A program made the translations under genes and the position numbers. 64,000 nucleotides of DNA, taken from positions 1 through 64,000 of the IMG/VR virus record IMGVR_UViG_3300020222_002168. One strand, 5' to 3'. Origin of the DNA: a virus. The notes beneath the pieces are model-generated. The model was not told where the DNA came from, did not search any database, and worked only from the letters and a program-made list of their open reading frames with translations. Each line of letters begins with the position of its first letter. The first letter of the stretch is position 1. Below are positions 1 to 64,000 of the stretch, piece after piece.

Positions 1-6
1 AGTTCT

Positions 7-207
7 TCAATTCCACTGTCTGAATCGTTCATTTATCTTCTCCCTTTTAATTTCTTGTTGCCGGCGATGCCGCCACTCTCGGCGCAGCCACCACTTGAAT
101 CTTCGAAAGTATTCCTGCTCAGTAAGCCGAACACCAACTGAATACGTCTGACGCTCCTCGCAGTTTTCGAGCCAGAGATTATGTACCCAATTTCGGAAAG
201 ACATCAT
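7..207 (-). CDS. Small Trp/Arg-rich phage protein
   Basis: A 66-residue soluble protein, very basic in its second half (WWLRREWRHRRQQ) with a WLENCEER segment near residues 12-19. I recognise the style of small conserved marine-myovirus proteins but no function. Its start ATG overlaps the end of the gene upstream by 4 nt, so it is translated as part of the minus-strand operon that begins at the promoter near 1250. Confidence 0.6.
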   Translation of the reverse strand: MMSFRNWVHNLWLENCEERQTYSVGVRLTEQEYFRRFKWWLRREWRHRRQQEIKREKINERFRQWN

Positions 208-404
208 CGTTTTAGGGTTACGAAATACATGATATAGAACAACCCTATAAGGAGAGATATACCCGTCGCACCCCCGGCCTTGAACAAGATGATCAAAAAA
301 CAGGCCACTAGAAATACCAACCAGCGATTTTCAATGGGCTCGAAATTATCCTCTAGCCAATCAAAGGCTGATTGGATCTTATTGAAAATGATTTTTAGGT
401 CCAC
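204..404 (-). CDS. Small two-helix membrane protein
   Basis: 66 residues. An amphipathic N-terminus is followed by two hydrophobic segments (about residues 28-42 and 47-63) joined by a short Gly-rich turn, ending in a basic tail. Likely an inner-membrane protein. It overlaps the upstream 274-aa gene by 10 nt and the downstream gene by 4 nt, which supports a co-translated operon. Function unknown. Confidence 0.6.
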   Translation of the reverse strand: MDLKIIFNKIQSAFDWLEDNFEPIENRWLVFLVACFLIILFKAGGATGISLLIGLFYIMYFVTLKR

Positions 405-1219
405 AGACTTTCTCTTATTTTGATTAATCGGATCATCATTTCTTCATCTTCTTTAGCATATTGTAATTCCAACTCTTGTGATTTGTCAAGAGCGGTTTTA
501 CACATCTCCGCTTCTTCAGGAGTCTTATCTTCCATATCGAGAAACTTATAACCTTTTTCACGGCGCATTTCGCAGTAGGCAGTCCATCCTGAAGCATCGT
601 GGACATCTGGACGATTTGGATAGACTTCTTTCCACCAAGTATAAAGTTCTAGAATTTCTTTGGCTGCTTTGGCCTGATAGGTAGGTTCTGCTAGATGCTT
701 CTCATCTTCGTCTAAGAATTCTTCGTTAGTCAGTGTCATAGCCCACTTCAAGTGATCGACGCCTGCTTCTGAACAGCGCCACGTACGAAAACGAAAGAAA
801 TTTCGACTCCAAGGTGTCTGATATTTTTCACGTGCTTCTTTGTCCCACAGTACATGATGCCAAGCCTGCTCGATTTCTACAAAATCGACTAGTTCGTTAA
901 ACAAGCAAGGCAAGAAACGATTTCCTACGTCTGACCAGGACCCTGGTTTGATATCTCTAGGATGAGCAGTAAGCCTGTGAGTATGGCTGACCCAGCGATT
1001 GTTGATATAATAGCGGATGTCATTAAGTCGATCCGCGGGCCAATTGACGAAATTTTGGAGGTAATCGAGACCCTCTTCGACGATCCAATAACGGATGGGA
1101 TGGCTAGTTTTGGCCTCTTCTTCCCAGAGGCGCCATTCTTTGCCGGTGCCCGCTTTGATTTTAGCGGTACCCCGCAGCCAATCTGCGAACCGTGAACATG
1201 ACCAGTAGTTTGCTCTCAT
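395..1219 (-). CDS. Conserved phage protein of unknown function (274 aa)
   Basis: 274 residues, rich in Trp, Glu and Arg, no signal peptide or membrane segment. The C-terminal third is acidic and probably helical (residues about 230-265). No enzymatic motif was recognised. It is the first gene after a consensus sigma70 promoter at 1247-1275 and heads a three-gene overlapping set. Confidence 0.7.
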   Translation of the reverse strand: MRANYWSCSRFADWLRGTAKIKAGTGKEWRLWEEEAKTSHPIRYWIVEEGLDYLQNFVNWPADRLNDIRYYINNRWVSHTHRLTAHPRDIKPGSWSDVGNRFLPCLFNELVDFVEIEQAWHHVLWDKEAREKYQTPWSRNFFRFRTWRCSEAGVDHLKWAMTLTNEEFLDEDEKHLAEPTYQAKAAKEILELYTWWKEVYPNRPDVHDASGWTAYCEMRREKGYKFLDMEDKTPEEAEMCKTALDKSQELELQYAKEDEEMMIRLIKIRESLWT

Positions 1220-1246
1220 AATATTTTCTCTATGTCGAACAACTTA

Positions 1247-1275
1247 ATTATACGAGATCTTTAAAAACCTGTCAA
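1247..1275 (-). promoter_or_regulatory. Consensus sigma70 promoter
   Basis: On the minus strand TTGACA (1270-1275), a 17-nt spacer, and TATAAT (1247-1252). It lies between thyX and the 274-aa gene and reads into the latter. Both hexamers match consensus exactly. Confidence 0.85.
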
Positions 1276-1277
1276 TA

Positions 1278-1961
1278 TCAATTGGAAATTAATGATTCTG
1301 CCATTGGAAATACTTTGGCTATGGTTTCGGCACAGGCTCGGGCGATGTCCATGTGCTCCTTTTGGGTACCATTGGCTGCACGTAATTCTATATAATGGAT
1401 CCATGAACGCAGTGTGCCGTTCATATACAGCCGGCTTTCAGTATTGCCTTCCGGTAAGACACAGCGAGCCTGCTCCTTGGCTATACCGTTAGATACAGCC
1501 CAAGTGTAGGCTTCTCTACTGGCTCTAATGACAGTCTGTTGTTTTTCCGCCCATAGACGTGCAAGTTCTCTTTGTTTGGGGTCTTGCATATCCAATTCGA
1601 CACTGTTCTGTCTGTTTCTTGTGTCCTGCAACCGTGCTTCTCTAATGTGGAAATTAAGATCCTCGACAGGGTTAGCATATCGCTGTGAGAACTCTTGAAA
1701 ACTGAACGATCTGTGTCTAAGGATCTGTCTTGCGATGTCTCTAGTCGTCGTGATTTCCAAGCAAGCAGAGACCATCTCGAGGGGGCTCCAGTGTGCGTGT
1801 TTAATAAGATATCGGATAAGCTTCTCTGATGTCTCTGAATTGAATTGGTTTGCGGGATTGCTGACACGGGCGCAGAACGCGATGAGTTCCTGCGCATCTT
1901 GGATACCGAGGACTGCAAATTCATCTGAGGGTTTTGAATAGGATACCAAGCGAACATTCAT
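1278..1961 (-). CDS. thyX: Flavin-dependent thymidylate synthase ThyX
   Basis: ThyX makes dTMP from dUMP using FAD, NADPH and methylene-tetrahydrofolate. The 227-residue protein has the signature RHRxxSxxxxSxR (seen as RHRSFSFQEFSQR, about residues 82-94), which contacts FAD and dUMP, and a C-terminal region with ARCVLPEGN typical of the family. Length is normal. A GGAAT purine run precedes the ATG. It lies downstream of, and nearly abuts, the oxygenase gene at 1963, so nucleotide metabolism and the oxygenase are probably co-transcribed. Phages use ThyX to supply dTMP for genome replication. Confidence 0.95.
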   Translation of the reverse strand: MNVRLVSYSKPSDEFAVLGIQDAQELIAFCARVSNPANQFNSETSEKLIRYLIKHAHWSPLEMVSACLEITTTRDIARQILRHRSFSFQEFSQRYANPVEDLNFHIREARLQDTRNRQNSVELDMQDPKQRELARLWAEKQQTVIRASREAYTWAVSNGIAKEQARCVLPEGNTESRLYMNGTLRSWIHYIELRAANGTQKEHMDIARACAETIAKVFPMAESLISN

Positions 1962-1962
1962 G

Positions 1963-2514
1963 TTATTCCTTTATTAAAATATCATAGTTAACGATGCATC
2001 TAGGGCCATTCCTAGGTATTCCACCACCGTGTTTGATCAATCCATCGAAGAATATTACTCTGCCCTTTTTAGGCATTACTTCATCGACGACTTTTCCTTC
2101 CTGATCATAGAATGCTGTAGGTCCATCTGCGTTGTTTACATAATAAAGACAGACATGATGCGGGAAATCAAAATCGGTATGCGCAGCATAATTTTTTAAG
2201 TCTGTCTTATGGGGAACGGTCAGAAAGATCCTTGCGGTGATTATTTCTCTAAGGATAGCATTTTCTTCGCTGCAAACGATCTGCGGAATGAGACCAAAAT
2301 TATCTAGGTGATTCGAAACTTTAGAACTGGATTTTAATACGTGCGTAAAACTTATCGGAGTATGGTCGTTTTCCCTAGACGTGCTTTCGTATTTGCAACG
2401 AAGATCTATGGTGGGATGTAGGCATTCGTCTTCTCTGTCGGTGCGTCCTAGGATAGATAATTCAAAAAAATCCTGCAGATGTACAGGAATGAGATCATCG
2501 TAGACTTTTATCAT
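1963..2514 (-). CDS. 2OG-Fe(II) oxygenase-like protein
   Basis: 183 residues with the pattern of phage 2-oxoglutarate/Fe(II) dioxygenases: HTD in AAHTDFDFPHH (about residues 128-130) for two iron ligands, a distal His in GLIKHGGG, and an Arg in RNGPRCIVNYD that would hold 2-oxoglutarate. The double-stranded beta-helix strand LYYVNNADGPTAFYD lies between. The substrate is unknown; such phage enzymes may hydroxylate proteins or nucleic acids. It overlaps the next upstream gene by 4 nt. Confidence 0.8.
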   Translation of the reverse strand: MIKVYDDLIPVHLQDFFELSILGRTDREDECLHPTIDLRCKYESTSRENDHTPISFTHVLKSSSKVSNHLDNFGLIPQIVCSEENAILREIITARIFLTVPHKTDLKNYAAHTDFDFPHHVCLYYVNNADGPTAFYDQEGKVVDEVMPKKGRVIFFDGLIKHGGGIPRNGPRCIVNYDILIKE

Positions 2515-2984
2515 TTGTTTTCATCATCGATCGGTTCGTCGAAACAGAGGCTTTCCATGGTTTTGTAATGCTCATAGGCTTTTTTAAGTGCTTCAAATTT
2601 TTCTAATTTGGCAGGATCTGGAACTAGGATAGCCAGTCGCTGTTCCATTTTCGTCATAAATTCTTTGAGGCTTTGGTTTCCGATCTTGATGTCCCCGCCT
2701 TCTCGGATATCAATACCGTCATTACCTATACTAACTATACCGTCGTTGAGAATACTTCCACCTAGCGTATAGCCAGATCCGCTGCTGGTAGTAAATGTAT
2801 TAGGGTAATTGTAGTGCGCACTGTATCCTGGTATGGTGATAGTACAAGGTGAGGTTATCGATGTATCTAAAGTTATGGTATCTGAACAATCAAAACTCAG
2901 AACAGATTGTCCAGCGGCACCACCGAGATAATCGATATTGATCATAGTATCTTCATTGCCAATTATTTTGTCTTTGTCGTCCAT
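2511..2984 (-). CDS. Conserved phage protein, beta-rich N-term and helical C-term
   Basis: 157 residues in two parts: a Ser/Thr/Gly-rich beta-like region (residues 15-105) and a charged helical tail with LKEFMTKMEQRLAIL, a motif I associate with conserved marine-phage proteins that sit near methyltransferase and oxygenase genes. Possibly structural or an adaptor; function not known. An AAAGGA ribosome site precedes the ATG. Confidence 0.6.
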   Translation of the reverse strand: MDDKDKIIGNEDTMINIDYLGGAAGQSVLSFDCSDTITLDTSITSPCTITIPGYSAHYNYPNTFTTSSGSGYTLGGSILNDGIVSIGNDGIDIREGGDIKIGNQSLKEFMTKMEQRLAILVPDPAKLEKFEALKKAYEHYKTMESLCFDEPIDDENK

Positions 2985-2995
2985 AAAATCGTCCT

Positions 2996-3544
2996 TTATT
3001 TTTTTCCTATGATCATGAATCTATTGAATCCCCAATCTGGATACCCAAAATGCTTGATGCCAGAATAAAAAACTTCCGATAACGAAAAATCGCCCTTGAA
3101 ATCATCTAGCGATCCGTGATTATGACAATGATCTTCGTGATCCATGTCATTGCTTTGTAATGCTACCAAACACCCGTTTGGTATATTATCAAACCATCGA
3201 TGCGTGTCTATGTGTTCTACGCTGGTGTTTATGACTAGGTTACTGTTAGAATAATCGTGGTCGTTGGCATCAGAATTAATAGATTTGAATTTCCAATTTT
3301 GCCAGACCCAAGTATCGTTAATCTTATCTGCTACGGAACAGGCGTCTGCATCGATATCGATGCTTCTGACAGATTCTATAGACATATTTGATCTCACCCT
3401 TAATATGAAATTAAAAACTCCGTACCAACCGCCTACTAAAACTATCCTGGCTGGATTAGCATGCACTCTAGCGATCGGTTCTAGTTCTTGGGCTAACCAT
3501 AGTTTGCTTACGACCTGACCGCTAGAAAATGCATCGTAGTCCAT
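2996..3544 (-). CDS. Class I SAM-dependent methyltransferase-like protein
   Basis: 182 residues. The Rossmann SAM-binding pattern is visible: strand plus glycine loop IVLVGGWYGVFNFIL (motif I), acidic strand end SIDIDADAC (motif II) and NTSVEHID (motif IV-like). It resembles the 215-aa protein at 24423-25070, with shared GGWYG/GSWIG and NTSxEHI blocks, so the two are paralogues. Acceptor unknown. The start overlaps the histone-like gene's stop by 1 nt (TAATG). Confidence 0.7.
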   Translation of the reverse strand: MDYDAFSSGQVVSKLWLAQELEPIARVHANPARIVLVGGWYGVFNFILRVRSNMSIESVRSIDIDADACSVADKINDTWVWQNWKFKSINSDANDHDYSNSNLVINTSVEHIDTHRWFDNIPNGCLVALQSNDMDHEDHCHNHGSLDDFKGDFSLSEVFYSGIKHFGYPDWGFNRFMIIGKK

Positions 3545-3738
3545 TACCCGGCCTTGGCTTCCTTGCGAGCATTCTTCTCTGCTGTAATTTCATTACGGCG
3601 GGCCTTGACCAGTTTGGCCACTTCTTGCAGTGCTTTGCGAGCACGGGTGCCGGCAGATCCATTGCCTGCTGTAAATTTAGCATCTTCTGCCAGGAATGCG
3701 TCGAATTGTGTTTTTAATTGTTCTACTGTGTTTGACAT
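3544..3738 (-). CDS. Histone H1-like (Hc1-type) DNA-binding protein
   Basis: 64 residues, Lys/Arg/Ala-rich. The block GNGSAGTRARKALQEVAKL matches the small Hc1/histone H1-like proteins of chlamydiae, cyanobacteria and marine phages. Expected to bind DNA non-specifically and perhaps compact it. A TATAAGGA ribosome site precedes the ATG. The tRNA-like element lies just upstream, within about 40 nt. Confidence 0.7.
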   Translation of the reverse strand: MSNTVEQLKTQFDAFLAEDAKFTAGNGSAGTRARKALQEVAKLVKARRNEITAEKNARKEAKAG

Positions 3739-3779
3739 TTTGTTTTCCTTATAAAATGTATTTTACTTATGTTATGTTA

Positions 3780-3891
3780 TGGTGCGGCCGGTAGGTTTCG
3801 AACCTACAAAGACTGCGAGTTATACTCATCGTCCCGTCCCCATTCTGGACTATGGGTCCAGCGGGAGCTTTGCCAATTTGCTCACGACCAC
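3780..3891 (-). tRNA. tRNA-like gene, type II, disrupted anticodon loop
   Basis: The acceptor GTGGTCG pairs with CGGCCGC (7/7 with wobbles), followed by A and an encoded CCA. A D-arm (AGC/GCT with GG in the loop) and a perfect T-arm (GTAGG, loop TTCGAAA, CCTAC) are present. The middle is abnormal: a CCCG/CGGG stem encloses about 25 nt, including the hairpin CTGGACCCATAGTCCAG, followed by a long variable arm with GAG/CTC. At 112 nt it is too long for a normal tRNA and I cannot assign the anticodon. It may contain an intron-like insertion or be degenerate. It marks the edge of the A/T-rich island. Confidence 0.6.
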
Positions 3892-3936
3892 GTTTTTAGT
3901 TTATATTCAGTCAAGTTAAAAATCAATGGAAAATTG

Positions 3937-4869
3937 TTATTTTTTATTTTCTTCAAACTCATAAATTCTTTTAATTGTTCCTTTAGGATTTTTAAGATGT
4001 TTTATTAATGCATCGTATTTTATAACTACACGATTTTTCCTATAATTGTGTTTTGGTCCGTCTATGACATAATCAATACCTTCACACCCTTGATATTTAG
4101 GAAAATATTCTAACTCATTTTTCCAATATTTTCCATATAGAAAGGGTTTGATGTAGATATCCCAGTGATCTTTCATAAAGTTAATTTCTTTTCCTGTAGT
4201 TTTTAGATGGTTACTGGCGATATAGTTATACGAATACATAAATGATGTAGTAATATGATCTGTTAAAATACTTAATAATATAGAACCAGTCCTTTCCCAA
4301 CATATTATTTTTCCTTTCCTTTCCAGCATACCGAACCCTCTCAGCCTAGAAATTTCCATAGAATCTGCACAATCTAGGGAATACCAAGTATTGTTCCTAT
4401 AAAAAATGTCAGGACCGTGTACTCCTTGAACAAAATCGTAGTCTTCTGGTAATTGTTGTAGAAATTTTTTGTGTATCAGTTGATTAGGAGGGATTCCTGT
4501 TTGATTATAGTGATCTAATATTTCTTCTTTAATGTTATTAGGATCAAGTTCTATAATAATAGGATTTATGTTATACTTTTTAGCAACAATTTTTAATTGA
4601 TTGTATTCTATTTCATTAAATTTAGGTTGATATAAAAATGCACATTCGATTTTAATGCCTTGCTCAAAAAAGCTATGTAATACTGCTTGACTATCTAGCC
4701 CAGAACTTAATCCTAACAATATTTTTTTGCTTGCTTTAGATAATTCTACTGCACGTTTTTTAAATTCTTCCCTATAATTTCCAATGTCTGACCCGCACGA
4801 GATATAATCCACAAAAAATTTATTATTATCAAAACCAAAATTAATGCCATAATCAACTATTTCATTCAT
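3937..4869 (-). CDS. PP-loop ATP pyrophosphatase (short type)
   Basis: About 310 residues from the ATG at 4869; an upstream in-frame ATG at 4929 would lie inside the neighbouring gene and is less likely. The ATP-PPase P-loop reads LLGLSSGLDSQ (SGGxDS type). Enzymes of this fold adenylate a carboxylate, amide or carbonyl before amide or thio transfer (asparagine synthetase, TilS, QueC). No glutaminase domain is present, so this is a stand-alone ligase-type domain. It resembles the protein at 14356-15243. A CATAAATA late motif lies 8 nt before the chosen start. Confidence 0.7.
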   Translation of the reverse strand: MNEIVDYGINFGFDNNKFFVDYISCGSDIGNYREEFKKRAVELSKASKKILLGLSSGLDSQAVLHSFFEQGIKIECAFLYQPKFNEIEYNQLKIVAKKYNINPIIIELDPNNIKEEILDHYNQTGIPPNQLIHKKFLQQLPEDYDFVQGVHGPDIFYRNNTWYSLDCADSMEISRLRGFGMLERKGKIICWERTGSILLSILTDHITTSFMYSYNYIASNHLKTTGKEINFMKDHWDIYIKPFLYGKYWKNELEYFPKYQGCEGIDYVIDGPKHNYRKNRVVIKYDALIKHLKNPKGTIKRIYEFEENKK

Positions 4870-4877
4870 TTTTATGA

Positions 4878-4885
4878 TATTTATG
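4878..4885 (-). promoter_or_regulatory. T4-type late promoter CATAAATA
   Basis: CATAAATA on the minus strand, 8 nt before the ATG at 4869. It sits at the very end of the DUF2061 gene. Confidence 0.55.
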
Positions 4886-5330
4886 ATATATTTGTTTCTA
4901 CAGATTTCCCCCATTTTATGCGATTCCAAATCCTTTCATGGCTCCAATATAGAATGATATTGACTACAGTAGCCATTCCCGCAAATAGCGCAGCCTGTCC
5001 CCAACTACCGGTCATGACAAATGGAATCACGAAATTGCTTACGGTGATCAAAATTCTCCAAGATACTACTTTAGAAATAGATCTCGGATGGCCTTCTGCG
5101 AAATTTAATTTTTCGTTCTCTCGACGATTCCACTGAAAAATGTTCCATGCACGTTCATGGATCCAGAACAAAGCACTGTTAATTACCAAGGCAAGTCCTG
5201 CTATCTTAACACCCATTAGCAGACTTCCTGTTACTATGAATGCATTAACCATATGGCTGATTGTTATAAGAACTCTCCAAGAAATAACCTTAGATATAGT
5301 TCGCAAGTGATTTTCTTTAAATTTGTTCAT
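4881..5330 (-). CDS. Tandem DUF2061 membrane protein
   Basis: 149 residues made of two copies of the DUF2061 pattern: SKVISWRVLITISH...IHERAWNIFQW (residues about 12-68) and SKVVSWRILITVSN...SHERIWNRIKWG (about 85-143). Each copy has two hydrophobic helices, so four membrane segments are expected. Function unknown. Base composition is less A/T-rich than the flanking island genes, suggesting a separate origin. It overlaps the upstream radical SAM gene by 14 nt. Confidence 0.8.
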   Translation of the reverse strand: MNKFKENHLRTISKVISWRVLITISHMVNAFIVTGSLLMGVKIAGLALVINSALFWIHERAWNIFQWNRRENEKLNFAEGHPRSISKVVSWRILITVSNFVIPFVMTGSWGQAALFAGMATVVNIILYWSHERIWNRIKWGKSVETNIS

Positions 5331-6804
5331 GTAACAGTTTCCTTAAGTAACTACTATATAGTTCTATTTTATTGTTATAATATTTTTTATACATTTCTAT
5401 TCTATCACTGACAAAACATTCTTCAAAATTTGCACCTAGATTATGGAAATCAAAAATACCAGTCCATGGAAGTTTATTGCCTAGCCTTTTTTCTAATTCT
5501 ATATAAATTTGCCATGCTTGAAACGACGTCATACCTTTATTATTAATCCAATGATTGTTTGGTAACATTTTGTAACCATATTTTATAGGATCTTGATCAA
5601 ATTTGCTTGACCATGGTTTCTGTTTAAAAACTTGATTAATTCCTAAAGAATGAAATCTATAACTATGTAATAAATTTTCATTTTCTAAAGTAGACACCCA
5701 TGATTTAACTGATTCGACAGAATCGTTTGGCAATCCTATTATGAATCCTCCCTCAGTCCTAACATCTTCTTTCCATACGTCTTTTATTTTTTGCAAAGTG
5801 GAAATAATTTTATCTTGTTTAATGCCTTTACCGATAACTCGGTTAGATTCATAATTTAAACTTTCTATGCCAAAAAAACAACTTACTAATCCACTTGATA
5901 ACAATAATTCAATAGTTTCTGGATGAGCATTCAGTAAGTCTAATCTAAGGTAGGTACAAAATTTAATTTTAAACGGTAATTTAGAATAAACTTTATTAAA
6001 TAGTAGTTCTAATTTCTCAGTGCTGTCGTTGTGTGTATCGTCTAAATAAACATAATTTGTAGTCTGGTATTTTTCGTAATTTGAAAGAAATAGTTCTGTT
6101 AATATTTCCGGATTTTTAATATAATCTAATTTCTTTTTACCGTTTAACGGATACGAACAATAACTACAGTTGAATATACATCCCCTAGAAATTTCTATTG
6201 GCAGAGCTTCCATAAAATTTATATGATCCGAATCATGCCAACTGAATTTGGAATTTGAAAAATCATAATTAACTGCCTTTGTATCATTGTTTATTATCAT
6301 TTTTCCTTTGGATAAATTATATTGGAAAAATGGATTTTTGTTTTGACAAAATCTGGTGAATTCTATTACTGATTGATCTGCATATCCTAAAATAAAAACA
6401 TCTATTAGTCCGGAAGTATCTTCTATATATGCTCTGCCGCCCCCTAGAACAAATTTACATTTTGGAGATATTGAATAAACGTAATCTTTAATCTCGGTAA
6501 TTTGTTTGTTATCAAAAATATTGTTTTTAAATGTTTCATCGATTTTATTAATTTTATTTGAATTCTTTTTAGGTTTATGAAAGAAAAAAGTAGTGCTAAA
6601 CCCGATCCATAAGGTATCTTTTGATACATATTTTTCTAATATATTAAGGAAAATGCTATTATTTTTGGAAATAATAGTAGATAACCAATCAACTACCTGT
6701 ACTGTATAGCCTTGTTGTCTTAACGCATTAGCTATTTGATAAGCTCCGATACTCCGGAAAAATCCTCCACTTTCTATACATGTAAACAATACTATTTCTG
6801 CCAT
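5317..6804 (-). CDS. Radical SAM enzyme with N-terminal cobalamin-binding-like domain
   Basis: 495 residues. The N-terminal 150 residues (GGFFRSIGAYQIANALRQQG, then a strand/loop pattern) look like the Rossmann domain of B12-binding radical SAM proteins. The 4Fe-4S motif CxxxCxxC is CIFNCSYC at about residues 208-215, followed by a TIM-barrel-like core (YLDDTHND, GFIIGLPND). Paralogous to the 507-aa protein at 10447-11970. Such enzymes often do methylations or rearrangements of unreactive carbons; the substrate cannot be read here. Confidence 0.8.
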   Translation of the reverse strand: MAEIVLFTCIESGGFFRSIGAYQIANALRQQGYTVQVVDWLSTIISKNNSIFLNILEKYVSKDTLWIGFSTTFFFHKPKKNSNKINKIDETFKNNIFDNKQITEIKDYVYSISPKCKFVLGGGRAYIEDTSGLIDVFILGYADQSVIEFTRFCQNKNPFFQYNLSKGKMIINNDTKAVNYDFSNSKFSWHDSDHINFMEALPIEISRGCIFNCSYCSYPLNGKKKLDYIKNPEILTELFLSNYEKYQTTNYVYLDDTHNDSTEKLELLFNKVYSKLPFKIKFCTYLRLDLLNAHPETIELLLSSGLVSCFFGIESLNYESNRVIGKGIKQDKIISTLQKIKDVWKEDVRTEGGFIIGLPNDSVESVKSWVSTLENENLLHSYRFHSLGINQVFKQKPWSSKFDQDPIKYGYKMLPNNHWINNKGMTSFQAWQIYIELEKRLGNKLPWTGIFDFHNLGANFEECFVSDRIEMYKKYYNNKIELYSSYLRKLLHEQI

Positions 6805-6806
6805 TT

Positions 6807-7475
6807 TTAAAATCTTTTTGAAAGATCTTTTGTATAAATTTGTTCTTTTCTATCATCTGAGTACGCAAGTCGAGTCCAATCGTAATCAAAATCTTCATCT
6901 ATAATTTCGTAACATATCCATTGCTTTGTTTGATTAATAATCAGCGGAAAATCGATTATTTTAAGTCCATTACTGAATAGGTCATTTTTATTTCTATTTG
7001 TAACTCTTTCTTTATTTTCGCCTAATCTATTTCTTTTAAAAACCTGTATTAAATTTTTATTATACTCATTAAATGACAGAAATATTATTTTTGCTTCTTT
7101 CTTTATAGCCCAAGATCGTTGTTCTGGGAAAAAATATTTTTTGTTAATAGATTGATTCCTATACTCTTTTTTGATCCAAGTCCTTACTCCAGCCGAAAAT
7201 ATCAAAGGATGAAATTCGCTTACATGTATACCGCTACATCCAATTACTTCGTTGTTATTGTATAGAATATAAAATTTTCCATTCGGTTCTTTAAATTCAT
7301 TAGTAGATTCTAATCGATATCCCAGAGTCCATGGTTTAACAAAGGTATTTCTAGCCCACATATTAACAGACGCCGATTTTTCCGTTTCTTTCGAAGCATC
7401 TCGGCAAAAATTAAAAAAAAATTCTTTATCTTGGATCGTTAAATTGTCATAAGTTTTTAAGATAAAATCATTCAC
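6807..7475 (-). CDS. GNAT-like acetyltransferase
   Basis: 222 residues. The central part has the GNAT order: strand FYILYNNNEVIGCSGIHV, then AGVRTWIKKEYRNQSINKKYFF where the acyl-CoA loop is expected, then a later strand IIFLSFNEYNKNLIQVFKRN. The Q/RxxGxG/A motif is not canonical. It overlaps the downstream hydroxylase-like gene by 4 nt and sits 2 nt after the radical SAM gene, so all three probably form one operon. Confidence 0.5.
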   Translation of the reverse strand: MNDFILKTYDNLTIQDKEFFFNFCRDASKETEKSASVNMWARNTFVKPWTLGYRLESTNEFKEPNGKFYILYNNNEVIGCSGIHVSEFHPLIFSAGVRTWIKKEYRNQSINKKYFFPEQRSWAIKKEAKIIFLSFNEYNKNLIQVFKRNRLGENKERVTNRNKNDLFSNGLKIIDFPLIINQTKQWICYEIIDEDFDYDWTRLAYSDDRKEQIYTKDLSKRF

Positions 7476-8107
7476 GTAGAAAATTCCTTTTTGAAATAAA
7501 TTTTGTAATCCTCTGGGAAAACGAATTCTGATCTCTTCATTAAAATTTCTATGTTGGTGTATGAATCGTTACCCACCCAAGGAGCTCCGGCTGCTATAGT
7601 CAACTTATAATCATCGTCGAAGTTATTCATTCCGTGAGGCCAACTTCCGTCCATTAAAAATGGTGATGTAATATTTGGAACATACACATCATGCTTATCA
7701 GTTTTAAAATACAGTGTTTCTGTTTTTCCTTTTAAAACTATTCTAAATTTATGTTGTTTTGTGAAGATCGAATTTTTATCACAATCTACATGTTCTAAAT
7801 TTTTAGATTTCTGGTTTGTAAGCAGTGCCATAATTCTGGTTTTAGTTCCCATCCACGGAAAAACGTATGTTTCAAACCAATCTATTATCACTGGGGGAGT
7901 ATAAGCCAACCATTGAAATTCTCCTTGTAGATTATTTTTAGTTCCAAATGGTCCGGGGACAGGATTTTTTGTCATTAGTGAAAGCATATTGGTTGCTCTA
8001 TAGGGATCCCAAAACCAATAAGATTTATCAATCTTCATAATTTCGTATGTAGATTTTTCTTTGTTTAAATCTGGAAAAATGATTTTAGCGAACAAAATAT
8101 CGTCCAT
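7472..8107 (-). CDS. 2OG/Asp-hydroxylase-like protein
   Basis: 211 residues. HVDCD (about residues 107-111) would supply the HxD iron ligands, and a distal His lies in SWPHGMNNF, followed by KLTIAAGAPW. This fits the aspartyl/asparaginyl hydroxylase type of cupin-fold dioxygenase, with moderate certainty. First gene of an operon: an AATAAATA late-type motif ends 5 nt before its ATG. Confidence 0.55.
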   Translation of the reverse strand: MDDILFAKIIFPDLNKEKSTYEIMKIDKSYWFWDPYRATNMLSLMTKNPVPGPFGTKNNLQGEFQWLAYTPPVIIDWFETYVFPWMGTKTRIMALLTNQKSKNLEHVDCDKNSIFTKQHKFRIVLKGKTETLYFKTDKHDVYVPNITSPFLMDGSWPHGMNNFDDDYKLTIAAGAPWVGNDSYTNIEILMKRSEFVFPEDYKIYFKKEFST

Positions 8108-8112
8108 AACTA

Positions 8113-8120
8113 TATTTATT
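8113..8120 (-). promoter_or_regulatory. Late promoter-like AATAAATA
   Basis: AATAAATA on the minus strand, ending 5 nt before the ATG at 8107, the spacing that puts a T4-type late start site on the ATG itself. It is divergent from the plus-strand motif at 8134. Confidence 0.5.
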
Positions 8121-8133
8121 GATAAACTTCGAC

Positions 8134-8141
8134 CATAAATA
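8134..8141 (+). promoter_or_regulatory. Late promoter CATAAATA
   Basis: CATAAATA ends 5 nt before the ATG at 8147. No Shine-Dalgarno sequence lies between, so a leaderless mRNA is predicted. Confidence 0.6.
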
Positions 8142-8146
8142 CGCTT

Positions 8147-8869
8147 ATGGAAATTCCGTTAAATAGTCATCCTTGGAAAATTTTTTCTGGGACCACACAA
8201 GAATGGGAATTATTTGATACGAAGGAAAGATTCGTTCGTAATTTGCAAAAAAATAGAAATTTATTAGCGGTCAACGGTTGGCTAGAAAAAAAAATTTATT
8301 ATAATTTTAATAATGAAGGATTTCGATCAGACGAGTTCTCTCACGATAGAAATTCAATATTATTTTTGGGCTGTAGTTTAACATTTGGAACCGGATTACA
8401 ATTAGAAGAAGTATATGCTTATCAGTTATCTAAATCCCTAAATATGAAATATTATAATCTAGCTCTGGGTGCAAGTTCTAATGATACTTCATTTAGACTT
8501 GCATATTATTACATAGCGAAGTTATTACCAAAGATAGTAATTTGTCTTAGTCCAGAACCAACTAGATTAGAACTCTGGGATGATGAAGATGTGCTATTTT
8601 TTAGGCACGAAAAATCGGAATATTTGAATAATGGATTTTATAAAACGTGGTTGCTGAACAATAATAATTCTTTCCTCAATCAAAAGAAGAACATATTAGC
8701 GATTGAAAATATATGCAATTCATATCGAATTAAATTTAAGACTTACAATTCTAATGAAGTTTTTACAAATGAAATATGGGCAGACAATGATTTTGCGAGA
8801 GATTTAAGTCATCCTGGGAAGCATACCCATAAGTGTGTGCATGATAAAATATTAAGCACGTTAGATTAG
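8147..8869 (+). CDS. SGNH/GDSL-type hydrolase
   Basis: 240 residues. SGNH blocks are visible: block I FLGCSLTFGTG with the nucleophile Ser (about residue 77), block III-like GASSND, and block V DLSHPGKHTH with Asp and His of the triad near the C-terminus. Expected esterase or lipase, possibly a deacetylase of glycans. No signal peptide, so cytoplasmic. It is read opposite to most of the island. Confidence 0.75.
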   Translation: MEIPLNSHPWKIFSGTTQEWELFDTKERFVRNLQKNRNLLAVNGWLEKKIYYNFNNEGFRSDEFSHDRNSILFLGCSLTFGTGLQLEEVYAYQLSKSLNMKYYNLALGASSNDTSFRLAYYYIAKLLPKIVICLSPEPTRLELWDDEDVLFFRHEKSEYLNNGFYKTWLLNNNNSFLNQKKNILAIENICNSYRIKFKTYNSNEVFTNEIWADNDFARDLSHPGKHTHKCVHDKILSTLD

Positions 8870-8870
8870 A

Positions 8871-9365
8871 TTATTGATCAGCAGTTACACCAACAAAATG
8901 CAATCTTTCATAGTCAGAAGTATTAATAAATGTGTGTGCTAGCCTGGTATCAGTTAGCCATATTTTATCTACAGTTAAATGCCTTATTTCCCCGGTCCTA
9001 AATAAAAAATAACATTCTTCATTAGTTATGATAGGAACATGTATTCGAGGAAGTCTATCTCTATGAAAACTATAACATCTATAAGGTAAAACCCACATAA
9101 GTCTACTTCTATATAAATTATATTCTGTTATGATATCTTCAAAAATTGTATTCTTAAAAAAAGGATTTAATTGATCGTAGTCAGTTTCTGCCCCTGTTTG
9201 CCGACCAACAGAACTTGCCCAATGATCTTCTCCTTTTTTGAATTGTACGCTTGTTTGTTTCGAGTTTACAGAACTGTGCCATTGGATTTGTGAATCTAAT
9301 GTCTGGTAAGTACGTAGAATTTCTTCAATGGCTGTTTTATCTAAGTTTTTTAAAATTTTTATCAT
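8871..9365 (-). CDS. 2OG/Asp-hydroxylase-like protein
   Basis: 164 residues. SFHRDRLPRIHVPI gives the HxD iron pair (HRD, about residues 101-103), RLAHTFINTSDYERLHFVG gives the distal His and an Arg. This is the aspartyl/asparaginyl beta-hydroxylase pattern. It lies tail-to-tail with the SGNH gene, 1 nt apart. Confidence 0.65.
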   Translation of the reverse strand: MIKILKNLDKTAIEEILRTYQTLDSQIQWHSSVNSKQTSVQFKKGEDHWASSVGRQTGAETDYDQLNPFFKNTIFEDIITEYNLYRSRLMWVLPYRCYSFHRDRLPRIHVPIITNEECYFLFRTGEIRHLTVDKIWLTDTRLAHTFINTSDYERLHFVGVTADQ

Positions 9366-9403
9366 TTTACATATTATTAAAATTATAAGGATAAATTATA
9401 TTT

Positions 9404-9949
9404 ATGAGCAAATATTACAAGTATTTAGAGATCCCAAACATTGAAGAAATAACCGAAAAATCTCTTAATTTTGTTAAATCTATAGACGAAATATATAATA
9501 GAAGATTGAATAACGCAAGTTATTATATTTTAAATTTTAATAAATTATTAAATTGTTGTCCGATTATACTAGATGCATTTTCTAAACTGAATATGGAGCC
9601 TTATTTCGCATCAATTTTTATTATGTACAATAATAAGCATTCTCCTGTACATACAGACATATCTCCTCCATCTGCCAAAGTATTGATTCCTTTGTTAAAT
9701 GCACATAATACAAGAACAATATTTTATGAATCATCAGATCTAGTTGAATGGATAAATCCCGATTCTGGGGTAAAAAGCTACAAACCAGGAAATAATTACA
9801 GGGCTAGAGATAGTATTGTTATTAAAGGTCCATGGATAATGAGGACAAGCGTACCTCATAACACTATCATGAATGAAAAAAATACTCCGAGAATAACTAT
9901 GGCACTAGAATTTAAAAATGACCCTGTCCACATGCTAGATGAATTATAA
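9404..9949 (+). CDS. 2OG-Fe(II)-like hydroxylase
   Basis: 181 residues. HTD in PVHTDISPPSAKVLIPLLN (about residues 86-88), a distal His in SVPHNTIM and Arg in TPRITMALEF. The same block order recurs in the next gene, which it overlaps by 11 nt, so the pair are tandem paralogues. AAGGATAA lies upstream of the ATG as a ribosome site. Confidence 0.65.
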   Translation: MSKYYKYLEIPNIEEITEKSLNFVKSIDEIYNRRLNNASYYILNFNKLLNCCPIILDAFSKLNMEPYFASIFIMYNNKHSPVHTDISPPSAKVLIPLLNAHNTRTIFYESSDLVEWINPDSGVKSYKPGNNYRARDSIVIKGPWIMRTSVPHNTIMNEKNTPRITMALEFKNDPVHMLDEL

Positions 9950-10469
9950 AAAAATTAATATAAAGAATATAAAAAGTATTCAATCTGAGCTTTTAACCTA
10001 TCTCAAAGTCCATACTGATATTTTAAATGATAAAACTATCGGATTTATACCATTAAACAAACAGAGTGTTATTGATCACTGTGCAGATACTCTATACTTT
10101 TTCTTAAAATTAAATTTGACTCCGGTTAGATTTAATTTATATAAAACAATAAAAAATGGTGATAGTCTAGTTCATATTGATACCTATGAATATAAGACCA
10201 GGATTAATATTCCGATTTTAAACTGTGAGCATAGTCAAACCAAATTTTTTAAAGCCAGACCTAATGTTAAAATAGTACAAAAAAATAAACTTCCATTTAT
10301 TTTATGTGATCAAGAATCTGCAGTTGAAGTGGATAATTTTGTACTGGATATGCCAACTGTATTTAAAGTAATGACACCTCATCAGGTAATAATGGACGAA
10401 AATTTTTCTCCAAGAATAAGCCTCACTGTAAAATGTGATCCTGATCCTATTTTTCTATTACGTGATTGA
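9939..10469 (+). CDS. 2OG-Fe(II)-like hydroxylase, tandem paralogue
   Basis: 176 residues. HID in LVHIDTYEYKTRINIPILN (HxD), distal His in MTPHQVIMDE, and Arg in SPRISLTVKCD. Close in layout to the 181-aa neighbour. Its 3' end overlaps the convergent radical SAM gene by 23 nt. Confidence 0.6.
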   Translation: MNYKKINIKNIKSIQSELLTYLKVHTDILNDKTIGFIPLNKQSVIDHCADTLYFFLKLNLTPVRFNLYKTIKNGDSLVHIDTYEYKTRINIPILNCEHSQTKFFKARPNVKIVQKNKLPFILCDQESAVEVDNFVLDMPTVFKVMTPHQVIMDENFSPRISLTVKCDPDPIFLLRD

Positions 10470-11970
10470 TATTCTTGAGTTGATCTATGTAATCATTTAC
10501 TTTATTATTTCGAAATGATAGTAGATCATATTTTTTTATTATTTCTGATTGAGAGAGATTAGTTATATCATAATCATTAACTATTTCTTGATAAAAAGTC
10601 CATAGCCAACCACCAAATTTCCAATTCGTAAAAGATGATTTACGCCGAATCTCTTTTGATCTTGCAGTGCAGTAATCATAATCTAATCCTGTGTTTTTAT
10701 TGACCCAACCAGATACCTTCCAAAATTCACTAGATGAATCTAAAATCTCATATCCATATTTTTCATAATTTAAATCAAATTCTGATTGATAATATGATTT
10801 TTTCGTATAAGAAGGAAATATTCCTAACGGGAAAACATACCAATAATCTAATGGATTGCTTGAACTTAAAAGCCATGATTCAAAATCATCTATAGTTTCT
10901 TTAGTATCATGCGGCAAGCCGATTATAAAATTCCCAGAAATTAATATATCTTTCCACACGTCCTGTTTAATTTCTCTTACAAAGTCTAATTGTCTTTTTG
11001 GATCCATTCCTTTTCCAATTGACTTAGCAGATTTTGGATTGGTACTTTCTATTCCGCAAACTGCACTTTTTAATCCAGACTCTTTAAGAATTTTTAAGGT
11101 TTCTGGAAAAGTTGTTAATAAATCTAATCTTATGTATGTGGCAAATTTTATCTTAAACGAAAGTTTTGAATAAACTTCGTCATATAAAATTTTAAGTTTG
11201 TCTACACTATCATTGTATGTATCATCGGTAAAGGAATAATTAGTGACGCCAAAGTCATTATAATTCCTTTTTAACTCTTCTTTTAAGACATGGCTTTGTT
11301 TAATCCATTCTCCTTTGGTTTTACCGTTTAAAGGATAACTACAAAATTTGCATTTGAAAATACATCCTCTGGATAGTTCTAATGGAAGTACGTCTTTGGA
11401 ATCAATTATATCTGATTTTGTGTATTTTATTGATGATTTTGTAAACCCTTCGAATTCTTTTCCGACTATATGGTTTGAATAAAATTGAAGGTCTATTTTA
11501 TTGGATTTTCCAGCCAACCAGTTTGTAAAATCTACAATTTCTTTATCGACATATTTTTCAAATTTTATAAACCCCAATTTATCTAATCGGTAATTTCTGG
11601 CTCCACCATATATCATTTTGATTTTAGGATTTATTGATCTAACGAAAGAAATAAGTTTATGTATTTCTTCTTCTAGTGTTTCAAAATTTAACGATTTATA
11701 TCTTTCATCATCTATTAATTGCAAACTAAAAGGGTAACTTAAAATTTTATGTAGAAATGTTACGCTTATACCTATCCACAAAGTTTCTACACCTACAAAC
11801 TTCGTTAAAATATCTTTTAAGTCTTTATCTAGCTTTTTAAAAATTGCTATATCTATCGTCTGTACTGTATACCCGTTATCTCTTAATTCTGACGCTATTC
11901 TAAATGGACCGGCTGCTTTAGGCCCTGTAGGAAAATCTGAGTTACCATAAAGTATGACACAATTAACCAT
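10447..11970 (-). CDS. Radical SAM enzyme with cobalamin-binding-like N-terminus
   Basis: 507 residues. N-terminus GPKAAGPFRIASELRDNGY resembles a B12-binding Rossmann domain; the cluster motif is CIFKCKFC (about residues 207-214) in LSRGCIFKCKFCSYPLNGK. Strong block similarity to the protein at 5317-6804 (shared SRGCIF, CSYPLNGK, TNY, DDTxND, GFIIGLP-like). Two paralogues in one island may act on successive positions of one substrate; that is inference. Confidence 0.8.
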   Translation of the reverse strand: MVNCVILYGNSDFPTGPKAAGPFRIASELRDNGYTVQTIDIAIFKKLDKDLKDILTKFVGVETLWIGISVTFLHKILSYPFSLQLIDDERYKSLNFETLEEEIHKLISFVRSINPKIKMIYGGARNYRLDKLGFIKFEKYVDKEIVDFTNWLAGKSNKIDLQFYSNHIVGKEFEGFTKSSIKYTKSDIIDSKDVLPLELSRGCIFKCKFCSYPLNGKTKGEWIKQSHVLKEELKRNYNDFGVTNYSFTDDTYNDSVDKLKILYDEVYSKLSFKIKFATYIRLDLLTTFPETLKILKESGLKSAVCGIESTNPKSAKSIGKGMDPKRQLDFVREIKQDVWKDILISGNFIIGLPHDTKETIDDFESWLLSSSNPLDYWYVFPLGIFPSYTKKSYYQSEFDLNYEKYGYEILDSSSEFWKVSGWVNKNTGLDYDYCTARSKEIRRKSSFTNWKFGGWLWTFYQEIVNDYDITNLSQSEIIKKYDLLSFRNNKVNDYIDQLKNINHVIEK

Positions 11971-11973
11971 TGA

Positions 11974-12747
11974 TTAAATTTTAATTATTTTTATTATCAT
12001 CGCTGATACATCTATTTCCCACCATGATTCACCGCAACTGTAGTTCTTAGGATGCCTATGATGATTGTTGTGCCATGTTTCTCCCCAGCTAGGAATCGCC
12101 CATAGCCAATTGTTTGTGCTCTGGTCTTTCAAATTATATCGACGATAACTTCCAAACCAATTAGGTTTATGTCCTATGTAGTTTACAACATTACTCATGA
12201 TCCCTGTAAGCAAGGCAGGAGCCCAGTGCAAAAATATCATCAGATATGATCCCCCTAATATGAATAGGATTAGGCTCCATAAAAATAAAATTATAAAATA
12301 GTAACGATGTAAAAATTGTTGATATCTATCTGTTATAAGTTTTCTCATTTTCCATTTAGTGTTACCATCCACCCGTGCATCATACGATAATGAAAATATT
12401 TTGTATCCTCTGTATTTAGGACTATGAGGATCGGTTACTTTATCACTTTTTAAATGATGATTGATATGGATAGCAGTCCATGCTAATGGGCTACCTGTGT
12501 TACCGAAGCATCCCAGTAGTGAAAATAAATTTTTTATTATAGGAGTAGTCTCGTAGCTATTATGGGTGAGATTTCTGTGGAATGTGACCACTATTCCTAG
12601 ACATCCATATAAGAAATATCCAATAACAATAAGTAATAGAGCAAAATAGTCTAATCCATGACTGTAAATTCCTATAATTGTGCCGATTATGCTTATGATA
12701 GCGAATATTTGGACTCCTAAAGTATTACTAGAAAATATATTTTTCAT
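11974..12747 (-). CDS. Delta-9-type fatty acid desaturase
   Basis: About 257 residues from the ATG at 12747; an upstream ATG lies inside the neighbouring gene. Three histidine boxes of membrane acyl-CoA/lipid desaturases are present: HRNLTH, HINHH and HNNHH. Four hydrophobic segments. The enzyme inserts a double bond in an acyl chain with O2 and a di-iron centre. It overlaps the next desaturase by 4 nt; it lies 3 nt before the radical SAM gene. Confidence 0.85.
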   Translation of the reverse strand: MKNIFSSNTLGVQIFAIISIIGTIIGIYSHGLDYFALLLIVIGYFLYGCLGIVVTFHRNLTHNSYETTPIIKNLFSLLGCFGNTGSPLAWTAIHINHHLKSDKVTDPHSPKYRGYKIFSLSYDARVDGNTKWKMRKLITDRYQQFLHRYYFIILFLWSLILFILGGSYLMIFLHWAPALLTGIMSNVVNYIGHKPNWFGSYRRYNLKDQSTNNWLWAIPSWGETWHNNHHRHPKNYSCGESWWEIDVSAMIIKIIKI

Positions 12748-13499
12748 TTTTTTACCAAGTATATAAGGGGGGCTATCAGATCTAATTCCCACCATTTCTC
12801 TTGCATATTCCAATTTTTGGCATTCGAATGATGATTATTATGCCAACCTTCGCCCCAGAGCAATATGCCATATACCCAAAGGTTTTTGCTATTATCTTTA
12901 TACTTATGATTAGTATACCCTAAATTATGACCAAAATAAATGAATGTGTTTAAAACAAAATGAGTAATTGATACCGGGACAAACCAACAAAAATATGCTA
13001 TCCAAGGATCGATGATTATCAAAATAGAGACACAAGATAATACTAGCAACATATAATAGTCATTAATATATATTTGTTTTTTATTAAGTAAATCCCTTAC
13101 CAGTCTTACATTTATTTTTTTACCGTAATCCATCAAATGCGGAAAAAGCACCCGCCATCCTTTTATACTAGGAGAATGAGGATCTTTTTCAGTGTCAGAA
13201 AATGCATGATGTTCTCGATGTACATGAACCCAACCTATAATACTTCCTCGTCCAGACATTAAAGCGAACCAGGTAAACACATATTTTAAAATGGGATATT
13301 TAAATTCAAAACTTTTGTGTGCGTAAAAACGGTGTAGCATCATACTCACTCCGATACCACTATATAGATAGTATGATACGAGAATAACTATAATAGACAG
13401 ATAGTCAAAACTAAACACCCATAGCCCAATTATAGCTCCAATTGTAGAAATTATTTGTATTATAGATAAAGATATAGCCGAAGCTGAAAATAGTTTCAT
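12744..13499 (-). CDS. Delta-9-type fatty acid desaturase, second copy
   Basis: 251 residues, with histidine boxes HRFYAH, HREHH and HNNHH and four membrane segments. Clearly paralogous to the following desaturase but diverged. The full set of eight catalytic histidines looks intact, so both are expected to be active. Overlaps the upstream hydroxylase-like gene by 4 nt. Confidence 0.85.
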   Translation of the reverse strand: MKLFSASAISLSIIQIISTIGAIIGLWVFSFDYLSIIVILVSYYLYSGIGVSMMLHRFYAHKSFEFKYPILKYVFTWFALMSGRGSIIGWVHVHREHHAFSDTEKDPHSPSIKGWRVLFPHLMDYGKKINVRLVRDLLNKKQIYINDYYMLLVLSCVSILIIIDPWIAYFCWFVPVSITHFVLNTFIYFGHNLGYTNHKYKDNSKNLWVYGILLWGEGWHNNHHSNAKNWNMQEKWWELDLIAPLIYLVKK

Positions 13500-14359
13500 A
13501 TATAATTTGCACCTGTTATCTTTTTATTTATTAAACCCGAAATAAGCATTTCGAACGGGTGTATTTTACCATAGAATTCATTGCTGCACCAGCATTGATC
13601 TAAAGGATTGTAATCGAACCATGGGCTAAATCCTAAAACTATATGTATTCTATTTTTTATCGAATTTATATAAGGAAATACTCTGTGGGGAACGTTGGTA
13701 TCCCACGAATACATGTGTCCATATTTTAAATGTAGAGTCGATTTTCCTAATAGTTGAAAAAGATAATTATTGTCAGTTTGGATAGGTATGTTAATTCGTA
13801 TATTTTCAAAAACAGATTCATCTCTGTGCCACCCCCAGGAATTTATAGTTGTTGGATCTAAATGTTGAGAATTTAATATGGCTATCCTACTTCTGATTAA
13901 CGTTCTATCAAAATCTAAAAGAAATGCGTCTAATAGTTCTGCGCAGGGAGATAATTTTCTAAACCCATATGTATCATAATACGTATTTTGTAAGTCATTG
14001 AAATTATGGGTTTGATCAAAGAAATATTCTGTTTTCTGATTGCGATATGTCCCAAGAGTTTGACTATTCTCATTTGAGATATCACGGTACTCGGGATTAT
14101 AAGTTAAGCTTAATCCCCCGTAGGCTTGATCTTCTCCTACATTGTTCTTCCATCCTTGGTATCCAAATGTATCAATAATTTTTGTTGTAGTTTTGGTCAG
14201 ACCTTTAATATCTATATTGTGTATAAGATCTAAAATCGTATATGTTTTTACTGGCGACACTATAGTTGACATTAATTTTTTAATGTCGGTGGTTTTCATT
14301 ATCCACTGCCATACTGTAAACTTTTTCGGAATTTCTGTTATAAAAATTTTATGTTTCAT
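13496..14359 (-). CDS. Asp/Asn beta-hydroxylase-like protein
   Basis: 287 residues. SWGWHRDESVFENIRINIPIQ supplies the HxD pair (HRD), DTNVPHRVFPY the distal His, and NRIHIVLGFSPW the Arg. This is the aspartyl/asparaginyl hydroxylase layout with an extra N-terminal region of about 170 residues. It overlaps the PP-loop gene upstream and the desaturase downstream by 4 nt each, so the order is PP-loop, hydroxylase, desaturase, desaturase, radical SAM in one operon. Confidence 0.7.
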   Translation of the reverse strand: MKHKIFITEIPKKFTVWQWIMKTTDIKKLMSTIVSPVKTYTILDLIHNIDIKGLTKTTTKIIDTFGYQGWKNNVGEDQAYGGLSLTYNPEYRDISNENSQTLGTYRNQKTEYFFDQTHNFNDLQNTYYDTYGFRKLSPCAELLDAFLLDFDRTLIRSRIAILNSQHLDPTTINSWGWHRDESVFENIRINIPIQTDNNYLFQLLGKSTLHLKYGHMYSWDTNVPHRVFPYINSIKNRIHIVLGFSPWFDYNPLDQCWCSNEFYGKIHPFEMLISGLINKKITGANYI

Positions 14360-15243
14360 TGAGTTAATTTTTTTAACAATGAATTATAAGATATTTTAAA
14401 ATACCCATTGTGGGGTATAGAATAATCCATAGGATCAGTTCTGATCATTTGAATATCGGGATGACTAAAAATTTTAGATGTTCGTATAATTTCGAAACCA
14501 TCATATTTGCTTCTTGACCGCATATCTTTAAAATGTCTATCATAAATCATTAATTTACTAGAACTAGTACCTTTTCTGCCTTTAATTTTATTAGACACAA
14601 GATCTTTTATTCTTGGTTCATATAGAAATGATAACAATGTTTCGGGATTGTAATTTAAAAATGATGGGGTTCCGTCTAAATTTTGGTTTTTATACCAATT
14701 ATACCAAACTGATACTATCCTTTCTCTTTCGTCAAAATACCAAGTATCAGAGTTATCATCTTTACAAAGATGGGGTTGATCGCTACCAAATATTATAGTA
14801 CCGTCCAACGTTTTTGATAGTTTTAAGAATACCGGGTATTGATACACAATGCAATTGGCAGATCGAGCCACTTCAAGAAACTCACCCGAAGTTACAAAGT
14901 TATCGAAATCAAAATTTATTATAATAGGTTTTAAATCGTTGTATTTGCAAAAATCTATAGCGTATGAAATATCAAACGAATTATAATTTGGTTCTAATGA
15001 AACGATAATTGGTGTTATTTTAATTTTTTGAGAAAGAAAGATCTTAATTATGTATTCGCTATCTAATCCCCCACTATAGAATACATAAATGTCTTTCTTT
15101 GTATTTTCTTTTAGAAAGATCGCGTTATTAATTAACTCTTCTTGGTATGTACCTACCGCACGAGAACATTTTGATATGTTTAAATTAAAATTTATTCCGG
15201 TACCTTGGATAGTGTAGTAATTTTTGTATCTCGGTGTGATCAT
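14356..15243 (-). CDS. PP-loop ATP pyrophosphatase (short type)
   Basis: 295 residues. P-loop YSGGLDSEYI at about residues 57-66. N-terminal GINFNLNISKCSRAVGTYQEEL matches the equivalent region of the 3937-4869 protein (GINFGF...GNYREEF), so they are paralogues. First gene of a five-gene operon; a perfect TATAAATA lies 22 nt upstream. Confidence 0.7.
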   Translation of the reverse strand: MITPRYKNYYTIQGTGINFNLNISKCSRAVGTYQEELINNAIFLKENTKKDIYVFYSGGLDSEYIIKIFLSQKIKITPIIVSLEPNYNSFDISYAIDFCKYNDLKPIIINFDFDNFVTSGEFLEVARSANCIVYQYPVFLKLSKTLDGTIIFGSDQPHLCKDDNSDTWYFDERERIVSVWYNWYKNQNLDGTPSFLNYNPETLLSFLYEPRIKDLVSNKIKGRKGTSSSKLMIYDRHFKDMRSRSKYDGFEIIRTSKIFSHPDIQMIRTDPMDYSIPHNGYFKISYNSLLKKLTQ

Positions 15244-15265
15244 AATAGATAAGTAATTTACGGAA

Positions 15266-15273
15266 TATTTATA
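15266..15273 (-). promoter_or_regulatory. T4-type late promoter TATAAATA
   Basis: Perfect TATAAATA on the minus strand, 22 nt before the ATG at 15243 of the PP-loop/desaturase/radical SAM operon. Confidence 0.7.
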
Positions 15274-15276
15274 AAC

Positions 15277-15732
15277 ATGCCAGATACTTTTATTTCTTTA
15301 ATGAATTTCAATTTAAATTGGTATCAAGAAATTGATGACAATCTAAATTTATATTATGAATCTATCCATGAAAAATACAAAAATGAAGGATATCAAATGA
15401 TAAACCATGTTCCACCAAGAGCGACAGGAGCTATCATATTTGAAAACTCAGAAGAAAGAGCTGCATCTATTTTTTATGACGAGTTTAAATATAAAAATGC
15501 TATTTGGATTAATATAGCATTTGTTGAAAAAAATCACAGGAAGAAAGGATTATACAAAGTTATGCATGAATATTTAAATCACGTAGCGATTAACCTATCG
15601 AAAAATAGAATATATTCATCTATACATTTACAAAACAAACTAATGATCGACAAAATTTCAAAATCGGTCGGATACGAATCTTTGATGACCATAGTTTACA
15701 AGAATGTTAATCAGACTATTCAGGATCATTAG
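15277..15732 (+). CDS. GNAT acetyltransferase
   Basis: 151 residues. Strand AIWINIAFVEKNHRKKGLYKVMHEYLN carries the acetyl-CoA loop (RKKGLYK resembling Q/RxxGxG/A), then a terminal strand YESLMTIVYKN. Acceptor unknown. The next Met (residue 9) is an alternative start. Convergent with the gene at 15716, overlapping 17 nt. Confidence 0.6.
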   Translation: MPDTFISLMNFNLNWYQEIDDNLNLYYESIHEKYKNEGYQMINHVPPRATGAIIFENSEERAASIFYDEFKYKNAIWINIAFVEKNHRKKGLYKVMHEYLNHVAINLSKNRIYSSIHLQNKLMIDKISKSVGYESLMTIVYKNVNQTIQDH

Positions 15733-16090
15733 AATCGGAAGATCTTGACACAAAAACGATATCTGTTACTAAATCCTTTATACGCATAAAATTCATTATT
15801 ATCCCGTTCTCTTCATTATATTTTTTATTTTCTTCTTGAATTAATAATAAAGTTGGATCATTCTGCCATCTGTCAAAAACATTGTAATTTTTAAAATATA
15901 TTTTTTTATTCTGAACTAATCCATTTCCGCTTGTATTATTTTCTATCAAGATATCGCCAGGAATAATAAAAGTTTCTTCTGTATAAGAGAAAATATCGAC
16001 AAATTTTTCTTTATTGTCTCTTATATAATCGAAAAACCATGGAATTTCAATAGATTCTCTGGTACATTCTATTTCTTTTTCAATTTCCAT
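15716..16090 (-). CDS. Unknown protein, acidic (124 aa)
   Basis: 124 residues, Glu/Ile/Asn-rich, no recognised motif. EETFIIPGDILIENNTSGNG might be a beta-hairpin region. It has an AAAAGGG ribosome site before the ATG, so it is probably translated. Confidence 0.5.
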   Translation of the reverse strand: MEIEKEIECTRESIEIPWFFDYIRDNKEKFVDIFSYTEETFIIPGDILIENNTSGNGLVQNKKIYFKNYNVFDRWQNDPTLLLIQEENKKYNEENGIIMNFMRIKDLVTDIVFVSRSSDSNDPE

Positions 16091-16166
16091 TTTTAGCCCT
16101 TTTTTGAAGATATAAAAGTATTTATCATATAAGTACGATTATGAAATTACTTAAAGGATATTAGTT

Positions 16167-16790
16167 ATGTTCAAGTTAATAAATGATGATTTTGTGCATA
16201 ACGATAGACATAGAATTTATGTCAGTAAAGTAGATGGCAATCGATCATTTGCCAGTAAAGAAACCACTCGATTTATCATGTGTAATGGTGATTTAAAATC
16301 AGAAAAATTTAAATTTTCTGGAGTTTTTGCAGCGTCAGTAAACGTCGAGTTTGAAATAGTAGGCCACGGAATAGTTATAGATTTATTTGGATATAACTTT
16401 CCTGATCAATATATTTGTTTAATTAATCCGGGATTACCTGGGAATTTAAGTTACATAGATGGATGTTCTAATTCTAATCTAGTTTCTCCTTGCAGGAACG
16501 GTGATCCTTGTATAAATTATTTGTATTTTCCAAAATTTATCAAACAAACATTTCATGTTCATCCTAGTATAAGAATAGGAATGATAATTTCAGGATCTGG
16601 TGTAGCAGAATTTAACGATCGATCACAGGAACTTAACATAGGTGATTGTTTTATTTTAAATAGATTTGAATCGCATAGGTTCATTACTAATGAATCAGAT
16701 ATGAGTTTAATTGCTTTTCATCCGGATAGTGATGACGGTCCCACAGACGAATATAATCCTATGAAAAGCAGAACTTACATTCCGAAATAA
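16167..16790 (+). CDS. Cupin-domain protein
   Basis: 207 residues. The C-terminal half is a cupin: FHVHPSIRIGMIISGSGVAEF (HxH plus the Gly-rich strand), LNIGDCFILNRFESHRF (second motif with Gly, Asp and His), ending LIAFHPDSDDGPTDEYNPMKSRTYI. Metal-dependent oxygenase, isomerase or sugar-binding roles are all possible. AAAGGA precedes the ATG. A TATAAGTA motif lies 31 nt upstream. Convergent with the next gene by 16 nt. Confidence 0.65.
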   Translation: MFKLINDDFVHNDRHRIYVSKVDGNRSFASKETTRFIMCNGDLKSEKFKFSGVFAASVNVEFEIVGHGIVIDLFGYNFPDQYICLINPGLPGNLSYIDGCSNSNLVSPCRNGDPCINYLYFPKFIKQTFHVHPSIRIGMIISGSGVAEFNDRSQELNIGDCFILNRFESHRFITNESDMSLIAFHPDSDDGPTDEYNPMKSRTYIPK

Positions 16791-18046
16791 AGGTCTATAA
16801 AATTTTCTGGAATCTTGGTGTCGCTTAATTTTTTTCCAAAAAAAGTTTCTAAATTTATAATTGATTTTAAAGTTTCGCTAGCTGTACAAAATTTTTTTAA
16901 TGGTCCTAAACTATAGGTGTTATGGTACGTGACCAATCCGGATTTTTGTCTATTAAGGTATTTGTAGTCTATTTTATTTAGAAAATTAACTGAATCTGAC
17001 AGCATCATCTGATACGAAGTCGTATCTTTATGTAATTTGTAAAACCAGAAATCATGTTCTCCTAGAAATAGACTAGATGGTTTTTCAGCCTGAAAAACTT
17101 TACGGTAAGTGTTCGGATATATGCAAGGAACAATAGCTCTTTCGTATTTGCTATGTCTCATCCTGTTGTCGACATAACTTGTTTTCATAGCCCTATCGTA
17201 GACAGTTAGGTAACGCAGAGCGTACCAATTTTCTTTTTGAAAAATCCATTTACCTAAAACATGCGCTTGTTTAACCATTAATTCGGGCAAATCAGCTGTC
17301 CAATAAAAAAGAACGTTATCTACATTGGGATAGTTTTCATTGAATGGCGGTCTTTGTACATTAACTGTTAAATCTGAAAAACTAACCGTTAGCGATTCGT
17401 AGTTTTTGCCGACGACTAAAATTGGTTTGTCTATACCATAAACAAATGCTATTTTCTTACCCGATTCAGCTAAATTTTTAAGATGTTTATGCCTTTCAAA
17501 TCTATACCTCGACAAGCTCGAAGGATGGACCCAATCTTCACACAAATACAGCCATTCTTCAGGTTTATAATCTAAAATGTCTTTGAAATAATCATGCAAT
17601 GTTATTCGTATATTGGGATATTTTTGAGATATATCATTGATTAACGGTAGTTGAGCAAATTTTGTTTCAGACATAGTATTATAATGGCTACTGTCTGTAT
17701 CATTGAAATTGTAGTTATTCAAACCTTCTAACGGAGCCGATGCAATTATTTCGTCAGGAAATATATCGTTATTAATAAAACTTTTTACAACATTTGTACT
17801 ATCAGCTCCTCCGCTGCACAATATAACTATATAATCATACTGATCTCTAATCTGGGCCGCTCTTTTTGCATAAAGTTCATCTAACCCGAGATCTGGTTCG
17901 ATTAACCAATTTACTTTATCAAAAATTTCTTGATAAAAATGCCATGTGACGTCTTCTTTGCTTTTATTTGCATATAAAATCGCTTCGATTTTATTATGAA
18001 ATATTTTATCTTTGACTTTATAAAATCGGTTTGTAGGTAGTTCCAT
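16775..18046 (-). CDS. PP-loop ATP pyrophosphatase (long type)
   Basis: 423 residues. N-terminal block KVKDKIFHNKIEAILYANKS, then WLIEPDLGLDELYAKRAAQIRD, then the P-loop ILCSGGADSTN at about residues 75-85. A later FYWTADLPELMVKQAHVLGKW block is shared with two other long-type proteins at 27356 and 29472. No glutaminase or tRNA-binding domain seen. ATP-dependent activation of an unknown substrate. A perfect late motif ends 4 nt before the ATG. Confidence 0.7.
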   Translation of the reverse strand: MELPTNRFYKVKDKIFHNKIEAILYANKSKEDVTWHFYQEIFDKVNWLIEPDLGLDELYAKRAAQIRDQYDYIVILCSGGADSTNVVKSFINNDIFPDEIIASAPLEGLNNYNFNDTDSSHYNTMSETKFAQLPLINDISQKYPNIRITLHDYFKDILDYKPEEWLYLCEDWVHPSSLSRYRFERHKHLKNLAESGKKIAFVYGIDKPILVVGKNYESLTVSFSDLTVNVQRPPFNENYPNVDNVLFYWTADLPELMVKQAHVLGKWIFQKENWYALRYLTVYDRAMKTSYVDNRMRHSKYERAIVPCIYPNTYRKVFQAEKPSSLFLGEHDFWFYKLHKDTTSYQMMLSDSVNFLNKIDYKYLNRQKSGLVTYHNTYSLGPLKKFCTASETLKSIINLETFFGKKLSDTKIPENFIDLYFGM

Positions 18047-18050
18047 CCGA

Positions 18051-18058
18051 TATTTATA
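18051..18058 (-). promoter_or_regulatory. T4-type late promoter TATAAATA
   Basis: Perfect TATAAATA on the minus strand, ending 4 nt before the ATG at 18046. No ribosome site fits between, so a leaderless message is predicted. Confidence 0.7.
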
Positions 18059-18111
18059 GGAAATTTTTTTTGAATTTCTTAAGAATGAATATAATTCAGC
18101 AAATTACAGTG

Positions 18112-19803
18112 TTAAGCACCTACACCAGCATTCAATGTTTTCACTAAGGTGGCCAGTCTATCTAAAGCTTCGCCTACAGTTGTTGGTGCAGAACCACTCC
18201 AATCTCCCGGAACTGTCGCATAATATTTAAGTGATCCATTTGTTCCGTCTACTAACAAAGTAGATGAATCGGAAAAAACTGATCCAACAATATCCCCAAC
18301 AATTGATAAAGTATTAGTAAGGGCTTGTATATTATCAACTTTTAACACACCATTTTTATCTAATTGAGCGTTTTTTATTAGTGTACCTGACGAATTTGCA
18401 GTATAAAATTCTAATCGCCCTGGAACTATTGAACTCGAAATAGATCCGTCTACCGCAGCCCGAATAGATGAGCTATCTCTATAAGCTAAACCGTCGTACC
18501 CAGCATATGTTATATTATAGATAAGATCACCGTCTTGCACAGCAGTTGGGGCTTCTATTGATCCCCTACTTCTTGATAACCCTATCGCTGTGGTTGTCGC
18601 TGAGCTATCATGATGGCAGCTGGCTAAAAGAACTTTAGTACTGGTTAAATTTGTATCAGATAGTATTCTTACTATACCCGAATTTAATATTTTGAGCGGA
18701 GTTAGTAATACACCAAGTGTATTTCTTACGTTAAATTCAAGATTGCCTGGAATATTGGTAGGAGAAATAGTGCTATCAACGTTAGAAGTTATAGCTGCCG
18801 CTGTCAGTTCTGTGGATCCGTTAAATCCTCTGAATAATATATTTCCTAATCGGTCTCCTATATTCACGGTAGATGGTGATGACGTTGTTCCTCTGGATTT
18901 GTTAAAACTAATTATAGATGCGGATGTATCTGAGGTAAAATTAGCCAGTGAAAAAGTACGTACTGAGTTTCCCCTTAATGTTGCGTCACCAGATAGATAC
19001 AGATCTCGGAATGAATTGGTATTTGATCCTAGATCATGACTTGCATTCTGATTTGGTATCACGTCTCCCTGTACGGTGCCATCTAAATTGATCGAACCAT
19101 TTGTCGCATCAACCATTATGGACGAATTTTCTGCAAATACAGAACCTTTGACATCTCCTGTTAAATTACCCGAAACGTCACCCAAAACATTACCCGAAAC
19201 GTTACCCAAAACGTTACCCAAAACGTTACCCGCAACGGTTCCTACTAATGTTCCCCTAAGAACACCGTCTACAGCATCTACCAAAAGAGTTGAATCGTCT
19301 GCGAAAACGGAACCTTTGACATCGCCGGTGACGGTTCCTACTAATGTTCCCCTAAGAACACCGTCTATAGCATCTACCAAAAGAGTTGAATCGTCTGCGA
19401 AAACGGAACCTTTGACATCGCCGGTGACACTTCCGATCAACGTGCCATTAACTGTCGCAGTATCTACATCAATGACCACCGTAGATGCTGTGTTAAAAAT
19501 TTTATCTGTCACGATAGCATCAGATACGATCGTTTCGTGAGTTAAAATATCAACAGTAGCGCTCAGTGTTTTTGCAACACTATCATAAGAAAAACTTATA
19601 TTTTTGTGTGTTCCCGCTAGAATCGAGGCAGCAGCAGCATCTTTAGATTCGTTTAATGACACTCCGGCGATAGGCACGCCGCCAGCAGTTCCCCCGTCAC
19701 CGACAAGAACACTTCCTGTCTGTGTATTGTAAATCAGTTCACCTACTAATGGTGTTATACTGTTAACTTCAGCGGTAGTTCCTCTACGGATCTGTAATGG
19801 CAT
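18112..19803 (-). CDS. Repeat-rich tail fibre or adhesin
   Basis: 563 residues. The N-terminus MPLQIRRGTTAEVNSITPL...GELIYNTQTGSVLVGDGGTAGG is typical of phage tail-fibre and tail-tip proteins. Residues about 115-250 are repeats of VKGSVFADDSTLLVDA...GVLRGTLVGT (32 residues, 96-bp DNA period) and of the short NVLG/NVSG unit. The rest is beta-rich (Ser/Thr/Gly). Expected on the virion, binding the host surface; repeat number probably varies. An AGGAG ribosome site precedes the ATG. Confidence 0.8.
   Translation of the reverse strand: MPLQIRRGTTAEVNSITPLVGELIYNTQTGSVLVGDGGTAGGVPIAGVSLNESKDAAAASILAGTHKNISFSYDSVAKTLSATVDILTHETIVSDAIVTDKIFNTASTVVIDVDTATVNGTLIGSVTGDVKGSVFADDSTLLVDAIDGVLRGTLVGTVTGDVKGSVFADDSTLLVDAVDGVLRGTLVGTVAGNVLGNVLGNVSGNVLGDVSGNLTGDVKGSVFAENSSIMVDATNGSINLDGTVQGDVIPNQNASHDLGSNTNSFRDLYLSGDATLRGNSVRTFSLANFTSDTSASIISFNKSRGTTSSPSTVNIGDRLGNILFRGFNGSTELTAAAITSNVDSTISPTNIPGNLEFNVRNTLGVLLTPLKILNSGIVRILSDTNLTSTKVLLASCHHDSSATTTAIGLSRSRGSIEAPTAVQDGDLIYNITYAGYDGLAYRDSSSIRAAVDGSISSSIVPGRLEFYTANSSGTLIKNAQLDKNGVLKVDNIQALTNTLSIVGDIVGSVFSDSSTLLVDGTNGSLKYYATVPGDWSGSAPTTVGEALDRLATLVKTLNAGVGA
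19237..19428. repeat. Two tandem 96-bp repeats in the tail-fibre gene
   Basis: Copy 1 is 19237-19332 and copy 2 is 19333-19428, differing at very few bases. They encode two 32-residue units of the fibre. Immediately before (about 19170-19236) lie shorter 12-bp units based on ACGTTACCCAAA. Confidence 0.85.
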
Positions 19804-19919
19804 GTTTTGACTCCTAAGATTGCTAATCCATGTATTTATTGTTTAGTTCTAAATTACTGCAGTCAATAATACTAAGAATTTTTATCACTACGATACTTAT
19901 TTTTTTAAATAAACGTTAT

Positions 19920-20585
19920 ATGATTAGGAAATTATTGCTTTTGACCATGATAAAATACCAAAAACTATTCTATGAATACGATAAAAATAAGTTAATAAAT
20001 GAAATTTTAAGCAATCGACCCTATTTTCACCACATGCCGCCGGATTTTTTAACTCTAAAACGTAGAAAATTCAGTTTGATCGATGGAAAAGATTATAACG
20101 ATTTGACCATAGTTCACGAAAGCAATATTATTGCAGGAAAAATAAATTCTTGGCAAGGAGTATCTTTTACTTATAAAAAGGGTTTAAATGAATCAAAATC
20201 GGGAAAAAATTCTTTAAGAAGTCAATATGATGAATGGAATTGGCGGTATGAACTTAACTCGAATTACCTTCAAGAAATCGTTAAAGAACTTGGATTTTAC
20301 GAAGTTCAGAACGTGAGGGCAATGATAATAGATCCCCCAGGTTTCGGACCCGTGCATAAGGATGCCTGCCAACCTGGATATTATGATAAAAATATAAGTG
20401 TAACATTAAATTTGCAAAATGGTTCTAAACCATTAGTTGCACTGCTTGATGATTCATTGGTTGAAATAGACGAAGATGTATTCATTTTTCAAGACGACTG
20501 TTGGCATGGAGTAGGAACCGTTGTTTCCCAGAGAATACAAGTAAGAATTAATGGAAAGGTTAAAGACATTGATCAATTCTTTTAA
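19920..20585 (+). CDS. 2OG-Fe(II)-like hydroxylase
   Basis: About 222 residues. GFGPVHKDACQPGYY gives the HxD pair (HKD), CWHGVGTVVSQRIQVRING the distal His and Arg. The start is uncertain: ATG at 19920 or 19947; a still earlier ATG at 19830 would add an implausible hydrophobic leader in very A/T-rich DNA. It ends 4 nt from the convergent SDR gene. Confidence 0.6.
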   Translation: MIRKLLLLTMIKYQKLFYEYDKNKLINEILSNRPYFHHMPPDFLTLKRRKFSLIDGKDYNDLTIVHESNIIAGKINSWQGVSFTYKKGLNESKSGKNSLRSQYDEWNWRYELNSNYLQEIVKELGFYEVQNVRAMIIDPPGFGPVHKDACQPGYYDKNISVTLNLQNGSKPLVALLDDSLVEIDEDVFIFQDDCWHGVGTVVSQRIQVRINGKVKDIDQFF

Positions 20586-20589
20586 ATAA

Positions 20590-21093
20590 CTATATATTAC
20601 ATTTTGATTGTATCAAATCGGCAGCTCGATCTACAGAAATATAATCTTTTTCCATCATGTTAGGATATTTTTTTAATATTGTTGGAGTACCAACATATCC
20701 AAAAGAAACATATTCTACTTTACACCTGCCTGATACTCTGACCGACATCTCTTTTAGTATTACTTTTTCTGCTTGATATTTTATTAAATTGTGTCTTTCT
20801 GGCGTGAGACATTTAACATCAGCTATCCTACTACCAACATTGATTATTGTTTTTTTAGGTTCGTTCTTCCATATATTCCATAATTCTAAAAACATCAAGG
20901 TTTGATCAAAGCCGTTGTGAGCATTGTTTATAAAGATATCAACGTTCTTAGACATTTCTATAATTTTTTTCCGTGTTTCTGCATTAGAAATATCGAAGCC
21001 ATTTGATCTGCTGAAACCTATTATGTTAGGGGATAATCTGTTATAAATTTCTAAACCAATCCCATGTGTATGACCTGTGATAGAATATTTCAT
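20590..21093 (-). CDS. Short-chain dehydrogenase/reductase (short form)
   Basis: 167 residues, shorter than the usual 240-260. It keeps the NAD(P) glycine motif ITGHTHGIG at the N-terminus, NNAHNG (the NNAG motif), INVGSRI with the catalytic Ser region, and YQAEK as YxxxK. The C-terminal substrate region is reduced. Overlaps the upstream oxygenase gene by 4 nt. Confidence 0.7.
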   Translation of the reverse strand: MKYSITGHTHGIGLEIYNRLSPNIIGFSRSNGFDISNAETRKKIIEMSKNVDIFINNAHNGFDQTLMFLELWNIWKNEPKKTIINVGSRIADVKCLTPERHNLIKYQAEKVILKEMSVRVSGRCKVEYVSFGYVGTPTILKKYPNMMEKDYISVDRAADLIQSKCNI

Positions 21094-21707
21094 TTGAATC
21101 TTAATGCCAACCCTATTTTTTCACCTTTCATTTTTGCCGTGCAATGTATCGTTTGTGTATCGAATACGATTAAACTACCGGGATCAAATTTATACGAGTT
21201 ACCACTTAACCCAAACAGTGTGTCTTTGGGGTAATGCGTGAGGAAATCTTTATATAACTTATCGTCTATAGGATGGTTTGTAAGGTTTTCTACAGGATAT
21301 TCATAAGGGCAGCCTTTAACTCCTATGTTAATTTCAAATCGTTGAACAGGTAAATGCATACACCATGTAACACTATCAAGACTCCATGTTTGGTCGAATA
21401 TAACAAGATGGGGTAACGACTCGGTGTAATGTAAAGGAATGACTATGTTGATAATTCCATTTTGGAAACTTTTATAATCTGTATGAGGAAGATAGGGTGA
21501 ATTGTGTTTATAAAAGTTTCCCTGTGTATACTCTAATTTTTTATTAAGACATGTTTCGATTATATCTTGGCATACGCTTAAAACTTTGCCAACCGGGGCT
21601 TTATTCATAGTCGGCGTGTCATATTTCCCTATTGAATGATAATAATCAATAATATTTGATATAATAGTTTTATCTATAGCATTAAAATATTGTTTAGTTT
21701 CTATCAT
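21090..21707 (-). CDS. 2OG-Fe(II)-like hydroxylase
   Basis: About 205 residues from the ATG at 21707. HTD in SPYLPHTDYKSFQNGIINIVIPL, distal His in FDTQTIHCTAKM and a basic residue in LALRFK. The start lies 14 nt inside the end of the radical SAM gene, suggesting translational coupling. Confidence 0.65.
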   Translation of the reverse strand: MIETKQYFNAIDKTIISNIIDYYHSIGKYDTPTMNKAPVGKVLSVCQDIIETCLNKKLEYTQGNFYKHNSPYLPHTDYKSFQNGIINIVIPLHYTESLPHLVIFDQTWSLDSVTWCMHLPVQRFEINIGVKGCPYEYPVENLTNHPIDDKLYKDFLTHYPKDTLFGLSGNSYKFDPGSLIVFDTQTIHCTAKMKGEKIGLALRFK

Positions 21708-22731
21708 TGTATTCTTTAACCCAATAAAATAGTCTGTCCGCCCACCCCGGAGTATTCCAAATTGAATCCCATTTATTAGCCCGTTCCACATATATATCTA
21801 TATTATTGTCTTCAGAGTATGAATTAAATGGTATCTTGTCGTAATCTTTGATACTTTGTATAATAGATTTTGGAAAATTAATTAAACTGCTATAAGATGG
21901 ACTGACTATAGGTATTGCGGTAATATTAAACTTCCAAAAATCTTTAGATTTTATATAGTCTTGCACAGTAAAAGGAGTCAATGAATAGTTAATTGAGATA
22001 TCACTATATTTTTTTAACCTGCTAACGCCAGACAATATTTTTTCCCAAGAGCTACCTCGTCTAAACCATTCGTAGCTTTCTTCGTATCCGTCGACACTGA
22101 CCGAGCAATTAATTGATTTCCATCCTTCCCACAACTCTGGGTTAAATGGTGTTACCCCATTCGTGATATACTGCAATTCACAATGTTTTCTGTTAAATTT
22201 TTTGAGATATTCTAAAATTTTCCAATGGTTTTTATCTAAAAAAGGTTCACCTCCTGTAAATTTTATAATTGATAAAGTAGGTAAAAGCTCCGATAGCTCG
22301 TTAAGAAACTTAATAGAAATTTCTATAGAATCTTTTATTATAGGCTTTACATGGAATTTTTTCGCATAAGTTGAACTCTGATCAGGACCACAATGAAAAC
22401 AAGCTAATTGACATCTATTGCTTAATTTAAATTGTATCATTTTTAATTCTCTAGATTCACTTAAAAACGGCGTCATATTTCTTAAACTTTTCTGTCCTCT
22501 ATTTTCTAATTCTTCGCATCTATGACAGAACGATCTAGAGTATTGGGTAAACCCAGTAGACAAATTGTCTCTTAGTTTGATCAACTTCTCATGGTTAAAT
22601 GCCTTTACTAGCCCTTGAGAGGCATCAGCTATTCTGGCTTTAGTGCTGTTTTCTAAACAGCAAGGTCGGGTAAACCCATCTGTTTCGATAGATATCATAT
22701 TTTCTATCCAGGCACACTTATATTTTTCCAT
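21694..22731 (-). CDS. Radical SAM protein, twitch-type
   Basis: 345 residues. N-terminal Cys-rich segment FTRPCCLEN and FCHRCEE, then the cluster motif CQLACFHC (about residues 109-116) in LSNRCQLACFHCGP, and KFTGGEPFLDK, the SAM-binding GGE motif. Resembles the 440-aa protein at 25067 and the phage twitch-domain radical SAM group. Substrate unknown. Co-transcribed with a hydroxylase and an SDR downstream. Confidence 0.8.
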   Translation of the reverse strand: MEKYKCAWIENMISIETDGFTRPCCLENSTKARIADASQGLVKAFNHEKLIKLRDNLSTGFTQYSRSFCHRCEELENRGQKSLRNMTPFLSESRELKMIQFKLSNRCQLACFHCGPDQSSTYAKKFHVKPIIKDSIEISIKFLNELSELLPTLSIIKFTGGEPFLDKNHWKILEYLKKFNRKHCELQYITNGVTPFNPELWEGWKSINCSVSVDGYEESYEWFRRGSSWEKILSGVSRLKKYSDISINYSLTPFTVQDYIKSKDFWKFNITAIPIVSPSYSSLINFPKSIIQSIKDYDKIPFNSYSEDNNIDIYVERANKWDSIWNTPGWADRLFYWVKEYNDRN

Positions 22732-22816
22732 CGATTATTTCTCTATTTTTTATATTGATGAATGAATTCAGTCGATAATATAGGAACGTTTAGGTAACTA
22801 TAGAGACCAAGTAAAT

Positions 22817-23014
22817 CTATTTATTTTTCAAAAAATGACATTCTGTTTCATCGACTATTTTTTTTGCTAACCTATAAGGTGTGAATGGAAAAAGGAAAGG
22901 AAACAAACTGTGTATAACTCCAGTGATCAGTATCAACACCGCAAGTAGATTAAAATAATTGGCATAGAAAAAGTGTTTAAAGTAACCTGAGTTGACGTCT
23001 TTAAGATGTTGCAT
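22817..23014 (-). CDS. Small membrane protein, DUF6356-like
   Basis: About 65 residues from the ATG at 23014. SGYFKHFFYANYFNLL followed by a helix ending VIHSLFPFLFPFT is the layout of the DUF6356 family. One membrane segment. Unknown function; begins 14 nt inside the preceding gene. Confidence 0.6.
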   Translation of the reverse strand: MQHLKDVNSGYFKHFFYANYFNLLAVLILITGVIHSLFPFLFPFTPYRLAKKIVDETECHFLKNK

Positions 23015-23684
23015 ATTTCTTCTTATAATGATTCTCAAGATAATTAAAATCATTTATTTGATATAATTGGTCAGTATTGTCATATATCTGAACAAATTCT
23101 TTAGCATCAAGATAGCCTTGATATGCCCATGCTGCGTTTTCTATTTCGATGTTTTTAGTACTAGCCCATCTATCAATATAAAGATTTATGCTTAAAGCCT
23201 TTGGCCTATTTCTAAATATGCAAGACATTAATTTTACACAATGACGGAATGAAGTCTTCCATGCGTCAAACGGACTAGAATTATATTTACTTATGGAATA
23301 TACTTCGTCTACAATTTGTTTATTTTTAGTTGCATTAAGACTGAAATCACCTTTACTTAAGTTAGGATTGATAATAGAATTCTTTTTCCATAACTTCACT
23401 CCTCCTAATAAAGTAATTTTTTGGAACAGCGGATCAATAGACTTAAACATGAGTAAATCATGTTCTATTTGCTTTGCATATTTTAAAGGGGATATTAATT
23501 CATTATCTCCATCGATTGTCCAGAAAAATTCAGTGGTTGAAATCATGTCGCAAATTAAATGTGCTTTATCGATACCATTGATTCCGTGTACTCGTTTAGC
23601 ATTAGGATGAAAAGAAAGAACATTAATCCAATTATTTTCACAATTAGATTCCTTGTAACTTATGAAAAAAATATCTATATCCAT
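23001..23684 (-). CDS. Glycosyltransferase-like protein (GT-A type)
   Basis: 227 residues. IDIFFISYKESNCENNW and a later acidic TIDGDNEL, a DxD-like metal site, fit a nucleotide-sugar binding fold, in the style of virus-encoded glycosyltransferase-like proteins that begin with a YKE block. No membrane segment. Low-sequence similarity call. Confidence 0.5.
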   Translation of the reverse strand: MDIDIFFISYKESNCENNWINVLSFHPNAKRVHGINGIDKAHLICDMISTTEFFWTIDGDNELISPLKYAKQIEHDLLMFKSIDPLFQKITLLGGVKLWKKNSIINPNLSKGDFSLNATKNKQIVDEVYSISKYNSSPFDAWKTSFRHCVKLMSCIFRNRPKALSINLYIDRWASTKNIEIENAAWAYQGYLDAKEFVQIYDNTDQLYQINDFNYLENHYKKKYATS

Positions 23685-23733
23685 AGGTATTATAATTAAT
23701 TGTTTTTAATTAATTATCTAATTTCATAGATTT

Positions 23734-24426
23734 TTATAAGTTTTCTAAGCTTATTGTTTTTTTTGGAGTCATAAAATCTTTCCAAACACCCTCAAACCCA
23801 TTTTCTATAATAGAAAGATATTCTTGGCTGACATCTATGTTGTAATTTAATCTAGTTGGATGAAATTTTTTTAAAGTTTCGTAATAGTTTACCACATTTA
23901 GTTCCCATTTAGTTTGAGGAGTGCTATAAAATATTCCATCTCCTGCATATTTTACAATTTTCGTTTTTTCTAGCAACTGTAAGATTCTGTGAGTCCTTTT
24001 CATTTTACCACTGGCATCATGATCGCCATTGCTTGTAGTAATATAGAAATGTTCAACTCCTTCTCGTAAACCTTTGTTAATTTGATAAGGAAGAAGTACG
24101 CCGAAAGGTAAACTGTTCATATGGTTTTTGCTAAGACCACTAATTAATTTTTGATATTCTGGTAATGTAGCACTCCTAAAAAGGCATCTCATGAATGGAA
24201 CCCCTTCTAGCTCCCCTTGTCCATACCAACAATGGGAACCACTGATTGAAATTAACTTCTTGTCATGGTAAATTCCCCAAAAACACGGAATTTCTTTGAG
24301 ATCATATTCTCCATTAAATTTCATTAATTTTAACGAACTGTTATTTAAATAACCATGCTTTTTACATTCATCACAGAATTCTTGAACTAATTTTGTATGA
24401 TCTCCAGTCAAAAATATAGACTTCAT
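23734..24426 (-). CDS. GNAT-like protein
   Basis: 230 residues. CFWGIYHDKKLISISGSHCW followed by VPFMRCLFRSATLPEYQ fits the first half of a GNAT fold, but the acetyl-CoA loop is not obvious. Overlaps the methyltransferase gene upstream by 4 nt; three overlapping genes (radical SAM, methyltransferase, this) look like one functional module. Confidence 0.45.
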   Translation of the reverse strand: MKSIFLTGDHTKLVQEFCDECKKHGYLNNSSLKLMKFNGEYDLKEIPCFWGIYHDKKLISISGSHCWYGQGELEGVPFMRCLFRSATLPEYQKLISGLSKNHMNSLPFGVLLPYQINKGLREGVEHFYITTSNGDHDASGKMKRTHRILQLLEKTKIVKYAGDGIFYSTPQTKWELNVVNYYETLKKFHPTRLNYNIDVSQEYLSIIENGFEGVWKDFMTPKKTISLENL

Positions 24427-25070
24427 TCTTTGTGTCCTATCAACATGAATCTATCATAATTCCCTAATTCCAGTCTTCCTTGAAACATTAAATTCATTTT
24501 GTATTTGAGAATCATTTCTTCAAGATTCTTACAGATATTAACATGATCATATCCTTCGAGGTTGTTGCTGTGCAAGAAAATTAAAGTGCGATTTGAGATA
24601 TTATCAAACCATTGATTATTTTTGATATGTTCGCAGCTGGTATTCACAATATAGTCGTAATTTTCAATATCTATATTATTAACGTCATCAGTGTAATGCT
24701 TAAAAAATCGATTATGCCTATTTAGGAAATTTGAAAACTTTTCTAACCTCGGATCAGGATCAATTTCATCAATGTGATTAAAACCTAATTTTTTTAAACA
24801 AAAACTAGTAAATCCGATCCATGATCCTATGACTAATATTTTTTTATCAGAGATATCCACATTGCTATCTATAGTAAATTTTTTTATATAATTTAGTAAC
24901 CAAGCTTTTGATTGTATTTGTTTAAGTCGGAATGCATCTCTTATCTCTTCGAATTTTATCTCTGATGATATTTCATCGTGGTAGAGACAATTTATTACGT
25001 AGGGTATACAATTAGAAGGAAAATCAATGTTGACATCTTTAGCTATTTTAGCAATATTTTCTACGGTCAT
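24423..25070 (-). CDS. Class I SAM-dependent methyltransferase-like protein
   Basis: 215 residues. ILVIGSWIGFTSFCL (motif I), DEIDPDPRLEKF (acidic motif II) and YIVNTSCEHIKNN. Paralogue of the 182-aa protein at 2996-3544, but A/T-rich. Overlaps both neighbours by 4 nt. Confidence 0.7.
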   Translation of the reverse strand: MTVENIAKIAKDVNIDFPSNCIPYVINCLYHDEISSEIKFEEIRDAFRLKQIQSKAWLLNYIKKFTIDSNVDISDKKILVIGSWIGFTSFCLKKLGFNHIDEIDPDPRLEKFSNFLNRHNRFFKHYTDDVNNIDIENYDYIVNTSCEHIKNNQWFDNISNRTLIFLHSNNLEGYDHVNICKNLEEMILKYKMNLMFQGRLELGNYDRFMLIGHKE

Positions 25071-26389
25071 AAATTAACATCTTTACAGTGGCGTTTGATA
25101 AGATCAGTTACATCAGACAATGTATGTCTCCAATTAGTACCTCTACTAACATCTAATATATCCATTACTCTTACAAATTCTTGTATTTCTTTTTGATTCT
25201 CAACATCAAGATATTTTTTTAATATATTAATTTCTGATGATACCCATTTTTTGTATCTATAATCATAATCAAATTTTTCTAAATTTTCTATGATTTCTAA
25301 CTTAGCATTTTTTGGAAAATGTCTTATATCAAAGTGTGTAGGAATTTCTAAAAATCTTAAGTACGCTTCTATATCATATTGAGCGGCTATTTCTATAACT
25401 CGTTGTACGGAATACGGTGACGCCACTCCTATACACCCAGAAAGATAGGCTATTGGTATTTTATTTTTCACAAGTAAATCTAAATTATCGATAAATTTAT
25501 TGTAATTTCCGGGAAATCGTATTAAGTTGAACCTTTCGTTAGTATCATCTAAACTTATACATAATATTACTTTTTTGAAGTTTTTCCATTTATCTATGAT
25601 TTTATTGTTAAGCACACTTAAATTGGTATCGTACCGTAATTGGATATTTTTTGCATATCCCTTAGTTATTAACCTGTCTAAACATTCTTGCATGGCAGGG
25701 ACCAGTAATGGTTCCCCGCCGGTAAAATAAATGTATCTTAAATCTGATGATATTTTATCAAACTTTTCCCACCATATAGGGTTATTCCACCATTCATCAA
25801 ATCCTTGCATGTGCAATTTTCCATGATTATCTTTTTCAAACGGATAAATTTTATATTTGCCTTTTTGTATTTTATGACCAATTTTAGATATTTTTATGTA
25901 ATCTTCGTACCAAAGACTGCTATCTCTAGGACCACACATAATACATTTTTGATTACATAAGTTACTAAATCTTATATCTAAATTCACGACTTTAGAATTT
26001 ACAGAACCGTCGTCGTTAGTGTGTTCATTTACATTTTGAATTGTAACATATTCTGATATAGTAGGACTAGTTTGAGTGAGCACACGTTGTCTTTTACTAA
26101 TACCCGGCCAACCACCTCTGCGAGTGCTTTCCTCGGAATCATAACAATTTCTGCATCTAGTAGGTTTGATATTATCTTTCAGCCATAATCTATGTTCTTT
26201 ATGTGTCTTGCTATTAATAGCCTCTTCTATAGAATCCGTAAGAATATTCATCACCCTGTCATTATCATCTCTAGCCATTCCAAAATCGTCGCTGAGATTA
26301 GCTAAACAGCACAATTTAAAATCTCCTGAAAAATCAATTTCTAATTGAGACCATAATTCCGGGCAGAAGCTTTCTATGTTATAGGCCAT
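25067..26389 (-). CDS. Radical SAM protein, twitch-type
   Basis: 440 residues. N-terminal FKLCCLANLSDD and RCRNCYDSEES supply extra cysteines, then CNQKCIMC (about residues 145-152) in FSNLCNQKCIMCGP, then YFTGGEPLLVP. Same class as the 345-aa protein at 21694. First of three overlapping genes with a methyltransferase and a GNAT-like protein. Confidence 0.8.
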   Translation of the reverse strand: MAYNIESFCPELWSQLEIDFSGDFKLCCLANLSDDFGMARDDNDRVMNILTDSIEEAINSKTHKEHRLWLKDNIKPTRCRNCYDSEESTRRGGWPGISKRQRVLTQTSPTISEYVTIQNVNEHTNDDGSVNSKVVNLDIRFSNLCNQKCIMCGPRDSSLWYEDYIKISKIGHKIQKGKYKIYPFEKDNHGKLHMQGFDEWWNNPIWWEKFDKISSDLRYIYFTGGEPLLVPAMQECLDRLITKGYAKNIQLRYDTNLSVLNNKIIDKWKNFKKVILCISLDDTNERFNLIRFPGNYNKFIDNLDLLVKNKIPIAYLSGCIGVASPYSVQRVIEIAAQYDIEAYLRFLEIPTHFDIRHFPKNAKLEIIENLEKFDYDYRYKKWVSSEINILKKYLDVENQKEIQEFVRVMDILDVSRGTNWRHTLSDVTDLIKRHCKDVNL

Positions 26390-26405
26390 TTTATTATTTT
26401 TCCAA

Positions 26406-27347
26406 TTACATTCTGTATTTCTTTGGTATTATTTTACAACCATGTGTTTTTCTTCCATTGTAAAATATCCAATCATTGATTTTATGAACACAATCGCCCG
26501 TATGAAGCCATCCGTCTTTATGCACATTTTTTCCTTTTAAAATAAGTTCTGAGTTTAAAATCGTAAAGTCACACCAGCATTTATCTCCTAACGGAATACC
26601 TTGATCAAAAATTTCTAATTCTGTTCTTTCACTGAAGATGTGATTTATTATAATAGGACCAGCTTCAGTCAAGCCGTAGTTACACATAAAATTGACACCA
26701 TTTTGTAAAAAAAAATCTACATGTTCTTTTTTAATACAATCGCTACCTGCTACAACTAATTTTAACATGTTTGATTGAAAATTATTTAACTTAATTAATG
26801 TGTCTATCATTGCAGGAACTAAATGAGTCTTAGTTATATTGTAATTTTTAACGTCTTTAAAAAATGAGAATCCATTAAATTTTTTAATGATTACACTTGA
26901 TCCTGCTAATAACGCAGGAAGTGTTTGAGCATTGATTCCACCGGTGTGATTTAACGAACAGACTGTGAAGATATTATCATCAACAGATAATTTTTGTGAA
27001 TTAATAGCTATTTCTGAATTTTTTAAAATCATATCTTCGGGGATTTTTATTGCTTTTCTAATAGTGCCCGTGCTACCGCTACTATAAAGATATAATTCAA
27101 ACACATTATTTAAATCATCCGGTATTAATATATTATCAGAATCATATTTTGGAGGAATAATTAACGGTAAATTCCTATAAGACGCATGCAGAATATCGAT
27201 GATAATATTCTCATCTACTGCCGATGAAATAAGTTTGTATTCATTGTTGTGGATCAAATTTAACAAATCGTTAAATGAACAATCATTAACGGCTCGTTTT
27301 GATGGAAATTTTTTAGCAATATTTAAAAAAAGATTATATAGTTTCAT
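26406..27347 (-). CDS. AMP-forming acyl/aryl-adenylating enzyme, C-terminally short
   Basis: 313 residues. ANL-superfamily motifs are clear: P-loop YSSGSTGTIRKAI (A3), CNYGLTEAGP (A5) and GWLHTGDCV (A7). The family normally has about 500 residues with a C-terminal lid of about 110; here the protein stops soon after FYNGRKTHG, so the lid with its catalytic Lys is missing. It could still adenylate with a separate partner or be non-functional. Adjacent to the PP-loop gene upstream (9 nt apart). Confidence 0.75.
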   Translation of the reverse strand: MKLYNLFLNIAKKFPSKRAVNDCSFNDLLNLIHNNEYKLISSAVDENIIIDILHASYRNLPLIIPPKYDSDNILIPDDLNNVFELYLYSSGSTGTIRKAIKIPEDMILKNSEIAINSQKLSVDDNIFTVCSLNHTGGINAQTLPALLAGSSVIIKKFNGFSFFKDVKNYNITKTHLVPAMIDTLIKLNNFQSNMLKLVVAGSDCIKKEHVDFFLQNGVNFMCNYGLTEAGPIIINHIFSERTELEIFDQGIPLGDKCWCDFTILNSELILKGKNVHKDGWLHTGDCVHKINDWIFYNGRKTHGCKIIPKKYRM

Positions 27348-27355
27348 ATGCCGCC

Positions 27356-28543
27356 TTAGTAAACTGGATTGTATATTTTTTTTAAATCGATAGAAGGATT
27401 CATTTGTCCTATGAAATAATTATATGAAAAAGTTATTAAACCATCGGCTTTGTTATCATCTATGTTAACAAATTTAGCTGCATACTTTTCCACATATCTA
27501 ATTCCTTCTAGCCAAACATTATGATGATCAGTTCCAGAAAGATTGTTAATAAACCAAGAATCAAATTCACTATACCAATCTTTGGTTGCTTTATCGCACT
27601 GAAACCATGTGTTATCCCATGTAGTATAAATTAATGTTCTCAAAATTCTTTCATGAACTAATCTATACATATGTTTAGTCATGTTTTTATGGAACCATAT
27701 AGAATAATTTATTGGGTCTTTTTCTAGCCAACGTTTAATTATATGTGCTTGTTTACATAGTATATCGCAACTGTCAGGACTCCAATAAAAAAATTCTACG
27801 GTTGAATTAACGTAATCTTTGAAATAATCTGCTATACCAACGATATTAGCAGCACGATCAGTAAATCTTAAGTAAAATTTATTATTAGAATGGATGAACG
27901 TTCGAGGTTTTTCAATCCCTAAAATAACTGCAATTTTTTTATCTTTATCAAATTTTTTCCTTACTTCGTTGAAATGGAGATAATTAAACCTAGTGACATT
28001 TAACGGATTGAGTCCTTCTTTTTTGTTTAGAATCCACGATGCATCATTGTTAGATAACCAATGTGTGAAAAGATGATCAGTAAGATCTAAGATAGTTATT
28101 TTTGTCTTTGGTGATCTATTTTTGATTTCGTTTAATCGAGGTATAGTTTGCAAATAGTGTTCTGACGCGGCATTTTCGGGATTCTTTATCTTAGGATCGA
28201 GTATTGTAAATTTACTATTACCTTTTTCCATCGTGTTGATTATTAGTTCGTCTATATGTAATCCTTGACGAATAAAACTTTCAACTATGTTATGACTGTC
28301 CGCTCCGCCACTATAGCTTATGATGATATAGTCATACATTTCTCGTAATTGTCTAGATCTTTTGTCGTACAACTGGTCTAGCGTAAAATCAGGTTCTACA
28401 GTCCAATTATATTTTTCAAATACATCATTGTTGAATATCCATTTTATATCTTTATTAGATTTCGTCCCCTCTATACAGGCTAGAATTTTAGAATCATATA
28501 GACATTTATCAATTGCATAGTATCCTAATTTGTTGTTTATCAT
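27356..28543 (-). CDS. PP-loop ATP pyrophosphatase (long type)
   Basis: 395 residues. WTVEPDFTLDQLYDKRSRQLRE, then P-loop SYSGGADSHN (about residues 75-84), later FFYWSPDSCDILCKQAHIIKRW. Same architecture as the proteins at 16775 and 29472. It pairs with the adenylating-enzyme gene downstream. Confidence 0.7.
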   Translation of the reverse strand: MINNKLGYYAIDKCLYDSKILACIEGTKSNKDIKWIFNNDVFEKYNWTVEPDFTLDQLYDKRSRQLREMYDYIIISYSGGADSHNIVESFIRQGLHIDELIINTMEKGNSKFTILDPKIKNPENAASEHYLQTIPRLNEIKNRSPKTKITILDLTDHLFTHWLSNNDASWILNKKEGLNPLNVTRFNYLHFNEVRKKFDKDKKIAVILGIEKPRTFIHSNNKFYLRFTDRAANIVGIADYFKDYVNSTVEFFYWSPDSCDILCKQAHIIKRWLEKDPINYSIWFHKNMTKHMYRLVHERILRTLIYTTWDNTWFQCDKATKDWYSEFDSWFINNLSGTDHHNVWLEGIRYVEKYAAKFVNIDDNKADGLITFSYNYFIGQMNPSIDLKKIYNPVY

Positions 28544-28549
28544 ATGGGA

Positions 28550-28557
28550 TATTTATT
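28550..28557 (-). promoter_or_regulatory. Late promoter-like AATAAATA
   Basis: AATAAATA on the minus strand, ending 6 nt before the ATG at 28543. No ribosome site fits in the gap. Confidence 0.5.
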
Positions 28558-28586
28558 AAATACTACATCTTAATCAAATATTTTAT

Positions 28587-29468
28587 ATGTATAAATTTTT
28601 TAACTGTAGATATCCCATAGTTGCGGTAGCGATGAATTCGGTATCTAATTTAAATTTGGCCTTGGCCTGTTATAATGCAGGAATAATTCCTAGTATTTCT
28701 TTTTATAACTATTATACTGATAATCTACAGATCTCTGATTATGATTTACAAAAATTCGAAGAAGATGTAAAAATTTTCGTTGAACAGACTAACAGCGGAG
28801 AATTAATAATTAGCATGAGTGCTAATCATCTTTTTGATATTAAAGTACAAAATTTAATTAAAAAATATGATTTACAGTATATAGAATTATGCCAAGATGT
28901 TAATCCCAGCACTTTTGATTCTATCAAAAAGATAAAAAATAATTTAAATTTTAGATTAATAATTAAGTGTATGTATTCAACGCCATTAATGCGCTGTGAT
29001 GCAGTGATTCTTAAAGGTCCATTAGGCGCCGGAAGATCTATTCCGGATGGTGAATCTCTTATAGATATGACGATAGCTCTAAGAAAAGCACATCCAAATT
29101 TAACAATAATTGCCTCTGGGGGAATAACAAATAAATCTGATATTGAAACAGTATTATCAGCAGGAGCAGATTTAGTCGGTATAGGGAGTCTGTTCGCTGC
29201 TTCACTAGAAAGTCCTGTTAGCGATGAAACTAAAGATAAAATTGTAAATTCTACGTATAGAGATTTAACACGTATTGGTAAATTTAAACAGCAAGGTCTG
29301 TTTTTCGGATCAATAGATCAAAAAGACAATATGAATCAATCAAATGGTTTAAATATCGGAATAAAAGATCCAACATCTGGTGGCCATATCTATTTAGGTA
29401 AAGCGGTAGATGAGATAGGGGAAGTGCTTAGAGTTGAGGATATCGTAAAAAAATTAATGTTTGGTTGA
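28587..29468 (+). CDS. Nitronate monooxygenase-like FMN TIM-barrel protein
   Basis: 293 residues. N-terminus YPIVAVAMNSVSNLNLALACYNAG fits the first barrel strand of nitronate monooxygenase and enoyl-ACP reductase-II types. TIIASGGITNKSDIETVLSAGADLVGIGSLF is the phosphate-binding region for FMN. Between are ISMSANH and DAVILKGPLGAGRS. It may oxidise nitroalkanes or act as another flavin oxidoreductase. Read opposite to its neighbours. Confidence 0.7.
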   Translation: MYKFFNCRYPIVAVAMNSVSNLNLALACYNAGIIPSISFYNYYTDNLQISDYDLQKFEEDVKIFVEQTNSGELIISMSANHLFDIKVQNLIKKYDLQYIELCQDVNPSTFDSIKKIKNNLNFRLIIKCMYSTPLMRCDAVILKGPLGAGRSIPDGESLIDMTIALRKAHPNLTIIASGGITNKSDIETVLSAGADLVGIGSLFAASLESPVSDETKDKIVNSTYRDLTRIGKFKQQGLFFGSIDQKDNMNQSNGLNIGIKDPTSGGHIYLGKAVDEIGEVLRVEDIVKKLMFG

Positions 29469-29471
29469 TTT

Positions 29472-30665
29472 TTATAAATCATAGGACATCGTAGATATAA
29501 CTTTCAATTGACTAGGCCGGTTATCTGAATCAAAAGTTAAAAAATTATAATTTACACCATGCAGAATTTCATTTAATTGTCCTTGATGATATTTTTTAAT
29601 TTTATCATCAATATAATTATCTTTATAAAACCAATATCCTACTTCTGAATAATACATACTGAATATTTTTTTAACCTGGAACACTTCAGTATTCCAATCT
29701 TTGTATAATATTTTTTTTATTGGATCTGAATGAACATTAAACACAATTTTAAGATTTTTATTACCTTGAGGATTTTCTAAACATAAATCTTTACATTGAT
29801 AGATATTCTTTGATAGTAATATATTTTCTATATATTGTTTGATAAGCTGAGATTGTTTTATTACTATTTGTGGCATGTCGGGGGTATAATAAAAATATTC
29901 TACCTGCGGAACGTATTCAAAGTTTAACTCATCAAAATGACCGTACACACCGTTGATGTCTATAAAAAAACTTTCGAATTTTTTATTTTCTCGGTTGAAT
30001 CTTATCCTGGGTTTATCTATACCGTAAACTATAGCGGCTTTGTTTTTGTTTTTTAAATGAGAAAAAATACTGTATTGCCAACCTGTTGCTACAGATAAGA
30101 GTACTCCACTTTGTGAAAATTTATGAAATTCATTGTTTTTTATAATTTCTAAAGTTTCGTCTATGTAATCTAATACAGTAATTTTTATTCCAGGATAATA
30201 CGTGTTAACATATTTTATCAATGGATATGCAGCATGAGTATATTCAAACATGTAATTTTTAGGATCATCGTCTCTAGGATCAAAATTTTTTATATATTTT
30301 TCTATAGCCTTAATTGGAAATGAACAAATTATTTCGTCAACTTTAATATTATTTTTTAAAAAACTCATTAGCATATTTGTAGAATCTGCACCCCCACTTA
30401 TAGCCAAAGCTAGATATCTATAGTTGTCTCTGAGTTGAATAGCACGTTGTTTATAGATATCATCGATAGAATCGTTTATTTCTTTTTTCCAATCGAAAGA
30501 ATTATAGATTTCATCAAAAAGATGAAATCTAATCTGATTATTACAAATTTTGTTAGCGTATTTTAAACATTCAATTTTGTTAAAAAAACATTTCTGGTTC
30601 ACTTGCCAGAATCCTCTTTTTTTTAACATTGATAGATTAACGGCTGTTTGATAATCATAAATCAT
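29472..30665 (-). CDS. PP-loop ATP pyrophosphatase (long type)
   Basis: 397 residues. QVNQKCFFNKIECLKYANKICN, DDIYKQRAIQLRDNYRYLALAISGGADSTN with the P-loop near residue 92, and a later FYYTPDMPQIVIKQSQLIKQY. Third long-type copy. A weak late-like AGTAAATA ends 5 nt before its ATG. Tail-to-tail with the flavin enzyme gene, 3 nt apart. Confidence 0.7.
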   Translation of the reverse strand: MIYDYQTAVNLSMLKKRGFWQVNQKCFFNKIECLKYANKICNNQIRFHLFDEIYNSFDWKKEINDSIDDIYKQRAIQLRDNYRYLALAISGGADSTNMLMSFLKNNIKVDEIICSFPIKAIEKYIKNFDPRDDDPKNYMFEYTHAAYPLIKYVNTYYPGIKITVLDYIDETLEIIKNNEFHKFSQSGVLLSVATGWQYSIFSHLKNKNKAAIVYGIDKPRIRFNRENKKFESFFIDINGVYGHFDELNFEYVPQVEYFYYTPDMPQIVIKQSQLIKQYIENILLSKNIYQCKDLCLENPQGNKNLKIVFNVHSDPIKKILYKDWNTEVFQVKKIFSMYYSEVGYWFYKDNYIDDKIKKYHQGQLNEILHGVNYNFLTFDSDNRPSQLKVISTMSYDL

Positions 30666-30669
30666 AATT

Positions 30670-32157
30670 TTATTTACTAATAGACTTTGTATATAGCCAC
30701 AATTTTATAGATATAAAAATCATTGTCAGGATAATAATTGAAAAAGAGATAGGTTTATCTATAAAAATCATTAGGCTTCCGTCACTTAGCATAAGCGATT
30801 TTCGAAAATATTCTTCAAATAATCTTCCGATAAGGAATCCTATTACTAAAGGTGATAAATCGCAATCTAAAAATTTTAAAATATATCCAAGTATGGCCGA
30901 AAATATTAATATATAAAATCCGAATAGGTTGTTTGATATTATATAAGCTCCGAAGAAGCAGGTTATTACTATAAAAGAGAATAGCATTTTTTGAGGAATT
31001 TTCAAAATAGATATCCATATTCCAATTAATGGTAAATTAAGTATTAATAAAAATAAATTACCTACCCACATAGAAACTATTAATCCCCAAAAAATTTCAG
31101 AATTATTTTGAACCAGAGTTGGACCAACTGCTATTCCGTTTATTATTAATACAGCTAAGATGATAGACATAGCTGGAGTAGTTGGTATTCCTAATGCCAA
31201 AGTTGGAACGAAGTTAGTCTGAGATGCGGCATTGTTAGCACTTTCCGGAGATGCCACTCCTTCTATTGCCCCTTTACCAAATTTTTCTGGAGTTTTGCTA
31301 AAATATTTTTCTGCATAATAGCTAATGTAAGATGTTATCAGCGGTCCTATTCCTGGCAAAAATCCTAAAATTGATCCTATAAAAGTTCCTCTTAATATAG
31401 GGCGAATAGATTTATTGATATCAGATCTATCTGGATAAATTTTTTGGATATGAGGTATTTTTAAAGAAGTTTTCGCGTGGAAAAAATTATAAAGAATTTC
31501 ACCAAGACCAAAAACTCCCATAGCGATGATGGCAATTTGTAATCCATCATATAAATCTATAAGACCAAAGGTAAATCTTTCTTGACCAGAATTATTATCT
31601 ACTCCTATTAATCCTAATAGAATTCCGATACAAACTACTCCTAAGGATTTGTAAAAATTATTATTATTAGCAAATATAATAGATAATAATAAACACATGA
31701 TCATAAACATTGTGTATTCGACCGGTCCAAATATTAATGATACTTTTGCTATCCAACCCCCTAAAATAATAATTAAAAATGTAGAAATAGTGCCCGCGAT
31801 AAAAGATCCAATGACTGATATTGATAATGCTGAGCCTGCTTGATTATTTTTAGTCATCGGATATCCATCTATTGTAGTAATGACTGAGCTTGGTTCTCCA
31901 GGTAAATTCATTAATATAGATGAAACAGATCCACCATATTGGCTTCCGTAATATACTCCTGCCAGAAAAACAATTGATGACAATGGGGAAGAAATGTAAA
32001 ACGTAATAGGCAGAAGGATAGATAAAGTTGCTAAACTTCCTAGACCAGGAAGAACTCCTACAAATGTTCCAATGAATACTCCTGCGAAACAGAGTAAAAT
32101 GTTATCGAGAGTAAAAAAATGCAAGACTCCTAGAGAAACACCACTAATTAGTTCCAT
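30670..32157 (-). CDS. tctA: Tripartite tricarboxylate transporter, large permease TctA
   Basis: 495 residues, around 11-12 hydrophobic helices. Family hallmarks: GVFIGTFVGVLPGLGSLATL near the N-terminus, YYGSQYGGSVSSILMNLPGEPSSV, and the second half repeat LGFLPGIGPLITSY with ASQTNFVPTLALGIPTTPAMS. It would move a carboxylate across the inner membrane, driven by an ion gradient, together with TctB and the binding protein TctC. Length is normal. Overlaps tctB by 10 nt. Confidence 0.9.
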   Translation of the reverse strand: MELISGVSLGVLHFFTLDNILLCFAGVFIGTFVGVLPGLGSLATLSILLPITFYISSPLSSIVFLAGVYYGSQYGGSVSSILMNLPGEPSSVITTIDGYPMTKNNQAGSALSISVIGSFIAGTISTFLIIILGGWIAKVSLIFGPVEYTMFMIMCLLLSIIFANNNNFYKSLGVVCIGILLGLIGVDNNSGQERFTFGLIDLYDGLQIAIIAMGVFGLGEILYNFFHAKTSLKIPHIQKIYPDRSDINKSIRPILRGTFIGSILGFLPGIGPLITSYISYYAEKYFSKTPEKFGKGAIEGVASPESANNAASQTNFVPTLALGIPTTPAMSIILAVLIINGIAVGPTLVQNNSEIFWGLIVSMWVGNLFLLILNLPLIGIWISILKIPQKMLFSFIVITCFFGAYIISNNLFGFYILIFSAILGYILKFLDCDLSPLVIGFLIGRLFEEYFRKSLMLSDGSLMIFIDKPISFSIIILTMIFISIKLWLYTKSISK

Positions 32158-32339
32158 TTAACATTTTTAAAAATTAAAATTGATCCTGTTAATGAAAGAA
32201 GAATAGATATTATTAAGGGAAAAAAACCTGTGCCTATATCTGCTATGTTCCCTATATTGTAATGTAAAGAATATATTAAAAAAGTAATACCGATAATTAA
32301 AAATAAAACACCGGTCGTAATGTTTTTTATGTTATTCAT
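32148..32339 (-). CDS. tctB: Small permease TctB, shortened
   Basis: 63 residues with two hydrophobic helices. The FxxY..NIGNIADIGTGFFPLIISILL segment matches the N-terminus of TctB (DxGPGFFP-type motif), but the usual protein has about 150 residues and four helices. It sits between tctC and tctA and overlaps tctA, so it is likely translated; it may be a reduced but working form. Confidence 0.65.
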   Translation of the reverse strand: MNNIKNITTGVLFLIIGITFLIYSLHYNIGNIADIGTGFFPLIISILLSLTGSILIFKNVKWN

Positions 32340-32342
32340 TTT

Positions 32343-33173
32343 TTATAATCCATAATTCTGAAGATATTTTATATATTCTTCTAAGAGATTTGTACTAACA
32401 TTTTTGTCTACTTTGAGATGAGGAATATTATTCTTAATAACATACTCGCTGAACTTTTGATTGTTAGTGGCCTGGTCTAAACAGTTATCAATAATCATTT
32501 CTTCTTCTTTTGTTAACCCTTTATTCGTAAAGATAGCAGCAAACGAAAGATTTTTTAATTTTATTTCACCTATATTAATAGTCTCATTGAATGGTATTTC
32601 ACCGATTACTTTTATGTTATCAAACATTTTCGTCCATGCGTCAACATTTGGACCTGTGCTAAAATAAACATCTAAATCTCCATTCATTATCATCGGAAGA
32701 GCCTTTACATCACTTCCAGTTATTACGATTATGATTTTTGTATTTTTGTTTTTAATTTCTTTAGCAAATGCTTCAAATTGACTGCCTGGGTTATGGATGC
32801 CTATTTTTAGAGGTTTAGTCAAAAGGTCATTCAGAGTGTAGTTCTTGATAGTAATAATTTTAACTGATGATCCGAACACTATTCTATTCATCTTCACATT
32901 GAGATCCTTATTAGGATTATTTGCTGAATACATCATAGCAGGTGATAATAAAAATGTATTCTTAGATTTGTTCATATAATTGATTGCACTATTCCCATAA
33001 GCTCCTGGTTTGTATTCAATACCAATATTACTATTACCTATTTGTAAACTTCTAGCATTTATTTCGCTAGCACCCCCGGGGGGGAAAGGAATTAACAGTG
33101 TGCATTTTTCGTTAGCGCTTGCTAATGATATAGTAGATGACAACAATAATAAAATTAAAATAAAATTTTTCAT
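32343..33173 (-). CDS. tctC: TctC/BUG-type periplasmic binding protein
   Basis: 276 residues, a little shorter than the usual 300-330. N-terminal signal peptide (residues 1-20, ending near LASANE), then TLLIPFPPGGASEINAR, the BUG-family ligand loop. It would bind a carboxylate in the periplasm. Order tctC-tctB-tctA on one strand is the standard operon order. AAGGATAA precedes the ATG. Confidence 0.85.
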   Translation of the reverse strand: MKNFILILLLLSSTISLASANEKCTLLIPFPPGGASEINARSLQIGNSNIGIEYKPGAYGNSAINYMNKSKNTFLLSPAMMYSANNPNKDLNVKMNRIVFGSSVKIITIKNYTLNDLLTKPLKIGIHNPGSQFEAFAKEIKNKNTKIIIVITGSDVKALPMIMNGDLDVYFSTGPNVDAWTKMFDNIKVIGEIPFNETINIGEIKLKNLSFAAIFTNKGLTKEEEMIIDNCLDQATNNQKFSEYVIKNNIPHLKVDKNVSTNLLEEYIKYLQNYGL

Positions 33174-33192
33174 AATTTATCCTTATTAATAC

Positions 33193-33708
33193 TTATATAT
33201 TTAAATCCGTCTGAATAAAAGATTTTACCTGACAAAATTTGGTTTTTAATGGAAAGGTTAGAGTTAGTAGAATTCTATCTCTGGTGTCTAGATTTATTAC
33301 TGAATGAGTAATTTGAGAATTGAAAAGATACCATTTATATTTTTGATATTTTAATTCTACTATATCATTCAATAATTTTTTTCCGGGGTCAGGCATAAAA
33401 ATAGTTTTAGAATTGTAATCATCTAGTACCATGTTAAGTGAACATCCTACGTTTTTGTCTTTGTGCCATGTATAAAAGGTCATAGATGGAAATTTGTATA
33501 AGTGTAAATGTGTTTCTCTAAAATGTTCTTGTAATGATCGTAAAAAATTATCTTTATCAATAAAATGCTGGCTGAAATTTTTCTTAAAATCTTTGCAGGT
33601 ATATACGAAAGGTACCCAGGACCATGTGACACCATTTTGGATGTAATCATGTATTTCGTGTAGAATATTACATTGATTATCTATATAGTAAAATAATTCC
33701 GTTTCCAT
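33193..33708 (-). CDS. 2OG-Fe(II)-like hydroxylase
   Basis: 171 residues. TFYTWHKDKNVGCSLNMVL supplies HxD (HKD), FNSQITHSVINLDTRDRILLTLTFP the distal His and Arg. Ends 19 nt before the tctC start, so it may be co-transcribed with the transporter. Confidence 0.6.
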   Translation of the reverse strand: METELFYYIDNQCNILHEIHDYIQNGVTWSWVPFVYTCKDFKKNFSQHFIDKDNFLRSLQEHFRETHLHLYKFPSMTFYTWHKDKNVGCSLNMVLDDYNSKTIFMPDPGKKLLNDIVELKYQKYKWYLFNSQITHSVINLDTRDRILLTLTFPLKTKFCQVKSFIQTDLNI

Positions 33709-33741
33709 TCCTGATTATTCTAAAATTTTAGGTTATTAATT

Positions 33742-34320
33742 TCAAATAACATATTGAACATCCGCAGCCAAGATGAATCTAAAATTTTCGCTCTGTGGAA
33801 TGCCCGGTCTGTGCCATTGATTGCTGGGATAGATCAACCAATTTCCGTCTGTGGGGCTGACGAAAAACTTACCGTCTTTTTCAGGACCATTTGGAGCCAT
33901 CTCTGTGCCACAGTAATCTCGGTCTCGGACATCTTCAGGTATGTGCAGATACCAAACTCCGCTGAGCATTTTGGCATTTGGATTTTGGGAATGCCAATGA
34001 TTGTGCCAGAGTTTATCTCTGTCTTCGTGCGTCTCGAGATTAGTCATGTACGACCAGGCCATCATGTTAGACACACGGACTTCACGGCCCAAATACATAA
34101 AAACAGAAAACAAAAAACTCATTCTGTACTTTAACCACACGGCTTCTTGCCTTCCAAATATGTTTTCTTTGGTCTGGAATCGTGGACTGTTAGTAAAGTA
34201 ATTACCGTCTGCGATTATGTCTTTGATTATACCGCAGGCCTCTGCGTCGTCTCTCTTTGTTATCAGCGAACTGAAGTCGAATTTGCGGAATGTTTGGTCT
34301 TGATCGATTACGGGATTCAT
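33742..34320 (-). CDS. 2OG-Fe(II) oxygenase-like phage protein
   Basis: 192 residues. LWHNHWHSQNPNAKMLSGVWYLHIP, GTEMAPNGPE and WLIYPSNQWHRPGIPQSENFRFILAADV give the iron His, the beta strands, the distal His and Arg of the phage oxygenase type. Its base composition is clearly less A/T-rich than the genes around it, so it probably belongs to the phage backbone or came separately. Confidence 0.7.
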   Translation of the reverse strand: MNPVIDQDQTFRKFDFSSLITKRDDAEACGIIKDIIADGNYFTNSPRFQTKENIFGRQEAVWLKYRMSFLFSVFMYLGREVRVSNMMAWSYMTNLETHEDRDKLWHNHWHSQNPNAKMLSGVWYLHIPEDVRDRDYCGTEMAPNGPEKDGKFFVSPTDGNWLIYPSNQWHRPGIPQSENFRFILAADVQYVI

Positions 34321-34333
34321 TAAATATTTTACC

Positions 34334-34945
34334 TTATAAGTTTAATATTTTTTTTGCATCGTCAAAATACATAAATCCGGGATTCGTTACCCTTAAGGTT
34401 AAAATTTTTCTAGAATAAGAAGATTCATTTTTCCAAGAATGGAAAATTTCTGTATTAAATAATATCATTTCTCCAACAGATGCTACCATAGACTTACTAT
34501 GAGTAAACTTATTCATAGAATTGAAGTCGGGATATATATTACGAGTATAACTTTTTAGTCTATTGATGTTGTGATTAAAATGATCAAATTGATCGTTATC
34601 ATACCAATAAGTTGTGCATAAGGTATCATGAATTTCTATAGGTATATTAAAACTTACCCTATGATCTTTCCCATCCTTATGGATTCCACATCCTCCGCCC
34701 GGCGGAGTTTCGAAAATTGAAACTCTATCTAAAATAAAATCAAATTTAAAATCATCCGGAAGCAAAGAAATTATTTCTTTAGAAATTTCGACTGGAAAAT
34801 CTTTATGGAAATAGGTACTGGTATGTCTAATTTTTAGTGTATATAATTTAGAAATTACAAATTGAATAATTGAGTCTAATTTATCGAAAGTAAATCGTAT
34901 GTAAAAAGGGCTACAATCTTCCAAAGTTTGAATCTTTGAATACAT
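34334..34945 (-). CDS. 2OG-Fe(II)-like hydroxylase
   Basis: 203 residues. PPGGGCGIHKDGKDHRVSFNIPI supplies HxD (HKD), GEMILFNTEIFHSWKNESSYSRKILTLR the distal His and Arg. Last gene of the A/T-rich island on this side. Confidence 0.65.
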   Translation of the reverse strand: MYSKIQTLEDCSPFYIRFTFDKLDSIIQFVISKLYTLKIRHTSTYFHKDFPVEISKEIISLLPDDFKFDFILDRVSIFETPPGGGCGIHKDGKDHRVSFNIPIEIHDTLCTTYWYDNDQFDHFNHNINRLKSYTRNIYPDFNSMNKFTHSKSMVASVGEMILFNTEIFHSWKNESSYSRKILTLRVTNPGFMYFDDAKKILNL

Positions 34946-35320
34946 ATTTTTTCCTAAATTAACAGTGCTAAGATATTATATTTTCTTTATTTATGGGATA
35001 TTTACTGCATCTTCTATATTTGATTTTGTGTAATAGATGATTAGAGATTATAAATCTTCTTGGATCGCAAATCGACTTGTGGAGTTTCTCTTGCTCAGGT
35101 ATAACCATCTCGTCAATCTACTCTTCGAATATGTCTGGCTAACAATTCCAGATGGACCCAGGCTGGGCAGTTACTCCGTCCGTCATCTCAGTTTATGGCA
35201 TGGATATGCACACATCTACGGTAATCTCAAGGCCCGGCTCGCGGCATCGACCGTATGCGCCGTGTCAGTATGGCTGCGGCAATCGCCCCCTATAATCACG
35301 GGTAGGGATCCCGGGGTCGA
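34946..35320. other. Intergenic stretch spanning the composition boundary
   Basis: About 375 nt with no gene I can support. The left 90 nt is A/T-rich; the rest is clearly more GC-rich, with a palindromic GGGATCCC near 35306-35313. An open frame runs on the plus strand but overlaps the real minus-strand gene and has no recognisable protein character. It may hold a gene remnant or RNA. Confidence 0.5.
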
Positions 35321-35890
35321 TTACAGCAATCCTTCTGCTGTCAAAGTATTTACTACATCGTCGCTCAGAGGAATTTCGGTCTTGATGTTTAGTTCGAGGA
35401 TTTCGTCGTTGATCTTCTGCTTCTGCTTTTTGAGGTTTTTGATCTCGTCGCGGATCTGCTTGAGTTGATCCTGACCGATCACTGAAGTATTAACAGATTC
35501 ATCTCGACCGTAGAGGCTGCGACTGTCATCCTTGCGATTACGGATCTTGTCTAACCGACCATTGATCACTGCGAGATCAGTCACAGGCTTGACCTGAGCC
35601 AGTTCTTCTAATTGAGACACACGTTTGTCTACGAATGCGGCTGTGGCTAATTTCACGTCGATTTCGCTCTGCGAGTTGGCAGCACCTACTAGACCACGGA
35701 TATTGTAAAGCGCCAGCAATAATTTCTGTCGGCGAGCGTCATTGGCGAACAGAGAATTGTTGGCGGACTGCAACTCTGCAGTAACATCCTGGAATTCGTT
35801 GATATCGATATGGGTTTTGATCTCGATGCCGCGGATAGTTTCTTGGATAGCGTTTTGTACGGCGTTGGCTTTGCGCAGTGTGATGTTCAT
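35321..35890 (-). CDS. Coiled-coil conserved phage protein
   Basis: 189 residues, nearly all helical. The C-terminal part IRDEIKNLKKQKQKINDEILELN is a clear coiled coil; the N-terminus MNITLRKANAVQNAIQ is a form I have seen in conserved marine-phage proteins. Possibly structural. It begins 4 nt inside the end of the rpoZ-like gene. Confidence 0.65.
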   Translation of the reverse strand: MNITLRKANAVQNAIQETIRGIEIKTHIDINEFQDVTAELQSANNSLFANDARRQKLLLALYNIRGLVGAANSQSEIDVKLATAAFVDKRVSQLEELAQVKPVTDLAVINGRLDKIRNRKDDSRSLYGRDESVNTSVIGQDQLKQIRDEIKNLKKQKQKINDEILELNIKTEIPLSDDVVNTLTAEGLL

Positions 35891-36102
35891 TTGTTTTTTC
35901 CTTTAAGAGATTTCATATAATCTTGTTTGGTATAAAGACCTTGTTCTACTTCTTTCAGAGCGGTAACTACCGGACCGTTGTCGCAGACGATTTTGGGAGA
36001 GGAGCCTCTCCTGAGTTCTCGAGCCCGTTGGCTAGCACCTAGTACCAGATCGAACAATCCACCATATACCTGTGCTGCTTTCTGCGAAGTAATCCTAGCC
36101 AT
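35887..36102 (-). CDS. rpoZ: RNA polymerase omega subunit homologue
   Basis: 71 residues. MARITSQKAAQVYGGLFDLVLGASQRARELRRG followed by VVTALKEVEQG matches bacterial omega, which helps fold and retain the beta-prime subunit: the FDLVLxAxxRAR and ALKExExG blocks are the conserved core. Length fits. It has its own near-consensus sigma70 promoter and an AAAGGATAGAGG ribosome site, so it is probably expressed early. Confidence 0.85.
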   Translation of the reverse strand: MARITSQKAAQVYGGLFDLVLGASQRARELRRGSSPKIVCDNGPVVTALKEVEQGLYTKQDYMKSLKGKNK

Positions 36103-36116
36103 CCTCTATCCTTTAT

Positions 36117-36145
36117 ATTATAGTGACGGATCGACGAAAGGTCAA
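36117..36145 (-). promoter_or_regulatory. Near-consensus sigma70 promoter for the omega gene
   Basis: Minus strand TTGACC (36140-36145), 17-nt spacer, TATAAT (36117-36122), ending 15 nt before the ATG of the omega homologue. Confidence 0.8.
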
Positions 36146-36399
36146 GTAATAGACCGGACAATGTACAAGCGGGATCTGTTAAGATTTCCCTAGACAAGCC
36201 ACAATGCACAAAGCACAGAGGCCTGCTTATATCCGATCAGCAAATGACAGGTCTGTATAGGATCGGAGCACACGGGCACGGAGCGATTTCAAGTCGCTTT
36301 GCCAGTATTGTCGTCTCGGGCATGAAGCCTGAAACTATTGTGTCTATCCTCATCTACCCTTCGCTTCACCGGTCCAGTATCGCTACTGGACAAAACTTA
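36146..36399. other. Noncoding stretch with several hairpins
   Basis: About 250 nt without a supported gene. It holds a perfect 8-bp hairpin (GTCCAGTA, loop TCGC, TACTGGAC at 36373-36392), an AGCGA/TCGCT hairpin and a CCGATC/GATCGG long-range pair. TATAAT on the minus strand at its left upstream edge (about 36395) could start an RNA here. I could not match a known RNA family. Confidence 0.4.
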
Positions 36400-36612
36400 T
36401 TATACAGTCTCTGAGACTGAGTCTGCAACCGGTTCTTGTGGTAATTTGAAACCCATTTTCTCCAAAGCACGGATCCTGTTTTGGATCCTACCCTTGTTCT
36501 TGGATCTGGTTTCTTTGGCTAACATTTCTGTCAATTGTCGGAGATTCAGAGGACCCAATCTAGTCTTGCCTGTTTTGGTCTTCATTGGATCTCTGTGTTG
36601 TACATTTGCCAT
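36400..36612 (-). CDS. Small basic phage protein
   Basis: 70 residues. TGKTRLGPLNLRQLTEMLAK followed by KNKGRIQNRIRALEKMG looks like a small conserved phage protein with two helices. Function unknown. Start overlaps the upstream stop by 1 nt (TAATG). Confidence 0.6.
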   Translation of the reverse strand: MANVQHRDPMKTKTGKTRLGPLNLRQLTEMLAKETRSKNKGRIQNRIRALEKMGFKLPQEPVADSVSETV

Positions 36613-36737
36613 TATTCTGCGTCCTTTTCATCTCTTTTAGTTTTTATTACTCTAGGTTGGATCAGGGATGCCAATTGTGCTTCGATCATCGAACGTTTAT
36701 ATTCTCCTCTCTTGTGAGGATCAAGATAGGTAGCCAT
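36612..36737 (-). CDS. Very small basic protein (41 aa)
   Basis: 41 residues, beginning MATYLDPHKRGEYKRSM and ending KRDEKDAE. Accepted because its stop codon overlaps the next start (TAATG) and it fills the gap after the serine tRNA. No family recognised. Confidence 0.5.
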   Translation of the reverse strand: MATYLDPHKRGEYKRSMIEAQLASLIQPRVIKTKRDEKDAE

Positions 36738-36812
36738 GATCCTTTTTGACTGCTGATTTAATCGAAATGCTGCTGTGGGTTTTAGAAACATATCAGTCCT
36801 TTGTAAAAATAT

Positions 36813-36900
36813 TGGTGGAGGGACGGGGACTTGAACCCCGAAGCCGCTTGCGCAACCGACAGATTAGCAATCTGCTCCAATACCATTATGGGACCCCTCC
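36813..36900 (-). tRNA. tRNA-Ser(GCT)
   Basis: Type II tRNA: acceptor GGAGGGG/TCCCTCC, anticodon stem-loop with GCT, long variable arm, T-loop TTCAAGT, encoded CCA. Last tRNA of the array in the direction of transcription. Confidence 0.9.
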
Positions 36901-36901
36901 A

Positions 36902-37060
36902 TTAATTTGGGACTACACGAGGCAGATAGGGAACTGATCTCGGCCCGTAGAGCTGCTGTAGCAGCCTGCGGGCTTCTTCGGCGCTTTCGGCACCTATCCG
37001 AACCTTGCGTTCTTCTGTGCCAGGCCCGGGTTCTCTGATCGTCGCTTCGTATAGTTTCAT
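36902..37060 (-). CDS. Small phage protein between tRNAs (52 aa)
   Basis: 52 residues starting MKLYEATIREPGPG, with IGAESAEEARRLLQQLYG, a pattern seen in small marine-phage proteins. Upstream in-frame codons are inside tRNA-Leu, so the ATG at 37060, only 5 nt after the tRNA's CCA, is the start. Function unknown. Confidence 0.6.
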   Translation of the reverse strand: MKLYEATIREPGPGTEERKVRIGAESAEEARRLLQQLYGPRSVPYLPRVVPN

Positions 37061-37065
37061 ATCTT

Positions 37066-37148
37066 TGGTGCCCCAGGAGAGACTCGAACTCTCACGCACT
37101 AGGCAACGGCTTCTAAGACCGTCATGTCTACCATTCCACCACCGGGGC
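37066..37148 (-). tRNA. tRNA-Leu(TAG)
   Basis: Anticodon arm ACGGT, loop CTTAGAA, GCCGT; acceptor GCCCCGG pairs with CTGGGGC; T-loop TTCGAGT; encoded CCA. Confidence 0.9.
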
Positions 37149-37163
37149 ATTAATCTTAATAGT

Positions 37164-37192
37164 ATTATGTATTCTAAATCTTCAGTTGTCAA
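37164..37192 (-). promoter_or_regulatory. Sigma70 promoter inside the tRNA array
   Basis: Minus strand TTGACA (37187-37192), 17-nt spacer, CATAAT (37164-37169). It lies between tRNA-Phe and tRNA-Leu(TAG) and reads into the latter. Confidence 0.7.
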
Positions 37193-37200
37193 CGGAAATA

Positions 37201-37276
37201 TGGTCCCAACTCTTGGAATCGAACCAAGCCCTTCTGTGCTTCAAACAGACGCTTCCACCAGGTTAGCTTAATCGGG
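37201..37276 (-). tRNA. tRNA-Phe(GAA)
   Basis: Acceptor CCCGATT pairs with AGTTGGG; anticodon arm TCTGT, loop TTGAAGC, ACAGA; T-arm CTTGG/CCAAG; encoded CCA. Loop ends in GC rather than AA, slightly unusual. Confidence 0.8.
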
Positions 37277-37278
37277 TT

Positions 37279-37354
37279 TGGGCAGGTGGACGGGAGTTGA
37301 ACCCTATCTTACTGTTTCACAGACAGTTGTGCGCACCGGTACACTATCCCCTGC
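37279..37354 (-). tRNA. tRNA-His(GTG), mismatched 3' half
   Basis: Anticodon arm ACTGT, loop CTGTGAA, ACAGT. The 5' G opposite discriminator C matches the His identity element. The acceptor has two mismatches and the T-stem (TAGGG/CCCGT) two more, so the 3' part may have come from another tRNA. Confidence 0.75.
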
Positions 37355-37360
37355 ATTGTT

Positions 37361-37435
37361 TGGCACCGCCGCCACGAGTCGAACGTGAAACTAAACCTTC
37401 GCAAAGTTTCGTGATATCCCTTTCACCACGGCGGT
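37361..37435 (-). tRNA. tRNA-Arg(GCG)
   Basis: Acceptor ACCGCCG/CGGCGGT perfect; anticodon arm AAACT, loop TTGCGAA, GGTTT; T-arm TCACG/CGTGG; encoded CCA. A protein gene's 3' end overlaps it. Confidence 0.85.
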
Positions 37436-37594
37436 ATCTTTCTCCAGCGCATCTCTGCGCATCTTGAATGAGCGATGCTCGTCGGGACGATGGACTATGA
37501 GATATTCTACTCCGTCAATCTGCTCGACGGCACGAGTATCTTCGCAGACGAATCGCTCACCATTCAATCGATTTCTAAATGTTACGGGTTTCAT
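37391..37594 (-). CDS. Small phage protein running into a tRNA gene
   Basis: 67 residues starting MKPVTFRNRLNGERFVCED, with VEYLIVHRPDEHRSFKMRRDALEK, a conserved marine-phage small protein. The last 15 or so residues are read from the 5' half of tRNA-Arg(GCG), on the same strand. An AAAGGAGA ribosome site precedes the ATG. Confidence 0.7.
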   Translation of the reverse strand: MKPVTFRNRLNGERFVCEDTRAVEQIDGVEYLIVHRPDEHRSFKMRRDALEKDTAVVKGISRNFAKV

Positions 37595-37612
37595 ATCATT
37601 CTCCTTTATGTT

Positions 37613-37687
37613 TGGCCGGTCCGGAGAGATTCGAACTCCCGACTGCTGGTTTCGAAGACCAGAACTCTTCCACTGAGCTACGGACCG
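37613..37687 (-). tRNA. tRNA-Arg(TCG)
   Basis: Acceptor CGGTCCG/CGGACCG; anticodon arm CTGGT, loop CTTCGAA, ACCAG; T-loop TTCGAAT; encoded CCA. Confidence 0.9.
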
Positions 37688-37782
37688 ATGTTCCCGAGAT
37701 GCTGCTTACCCGCGACAGCATAGTCTCTACTAACCTTATAGGCACCCGGCTGGATTCACTGTACAAAGACTGGAACATAGTT

Positions 37783-37872
37783 TGGTGGAAGCGGTGAGAT
37801 TCGAACTCACGGACCCTTTCGGATCGTCTGTTTTCAAGACAGGTGCATTCAGCCAGGCTCTGCCACACTTCC
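37783..37872 (-). tRNA. tRNA-Ser(TGA)
   Basis: Type II. Acceptor GGAAGTG/CGCTTCC; anticodon arm CCTGT, loop CTTGAAA, ACAGA (outer pair mismatched); long variable arm; encoded CCA. Its 5' 20 nt recur in the chimeric tRNA-Cys copy at 37965. Confidence 0.88.
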
Positions 37873-37879
37873 ATAATAC

Positions 37880-37960
37880 TGGTGCCCCTAATCGGATTCG
37901 AACCGATAGTTATGACACTCCTTTTGAGAGAGCCGCCTTTACCTATTTGGCCATAGGGGC
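37880..37960 (-). tRNA. tRNA-Leu(CAA), intact copy 1
   Basis: Acceptor GCCCCTA/TAGGGGC; anticodon arm GCTCT, loop CTCAAAA, GGAGT; T-arm ATCGG/CCGAT; encoded CCA. Compact variable arm for a leucine tRNA. Confidence 0.85.
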
Positions 37961-37964
37961 ATAC

Positions 37965-38042
37965 TGGAGTGAGGAGTCGGATTCGAACCGACGGCTTTAG
38001 AGTTTTGCAGACTCTTGCATTGGGCCTCTCTGCCACACTTCC
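37965..38042 (-). tRNA. Chimeric tRNA-Cys(GCA), copy 1
   Basis: Body and anticodon (loop CTGCAAA) equal the intact copy at 38655, but the 5' acceptor GGAAGTG is that of tRNA-Ser(TGA) and cannot pair with the 3' strand TCCTCAC. The junction is the shared TGGCAGAG of the two D-arms. Probably not functional. Confidence 0.7.
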
Positions 38043-38050
38043 ATAATCTT

Positions 38051-38122
38051 TGGTGCCCCCAATCGGATTCGAACCCTCATAACCTGGCTTAGAAGGCCTG
38101 GCACAGCTCCATCTGCAGAGGC
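38051..38122 (-). tRNA. Chimeric tRNA-Arg(TCT)-like gene, copy 1
   Basis: Anticodon loop CTTCTAA with TCT, closed by CAGGC/GCCAG (one A-A mismatch). The T-stem 5' strand GAGGG does not fit CCGA T on its 3' side; that 3' end matches tRNA-Leu(CAA) instead. The acceptor can pair with wobbles. D-arm is short. Forms one boundary of a putative cassette. Confidence 0.6.
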
Positions 38123-38124
38123 AT

Positions 38125-38132
38125 TATAAATA
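38125..38132 (+). promoter_or_regulatory. T4-type late promoter TATAAATA
   Basis: Perfect TATAAATA ending 5 nt before the ATG at 38138; no room for a ribosome site. Confidence 0.7.
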
Positions 38133-38137
38133 CTTGT

Positions 38138-38344
38138 ATGAAAAAAATTAATACATTCTTTAGTCTTGCTCCGGCACCTGTGTTTCTACTAGGAGCCGTG
38201 ATAAGTTATTTGAATTCTCATCATGGTATAGAAATGCCCATGATGTGGTTAGTAATGTGTCTGGCTCACATAAGTCCGTGGCTTATGTGGTGGCAACAAA
38301 GATCTTTTCAAAAATTCCAAACTCTGCCCGACAAGCAACAGTGA
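38138..38344 (+). CDS. Small two-helix membrane protein
   Basis: 68 residues with two hydrophobic segments (about residues 7-25 and 35-51), ending in a Gln-rich basic tail. One of two genes inside the putative cassette in tRNA-Leu. Plus strand in an otherwise minus-strand region; a perfect late promoter supports it. Its 3' end overlaps the convergent gene by 37 nt. Confidence 0.55.
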   Translation: MKKINTFFSLAPAPVFLLGAVISYLNSHHGIEMPMMWLVMCLAHISPWLMWWQQRSFQKFQTLPDKQQ

Positions 38345-38556
38345 TAGTGTCCTGCTAGTACAGCAAGTATATCCAGGTAAAGATCCCATAACCGATCTGG
38401 ATACTGCTCATAGTACCCATCAGTGATAAAGCCTATGTCGTAGGCTCTGACCGTACCTTGAGGTCCACGGATATATAACCAAGTAACTGGTCCGTGATCA
38501 CTGTCTCGGACTACTTCTTGAGCAAATTCAAGACTGTTAATTTTTATCCAGTTCAT
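38308..38556 (-). CDS. Small cassette protein (82 aa)
   Basis: 82 residues starting MNWIKINSLEFAQEV; contains WLYIRGPQGTVRAYDIGF and ends near CCLSGRVWNF. No family recognised. Follows the 3' end of the interrupted tRNA-Leu by 13 nt, with an ATTAAATA late-like motif 4 nt before the ATG. Confidence 0.5.
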   Translation of the reverse strand: MNWIKINSLEFAQEVVRDSDHGPVTWLYIRGPQGTVRAYDIGFITDGYYEQYPDRLWDLYLDILAVLAGHYHCCLSGRVWNF

Positions 38557-38569
38557 TGAATATTTAATA

Positions 38570-38650
38570 TGGCCTCCCCGGTAGGAATCGAACCGATAGT
38601 TATAACACTCCTTTTGAGAGAGCCGCCTTTACCATTTTGGCCATAGGGGC
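38570..38650 (-). tRNA. Chimeric tRNA-Leu(CAA), copy 2
   Basis: 5' two-thirds match the intact copy 1 (acceptor GCCCCTA, loop CTCAAAA), but after the T-loop the sequence switches to CCTACCGGGGAGG plus CCA, which pairs with neither its T-stem nor its acceptor. The fitting 3' end (CCGAT, TGGGGGC) is found at 38051-38072. Confidence 0.7.
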
Positions 38651-38654
38651 GTTC

Positions 38655-38732
38655 TGGAGCAACGGGTGAGATTCGAACTCACGGTTTTAGAGTTTTGCAG
38701 ACTCTTGCATTGGGCCTCTCTGCCACCGTTGC
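38655..38732 (-). tRNA. tRNA-Cys(GCA), intact copy 2
   Basis: Acceptor GCAACGG/CCGTTGC perfect; anticodon arm AGAGT, loop CTGCAAA, ACTCT; T-arm GTGAG/CTCAC; encoded CCA. Confidence 0.9.
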
Positions 38733-38742
38733 ATGCATTTGG

Positions 38743-38772
38743 TCTCGGTTTTTATTTAGAAGAGAACCGAGA
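38743..38772. other. Perfect 8-bp hairpin
   Basis: TCTCGGTT and AACCGAGA with a 14-nt loop, downstream of the phosphoesterase gene on the minus strand. No U-tract follows, so it may be a processing or weak termination hairpin. Confidence 0.45.
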
Positions 38773-38778
38773 AAAACT

Positions 38779-39387
38779 CTAATCTACGATAGGGCCATTA
38801 CCGCTGCGGAAACCTATTTCGCCACCTTCCTCTTGGATACGCTTTATGACATCTTCGAATAAGATTGGTGCGAAATCGGGAGTTTGTTCTACACAGACAC
38901 AATGGTATCTAGGATCGATCTCATCGCTGTACAAAACAGCACCCGTTCTGGCATCAACTCCGCGGGCTTTCTTTACACGGTTGGCGTGTAAGTGTCCGTG
39001 AATGTTGGTACCGAAGCGACCCAAACTGTCACTGTGTACAGGAATGTGTGACAAGATCATTCCATTCATCACATGGTAAGCACGTAACTCACGGAAGTAT
39101 TCGCGGTATTCGTCATCACGAAAGATATCGTGATTACCGCGGATCAAAACCTTATCACCGTTCAAACGAGCCAAGGTTTTCATAGCCTTACGATTGATCA
39201 CCACATCACCGAGGTGGTAGACCTTGTCTGTGGGCTTAATCCTGTCGTTCCAGGCCTTGACCATGGCTTCGTCCATCTCATCTGGATCTGTCCAAGGTCT
39301 TAACTTCGTTACTCCGTCATTTCGAGTGAATCGGCACACGCCAGCGTGTCCGAAGTGCGTGTCCGATACTAAAAATACGCTAGGCAT
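38779..39387 (-). CDS. Calcineurin-like metallophosphoesterase
   Basis: About 202 residues from MPSVFLVSDTHFGHAG; longer in-frame codons upstream are tRNA sequence, and AAGGAGG sits 5 nt before this ATG. Metal motifs of the family: DTHFGH, LGDVV, RGNHD, SHIPVH and HGHLH in order. Expected to hydrolyse phosphodiesters or phosphomonoesters (cyclic nucleotides, RNA ends). Similar phage enzymes are common beside tRNA arrays; RNA-end repair is only a guess. Confidence 0.85.
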   Translation of the reverse strand: MPSVFLVSDTHFGHAGVCRFTRNDGVTKLRPWTDPDEMDEAMVKAWNDRIKPTDKVYHLGDVVINRKAMKTLARLNGDKVLIRGNHDIFRDDEYREYFRELRAYHVMNGMILSHIPVHSDSLGRFGTNIHGHLHANRVKKARGVDARTGAVLYSDEIDPRYHCVCVEQTPDFAPILFEDVIKRIQEEGGEIGFRSGNGPIVD

Positions 39388-39408
39388 CATGCCCTCCTTT
39401 CTTGAATG

Positions 39409-39483
39409 TGGCGTACCGGGAAGGATTCGAACCCTCACTAGCAGTTTTGGAGACTGTCGTGCTGCCGTTGACACTACCGATAC
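39409..39483 (-). tRNA. tRNA-Trp(CCA)
   Basis: Acceptor GTATCGG/CCGGTAC; anticodon loop CTCCAAA; T-arm GAGGG/CCTTC; encoded CCA. Confidence 0.88.
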
Positions 39484-39489
39484 ATAAAA

Positions 39490-39584
39490 TGGTACTCCCA
39501 CTAGGATTCGAACCTAGATCATCCCCTCATCTAGAGGCATCGCCCGGATATAAGCCGGGAGCTTTACCGTTAAGCTATGGGAGC
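39490..39584 (-). tRNA. Type II tRNA with TAT anticodon (Ile, AUA)
   Basis: All arms are regular: acceptor GCTCCCA/TGGGAGT, D-arm GCT/AGC, anticodon arm CCCGG, loop CTTATAT, CCGGG, T-arm CTAGG/CCTAG, CCA. The variable arm is about 25 nt with a CCTC/GAGG hairpin, which is normal for Leu, Ser or Tyr tRNAs and not for Ile. Amino-acid identity is therefore open. Confidence 0.85.
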
Positions 39585-39590
39585 AAAACT

Positions 39591-39665
39591 TGGAGCGGGT
39601 AGTCGGATTCGAACCGACGGCATTTTCCTTGGCAAGGAAACATTCTACCCCTGAATTATACCCGC
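39591..39665 (-). tRNA. tRNA-Gly(GCC)
   Basis: Acceptor GCGGGTA/TACCCGC; anticodon arm TTTCC, loop TTGCCAA, GGAAA; encoded CCA. Confidence 0.92.
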
Positions 39666-39666
39666 A

Positions 39667-40311
39667 TCATAATTTACTGATTTTAAAACCATAGACATGA
39701 CTCTTTACCGTTTCTGGTAAGAAATTCATGCTCATCGACACCCTAGGCACAGCGACTTTCTGTTGATCGTACCCATGCATCAGTTCGCTGGGCCATATTA
39801 ATAGATCCCCTTGGGACACAGGTATCAGATGTTTGTGTTTACTGTGCTCAGTTTCCTTGCTGCCGTTAACGTCTAGATAAGGTTTGAACAGACTGCTAGG
39901 TGACCTAGGGTTATGAAACTCTAGACCGCTGTGTATCTCAGAATCAAACTGTATGTAGTATGTGGCGCTGAAGAGACTATTTCCGTGGTTATGGGGATGC
40001 TGGAAACCTCCTATGTTAGCATTGATCCATACATTTAGATCTAGGAATTCTGTCTCTGTGATGCCAAAAAATTTCTCGCCGTAATCTTTCACACTGGATA
40101 AAATCCATCGATGTAGATCATGAAATTGTTCGTATTGCCGGAGATCAAGATCGCCATTTTGGAAAAAATGTATCAGCCCCGGCGTCTCACAGTAGGCTCG
40201 TTCTTTGGCATATTGGTCTAATATCGTTAGGAATTTGATCCTTAGATCTTCATTATCATCTCTGTGATATCTAGCGATAGGTACAGGAAAAAGGTCTACA
40301 TAGTTCTTCAT
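39667..40311 (-). CDS. 2OG-Fe(II) oxygenase (TIGR02466-type)
   Basis: 214 residues. LNVWINANIGGFQHPHNHGNSLFSATYYIQ, SGLEFHNPR, GDLLIWPSELMHGYDQQ and RVSMSMNF are the family's blocks; the His-x-His region and the distal His would hold iron. Cyanophages and pelagic phages often carry this type. It sits between tRNA-Glu and tRNA-Gly; a TATAAGTA motif ends 5 nt before the ATG. Confidence 0.8.
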   Translation of the reverse strand: MKNYVDLFPVPIARYHRDDNEDLRIKFLTILDQYAKERAYCETPGLIHFFQNGDLDLRQYEQFHDLHRWILSSVKDYGEKFFGITETEFLDLNVWINANIGGFQHPHNHGNSLFSATYYIQFDSEIHSGLEFHNPRSPSSLFKPYLDVNGSKETEHSKHKHLIPVSQGDLLIWPSELMHGYDQQKVAVPRVSMSMNFLPETVKSHVYGFKISKL

Positions 40312-40316
40312 TATTA

Positions 40317-40324
40317 TACTTATA
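40317..40324 (-). promoter_or_regulatory. Late promoter-like TATAAGTA
   Basis: One mismatch from TATAAATA, ending 5 nt before the ATG at 40311, just after the CCA of tRNA-Glu. Confidence 0.45.
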
Positions 40325-40332
40325 GTTGATAT

Positions 40333-40407
40333 TGGTACACGGTACGGGAGTCGAACCCGTCTCTACAGCGTGAAAGGCTGTTGACCTAACCGATAGTCGA
40401 ACCGTGC
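40333..40407 (-). tRNA. tRNA-Glu(TTC)
   Basis: Acceptor GCACGGT/ACCGTGT; anticodon arm ACAGC, loop CTTTCAC, GCTGT; T-arm GACGGG with TTCGACT; encoded CCA. Confidence 0.9.
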
Positions 40408-40414
40408 ATAACAC

Positions 40415-40487
40415 TGGTGCGTCGTGAAGGAATCGAACCCTCAGATAGCTGGCTTAGAAGACCTGCTCCCAATCTATTGGCAGAGGT
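40415..40487 (-). tRNA. Chimeric tRNA-Arg(TCT)-like gene, copy 2
   Basis: Anticodon loop CTTCTAA. The 5' acceptor ACCTCTG does not pair with its 3' strand ACGACGC (3 of 7). ACGACGC instead pairs perfectly with the 5' strand of the tRNA-Val gene 650 nt upstream. The D-arm is short. Boundary of a putative cassette. Confidence 0.65.
40426..40439. repeat. 14-bp direct repeat, T-loop of tRNA-Arg copy 2
   Basis: GAAGGAATCGAACC on the plus strand (T-arm of the tRNA on the minus strand), identical to 41150-41163. The two copies bound the 724-bp segment that would be exchanged. Confidence 0.75.
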
Positions 40488-40488
40488 A

Positions 40489-41127
40489 TTAATTCTTTAC
40501 TAACTGTTGAACAAAATTACGCAGCAGTAAATGATGTCTATATTCATGCCAGTGGGGTTTTAGATAACCTTTAGCATACCAATAGATATCACTTTCGGGA
40601 TGAGGTCCTATTAGGCCTATGTTGTTTTGTATAATAGCAGCTGGATCTTTATTAGCATATCTAGCTACTATATTGTAATCACCACCTTGATCCTCAAAGG
40701 TGCATCCGTCATAGAAATACATAGATTCAGTTTCACCTAACCAATCTATTTCTGCAACTGTTCCAAAACTTCTTTTAATTTCAGATCTAGGTCTTTTTAT
40801 GTATTGTACAGGTTCAACGCCTTGAAGTGCATTAAGATAATACGAGCCTGCCCAGTATGCACCCATACAAATACCAAGATACTTTTTGTTTCTTGCCAAA
40901 AAATTTAGCACAGTATCTTTGAAAGGTTCCATTATATTGTGCCAAGTATCACTATCTCCTAGTCCGCCCGGCACAGCTAAAACTTCATATTTTTTTAAAA
41001 TAGAATCTCTCAGATGATGACGTTCTATGCAATCTATTTCCCAGTCGTCGCTTAATGCTCTTATAATTCCGTGTGCGCTTTGCACACTACATTGAGGATG
41101 ATTTAAAAAAACAGATAACTTTTTCAT
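40489..41127 (-). CDS. Class I glutamine amidotransferase-like (BPL_N type) protein
   Basis: 212 residues from the ATG at 41127; earlier in-frame codons are tRNA-Val sequence. Blocks: LAVPGGLGDSDTW, KKYLGICMGAYWAG with the nucleophile Cys, and IGLIGPHPESD with His and Glu of the triad. This fits the BPL_N/DJ-1-like glutamine amidotransferase fold. Substrate unknown. It is the single gene of a putative tRNA cassette; its stop TAA abuts the 5' end of tRNA-Arg. Confidence 0.7.
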   Translation of the reverse strand: MKKLSVFLNHPQCSVQSAHGIIRALSDDWEIDCIERHHLRDSILKKYEVLAVPGGLGDSDTWHNIMEPFKDTVLNFLARNKKYLGICMGAYWAGSYYLNALQGVEPVQYIKRPRSEIKRSFGTVAEIDWLGETESMYFYDGCTFEDQGGDYNIVARYANKDPAAIIQNNIGLIGPHPESDIYWYAKGYLKPHWHEYRHHLLLRNFVQQLVKN

Positions 41128-41132
41128 AACCC

Positions 41133-41140
41133 TATTTATG
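41133..41140 (-). promoter_or_regulatory. T4-type late promoter CATAAATA overlapping a tRNA CCA
   Basis: CATAAATA on the minus strand, ending 5 nt before the ATG at 41127. Its first bases are the CA of the preceding tRNA's CCA. Confidence 0.6.
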
Positions 41141-41212
41141 GCACCCCCGGAAGGAATCGAACCTCCGTCTGTGCCTTGTAAGGGCACGGCCCTACCATTA
41201 GACGAACGACGC
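41139..41212 (-). tRNA. Chimeric tRNA-Val(TAC)
   Basis: Anticodon arm GTGCC, loop CTTACAA, GGCAC; D-arm and T-arm (GGAGG/CCTTC) fold. The acceptor does not: 5' GCGTCGT against 3' CGGGGGT pairs at 4 of 7. The 3' strand that fits GCGTCGT perfectly is at 40418-40424; the present 3' strand fits tRNA-Arg copy 2. Confidence 0.75.
41150..41163. repeat. 14-bp direct repeat, T-loop of tRNA-Val
   Basis: GAAGGAATCGAACC, identical to 40426-40439. Confidence 0.75.
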
Positions 41213-41216
41213 AAAA

Positions 41217-41295
41217 TGGTCCGAGTGGCAAGATTCGAACTTGCGACATCCTGCTCCCAAAGCAGGCGGAATGAACCAGGCTATCCTACACTCGG
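41217..41295 (-). tRNA. tRNA-Pro(TGG)
   Basis: Acceptor CCGAGTG/CACTCGG; anticodon arm CCTGC, loop TTTGGGA, GCAGG; encoded CCA. Confidence 0.9.
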
Positions 41296-41303
41296 AAAAA
41301 CTA

Positions 41304-41378
41304 TGGTGGAGATGGAGAGAATCGAACTCTCAATTCCTGCTTGCAAAACAGGTGTGTTCCCATTAGCACTACATCCCC
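41304..41378 (-). tRNA. tRNA-Ala(TGC)
   Basis: Acceptor GGGGATG/CATCTCC; anticodon arm CCTGT, loop TTTGCAA, GCAGG; encoded CCA. Confidence 0.9.
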
Positions 41379-41385
41379 ATTATAT

Positions 41386-41461
41386 TGGCTCCGGAGGCTG
41401 GGCACGATCCAGCGACATTTGGTTTAACAGACCAACGCTCTACCAACTGAGCTACTCCGGA
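41386..41461 (-). tRNA. tRNA-Asn(GTT)
   Basis: Acceptor TCCGGAG/CTCCGGA; anticodon arm TTGGT, loop CTGTTAA, ACCAA. The T-loop is ATCGTGC instead of the usual TTCRANN. Confidence 0.88.
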
Positions 41462-41471
41462 ACGGAAAACT

Positions 41472-41545
41472 TGGAGCGGCGAAAGGGAATCGAACCCTTG
41501 TCGTGAGATTGGAAGTCTCTCATTCTACCATTGAACTACCGCCGC
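41472..41545 (-). tRNA. tRNA-Gly(TCC)
   Basis: Acceptor GCGGCGG/TCGCCGC; anticodon loop CTTCCAA; T-arm AAGGG/CCCTT; encoded CCA. Confidence 0.92.
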
Positions 41546-41555
41546 ATCTAAAACT

Positions 41556-41630
<75 letters not shown>

Positions 41631-41653
41631 GTAAATCTACTTATCACAATCCT

Positions 41654-41728
41654 TGGCGGTCCCAACGGGAGTCGAACCCGTCCCTGCGCCGTGACAGGGC
41701 GCTATACTAACCGATATACTATGGAACC
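41654..41728 (-). tRNA. tRNA-Asp(GTC)
   Basis: Acceptor GGTTCCA/TGGGACC; anticodon arm with loop CTGTCAC; T-arm ACGGG/CCCGT; encoded CCA. Confidence 0.92.
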
Positions 41729-41866
41729 ATTAAGTGATAGCACGGTTTACTATCCTCTTGCTACCTGATGTTGGCAGATTATATCTGCCGTTTACCGGTA
41801 TCACAGGCTTCCCGCTTCGGACAAGGTTGGGATTGATCGATCCCTACGAGCCATGCTATCACTTAA
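41729..41866 (-). ncRNA. Structured RNA filling the tRNA-Tyr/tRNA-Asp gap
   Basis: About 138 nt exactly between the CCA of tRNA-Tyr and G1 of tRNA-Asp. Ends form a perfect 13-bp stem (TTAAGTGATAGCA with TGCTATCACTTAA). Inside: hairpins GGGAT/ATCCC and GGCAGAT/ATCTGCC (7 bp, 3-nt loop) plus a CTT-CCG/CGG-AAG stem. It would be cut free by tRNA processing. T4's tRNA region encodes similar stable RNAs of about 120-140 nt of unknown role. Confidence 0.75.
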
Positions 41867-41952
41867 TGGTGGATGCGGTAGGACTCGCACCTACGATGTT
41901 TCCCTGTCACGGTTTTACAGACCGCTGCCTTCGCTGCTCGGCACACGCATCC
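41867..41952 (-). tRNA. tRNA-Tyr(GTA)
   Basis: Type II. Acceptor GGATGCG/CGCATCC; anticodon arm GCGGT, loop CTGTAAA, ACCGT; long variable arm. The T-loop is TGCGAGT rather than TTCGAGT. First tRNA after the main promoter. Confidence 0.9.
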
Positions 41953-41960
41953 AGTGAAAA

Positions 41961-41989
41961 ATTATAACACTCTCCCGCTATGCTGTCAA
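41961..41989 (-). promoter_or_regulatory. Perfect sigma70 promoter for the tRNA array
   Basis: Minus strand TTGACA (41984-41989), 17-nt spacer, TATAAT (41961-41966), 8 nt before tRNA-Tyr. Confidence 0.9.
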
Positions 41990-42090
41990 CCGCTGTGCAG
42001 GCGGAGGTGGAGAGTGTGTAGTAAAATGCTCTCCGCGACTATGTCGGGTGTCCTCCTTGTCAACGGGAGTAGGAAAACATTTTACTACTC
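41968..42090. repeat. Nested inverted repeats upstream of the tRNA promoter
   Basis: ACACTCTCC (41968-41976) with GGAGAGTGT (about 42010-42018) encloses the -35 region, and GTAGTAAAATG (42019-42029) with CATTTTACTAC (42080-42090) forms an 11-bp pair. Could be operator-like or RNA structure. Confidence 0.6.
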
Positions 42091-42187
42091 TACCATTTTT
42101 TTATCCACACAAGGATAAGCCATCCGGTAGGCCGCCCGTTTATTTTTTAGAGTGCTGAAAGGACCTCGTTTCCACATGCACTGTGAT

Positions 42188-42219
42188 AAAAAAACCCCAG
42201 GTCTTTCGATCCTGGGGTT
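42188..42219 (-). terminator. Strong intrinsic terminator
   Basis: Minus strand stem AACCCCAGG/CCTGGGGTT with a 9-nt loop and a 7-U tract. It ends the leader RNA that starts near 42356. Confidence 0.85.
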
Positions 42220-42356
42220 CCGTGTAATCTTGTATCGTCCTAGACTATGCGGAACCCCTTGTACGATCATTTCCTAGGCCAAAACAGGGCTCTGACCAAT
42301 ATGTTATGGCCATCTGTTTTGCACTGGTTCTAATCGAATGAAGTTGTTTCATCATA
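42188..42356 (-). ncRNA. Leader/attenuator-type structured RNA
   Basis: Starts at a perfect sigma70 promoter and ends at the strong terminator, about 170 nt, no convincing ORF. A 9-bp antiterminator (GGGGTTCCG at 42250-42258 with CGGAACCCC at 42214-42222) overlaps the terminator's 5' stem, so the two exclude each other. A CAAAACAG/CTGTTTTG hairpin and a GACTATG/CATAGTC long pair add structure. Either a stand-alone small RNA or a regulated leader of the downstream tRNA region. Confidence 0.6.
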
Positions 42357-42362
42357 GTCCCT

Positions 42363-42391
42363 ATTATATAGACACTTTATTTAGTTGTCAA
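42363..42391 (-). promoter_or_regulatory. Perfect sigma70 promoter for the leader RNA
   Basis: Minus strand TTGACA (42386-42391), 17-nt spacer, TATAAT (42363-42368). Confidence 0.9.
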
Positions 42392-42428
42392 CGATTTTTT
42401 CGTAGTGAAATGTGGCTTTTTTGTCCGT

Positions 42429-42665
42429 TTAGTCGATCTCACGCTGGATCAGTAAGTGCTTACCAACTTCGAACAGACCCACACCACCCACATGGTCTAG
42501 GCAGCTGGCATGTATCTTACATTCCCCATTGCCTGTGGAACAGGCCACGAATTCTTCGATCTCCCCTGTTTCTACCATGCGTTTCATTTCGTCTAGGACT
42601 TCTAGCATCTCGGTCTTTCTCTTTTCGTCGATTTTGATCTTAGGATCGATAGATACCACTTTCAT
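42429..42665 (-). CDS. Small phage protein (78 aa)
   Basis: 78 residues starting MKVVSIDPKIKIDEKRK; helical charged middle, then ACSTGNGECKIHASCLDHVGG with Cys/His that could bind a metal. Unknown function. Starts 1 nt after the ClpP-like gene's stop. Confidence 0.6.
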   Translation of the reverse strand: MKVVSIDPKIKIDEKRKTEMLEVLDEMKRMVETGEIEEFVACSTGNGECKIHASCLDHVGGVGLFEVGKHLLIQREID

Positions 42666-42666
42666 G

Positions 42667-43242
42667 TCATCCCCTTTCTAATATCTGATCGGCAGCGCCG
42701 AACTCGATCATCTCTTCTGAGGTCATGTAGACATCGTGTGCAGGCAGAAGTCGGGTCTTGATGATGCGACCATCTAGTCCTGTGGTTTCTTTCAGGACAT
42801 TGTACATGGCTTGATTAAGTCGATCTGTTTCTTTTCTCTGTGCTTTGATATCATGATACTTGCCCATCTCTTCTGTGGATGACATCTGATGGCACATGAT
42901 ACCGCAGTTTTTGGTAACATAACGTTCACTCTTTGAACCGGAAGCCACGATGAGGAAAGCGGCACTCATCACAGATCCATATCCGATAGTCCGTATGGGA
43001 ATCCGGCTGTTCCTCATCATGTCTATGAGTCCAAGTGCTTCGTAGAGATCTCCTCCTTGGCTATTGACATAAAGAGTCAGCACTCGATCTGGTCTAGGAT
43101 CTATGTTCTCGTAGGCCAGCCATTTAACAGTTTCGTTTACGCTTTCCTCATCTATCTCCCCGACGAGGAAATGTACTCCTGCATCTTGGAATTTAACATT
43201 CTGGCGGTCTTGGGCGTTGAAATCGTCCAATCTTTTTGACAC
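42667..43242 (-). CDS. clpP: ClpP-like serine protease
   Basis: 191 residues, GTG start behind AAGGAGATATC. The ClpP fold is clear: YVNSQGGDLYEALGLIDMM, GYGSVMSAAFLIVASG with the catalytic Ser, NCGIMCHQ with the His and AHDVYMTSEEMIEFGAADQI with the Asp. The proteolytic barrel needs an ATPase partner such as host ClpX or ClpA, not encoded here. In T4-like phages related proteases can also act in prohead maturation; the chaperone and ClpS genes favour proteolysis. Confidence 0.85.
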   Translation of the reverse strand: MSKRLDDFNAQDRQNVKFQDAGVHFLVGEIDEESVNETVKWLAYENIDPRPDRVLTLYVNSQGGDLYEALGLIDMMRNSRIPIRTIGYGSVMSAAFLIVASGSKSERYVTKNCGIMCHQMSSTEEMGKYHDIKAQRKETDRLNQAMYNVLKETTGLDGRIIKTRLLPAHDVYMTSEEMIEFGAADQILERG

Positions 43243-43282
43243 GATATCTCCTTAACGTTCACTACTACTTATCACTGTGATA

Positions 43283-43288
43283 ATTATA
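43283..43288 (-). promoter_or_regulatory. Extended -10 promoter for the ClpP-like gene
   Basis: TGC then TATAAT on the minus strand, 41 nt before the GTG start; no good -35. Confidence 0.55.
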
Positions 43289-43296
43289 GCATAGTA

Positions 43297-43482
43297 TTAT
43301 TCAACTACCGGGCGAAATCTAGCCAAAAAACTCTCTTCAAAACAGCTGAATTCGTTGGGCAAATGCGCTTCCGAAGTTTCCGATCTGTAGTAGACCCATC
43401 GTTTACCCTCTAGATCCACGGTGCCCAAAACTATAAAAATCTTTCCATCGCTGCTGGTCCATTTGCTGCCCATTTTGATCAT
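43297..43482 (-). CDS. Small phage protein (61 aa)
   Basis: 61 residues, beta-rich, MIKMGSKWTSSDGKIFIVLGTVD then RWVYYRSETSE. Looks like a small conserved phage protein; function unknown. Confidence 0.6.
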   Translation of the reverse strand: MIKMGSKWTSSDGKIFIVLGTVDLEGKRWVYYRSETSEAHLPNEFSCFEESFLARFRPVVE

Positions 43483-43492
43483 AGTCCACTCC

Positions 43493-43897
43493 TTATGTCC
43501 TGAAAACCTCCGTGGCCTCTGTGTCCACGTTTTCTACCATATGTAGCATAAATCTGTAGGCGGACCAAGCGTTCTTGACCGCTTCGTTTTCGCTGAGTTC
43601 CGTGGGGAACATGTCCACCCAAATGCTATTTTCTGGCTGTGCGTGGCGATGTAGACCCTGTTTTCTGGGCTGTAGGATTCGATTCGAATCCCAGAGCTGC
43701 TCCGCCACAGCCAGGCATTGTTGATGGTCTAGTCCTTGGAGATACCTGGGTTCTGATCTGTACATCAGGATCACGTTGCCCAGTTGTTCTCTCTCCGAGA
43801 TACTGGTAGCGGTGATGATGAAGGCCACATCGTCGATGCTGACTTCTCCGTTTACTATGTCTCTAACACAGCGACCTAGGCTAAATCCTATTTTCAT
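43493..43897 (-). CDS. Conserved phage protein (134 aa)
   Basis: 134 residues from MKIGFSLGRCVRDIVNGEVSIDD, the typical start of a conserved marine-phage family; codons before it overlap the next gene. ITATSISEREQLGNVI and LDHQQCLAVAEQLWDSNRILQPR follow. Unknown function. Overlaps the upstream gene by 17 nt. Confidence 0.7.
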   Translation of the reverse strand: MKIGFSLGRCVRDIVNGEVSIDDVAFIITATSISEREQLGNVILMYRSEPRYLQGLDHQQCLAVAEQLWDSNRILQPRKQGLHRHAQPENSIWVDMFPTELSENEAVKNAWSAYRFMLHMVENVDTEATEVFRT

Positions 43898-44300
43898 ATC
43901 GTTCGTCTCTTTCTCGTCTATGGGTTTCACAGAGCGTTTTGATCCAGCCCCCGTCGTTCTGTGTGCCCGGTGCTCCACATTCTTCGCAGGCCACCGCAGA
44001 CCAGGATTCTGCCATACTGACCAGTCCAGAGATGTAGTCATCCCCGCCGTCATAGTAGAATCTCAGCGTTCCAAACTTTTCTTTGACCTGAGTGGCCACT
44101 ACCTGAGCAATCTCATTGCCCATCTTTTCTTGCCAATCGATGTGATTCTGTATGTTGGCACAGAGGCTGTCGATGATATCGTACCATCCATCACCGTGTT
44201 CGAATCCCCAGCACATGGCCGTGGTCTTCATGTCAGCGTACCGGTTGGCAAATATCTTAGGATATTTTTCTACCAATCTTTGATCTAATCGTTCGTTCAT
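43881..44300 (-). CDS. Conserved phage protein with CxxC
   Basis: 139 residues. DGWYDIIDSLCANIQNH, VKEKFGTLRFYYDGG and ACEECGAPG...LCETH, a family common in phages. The C-terminal Cys/His set suggests a zinc site. Function unknown. Confidence 0.75.
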   Translation of the reverse strand: MNERLDQRLVEKYPKIFANRYADMKTTAMCWGFEHGDGWYDIIDSLCANIQNHIDWQEKMGNEIAQVVATQVKEKFGTLRFYYDGGDDYISGLVSMAESWSAVACEECGAPGTQNDGGWIKTLCETHRRERDERYENRI

Positions 44301-44331
44301 TCTTCAACTCCGAAATGTTCTTTGATGATAT

Positions 44332-44360
44332 ATTATACTATCAAAACGATATCCAGTCAA
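44332..44360 (-). promoter_or_regulatory. Sigma70 promoter
   Basis: Minus strand TTGACT (44355-44360), 17-nt spacer, TATAAT (44332-44337), upstream of the gene starting at 44300. The -35 overlaps the previous gene's stop. Confidence 0.75.
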
Positions 44361-44545
44361 CTCCACCGTAGTCCAAAAAGCATATAACCATAGTCGTTCA
44401 ATGCAGTGACAACCATGCCCTTACGCTGACAGAAATTTTTCGCACACCACGCATCCAATTCCTGCTCATGCTCTGCCCAAAATTGAAAATCGGCGAGGAA
44501 GAATGTTTTGGTTTCGAGAATGGCTACGTATCGACGATCAGTCAC
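44357..44545 (-). CDS. LRW-tail small protein
   Basis: 62 residues ending GYMLFGLRWS. Contains AEHEQELDAWCAKNFCQ, a segment also seen in related members (AEAWCRKHF, HEWCEQHHC). Member of the local small-protein family with a C-terminal LxLRW motif. Confidence 0.6.
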   Translation of the reverse strand: MTDRRYVAILETKTFFLADFQFWAEHEQELDAWCAKNFCQRKGMVVTALNDYGYMLFGLRWS

Positions 44546-44564
44546 CTATCCTCCAATGTAGACT

Positions 44565-44780
44565 TCAAGCCCATTTTAACCGAAACATCAATGCATCTCG
44601 TTCTTCACGGAATAGGTAAAGGGCGATGTTGTCATAGTAATAACTGACATCCGAAACATCTTGGACGTCGTGGCTGACATAACTCTCACAATGTTCTCGT
44701 GCCCAATGATCGGCATTATGGAAATGCCGTTCCGATTCATCGTAGTCCATACGAGCATCATTGAGATATACTTCGAACAT
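44565..44780 (-). CDS. LRW-tail small protein
   Basis: 71 residues, acidic/His-rich (DADHWAREHCESY), ending REERDALMFRLKWA. Family member; function unknown. Confidence 0.6.
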   Translation of the reverse strand: MFEVYLNDARMDYDESERHFHNADHWAREHCESYVSHDVQDVSDVSYYYDNIALYLFREERDALMFRLKWA

Positions 44781-44784
44781 CTGT

Positions 44785-45051
44785 CTATGCTCCCTCCCAA
44801 CATTGATGGCCAGCCTGATGCTCGAATGTTAGAAGTCCCACACGCTGGCTGTGGACGTTGGCACAGACTCCCCAATCTGCATCTTCTAGGCCTGGTTCCA
44901 AATCGCTGGACAATCTGCGGAAGTGCCTGCATCCTGATGAGCAGTCGGGATAGTTTTCTGTGGGATCTGCCCAGCGTTCCACGCCCCCACCATAGTCCGT
45001 GTAGTCGGTGGGCAGGATCTGTACCACCTGCCAGAGATGATCGCGTATCAT
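44785..45051 (-). CDS. Conserved phage protein with Cys pairs
   Basis: 88 residues. NYPDCSSGCRHFRRL and GLEDADWGVCANVHSQRVGLLTFEHQAG match a small phage family. Cysteines could bind a metal. Unknown function. Confidence 0.65.
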   Translation of the reverse strand: MIRDHLWQVVQILPTDYTDYGGGVERWADPTENYPDCSSGCRHFRRLSSDLEPGLEDADWGVCANVHSQRVGLLTFEHQAGHQCWEGA

Positions 45052-45299
45052 TTTTTCCCTTTCTGTGCTAGATCATCAAACCAAAGTGCCGCGCAGACTA
45101 TCTCTAAACGATCGCTGGCGGGATTGACCTTTAGTGCTTCGTCGTGGCCCGTTTGGTAGGCCTTGGCCATATCTGCTCTAGAGTATCCACGATCCCAATA
45201 TTGCGCCATCATTGGTAGGAATCCCACGAGGAATCCTGCCACTACCGCTATGATCAATCTCTTAGATTCTTCATTCATAAAATCCATCATCACCCCCAT
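45048..45299 (-). CDS. Single-pass membrane protein
   Basis: 83 residues, one hydrophobic helix (about residues 14-32), soluble C-terminus facing probably the periplasm or cytosol. An internal Met at residue 5 is an alternative start. Overlaps neighbours by 4 and 10 nt. Confidence 0.6.
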   Translation of the reverse strand: MGVMMDFMNEESKRLIIAVVAGFLVGFLPMMAQYWDRGYSRADMAKAYQTGHDEALKVNPASDRLEIVCAALWFDDLAQKGKK

Positions 45300-45586
45300 C
45301 GTAATAAAAATACAGTCATTTCTTTCTTGCTTTTAAACTGGAATGTGTCGAAACTGGTCCTTCGTCCGCAATGGTGCTGTTCGCACCATTCGTGGACAGC
45401 ATCCATTTCTGCCTGTGTTAAACCTACCTCCCATCCGAGAGGCTGTATTTCTGCACGAGCAGCCAAACGTAGTTTACCTTCACTCTGTATCCATTTGATC
45501 TTTTTATCTATGGCAGCCATCTCATCTATCCATACGCTATGGAACTTACGTCCACCGTAGAGCGAACAGTGCTGCATCTTGTTCAT
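45290..45586 (-). CDS. LRW-tail small protein
   Basis: 98 residues with DAVHEWCEQHHCGRR and ending KEMTVFLLRWG. The start is uncertain: overlap with the preceding gene is 41 nt, so an internal Met near 45520 may be used. Confidence 0.55.
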   Translation of the reverse strand: MNKMQHCSLYGGRKFHSVWIDEMAAIDKKIKWIQSEGKLRLAARAEIQPLGWEVGLTQAEMDAVHEWCEQHHCGRRTSFDTFQFKSKKEMTVFLLRWG

Positions 45587-45809
45587 TTTGGAAATACCAT
45601 GCCCTTCCTCTCGTGTCGCTCAAATCTCGGAATTTACACTGGCAATGCTGCAAGCACCAGGTCAGTTTTTCAGAAAAGTCTTCATCGGGCAATCTTATCA
45701 TGTGATACGATGCGAGCAGATCCATCAACTTCTCGTCAACTTTGACATGCTCTTCTGCCCTCTGTGCCCGCATTATGCTCAGGGTGGGATTATCTTCTAG
45801 TGTGGCCAT
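45546..45809 (-). CDS. LRW-tail small protein
   Basis: 87 residues ending FQNEQDAALFALRWT. Family member; unknown function. Confidence 0.6.
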   Translation of the reverse strand: MATLEDNPTLSIMRAQRAEEHVKVDEKLMDLLASYHMIRLPDEDFSEKLTWCLQHCQCKFRDLSDTRGRAWYFQNEQDAALFALRWT

Positions 45810-46146
45810 ATCTCAGCAACCATTCTGTCAGTGCAGGTCCCGTGAGTTTGGCGCGGATCTGATATTTGTAGCCCATCATGGCCACATCCGCCATCCTGTG
45901 CCACGAGGGAGTCTCTACGGCATTGTTCATCACCCACTGCCCCTGTTCGCTTTTCTCCCACGTGATCAAAGGGTCGGCAGCGTAGAGATCTGGATCTTCT
46001 ACATCGCCCATAGAGAACTCATGCACGACGATATTTCTAACTTCTTCCACCCTATCTCCTACTCGCATATACTTGTATGTATGCTTGGTGGGAGCGGGAC
46101 CTATATAACCGTGGCGATAAGCGGAGCCCGAATCAATCCCGGTCAT
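45790..46146 (-). CDS. Conserved phage protein (118 aa)
   Basis: 118 residues from the Met of MTGIDSGSAYRHGYIG. FSMGDVEDPDLYAADPLITWEKSE and NAVETPSWHRMAD then ALTEWLLRYG mark a conserved marine-phage family. Overlaps both neighbours. Confidence 0.65.
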   Translation of the reverse strand: MTGIDSGSAYRHGYIGPAPTKHTYKYMRVGDRVEEVRNIVVHEFSMGDVEDPDLYAADPLITWEKSEQGQWVMNNAVETPSWHRMADVAMMGYKYQIRAKLTGPALTEWLLRYGHTRR

Positions 46147-46528
46147 ATAACTCCAGCATGATCTGCTCCAGATCTTTTTCAAACACGGCCCAACCCAATC
46201 TCACTCTAGGTAGATTCTTCCTTGGCTGTACGGTCATATATCCATCTTCATCGTAGCCGGGATTCCACCGCGAGTATCTGGTATTGTATAGGCTGTCTTG
46301 ATTATACAGGAGATAGTCCTCGGGAATCAACCACGATCCGCCACGAGGCATCTGTTCACCCTTGAGACCTCGCATGATCATATCTCGTTCAATGTCTTCT
46401 CGGGTCAGGGGCCGCCATTCCGCACGATCGTAGAGTACATCGACTCCTATAGGCATGAAAGCCCGATGCTTGACTTTAGCGAAATCCGTTTCGCGGATGA
46501 TGACTTTTCGTTTCAATGTTCTCGTCAT
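46133..46528 (-). CDS. Conserved phage protein (131 aa)
   Basis: 131 residues from the ATG at 46528, which overlaps the previous stop (ATGA). Basic, ends LELYDRD. Contains GVDVLYDRAEWRPLTRED and GGSWLIPEDYLLYN. Unknown function. Confidence 0.6.
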   Translation of the reverse strand: MTRTLKRKVIIRETDFAKVKHRAFMPIGVDVLYDRAEWRPLTREDIERDMIMRGLKGEQMPRGGSWLIPEDYLLYNQDSLYNTRYSRWNPGYDEDGYMTVQPRKNLPRVRLGWAVFEKDLEQIMLELYDRD

Positions 46529-46749
46529 GATGTCCACTTCAAACTAAACAACAGCATATCTCGTTCGTCAGCGAAATGATATCTGTAGCCACCAAATCGT
46601 TCACGGCCTGTCCAGAAACAACACCACCTGCCATCCAGATTGCCTATGGCCGCCCACCTCGGTCCAAAATGCTTACGGCACCACGCTTCTGCTTCATAAT
46701 GACGTGACTTATGTATGATCACTTCATAGGGGAACCGATCAGTGTTCAT
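46525..46749 (-). CDS. LRW-tail small protein
   Basis: About 74 residues from MNTDRFPYEVIIHKSRHYEAEAWCRKHFGPRWAA, ending DERDMLLFSLKWTS. The ATG at 46749 overlaps the stop of the 33-aa ORF (ATGA). Confidence 0.65.
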   Translation of the reverse strand: MNTDRFPYEVIIHKSRHYEAEAWCRKHFGPRWAAIGNLDGRWCCFWTGRERFGGYRYHFADERDMLLFSLKWTS

Positions 46750-46847
46750 GACCACCTCAACAGAAACATGATATATGCTTTTTCATCAGGAAAATTTACC
46801 AGTCTGGTGGCCAAGATCTCATGGATGTCAGCAGTCTTCACCGCCAT
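46746..46847 (-). CDS. Tiny LRW-tail protein (33 aa)
   Basis: 33 residues: MAVKTADIHEILATRL then NFPDEKAYIMFLLRWS. Its ATG overlaps the previous stop and its TGA overlaps the next ATG, strong signs of translation. Confidence 0.55.
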   Translation of the reverse strand: MAVKTADIHEILATRLVNFPDEKAYIMFLLRWS

Positions 46848-47053
46848 CGTAGTGTGAACAAGGTAGCATCCGAATCTCTGCGGAATCGTAGAAATGTGTT
46901 ACCAAAGATCTGATTGATGCTCCACTGGATGTCTCGATCCTCGCGAAACTCTGACCTAGTGGCCCAATCACCCGCACCGACATTATCTCGGCACCACCGT
47001 TCAATATCTCGGATATGGTGATAGTATTCGCGGCCCAGTTTTATTTCAGTCAT
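46838..47053 (-). CDS. LRW-tail small protein
   Basis: 71 residues from MTEIKLGREYYHHIRDIERWC, ending RRDSDATLFTLRWR. ATGA overlap with the carboxypeptidase stop sets the start. Confidence 0.65.
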   Translation of the reverse strand: MTEIKLGREYYHHIRDIERWCRDNVGAGDWATRSEFREDRDIQWSINQIFGNTFLRFRRDSDATLFTLRWR

Positions 47054-47874
47054 TGTGTGCCAAACATTCTTTCTATGATTTTCTGCCACATAGATATTTC
47101 TTTCTGCTCTAAGACCTTGGTGTATTCTATGTCTGCGAAATGCCGGATTATCATAGATCTAGCTAGGTTGTATCTTTCTACCTTGTCGCGGGCACCTAGG
47201 ACAATGACCACGAATCTCTGTCCATTACGTTCTAAGATCATGGCCACGTTCCAACCTGCGGCTCCAGTGAATCCAGTCTTTGAAAACTTGATCTCGTTGA
47301 AGTCCGCGATCAGCATCTTGTTGGTGTTATCCAGCAGGACTTTGTACTTCTTGTTCTTGACCTCCACCTGAGGCAACACTGAAGTATCTGCGATGATGGG
47401 CTGTAGTGCGGCAAACTTGACTAAGGTAGCCATCTCTCCGATCTTGGCCATGTTATTCGCACCCAGTCCCGAAGGATCTACGAACTTGGTGAAATCCATG
47501 CCTAGAGATCTAGCCTTGCGATTCATGGCAGCGATGAATGCTTTTCTCCCTCCGGGATAATCCTGGGCCAGTATCTCCGCAGCCTGATTATCGCTGCGCA
47601 CCAGCAGGGCCGCGAAAAGATCTCCGCGAGTAGTGATGCCAGGCGGGATCTTGGAACCTGTTCCTATCCGCACTGGTTTTGAGAGATTGCTGTCATACTC
47701 TAGAGCGATTATCGCGGTCATCACTTTGGTGAGGCTAGCGATGGGTCTAGGTATGTTGCACTCTCGGCATTCTATGATCTCGTCCTTGTTCTGGTCGAAG
47801 ATCAGTGTGCTGGGCGGTTTGGCCCATACAGACATAGACGCCGCTAATAAAATCACAGATATCCCAATTTTCAT
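47050..47874 (-). CDS. D-alanyl-D-alanine carboxypeptidase (S11 type)
   Basis: 274 residues from MKIGISVILLAASMSVWA, a signal peptide. Penicillin-binding motifs in order: ASLTK (SxxK, about residue 46), SDN (SxN) and KTGFTG (KTG). It would trim the terminal D-Ala from peptidoglycan stem peptides in the periplasm, which could alter wall cross-linking during infection. The PBP5-like C-terminal domain and amphipathic anchor are short or absent. Confidence 0.85.
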   Translation of the reverse strand: MKIGISVILLAASMSVWAKPPSTLIFDQNKDEIIECRECNIPRPIASLTKVMTAIIALEYDSNLSKPVRIGTGSKIPPGITTRGDLFAALLVRSDNQAAEILAQDYPGGRKAFIAAMNRKARSLGMDFTKFVDPSGLGANNMAKIGEMATLVKFAALQPIIADTSVLPQVEVKNKKYKVLLDNTNKMLIADFNEIKFSKTGFTGAAGWNVAMILERNGQRFVVIVLGARDKVERYNLARSMIIRHFADIEYTKVLEQKEISMWQKIIERMFGTQ

Positions 47875-48191
47875 GACCAAGTCCTGTGTGCCTCCGCTAC
47901 CCATTCTGCACCATCGTATTCCTGTATCAACCATTCAATATCCCCGGGTATCTCTACGATCTTGAGATTGCTGTGTCGACCGTTGGCAGCCATGCCCATT
48001 TCTTTGATCACTTTGACCAGATAGGGATCGTCTCTGGGTATATCGCGATCATAGAATTCTGGGTCAGTGATGCCTGCCAGTTTCTTGTATTCTGTGAGAG
48101 CGCGATCTGAAAGGCCGAATCCGCCATAGCAGTCGTTGATGACTACACGGCGCAGGCCTTTCAGGGCTTCAAACATACGCTCCTTATTCAC
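47871..48191 (-). CDS. Conserved phage protein
   Basis: 106 residues. RRVVINDCYGGFGLSDRAL and FYDRDIPRDDPYLVKVIKEMGMAANGRHSNLKIVEIP mark a family widespread in phages. Unknown function. ATGA overlap with the carboxypeptidase start. Confidence 0.75.
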   Translation of the reverse strand: MNKERMFEALKGLRRVVINDCYGGFGLSDRALTEYKKLAGITDPEFYDRDIPRDDPYLVKVIKEMGMAANGRHSNLKIVEIPGDIEWLIQEYDGAEWVAEAHRTWS

Positions 48192-48194
48192 GAT

Positions 48195-48902
48195 TTATCC
48201 TTTCTGCTTTTTCTTTTTCTTGGCTTTCATCTTGGCTGCTGGTTTAAAATCTTGAAGATCACTGGGCATTTCGTCCCCGTCATCATCCCAGCGATCTTCT
48301 GCGATCTCATCCCAACCGTCTTCGTCTCGCCAATAGCCATCACCGTCAGGATATTGGCTGTCTAAGACTTCTTCTCTATCAAACGATTTTCTTTTGGATT
48401 CTTCGGCACGGATGGCTTCCCATAGGACCTGTTCTACCAACTGGTTCAGCGTGATGTCCTGTTCGTGCGCCCGTTTCATCAATTCAAAAAGTACGTCGTC
48501 GGGCACGGTCAACGGAACATTTACACGGGTGTCATATTCTATGCCGTCACGTATGGCCTCTGCTTTTTCACAGAAGTCCTCGTCATCTTCCAGATCTACA
48601 TATTTAACATCGTCCCAGGCTTCTTTGGCATTGACACCACCATCACGTGCTTCTTCATCGTGCGCCTGCTTGAAATCGGGATTAATCATGCGGTAAGCAC
48701 GGTCACGAGCATAGTCGCAGACTTCCACGGTGTAGACGGTCTGTGTTTGGGTGTCAAACACCATGTTCATGCTCCAACCTTTATGATCGCCGTTCCATGC
48801 GCTGAGGCTGAATGCATTGTCGCCAAAACACCGCCACAGATAACTGTCACCTTCAGTGATACGATACTCTACCAACTCCATCCATTCTTTAACTGTAATC
48901 AT
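48195..48902 (-). CDS. Phage protein with ribbon-helix-helix-like segment
   Basis: About 235 residues from MITVKEWMELVEYRITEG. Middle block NVPLTVPDDVLFELMKRAHEQDITLNQLVEQVLWEAI looks like an Arc/MetJ ribbon-helix-helix, followed by a long acidic region and a Lys-rich end (KKKKKQKG). Possible DNA-binding or regulatory role. Confidence 0.6.
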   Translation of the reverse strand: MITVKEWMELVEYRITEGDSYLWRCFGDNAFSLSAWNGDHKGWSMNMVFDTQTQTVYTVEVCDYARDRAYRMINPDFKQAHDEEARDGGVNAKEAWDDVKYVDLEDDEDFCEKAEAIRDGIEYDTRVNVPLTVPDDVLFELMKRAHEQDITLNQLVEQVLWEAIRAEESKRKSFDREEVLDSQYPDGDGYWRDEDGWDEIAEDRWDDDGDEMPSDLQDFKPAAKMKAKKKKKQKG

Positions 48903-48906
48903 CGCT

Positions 48907-49122
48907 TCATCCTTTCTTAGTTGCGATACCATGTTGAAACTGCGGAGGCTGATCCTTGACCTCCCAAGAACGCCAATAGAACTGCTCGCCTAGGCTGTCG
49001 ATCTCCGACTGTGGATAGCCCTGCTCTACTAACCACGCCAAGATGTCTCCATCTTTGCTGCCATCGTGGATCTTAGGGAATCCATAACGCCAACCACTGG
49101 GAGGATCGATATATGTTTTCAT
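48907..49122 (-). CDS. Small soluble protein (71 aa)
   Basis: 71 residues: PPSGWRYGFPKIHDGS, DILAWLVEQGYP, WRSWEVKDQPP. No family assigned. Confidence 0.55.
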   Translation of the reverse strand: MKTYIDPPSGWRYGFPKIHDGSKDGDILAWLVEQGYPQSEIDSLGEQFYWRSWEVKDQPPQFQHGIATKKG

Positions 49123-49352
49123 TTGTCGTCTTTCTTATCAGTCTTTTGTTTTTCCAACGAGTGCTTTAATTCTTCTATGACCTTGTGGTCTACGACAGTT
49201 ATATCATGAGGATCAAAAATCTGCCATTTGATAGATTTCCAATATCTGCTGAATAGATTATTTAAAGCCAAAATTGCTAATCCAATGACGATCAGTGATA
49301 CTGAAAATAATACCGATCCTACTAAAAAATTTACTGCTGATTGAATATCCAT
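49119..49352 (-). CDS. Single-pass membrane protein
   Basis: About 77 residues from MDIQSAVNFL. One long hydrophobic helix, then a charged, Lys-rich tail. Confidence 0.55.
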   Translation of the reverse strand: MDIQSAVNFLVGSVLFSVSLIVIGLAILALNNLFSRYWKSIKWQIFDPHDITVVDHKVIEELKHSLEKQKTDKKDDK

Positions 49353-49354
49353 TT

Positions 49355-49603
49355 TTATCCCCGATTTAACTCGGCCCAAGTTAGAAACTGTTTAAAAGCA
49401 TTATACACGGTTTCTGCTTCTTTGTCATCCACAGGAACCTTGATACCTCGAACATAGAACCCATCTGGCGCCACACGCATCATTTCGCATCCGCCTGCGA
49501 TCATAGTGAGGCTATTTTGGTGCTGCTCATATTCTGGATCAATACCGATGTTAACATTGGTACTAGCAATAGGATAGTTTGGTTGATAATTAAAATTATT
49601 CAC
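49355..49603 (-). CDS. Small phage protein (82 aa)
   Basis: 82 residues: MIAGGCEMMRVAPDGFYVRGIKVPVDDKEAETVYNAFKQFL. Unknown; start 8 nt inside the next gene. Confidence 0.55.
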   Translation of the reverse strand: MNNFNYQPNYPIASTNVNIGIDPEYEQHQNSLTMIAGGCEMMRVAPDGFYVRGIKVPVDDKEAETVYNAFKQFLTWAELNRG

Positions 49604-49826
49604 TGCTCAGTCCTCCAAACAGCAGTTCTCGTTCCGTCATGTATGCCACAGGTTTCAGCCAACCGTTGTTGATACATTCCTGTAGAACTACCTTGTATTC
49701 TGCGGGACAGCGATCTGAGATCTCAAATCCTGCTCTGGTAGCCATAAAAAACTCATCCTGGATTTGGAATCTGGGATCATCTTGGCGGATGGTCCGGATC
49801 TGGCTTTTACGAGTTTTGATATTCAT
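49596..49826 (-). CDS. Small phage protein (76 aa)
   Basis: 76 residues: FFMATRAGFEISDRCPAEYKVVLQECINNGWLKPVAYM. No family recognised. Confidence 0.55.
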   Translation of the reverse strand: MNIKTRKSQIRTIRQDDPRFQIQDEFFMATRAGFEISDRCPAEYKVVLQECINNGWLKPVAYMTERELLFGGLSSE

Positions 49827-50274
49827 TTTCTTTCGCCAATTTGCACATCAGTTGAAAATGTTCGTAGGCACGACGCACAGATTCATGCGCCATGAGTTTA
49901 TCTGCTTCAGCCATCATAGCCTTGACACCTGCTTCCGCTACATCACGCATGGCGGGTCTGCGTAGGCTACGGGCTTCGTCGCCCCATACAGCGATGAGAT
50001 TGTTCCAGGCATCTCGCTCTGCTTCAGTCATCGCACGACGGGTCGGCTGTATCTCGTCCGCCTTGACCATGGCGGTACAGACCGCATCTTCCGCCACACG
50101 ACCTGCGGCGATCATTGCCGCATAGGCAGGATCAATGTTGAAGCGACGGCTGGAACCACCGGGGTACGACATGACCAGATGTGTACCTTTAGGGAAACTG
50201 TCTAGCCAATCGTTGTCATACTCTGCCACGGGAACGTATCTTCGTCCCTGCTTTTCGTAGTAAGTTTTTTTCAT
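49807..50274 (-). CDS. Conserved phage protein (155 aa)
   Basis: 155 residues, helical, MSYPGGSSRRFNIDPAYAAMIAA and a C-terminal coiled segment. Conserved in marine phages; unknown. Overlaps neighbours. Confidence 0.6.
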   Translation of the reverse strand: MKKTYYEKQGRRYVPVAEYDNDWLDSFPKGTHLVMSYPGGSSRRFNIDPAYAAMIAAGRVAEDAVCTAMVKADEIQPTRRAMTEAERDAWNNLIAVWGDEARSLRRPAMRDVAEAGVKAMMAEADKLMAHESVRRAYEHFQLMCKLAKENEYQNS

Positions 50275-51074
50275 AGTTCAATGACTTTCTCCGGATCCCA
50301 TCCGGTATCTTCGCTCCAACCATTGGTCTGATGGTAACCACGAGGATTACACACAACACGACAATCACCCACCATATAGTCAAAACAATGATGCGTATGT
50401 CCATGCGTCCAAAGTTTGATCTGAGGATGATCTAACATGATGTCGGTAAGATCGCTGTGGTAAGCACCGTTCATGATATGATCGTTGCCGTACATCTCGT
50501 GACAACTTAGATGGCTAGGGGTATGATGACCAACTACCACTACTCGCTTATCTTGATTTTCTTTAGCGATCAGTTCGATATATTGACGAGTCTCGAGGTG
50601 ACGATCAGCGGTACGAGACGGTTTCAATTTAGTATAACCTAATCCATCATCGGTAATAGCACGAAAATCGTTCATCATATCACGGACCGCGTGTAGAGTC
50701 AAGGGATCGCCACGGTTCATATCCGTCCAAAGCGTGCCTCCTATGAACACCACATCATCTATGATTTTGGTTTCACGCTCGAGGAAGTAGATGTTATCGT
50801 GGACCGAACAGGCCGCACGTAGATTGTCTATGCTCTTTGACCAGTAGCCACCATAGAACTCGTGGTTGCCAGCGATGTAGATCACGTGGGGGAATTGGAA
50901 ACTGCATCGCTTGAGGAAATCTCTGAAACGGACGCCTAGTTCGCTTTCGGGCTTTAAAACTTTCTCAGCCAGCATGATATCACCTCCGAGGATCAACACA
51001 TCCGCATTTTGGGTGTTTTTGATGTTGATGTCGGAGAATTCTAGATGTAGATCAGATACTAATTGTATTTTCAT
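50271..51074 (-). CDS. Metallophosphoesterase (calcineurin-like)
   Basis: 267 residues. QLVSDLHLEF, LILGGDIM, YIAGNHEFYGG, VVVGHHTPS and WTHGHTHHC are the metal-binding motifs in order. Probably a phosphodiesterase acting on a nucleotide or nucleic acid. Driven by the promoter at 51084. Confidence 0.85.
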   Translation of the reverse strand: MKIQLVSDLHLEFSDINIKNTQNADVLILGGDIMLAEKVLKPESELGVRFRDFLKRCSFQFPHVIYIAGNHEFYGGYWSKSIDNLRAACSVHDNIYFLERETKIIDDVVFIGGTLWTDMNRGDPLTLHAVRDMMNDFRAITDDGLGYTKLKPSRTADRHLETRQYIELIAKENQDKRVVVVGHHTPSHLSCHEMYGNDHIMNGAYHSDLTDIMLDHPQIKLWTHGHTHHCFDYMVGDCRVVCNPRGYHQTNGWSEDTGWDPEKVIEL

Positions 51075-51083
51075 ACTAATATT

Positions 51084-51112
51084 ATTATACTATCAGTATG
51101 TTAGATTGTCAA
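51084..51112 (-). promoter_or_regulatory. Perfect sigma70 promoter
   Basis: Minus strand TTGACA (51107-51112), 17-nt spacer, TATAAT (51084-51089), upstream of the phosphoesterase. Confidence 0.9.
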
Positions 51113-51201
51113 CTAAAGAGATCCGATGATTCTGTAAGGAAGATACCAAAATTCCAAAGAAAAACGCACCCAATTATCGAACCAAATTTCCCAGGGAGTC
51201 A

Positions 51202-51528
51202 TCATTGTCCGCTTAGTGGACGAAAACCTTCACCTACGGCTACGACGCAATACATATCTTTGGTAAATCGTTCAACGATAGTCCAAGACTGTGTTTTTGG
51301 GTTGACGAATATGACTAGGTTGTTTTTTACCAAACCTACTCCAGGCAGGTCTCTCATCGAAACTCCGCCAGCGAAACTCAGTTCTTCGAACTCTGTAATG
51401 GTCTGGGTGATACCTCGTTTATCTACGCACATCAGGCTGGTAGGAAACTGAGTTATCTCACTGGCTGTTGAAGGGTGGATTATGCCCGCAGTCAAGGCTA
51501 TTAGTGTTAAGATTTTTTTCAACATCAC
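51202..51528 (-). CDS. Exported small protein
   Basis: 108 residues with a signal peptide (about 22 residues, STASE). Mature part holds two cysteines (MCVDKRG and YCVVAVGEG), likely disulphide-bonded. Unknown periplasmic role; an internal Met at residue 2 may be the start. Confidence 0.65.
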   Translation of the reverse strand: MMLKKILTLIALTAGIIHPSTASEITQFPTSLMCVDKRGITQTITEFEELSFAGGVSMRDLPGVGLVKNNLVIFVNPKTQSWTIVERFTKDMYCVVAVGEGFRPLSGQ

Positions 51529-51560
51529 TGCGCTCCTTTTTCAAACCACAGTATTATTTA

Positions 51561-51589
51561 ACAAAAAAGCCCGGATAATCCGGGCTTTT
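51561..51589 (-). terminator. Intrinsic terminator
   Basis: AAAAGCCCGGAT/ATCCGGGCTTTT stem with U-tract on the minus strand, 22 nt after the stop at 51612. Confidence 0.85.
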
Positions 51590-51611
51590 CATGATCGACT
51601 ATTATCTGCTT

Positions 51612-52124
51612 TTATTTTCCCGCCAGCGGATTATCCACAGCTTCTTTGATCTTCTTTTCGAGATCTGCTTTTTGATTACGCATCTCGCGATCTACTTCTT
51701 TGCGTGTATCACGGAGCTCGTTCCGCATGTCTTTGACATCTGCCAGTGTTTCTCTCTGTAGTTGTTTTGAGCTACGCTCTACTGATTCTACTACACCTTC
51801 TAGCCTGCGGATATCCTGTTTTAAATCATTTTTGATTTCGTTGGTAAATTGCATAGTCTTTTCGGTGTTTTGTACAGCCAACTCTATCTTCTTGTTGAGT
51901 TCGGATAGATCTGGAGCCACATAGGTCTGTATGGCTTCTTTCATTGACATGTAGTCTTTGTACACTTCGAAGGCACCCCAAAGACCACCTAGCACCGATG
52001 ATAGGATACCGCCTGCTATCATTAGTTTAGCAGGAGTGAAATTGTATCCTCCTATCGAGATCACTGTGTTAGGGTCGACTGCGGCTTCTAGTTTGTCTAC
52101 TTGTTCGTCGATGTTTTTTGACAT
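51612..52124 (-). CDS. Membrane-anchored coiled-coil protein
   Basis: 170 residues from MSKNIDEQVDKLEAA. One hydrophobic helix (about residues 40-55), then a long coiled coil (residues 75-165) with an acidic-basic heptad pattern. Function unknown; typical anchor/spacer design. Confidence 0.65.
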   Translation of the reverse strand: MSKNIDEQVDKLEAAVDPNTVISIGGYNFTPAKLMIAGGILSSVLGGLWGAFEVYKDYMSMKEAIQTYVAPDLSELNKKIELAVQNTEKTMQFTNEIKNDLKQDIRRLEGVVESVERSSKQLQRETLADVKDMRNELRDTRKEVDREMRNQKADLEKKIKEAVDNPLAGK

Positions 52125-52261
52125 TATTTCTCTCCTTTCCAAAACCCCCACGGGTCATGTATTTTCTTTTCTACTTGTTTAGGTTCTCGATAGTACCATA
52201 CAGCCACCGATGTCAGCACTAAAATTTCTAACAGATAAAAAACCATAAACGCCTCAAACAT
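52124..52261 (-). CDS. Small single-pass membrane protein (45 aa)
   Basis: 45 residues: MFEAFMVFYLLEILVLTSV then VAVWYYREPKQ, hydrophilic tail ending WGFWKGEK. Its stop TAA overlaps the next ATG by 1 nt. No family known. Confidence 0.55.
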   Translation of the reverse strand: MFEAFMVFYLLEILVLTSVAVWYYREPKQVEKKIHDPWGFWKGEK

Positions 52262-52262
52262 A

Positions 52263-54623
52263 TCACTGTCCTATGTTATACTGCTGATCGACCATGCGCT
52301 GATGTAATCTATCAGAGCCTAGCCCTCTGAGAGCGGCAGCGTTATCCACGTTTCTCTGCCCTCTGTAAATCTCTCTGCTGGTATAGAACTGGCTGTCTTT
52401 CAACTGTGAATTTAGATAGGTATTGAAATCTGCTGGTGCTGCTGCCAGTGTGCTCATATCTGCTCCGCCTTCCATACCTTCTACAGCACCGCCTCGTCGA
52501 ACACTAGGTCCGGTTGGTGGCTGTGATCCCGGCACTTCATTGGTTTTGGTATTATTGTTGGCCTGTAGATTTAGATTATTCTGCGAAGAGGATCTTTCAG
52601 ATGTTCTAGATTCTTCTGAAGAATCTTGACTCACACCTATAGGACGGAATCCCTGTAGGGTGATGCCAGTGCCCAAACCTGCCGCTTCGCTCACAGACTG
52701 ATCCAACTGTGAAATTTCAACTGCTTCTTGCGCACGAGACTCTGCTAGTCTAGTAGCAGCAGCGGCTGCCGATCTAGCCACGGCCACGGCCCTAGGATTA
52801 GACTGTTTTTTCTCTTCTTCCTTTTTGGTTTCTTGTTTTTCAGCATCCTTGGCTGCTTCTTTGATAGATTCTTTGGCTGATCCAGTCTGACCGGTTGGGG
52901 CAGATATTTCTCCAGTAGTCGATAGTTCTACTCCGCCAGCATCTACCACTACTGTAGATTCATTCCTAGTTGGATCTGCTACGATCAGAGAACTGGTCGT
53001 CGAAGGCTGTTCTACGACCGCGATCTTGGATTCTACGGCGGTAGAGGGAGAATTCTGGAGTACGAAGGCAGCGGCATATCCCGGACATTGGCTGTTGTAA
53101 AGAGCATTTAGTTGGCATTGTTGATCGAAGTATGCCTGTGCATATCCCGGACAACTTTCATTGTATAGAGGATTCAGACTGCACTGTTGATTGAAATAAG
53201 CCTGTGCATATCCCGGACAACTTTCATTGTATAGAGAATTCAGGCTGCACTGTTGATTGAAATAAGCCTGCTGATATCCTGGACACGAAGCGCTGTACAG
53301 AGTGTTTATAGAACACTGTTGAGTTAAGTATGCTGCGGCATATCCGGGACAGCCGCTGTCGTACAGAGCACTCGTGCTACATTGTTGGTCGTAATAGGCC
53401 TGTGCATATCCGGGACAGGTCTGATCATATAACGGATTAGCAGAACATTGTTGTTGAAAGAAAGCTTCTGCATAACCAGTACAGCTAACACTAAACAAAG
53501 GATTCATCACGCATTGATCTGGAGTATATCTAGCATTGACATAGATATTTTGTATTTCTGCATTGTCCCAAGTTTGACCTTGTATTGAAAAATTTCCTAA
53601 ACTTAAACTATTTGTACTGTTGGGTAAATTGTATGAATATGATTTACTTTGATAGCTATTGATATCATTGTAATCTCTGGTAACAGAATAAATGCTTTGA
53701 CCCGCACTATCCGTAATATTAACAGTTGTTCTGGCCAAAGGATCTCTTTTATCTAAACATAATATCAACCAAACAGCACAATACGGATCATTGCTTTTTA
53801 CATCGTAGCCCCAATTAAATCCATGTACTTTTACTCCCAAGCCACCATGTTGTAGTGCTGTGCTTATGGCTATGATTTCATTGAAAGACTGCCCCCAGCT
53901 TATCGATGGATTACTGCCCATCAAATTGCCTGATGTAACTATGTCATTGAATCCCGGACAACTGCTAGAATACAACGGATTGGCTACACAAGGATCTACA
54001 GAGTATTTTAATCTTACATCTACGTCTTTGATCTGCGGACCGTAATATCCTGCCCACCAACGATCATCTTTACCGGTTAAACTGAGATTTAAACTACCTA
54101 GAGACAAGGGATTATATTGAACTCCAAAATTCTGTACACCACTGACATTGGTCCAACCGGCGGTTGTCTGAGGCATGTTGTAATTATAACTGTGTAGTAC
54201 AGCGCCTGTGTTACTTCTTATATTGATGTTGGCAGATAATGTACCTCTACTGAAGTCTTGATTGAGGTAATTCCAACTGTAGGTATATCCATCAACTAAT
54301 ACGCCAGAACCTGCGTTAGCAAAGGCAACAGGTATTGACGTAGAATAAGATACAGTACCTTGATTATAGCCAAACATCCATGTGCCAGTAGCGGGATTAA
54401 ATCCTGGTACATTGCCACCAGAAGTTCCGCCACCGTTTGAATTAGTACCGACAAATGATCCAGACCAGGATGCACCCTGAGCGGCATATCCACCAGGCGG
54501 CGGATTAGCATCAGTATAGATTAGATTACCTGTGGTGGGATCTATCTGCTGTGCGTTAGAATATTGCGAAAAGCAAAGCACCAAGCAAAGCGCCGAAGCC
54601 AGTTTTCTTATAGAAGTCATCAC
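52263..54623 (-). CDS. Large exported Cys-repeat protein
   Basis: 786 residues with a signal peptide (LCFSQYSNAQQ). The N-terminal half is beta-rich. Residues about 370-530 hold nine or so copies of a 20-residue repeat, CxxNPLYxxxCPGYAQAYFD, with two cysteines each. The C-terminal part is Gln/Ser/Ala-rich. A similar repeat architecture occurs in large marine phages; probably a virion-surface or envelope protein. Confidence 0.75.
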   Translation of the reverse strand: MMTSIRKLASALCLVLCFSQYSNAQQIDPTTGNLIYTDANPPPGGYAAQGASWSGSFVGTNSNGGGTSGGNVPGFNPATGTWMFGYNQGTVSYSTSIPVAFANAGSGVLVDGYTYSWNYLNQDFSRGTLSANINIRSNTGAVLHSYNYNMPQTTAGWTNVSGVQNFGVQYNPLSLGSLNLSLTGKDDRWWAGYYGPQIKDVDVRLKYSVDPCVANPLYSSSCPGFNDIVTSGNLMGSNPSISWGQSFNEIIAISTALQHGGLGVKVHGFNWGYDVKSNDPYCAVWLILCLDKRDPLARTTVNITDSAGQSIYSVTRDYNDINSYQSKSYSYNLPNSTNSLSLGNFSIQGQTWDNAEIQNIYVNARYTPDQCVMNPLFSVSCTGYAEAFFQQQCSANPLYDQTCPGYAQAYYDQQCSTSALYDSGCPGYAAAYLTQQCSINTLYSASCPGYQQAYFNQQCSLNSLYNESCPGYAQAYFNQQCSLNPLYNESCPGYAQAYFDQQCQLNALYNSQCPGYAAAFVLQNSPSTAVESKIAVVEQPSTTSSLIVADPTRNESTVVVDAGGVELSTTGEISAPTGQTGSAKESIKEAAKDAEKQETKKEEEKKQSNPRAVAVARSAAAAATRLAESRAQEAVEISQLDQSVSEAAGLGTGITLQGFRPIGVSQDSSEESRTSERSSSQNNLNLQANNNTKTNEVPGSQPPTGPSVRRGGAVEGMEGGADMSTLAAAPADFNTYLNSQLKDSQFYTSREIYRGQRNVDNAAALRGLGSDRLHQRMVDQQYNIGQ
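53070..53510. repeat. Cys-repeat coding array
   Basis: About seven tandem 60-bp units coding for the CPGYA-type repeat of the 786-aa protein; neighbours differ mainly at third positions. Confidence 0.7.
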
Positions 54624-55350
54624 CCTTTATCACCTCAGGTTTTGGAACTTTGTCGGGATTGTTGGTCCAGGCAACTTTGGCCTTATCTCCGATCATGCCT
54701 TCGTAAGGACAAGGCGTGCCAGCGTTCCACATGGCATCAAACACTCTGCGGTCTTGACATAAGGTTGCCACAGCGGCCACTTTCATGCCCATGTCATATA
54801 GAGTCTTGGCGTTTTTCAATCTTTCGCAGTTCATATCACGGACCGTGCCGCCTGAACTGACTCCAAGGATCTGTGTCTGTACAGCACCGCTGGTGCCAAC
54901 TGTACATAGATCGTTGTTGCCTCCGCTCATCATAGCAGGTGCTATAGCAGTCGGGGGAGGTTGTTCTATCTTTTGATTTATGGTCGAATCGTTGATATTA
55001 CGATTAGTCATATCTCCAGAATTGATATTACGATTGGTATTATCGCTGGTGCTGGTGTTGTTATTATTGTTAGTATTCGTGTTAGCGCTGGTCGTATGAC
55101 CAGTATTGACATTGTTGTTGGTATTAGTACTGGTACTAGTGCTGACGTTGTTATTGTTGTTTGTATTGGTACTAACACTGTTAACGGTAGTTTCGTTAAT
55201 ATTGGTGTTTGTATTGGTGCTGGTGCTGTTAACTGTGCTCGTTGATGTGCTGTTATTATTGGTGTTAACAGTGGTCGCATCTTGGGCCACAGCAATGCTA
55301 GGGATAGAAAACAATCCCGCAACAATGCTCGTTATTATAACTTTTTTCAT
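54556..55350 (-). CDS. Exported Asn/Thr/Ser-rich protein with conserved C-terminus
   Basis: 264 residues with signal peptide (SIPSIAVAQ). Residues about 28-130 are low-complexity Asn/Thr/Ser (TNTNNNN). The C-terminal domain, GTVRDMNCERLKNAKTLYDMG, QDRRVFDAMWNAGTPCPYEG, matches a conserved marine-phage protein. It overlaps the next gene by 68 nt. Virion or periplasmic role. Confidence 0.75.
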   Translation of the reverse strand: MKKVIITSIVAGLFSIPSIAVAQDATTVNTNNNSTSTSTVNSTSTNTNTNINETTVNSVSTNTNNNNNVSTSTSTNTNNNVNTGHTTSANTNTNNNNNTSTSDNTNRNINSGDMTNRNINDSTINQKIEQPPPTAIAPAMMSGGNNDLCTVGTSGAVQTQILGVSSGGTVRDMNCERLKNAKTLYDMGMKVAAVATLCQDRRVFDAMWNAGTPCPYEGMIGDKAKVAWTNNPDKVPKPEVIKGDDFYKKTGFGALLGALLFAIF

Positions 55351-55416
55351 TCTATTCGCTCCCGGGTTGGGTTGTATATTATTTAACGGAGCGAACTAAA
55401 GAATTATCAGCTGTGA

Positions 55417-56799
55417 TTATGAAGGATCAAATGCGAATGTGTAACGACCATTAGTACCGGTTGAATAGTAAACCTTGCTGGCATCTAGAGATATCTTGCC
55501 TTTAAAGTTAGGAGGATATAATGCATCAAAACCTGTGACAGCGACATCATTACCTTGTTTGGCAGTTTGAGTATAGATTTGCACGATAGGAGACGAGTTG
55601 ACTAATTTAATACAGGTGTCTCCAAACCCCTTAATTTTGTTTACTTCTGATGCCATATCCTCAGCGATGACCGATAATACTTGATAACCTATATTATATC
55701 TAGGATTCTTTTTGTCTGCTTTTTTCCTACTGGCATAGGATTCTAGAACAGATTGATATTGAGGATAGGCGTTGAAGTCCGGTGGGTTTTTAGCGATCAG
55801 ATCTTTGATGATCGGCTGAAGAGCAACGACGTCCGGTTTTTTTAATTCTTCGGCAATAGCGAACGGTCCATTAACAGACGACGCTTCCGCGACTATTTTG
55901 ATTATGGCTATAGCTTCTGGGTTGTTTGTTATTAAAGATTGGTCTTGCTGCTTTTCTATGACTTTGATTCCGTCATAGATGTTTTTTATACTAGCTTTTG
56001 CTCCGTCCTTACCTTTGCTGGATATTCCTAGTGTTATTCCTGTTGGCAATTCTATTTCACTATCGACCAATCCGCTGGTTTTCTGATTCGAAAACTTGAT
56101 AGTTCCAGACCAAGGCGCATTGTTGTTTAAAGTTTCCCTCGCTTCTTCGGAACCTGGTGTTTTAATTGAGCCGACCAACAATGCTATAGGAGCGAGTACT
56201 TCACCAAAATCATCTCTGATTGCAGTTTCTTTTTCAGCCATACCTTTGAACATCGGTAATTGACCTCGTAATATTACAGCGGCATCGGCTGCCAATGGTT
56301 GTCCGTTTGGTGATGCAGATAGTTCTTTGATCAGTGCCTGTGGTGTTGCAAATTCCGAACCAGGTGCGAAAATATCTAATGGTTTCATTTTATAACTAGA
56401 TTTAAGGCTAGAAGCCTTTTGCAATTGATAATTACCAGGAAGACCGTCGTTCTTCCATTGTCCTGTCATGTCATTGGTAATTTGTTTGAAATATCTAGCA
56501 AAATATACCATCTTGTTGGTCTTGGTATCTTTGAACTCTAGAACAGCCACTGCCCGCATAGAATTATCTTGATTGTTTACAAACACTACATTCGGATAGT
56601 TTTTCTTTAGTTGCTCGACCCCCGCATCTAATTCTTCTTTGGTCTTATAGGCACCAGGTTGGCTTGGTATATAAGCGACCTGTTGGAATTCGATTTCCTG
56701 CCCTTGCGGATTGACAAACTTGTCACCTCTATCTCTGTACAAGAGACCTCGGGCTTTTTCTAAAAGTATTGATTCAGATAAAAATTCAAATGCTCGCAT
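55417..56799 (-). CDS. Conserved phage protein (about 460 aa)
   Basis: 460 residues from MRAFEFLSESILLEKARGLL; a GATAAATA late promoter ends 5 nt before this ATG. Domains unknown; the N-terminal block is common in marine T4-like phages and suggests a virion or accessory role. Confidence 0.7.
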   Translation of the reverse strand: MRAFEFLSESILLEKARGLLYRDRGDKFVNPQGQEIEFQQVAYIPSQPGAYKTKEELDAGVEQLKKNYPNVVFVNNQDNSMRAVAVLEFKDTKTNKMVYFARYFKQITNDMTGQWKNDGLPGNYQLQKASSLKSSYKMKPLDIFAPGSEFATPQALIKELSASPNGQPLAADAAVILRGQLPMFKGMAEKETAIRDDFGEVLAPIALLVGSIKTPGSEEARETLNNNAPWSGTIKFSNQKTSGLVDSEIELPTGITLGISSKGKDGAKASIKNIYDGIKVIEKQQDQSLITNNPEAIAIIKIVAEASSVNGPFAIAEELKKPDVVALQPIIKDLIAKNPPDFNAYPQYQSVLESYASRKKADKKNPRYNIGYQVLSVIAEDMASEVNKIKGFGDTCIKLVNSSPIVQIYTQTAKQGNDVAVTGFDALYPPNFKGKISLDASKVYYSTGTNGRYTFAFDPS

Positions 56800-56804
56800 T
56801 AGAG

Positions 56805-56812
56805 TATTTATC
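56805..56812 (-). promoter_or_regulatory. Late promoter GATAAATA
   Basis: GATAAATA on the minus strand, ending 5 nt before the ATG at 56799. Confidence 0.6.
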
Positions 56813-57494
56813 GTATTTCTGGGAACAGACAATCCTGGATAAACACACGGACATCTTTTTCTGACAGACCCAGGCTGACCATGACTCTAGGTGTGTGCGG
56901 ATTCTGCTTTTGGTTCTGTGCGTAATAGTTTTGTTCGAATGTATTGTCTGTGATGGTCCATGCAGTGTCCATAACTGTGGCAGTATAGTTATATACGCAC
57001 TTTTCTGCTAGCTCTCGGATCTGTGCCAGTTCGGTTTCGTCCTGTACATTGCCCGCGGCCACCATCGAGGGACTGAATATGCGCTGAGCCCAATCTGGCA
57101 GAGCACGTTCTTTTCGCCACTCTAGGCTAGCTACTTCTTCTGCGAACCATTCGCACATAGGATGTTCACGATCTGAGGTAGGTGAATAATCTACGAAACA
57201 GCCCGTGATCTTGTTTTTACCTGCGATGACATCAAATCCGAATATAGGAGCAGGATTGTTTGTGTGTGGAAATACGCAACAGTGCATCATCCACAGTCCC
57301 TTGGTTTCTCGGGCGTCGACTACGTCTACGTGTGCCCTTCGATAGAATGTTCCAGTCCACACTCTATTGACCCAACCGGGCTGATTGAATCTGTCCATAC
57401 CCGGTTCGAATATTTCTAATCCTGTCCGAGAAAAATGATTTATGAATAGATCTTGTATCTCAATCAGCGTCTGCCAGACATTACTGTTTGACAT
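56808..57494 (-). CDS. Ferredoxin-dependent bilin reductase (PcyX/PebS-type)
   Basis: 228 residues. VDVVDARETKGLWMMHCCVFPHTNNPAPIFGFDVIAG and ITGCFVDYSPTSDRE match the FDBR core; the Asp in FGFDVIAG equals the proton donor of PcyA-type enzymes. It would reduce biliverdin to a phycobilin using ferredoxin. Together with the heme oxygenase next door this is a viral pigment cassette of the ho1-pcyX/pebS kind, known from marine phages. The exact product cannot be read. Confidence 0.8.
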   Translation of the reverse strand: MSNSNVWQTLIEIQDLFINHFSRTGLEIFEPGMDRFNQPGWVNRVWTGTFYRRAHVDVVDARETKGLWMMHCCVFPHTNNPAPIFGFDVIAGKNKITGCFVDYSPTSDREHPMCEWFAEEVASLEWRKERALPDWAQRIFSPSMVAAGNVQDETELAQIRELAEKCVYNYTATVMDTAWTITDNTFEQNYYAQNQKQNPHTPRVMVSLGLSEKDVRVFIQDCLFPEIR

Positions 57495-58020
57495 ACTGCA
57501 TCATCTCTTCAAAAAATCTAGCAGCGTATCCGAAACATAATTTTGCTTCGTCAGCCATCGAGTCGTCGACTTTGGCACGTATCTTTGTTTTTAAATCATC
57601 GACGTTCTCGAATTGATAATATTTTCCGCTGCCTGGGATTCTTTTAGCGATCATCTGACCGCCAGCTAGATCTCCCATATGTCTGACATAGATATGGGAC
57701 ATTAGTTTTCTAACATCATCTTTGATACTGATGATATATTTTGTATAATCTTTAACTACTGGACACAGTGCTGGTGCAACTTCACCTTTCCATAGTTCTT
57801 CGAAATCTGTTCGGATCGCTTTGCTACGTAAAATTCCCGGAACATCGTTTAAAATTCCGTGAGGCATAGTACAGACCTCTAATATTTCATACATAGGAAA
57901 TTGATTATATAGATACGTCGCGTATAATTGAGGATCGATATCACCTTTAAACAAAATTTTAACAAATGGTCTTGTTTCGGCGAATTTGTGTTCTTCGTAA
58001 GTAAGTTCTTTTAGGCTCAT
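57481..58020 (-). CDS. ho1: Heme oxygenase
   Basis: 179 residues. YVRHMGDLAGGQMIAKRI is the distal helix of heme oxygenases; His near the N-terminus (TYEEHKFAE) can be the proximal ligand. It cleaves heme to biliverdin IX-alpha, Fe and CO, the substrate of the adjacent bilin reductase, whose start overlaps it by 14 nt. Confidence 0.85.
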   Translation of the reverse strand: MSLKELTYEEHKFAETRPFVKILFKGDIDPQLYATYLYNQFPMYEILEVCTMPHGILNDVPGILRSKAIRTDFEELWKGEVAPALCPVVKDYTKYIISIKDDVRKLMSHIYVRHMGDLAGGQMIAKRIPGSGKYYQFENVDDLKTKIRAKVDDSMADEAKLCFGYAARFFEEMMQYVKQ

Positions 58021-58031
58021 AATATATGTAT

Positions 58032-58292
58032 TTAATCTTTAAGCCTTAACAACAAAAATAATAAATCTTTTTCGTCATTTAATTTCAGAATATATTCTCG
58101 ATCAGTCCTTTGATAATTCCATTTTTTTCCCAGTGGTCCTAGGCTTTCTTCAAAAAATTGCAACATCTTTTTTCGACCTCGGGTACCATTAGATTCAGAT
58201 ACTGGACGCCTGTCTCTAAAATGCACCCAAAATCCGAATCTACGGGCTCCGGTTGATTTATATTTTAATAATTTAACATCATCGAATGTCAT
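58032..58292 (-). CDS. Small protein, LRW-like C-terminus
   Basis: 86 residues, ends LNDEKDLLFLLLRLKD, resembling the LRW family. N-terminus basic, with RRFGFWVHFRDRRP. Overlaps clpS by 4 nt. Confidence 0.55.
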   Translation of the reverse strand: MTFDDVKLLKYKSTGARRFGFWVHFRDRRPVSESNGTRGRKKMLQFFEESLGPLGKKWNYQRTDREYILKLNDEKDLLFLLLRLKD

Positions 58293-58591
58293 TGTTCCAT
58301 TTCTAAAGTAATTTGCAAAGGAAAACCATGACTGCGAGCTAATGTGGTAGATTCGATTCCTTTTGTTTCTGCTATCTCGTGCGTATAAACACCTACTACC
58401 GCGCTGCCTGTTTGATGTATTTCTAAAGTTAAATTTTTAGCAGTGGTTTCGTCGTGTCTAAAAATCTGAGTTAACAGATCGATAACGAACTCCATCGGCG
58501 TTTTATCATCGTTCAAAAATATAACTTTCCACATTTTCGGAGGTTGTAGACTAGTTGTTATTTTTTCGTCGATTTGTGCATCTATAGACAT
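58289..58591 (-). CDS. clpS: ClpS-type adaptor
   Basis: 100 residues. WKVIFLNDDKTPMEFVIDLL and the C-terminal VVGVYTHEIAETKGIESTTLARSHGFPLQITLEMEQ fit ClpS, which delivers N-degron substrates to ClpA(P). Key pocket residues (NDD, GVYTxExAExK) are present. With the ClpP-like gene it suggests control over targeted proteolysis. Confidence 0.9.
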   Translation of the reverse strand: MSIDAQIDEKITTSLQPPKMWKVIFLNDDKTPMEFVIDLLTQIFRHDETTAKNLTLEIHQTGSAVVGVYTHEIAETKGIESTTLARSHGFPLQITLEMEQ

Positions 58592-58643
58592 CTTTTCTCC
58601 CGAGTTGAGTTCGGAGTCTCCCCCGAACTCTGTGACTAATACT

Positions 58644-59081
58644 TTATTTGATTTCGACGATATCGATTACTCGAGGTTTCATTTCTTCTGGAATTTCTCG
58701 CTCGATTCTGATCTGTAGAATACCGTTTTTAATAGTTGCGCTGACGATTTTCATATGTTCAGCGAGAGTAAACTTACGCTCGAAATCTCTAAGAGCCAAC
58801 CCTCTATGTAAAAACTCTACTGTAACATCATCGTTCTTATCTCTTTCGCCAATGATGGTAAGTTCGTTTTGTTCTACAGTGACCTTGATTTCGTCTTTTT
58901 CGAAGCCAGTGACAGCCATCTCGATCTCGTAGAGATTTTCCTGTAGTTTGGCTACATTGTATGGAGGATAATTATTGCTGATCTGGTTGGAGAATCGACG
59001 CTCCATGTCATCGAAAATCCTATCAAAGCCAACTAATGCTCTGTTTAATGCCTGTGTGTCAAAACGTTGTAATTGTGTCAT
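58644..59081 (-). CDS. Small heat-shock protein Hsp20/IbpA type
   Basis: 145 residues. The alpha-crystallin domain (residues about 35-125) has VAKLQENLYEIEMAVTGFEKDEIKVTVEQNELTIIGE, the GL motif as HRGLALRDFERKFTL, and the C-terminal IRIEREIP. A common marker gene of T4-like marine phages. Shares the chaperone leader with groES and dnaK. Confidence 0.9.
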   Translation of the reverse strand: MTQLQRFDTQALNRALVGFDRIFDDMERRFSNQISNNYPPYNVAKLQENLYEIEMAVTGFEKDEIKVTVEQNELTIIGERDKNDDVTVEFLHRGLALRDFERKFTLAEHMKIVSATIKNGILQIRIEREIPEEMKPRVIDIVEIK

Positions 59082-59088
59082 TTTAAAA

Positions 59089-59107
59089 TCTCCTTAAAAA
59101 GTAAGAT
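59089..59107 (-). promoter_or_regulatory. Chaperone leader copy (hsp20)
   Basis: ATCTTACTTTTTAAGGAGA on the minus strand, 18 of 19 identical to the groES and dnaK leaders, with the ribosome site AAGGAGA 7 nt before ATG. Confidence 0.8.
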
Positions 59108-59158
59108 AAGTTTGGGCCCTATGCCCTTGTGCTGAACCCATATAGGTGTCCTGCAACA

Positions 59159-59166
59159 TATTTATA
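59159..59166 (-). promoter_or_regulatory. T4-type late promoter TATAAATA (hsp20)
   Basis: Perfect TATAAATA on the minus strand, 77 nt upstream of the hsp20 ATG. Confidence 0.65.
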
Positions 59167-59192
59167 TTTTACTGTCTCTGTCTGTGCGAGTC

Positions 59193-59213
59193 AATGGGGG
59201 ACTGGCCCCCATT
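59193..59213 (-). other. GC-rich hairpin after groEL
   Basis: AATGGGGG/CCCCCATT with a 5-nt loop, 6 nt after the groEL stop. No clear U-tract; terminator-like or stability hairpin. Confidence 0.55.
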
Positions 59214-59219
59214 GGATCA

Positions 59220-61143
<1,924 letters not shown>

Positions 61144-61151
61144 TCGTATTT

Positions 61152-61170
61152 TCTCCTTATAAAGTAAGAT
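61152..61170 (-). promoter_or_regulatory. Chaperone leader copy (groES)
   Basis: ATCTTACTTTATAAGGAGA on the minus strand; identical to the dnaK copy. A GGGAC/GTCCC hairpin lies just upstream. Confidence 0.85.
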
Positions 61171-61199
61171 TAACGAGGGACCCGATGGTGTCCCTATTA

Positions 61200-63092
61200 T
61201 TAATTCTTGGTTTCTGTGTATGTAGCATCGACTACATTATCATCCTGTGATTCCGGATTGGGTTTTTCTGCTTGTTCTTTAGCAGTACGTTTTTCCAAAA
61301 GAATCTTCATCGCAGGATAAACTTTTTCTAGTTCAGATTTAATCTTATCTGTGTCATCCCCTTTGACTGCTTGTTCAACTGAGGCAACAGCAGATTCGAT
61401 TTCTGATTTTTCTGAGTCTGTGAGTGTGTCTTTAAATTCCTCTACGTCACGTTTTACTTCATATACAGTAGATTCTGCTTGATTCCGTGCTTCTATTAAT
61501 TCTCTGGCTTTTTTGTCTGCATCAGCATTGGCTTCGGCTTCTTTGATCATTTTTTCGATTTCTTCTTTGCTAAGACCAGAGTCAGACTTAATCGTGATCT
61601 TATTTTCTTTTCCTGTGCCTTTGTCTTTGGCAGAGATGTGCATGATGCCATTAGCATCGATGTCGAAAGTAACTTCGATCTGTGGCATACCTCTACGTGC
61701 CGGTGCGATTCCTTCGAGGTTGAATTCGCCTAGCATTTTGTTATGTTGAACTAACTCTCTTTCTCCCTGGAATACCTTGATAGTTACAGCAGGTTGATTG
61801 TCTTCTGCGGTGGAAAATGTCTGCTGCCCCTTAGTAGGAATAGTGGTATTTTTTTGGATGATCTTGGCCATCACACCGCCCAATGTCTCGATACCGAGGC
61901 TCAGCGGAGTGACATCTAGCAGAAGAACATCTGTTCGATCACCGCCTAGCACAGCACCTTGTACTGCGGCACCAACTGCTACCGCTTCGTCGGGGTTAAC
62001 GTCTTTACGAGGAGCCTTGCCGAACAATTTCTCGACTTCTTCCTGGACCTTAGGCATACGGGTCTGACCGCCAACGAGGATGACTTCATCGATGTCTGCA
62101 GCCGTAACAGCAGCATCCTTCATAGCGATGCGGCAGGGTTCTAGGCTGCGTTGGATAAGATCCTCAACTAGGCTTTCTAGTTTAGACCTAGAAATCTTAA
62201 CTACTAGATGTTTCGGACCAGACGCATCTGCGGTTACATAAGGTAAGTTAACTTCTGTCTGAGCGCTGTTCGACAGTTCGATCTTGGCTTTTTCTGCAGC
62301 ATCTTTAAGACGTTGCAATGCTAGGACGTCGTTCTTGAGATCTACACCGTTTTCTTTCTTAAACTCATCGACCAAGAAATCCATGATACGTTGATCAAAG
62401 TCTTCGCCTCCCAGGAATGTATCACCATTAGTCGACAACACTTCGATCTGCTTGTCACCGTCGACATTTGCGATTTCAATGATCGAAACGTCAAATGTAC
62501 CGCCTCCTAGATCATACACGGCGATTTTTCGATCTTTCTTATCAGTTTTATCAACACCATAAGCCAGCGCGGCCGCTGTAGGTTCGTTGATGATACGCAG
62601 AACTTCTAGACCAGCGATCTGTCCAGCATCTTTGGTTGCCTGTCTTTGACTGTCATTGAAGTAAGCAGGAACTGTGATAACTGCTTTGGTAACAGTTTCG
62701 CCTAGATAATCTTCTGCGGTCTTCTTCATCTTGCGAAGGACTTCAGCAGAGATTTGGGGCGGTGCTAGTTCTTTGCCCTGTGCTCGAACCCATGCATCTC
62801 CGTTTTTAGATTCCATAATTTCGTATGGCATTAAATCGATATCTTTTTGTACAGCCTGTTCTTTGAACTTGCGACCGATCAACCGTTTGGCTGCATAAAT
62901 GGTGTTTTTGGGATTAGTTACGGCCTGTCTTTTAGCGCTGGCTCCGACCAGGATTTCGTTTTCTGTGTAGGCAACGATGCTAGGTGTAGTGCGAGCACCT
63001 TCTGAATTTTCGATTACTTTGGATTTTCCTGCCTCGATGATGGCCACGCACGAATTGGTGGTTCCGAGGTCAATACCGATGATCTTAGACAT
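61200..63092 (-). CDS. dnaK: Hsp70 chaperone DnaK
   Basis: 630 residues, full length. [41 protein letters not shown] (ATPase), [14 protein letters not shown], then the substrate domain and a C-terminal lid ending DATYTETKN; the final EEVKD-like tail is altered. No dnaJ or grpE lies in the window, so host partners are assumed. Confidence 0.97.
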
Positions 63093-63097
63093 ACATA

Positions 63098-63116
63098 TCT
63101 CCTTATAAAGTAAGAT
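63098..63116 (-). promoter_or_regulatory. Chaperone leader copy (dnaK)
   Basis: ATCTTACTTTATAAGGAGA on the minus strand, identical to the groES copy; a GGGC/GCC-type hairpin lies upstream. Confidence 0.85.
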
Positions 63117-63174
63117 CTATTTTTTAGGCTCTATGCCCTGAAAATTGCCCTAATAGTGGTACAATTTACGATTT

Positions 63175-63182
63175 TATTTATC
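63175..63182 (-). promoter_or_regulatory. Late promoter GATAAATA (dnaK)
   Basis: GATAAATA on the minus strand, about 83 nt upstream of the dnaK ATG. Confidence 0.55.
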
Positions 63183-63197
63183 TCTGAGATTATACAG

Positions 63198-63353
63198 CTA
63201 GATAAAAATATTTACGATACCTACGATGTAGATCACAGTGATCACAGCCTGGACGATGAATAGGCTATGTTTCCGCCAAATTACAGCCTGCATGACCCAG
63301 CTGACGATCTCTGTCAGCGTATTCTCGATCTCGGTTGGCTCTCCACCATTCAA
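63198..63353 (-). CDS. Small membrane protein, start uncertain
   Basis: C-terminal segment TEIVSWVMQAVIWRKHSLFIVQAVITVIY resembles SNLGWAIQAIMWRKWSLLTVQTVITVIY of the gene at 63517, so it is a paralogue. The start is unclear; a TTG near 63353 or an earlier codon in another gene's frame is possible. Confidence 0.4.
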   Translation of the reverse strand: MNGGEPTEIENTLTEIVSWVMQAVIWRKHSLFIVQAVITVIYIVGIVNIFI

Positions 63354-63501
63354 GATACAGATTCCAATCGCCGCCAAACTTTTCACGCTTGACAATTTCT
63401 GTGATTTCGATGCAGGGCATGATTTCGGTATTGGGCAGCAGGGCTCTTGATGCTGCCCAATCACAATGCCAAAAAATTACTAGAACAGCAGCCAAATTCA
63501 T
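63265..63501 (-). CDS. Small protein overlapping a membrane-protein gene
   Basis: 78 residues: MNLAAVLVIFWHCDWAASRALLPNTEIMPC then EWWRANRDREYADRDRQ. Its 3' part overlaps the paralogue above in another frame, so either two overlapping genes or a frameshift. Confidence 0.45.
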   Translation of the reverse strand: MNLAAVLVIFWHCDWAASRALLPNTEIMPCIEITEIVKREKFGGDWNLYLEWWRANRDREYADRDRQLGHAGCNLAET

Positions 63502-63516
63502 GACTGTTAATATCCT

Positions 63517-63759
63517 TCATGTTAATATACTCTTGATCAAGGGCGGCAAATAGATCACTGTGATCACTGTCTGTACAGTGAGAAGACTCCACTTGCGCCA
63601 CATGATGGCCTGTATGGCCCAACCTAGATTGGAAACAAACAGGAACCATATATTTAGTGGATAGATATTCATAGAAGTCAAAACCGCACCTACTATTAGG
63701 ATTGCGGTTATTGACCACTCAAACCAGAATTGCCAGGGTTTTCTAATCCATTCGATCAC
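63517..63759 (-). CDS. Small multi-helix membrane protein
   Basis: 80 residues, two to three hydrophobic helices, ending YLPPLIKSILT. Paralogue of the segment at 63198. Overlaps the next gene by 4 nt (ATGA). Confidence 0.6.
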   Translation of the reverse strand: MIEWIRKPWQFWFEWSITAILIVGAVLTSMNIYPLNIWFLFVSNLGWAIQAIMWRKWSLLTVQTVITVIYLPPLIKSILT

Positions 63760-64000
63760 TTCATGGCCCTAGCTTCTTCACGCCATGGTGCAAGACTGAC
63801 CAAAGGTGTCAGTGCCAAGATCACTCCTAGTTTGAACAGGGTGCTGCCGCTCACGATCCTAGCGATGGCCTTGTTGAGATCCATGGCATCACCACCCAAC
63901 AGCGGAGGAATAAACACAAAGGCAAACAGTACAAATAAAACAGCATCCACTGGCAAGCTGACTAGGTTGCTGACAAATGTTCTTGCCCACGAACCCCAGT
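63756..64000 (-). CDS. Queuosine-precursor transporter-like (VUT family), truncated at the window edge
   Basis: The frame continues past the window end. Visible part: RTFVSNLVSLPVDAVLFVLFAFVFIPPLLGG and ARIVSGSTLFKLGVILALTPLVSL, C-terminal helices of the YhhQ/COG1738-type permease. The 5' part is outside, so no start is given. Confidence 0.5.
   Translation of the reverse strand, partial: WGSWARTFVSNLVSLPVDAVLFVLFAFVFIPPLLGGDAMDLNKAIARIVSGSTLFKLGVILALTPLVSLAPWREEARAMK

Follow-up and report, generated by a model that had tools for sequence, protein, structure and literature searches.

A candidate ribosome-mediated attenuator covering nearly all amino acids upstream of phage tRNA arrays

We propose that a short leader upstream of the tRNA array in this virus record is a ribosome-mediated attenuator, and that it has been selected to encode the complete or nearly complete set of amino acids and would thereby sense a shortage of any aminoacyl-tRNA. 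We give this reading a probability of about 0.8. The leader contains a 36-codon ORF, overlooked in the initial annotation, that runs into one of two mutually exclusive hairpins; its relatives in other phage contigs keep a fixed geometry, amino-acid and codon completeness, and tRNA arrays downstream. We also lean, with less confidence, toward the wider proposal that leaders encoding all 20 amino acids act as a universal tRNA-shortage alarm in phages, inducing the tRNA array and a structured RNA as a counter-defense against host tRNases.

The leader locus and its alternative hairpins

The window, i.e., the whole stretch of DNA analyzed here, comprises 64,000 nt of a 99,528-base virus record. These features of its minus strand are referred to below:

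42363..42391, minus strand: sigma70 promoter of the leader, TTGACA-17-TATAAT, with TAAATAA in the spacer
42245..42355, minus strand: leader ORF of 36 codons, translated as MMKQLHSIRTSAKQMAITYWSEPCFGLGNDRTRGSA, stop TAG; homologues in L004 and L016
42250..42258, minus strand: antiterminator 5' arm, GGGGTTCCG, within the final codons of the leader ORF
42214..42222, minus strand: antiterminator 3' arm, CGGAACCCC, which pairs with GGGGTTCCG and overlaps the terminator 5' arm
42188..42217, minus strand: intrinsic terminator, CCCCAGG-ATCGAAAGA-CCTGGGG plus T7
42090..42182, minus strand: pseudoknotted RNA element, core GAAACGAGGTC...AAACGGGCGG at 42172-42132
42018..42088, minus strand: long hairpin, GTAGTAAAATG...CATTTTACTAC, the 3' part of the RNA region (inverted repeat I5)
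41961..41989, minus strand: second perfect sigma70 promoter, immediately upstream of tRNA-Tyr
36813..41952, minus strand: tRNA array, 22 tRNAs by ARAGORN plus others (ARAGORN, Rfam)

The initial annotation described a perfect sigma70 promoter followed by ~170 nt of structured RNA in which an antiterminator pairing excludes a strong terminator, and our results agreed with it on all three points. The promoter matched the consensus at 12/12 positions (42391-42363, minus strand), and the fold of the whole leader RNA had a z-score of -6.4, with 0/200 shuffles as stable. Computed folds gave -22.6 kcal/mol (z -6.3) for the antiterminator hairpin versus -15.5 kcal/mol (z -3.5) for the terminator hairpin, and the two cannot coexist, since the CCCC of the terminator sequence, CCCCAGG...CCTGGGGTTTTTTT (42217-42188), is shared with the antiterminator 3' arm. 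Unbound leader RNA was predicted to prefer the antiterminator, and the fold of the window leader showed no separate 1:2 (anti-antiterminator) hairpin. A further suggestion, that a 5' GACTATG can pair into the antiterminator loop region, survived only locally: the GACTATG/CATAGTC pairing is present here, but in the family such pairing is barely above shuffled sequences (longest run 4.37 vs. 3.91; at least 6 in 15/84), and it was rejected as a general feature. The GAC of GACTATG may not be transcribed, with the start so near the -10 box. Most leader promoters (42363-42391 in the window, and relatives) have a (T)ATAAATA-like motif, resembling a T4 late promoter, in the -35/-10 spacer and are possibly two overlapping promoters.

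The leader ORF opens with ATGATG, 7 nt after the -10 box; its final codons double as the antiterminator 5' arm, with its TAG inside the antiterminator loop. Since the 5' arm coincides with the last codons of an ORF, the arrangement points to a ribosome-mediated attenuator rather than to a riboswitch or T-box, and the sensor is most likely a ribosome translating the leader. The window ORF is probably leaderless. In 20/39 relatives with a promoter scoring at least 9/12, the -10 box ends 6-7 nt before the ATG, so many family leader mRNAs are probably leaderless as well; elsewhere in the family, some leaders carry a Shine-Dalgarno-like site instead.

The window leader peptide contains 19/20 amino acids, Val being the one absent, and uses 31 distinct codons in 36. 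Two homologues, L004 (leader peptide MMNKLHSIISSIKQMAYTWSVPCFGLENDRMRGSA) and L016 (MMNTLHSIISSKQLMAYTWSVPCFGLENDRTRGFA), retain the promoter, ORF, both hairpins, and downstream tRNA-Tyr despite changed sequence, with pN < pS in the ORF. Because these two diverged homologues keep the layout and the antiterminator arms covary across relatives, we conclude that the leader architecture is not due to chance. Relative to L004, the window leader has an in-frame 3-nt indel; the Glu of GLEN is gone, and the change of WSVP to WSEP retains a Glu at the cost of the sole Val. The missing Val was considered as a sign of an absent tRNA-Val, an idea that was rejected. A Val-type tRNA, missed by ARAGORN and found by Rfam, lies at 41150-41203 (minus strand), and its sequence suggests anticodon UAC.

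Composition and geometry of the leader family

The family was found by a pattern search for the RNA element 3' of the terminator (GAAACGAGGTC...AAACGGGCGG), which revealed about 80 uncultivated phage contigs with related leaders ahead of tRNA arrays. A script identified the leader ORF, antiterminator, and terminator at 83/105 RNA-element loci; the upstream sequence was short in 9/22 of the loci without a called leader. A search from the leader side gave about 75 loci (74 or 75), in contigs partly the same as those of the element-based set, and yielded 55 unique peptides, 36 of them new; the loci of all 55 carry the antiterminator. Matches to a 16-mer pattern were mostly chance, the homologues among them being a near-identical contig and L004 only. 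All family sequences are from uncultivated viruses. Searches with the DNA, the leader peptide, and the RNA element gave no homologue in annotated phages and no cultured relative, and a leader scan of stretches of T4, PPSC2, Kremar, Serratia phage BF, and Synechococcus phage BUCT-ZZ01 was likewise negative for comparable leaders. The pN/pS ratio of the leader family was 0.58 (156 pairs).

As judged from sequence comparison, the conserved property of these leaders is composition, not sequence. All 20 amino acids were encoded by 56/83 leaders, which fall into 34 clusters at 50% identity and have little sequence in common. The cluster representatives (n = 34) had a mean of 18.7 distinct residues versus 16.6 (sd 0.29) in protein fragments of the same length, with Trp present in 32/34 (expected 17.8) and Cys in 30/34 (expected 15.4). 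Within one homologous group, 30/31 leaders had all 20 residues compared to 10.8 (sd 2.2, max 19 in 1000) after column permutation, and in the leader-side alignment the figure was 53/55 compared to 27.3 (sd 2.7, max 35), although the permutation ignores relatedness and its tails are thus inexact probabilities. All 20 were likewise encoded by 34/36 of the new leader-side peptides. The single Cys of the leader-side set occupies at least 8 different alignment columns, i.e., it shifts position and is almost never lost. Codon diversity was also raised, with 1094 distinct codons versus 1024 (sd 10.6, max 1060 in 400) under synonymous reshuffling.

For comparison, ORF+terminator pairs were picked from 1.4 Mb by spacing alone, with no filter on composition or antiterminator. 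Near the RNA element, 84/89 of these pairs had an antiterminator and 76/89 encoded at least 19 amino acids, versus 4/24 and 1/24, respectively, elsewhere in the same sequences. The antiterminator arms covary: 148/200 pairs formed versus 124 +/- 3.6 when arms were swapped among loci, with arm pairs that are C-G in some loci and T-A in others. One antiterminator shuffle test was partly circular, since its leaders had been preselected for a good antiterminator. Distances were also constrained, as the stop codon lies 19-36 nt (median 25) from the terminator arm across the family. The residue that completes the set of 20 lies a median of 8 nt (IQR 5-10) upstream of the antiterminator arm, close to the point at which a stalled ribosome would start covering that arm. 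The full set is present at least 12 nt upstream of the arm in just 12% of leaders, although at least 18 of the 20 are found there in 83%.

The downstream RNA element and tRNA arrays

The RNA element 3' of the terminator (GGAAACGAGGUCC...AAACGGGCGG...; 42090-42182 of the window, minus strand) precedes tRNA arrays and was also seen in L018-L134 and L142-L216. The pattern search placed it in at least 119 viral contigs; five matches in 84,980 prokaryote genomes (GTDB) look like chance, with no surrounding conservation. Its 5' domain is a predicted pseudoknot in which 11/13 pairs change on both sides somewhere, and 0/500 shuffles reached any of five measures of covariation (35 sequences). The element had no Rfam match, and we consider this widespread phage RNA a candidate new RNA family. 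In the long hairpin that follows it in the window (42018..42088), both sides of the stem are altered in L004, L016, and L017. Approximately 100-200 nt 3' of the element core in L018, L032, L104, and others, long A/U-rich stems (GUAUUAAAGCAU...AUGCUUUAAUAC) hold highly variable inserts, some of which carry a T-arm-like GGUUCGAAUCC and resemble tRNA mimics or decoys. Many relatives also have a conserved-looking small ORF of ~60 aa between the terminator and the RNA element (L004:6485-6664); it is absent in the window, and it had no PHROGs match.

Read-through of the terminator was initially suggested to enter the tRNA region, and the family bears this out: at least five same-strand tRNAs lie downstream in 56/56 leader loci with at least 2 kb of downstream sequence. 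For RNA-element loci with at least 2 kb downstream, same-strand tRNAs were present in 69/69, with five or more in 68/69; the median at RNA-element loci was 16 tRNAs within 6 kb. tRNAs were also found downstream in 51/51 of the leader-side set. In the window, a second perfect promoter (41961..41989) directly precedes tRNA-Tyr, so this operon may also be transcribed independently of read-through. Few relatives have a good promoter immediately upstream of the first tRNA (score of at least 10/12 in 9/72).

The tRNA region of the window has further features of its own. The second promoter is within a 69-nt box before tRNA-Tyr (41953-42021, minus strand) that is 95-97% identical in phages otherwise much more diverged (L004, L017), and an inverted repeat in the box, CACTCTCC...GGAGAGTG, overlaps the promoter. 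A 145-nt stretch between tRNA-Asp and tRNA-Tyr (41726-41870) is closed by a 20-bp, 95% inverted repeat, and a weak permuted-tmRNA match occurs at 41837-41894 (E 0.99). A tmRNA gene is predicted in the phage record (G000:C1:77325-77692, minus strand, equal to L140:14325-14692; tag ANDAFFGETRLAA), and the tRNA-rich contig of one relative contains a permuted tmRNA (L017:14398-14621, minus strand) that matches Rfam RF04321 above the gathering score.

Proposed mechanism, alternatives, and known systems

From this arrangement we infer that the leader is translated, along with the direction of its response and its natural trigger. RNA polymerase would start at the ATG or a few bases before it, and a ribosome would load on the leaderless ORF. 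Efficient translation of the leader would mask the antiterminator 5' arm, so that the terminator forms and transcription stops. If any tRNA were depleted, the ribosome would stall upstream, and the free 5' arm would pair with the 3' arm, leaving no terminator; were a ribosome never to start the leader, the 5' arm would also be free, the antiterminator would form, and polymerase would continue. A read-through transcript would carry first the small ORF (in many relatives, not the window), next the conserved RNA, and then the tRNA array. The attenuator probably serves to turn on replacement tRNAs once those of the host are limiting, e.g., after cleavage by a host anticodon nuclease. According to theory, mild limitation has little effect on a leader in which each amino acid has a single codon (PMC1183508); a severe stall would therefore be the expected trigger, such as that caused by tRNA cleavage, which three reports describe for several host defenses (PMC10264068, PMC11555353, PMC12409363).

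Some points weigh against this mechanism. Because each amino acid has just one or two codons in the leader, chiefly severe stalls would trigger the switch, and a stall at one of the final sensed codons would leave the 5' arm partly covered by the ribosome. In the window, Val is missing from the leader even though the array includes a Val-type tRNA, and transcription of the array could start from the second perfect promoter, ahead of tRNA-Tyr, with no need of read-through.

The leader might instead report any slowing of the ribosome, with read-through resulting from general inhibition of translation and amino-acid make-up not being sensed. Its topology is indeed similar to that of the bmrB leader, where attenuation depends on translation (PMC4191407), but such a sensor gives no reason for selection on all 20 amino acids and unusual codon variety, and we consider it unlikely. 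Somewhat less likely still is that the leader peptide is itself a small functional phage protein, with a terminator that simply ends its mRNA and an incidental antiterminator. The pN/pS below 1 and a recurrent YWS...NDRTPE-like core in many leaders would be expected of a protein; however, all 20 residues are encoded far above column permutation across peptides as diverse as 34 clusters, and the exclusive antiterminator, with its covarying arms, overlaps the last codons in 84/89 cases.

The initial interpretation, an attenuator with exclusive terminator and antiterminator that acts as a riboswitch or T-box-like control, or else an independent small RNA, thus stands in its first part only. We regard a terminated small RNA with no part in read-through as improbable: although a perfect promoter and strong terminator bound ~170 nt and the window tRNA-Tyr has its own promoter, most relatives have no good promoter before the first tRNA, same-strand tRNAs are downstream in every leader locus checked, and both the coding signal and the antiterminator are conserved. 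Control of tRNA-related genes by a T-box or ligand riboswitch is highly improbable. A 5' leader with a terminator and antiterminator beside tRNA genes is what would be expected of one, but the region is coding, its relatives share a variable coding leader and not a conserved aptamer, and a covariance model search of the region returned no match to the T-box or another such Rfam family at E up to 5. At the gathering threshold, the only Rfam matches in the window were tRNAs, with no known riboswitch or sRNA family among them; sub-threshold matches were limited to MicA (opposite strand), Plastid-ycf2, and tmRNA_permuted.

A ribosome-mediated attenuator sensing any aminoacyl-tRNA shortage resembles the E. 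coli trp, his, thr, ilv, leu, and phe attenuators, in which ribosome position on a short ORF decides between an exclusive antiterminator and terminator. Known leaders of amino-acid operons carry repeated codons for one to three amino acids and regulate biosynthesis genes (PMC1183508). In contrast, all 20 amino acids occur in the phage leaders, most residues only a few times, and the genes under control would be those of a phage tRNA array; many of these leaders also look leaderless. The phage leaders nevertheless fit the structural definition of a leader-peptide attenuator: a short ORF under coding constraint overlaps the alternative structures, with the arm within the final codons in nearly all, the antiterminator and terminator are exclusive, and regulatory codons relate to the controlled genes in a broadened form, i.e., as coverage of all 20 amino acids before tRNA arrays. 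They would differ in what is sensed.

The nearest general-translation sensor is BmrB (YheJ), a 53-aa leader ORF of B. subtilis bmrCD at which attenuation responds to generally slowed translation; it differs in its signal, ribosome-targeting antibiotics, and its target, an ABC transporter (PMC4191407), and it is not reported as selected for amino-acid completeness. T-box riboswitches also link tRNA charging to the choice between terminator and antiterminator, but sense uncharged tRNA by RNA pairing and had no match in the phage leader. Phage tRNAs set against host tRNA-cleaving defenses have the same proposed purpose, the replacement of depleted tRNAs; in the searched passages of those reports, which concern tRNA genes and sequences, nothing was found on inducible control (PMC10264068, PMC11555353, PMC12409363). 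Leader-peptide attenuation is already known, while the all-amino-acid leader, of which no report was found, is new as far as the open-access literature shows. To our knowledge, no earlier leader-peptide attenuator senses the whole aminoacyl-tRNA pool.

Why phages carry large sets of tRNAs has long been debated, and little is known about the regulation of such sets. If our reading is true, tRNA arrays would be inducible by the loss of any tRNA, which fits the counter-defense idea, and the leader could serve as a portable biosensor for tRNA depletion.
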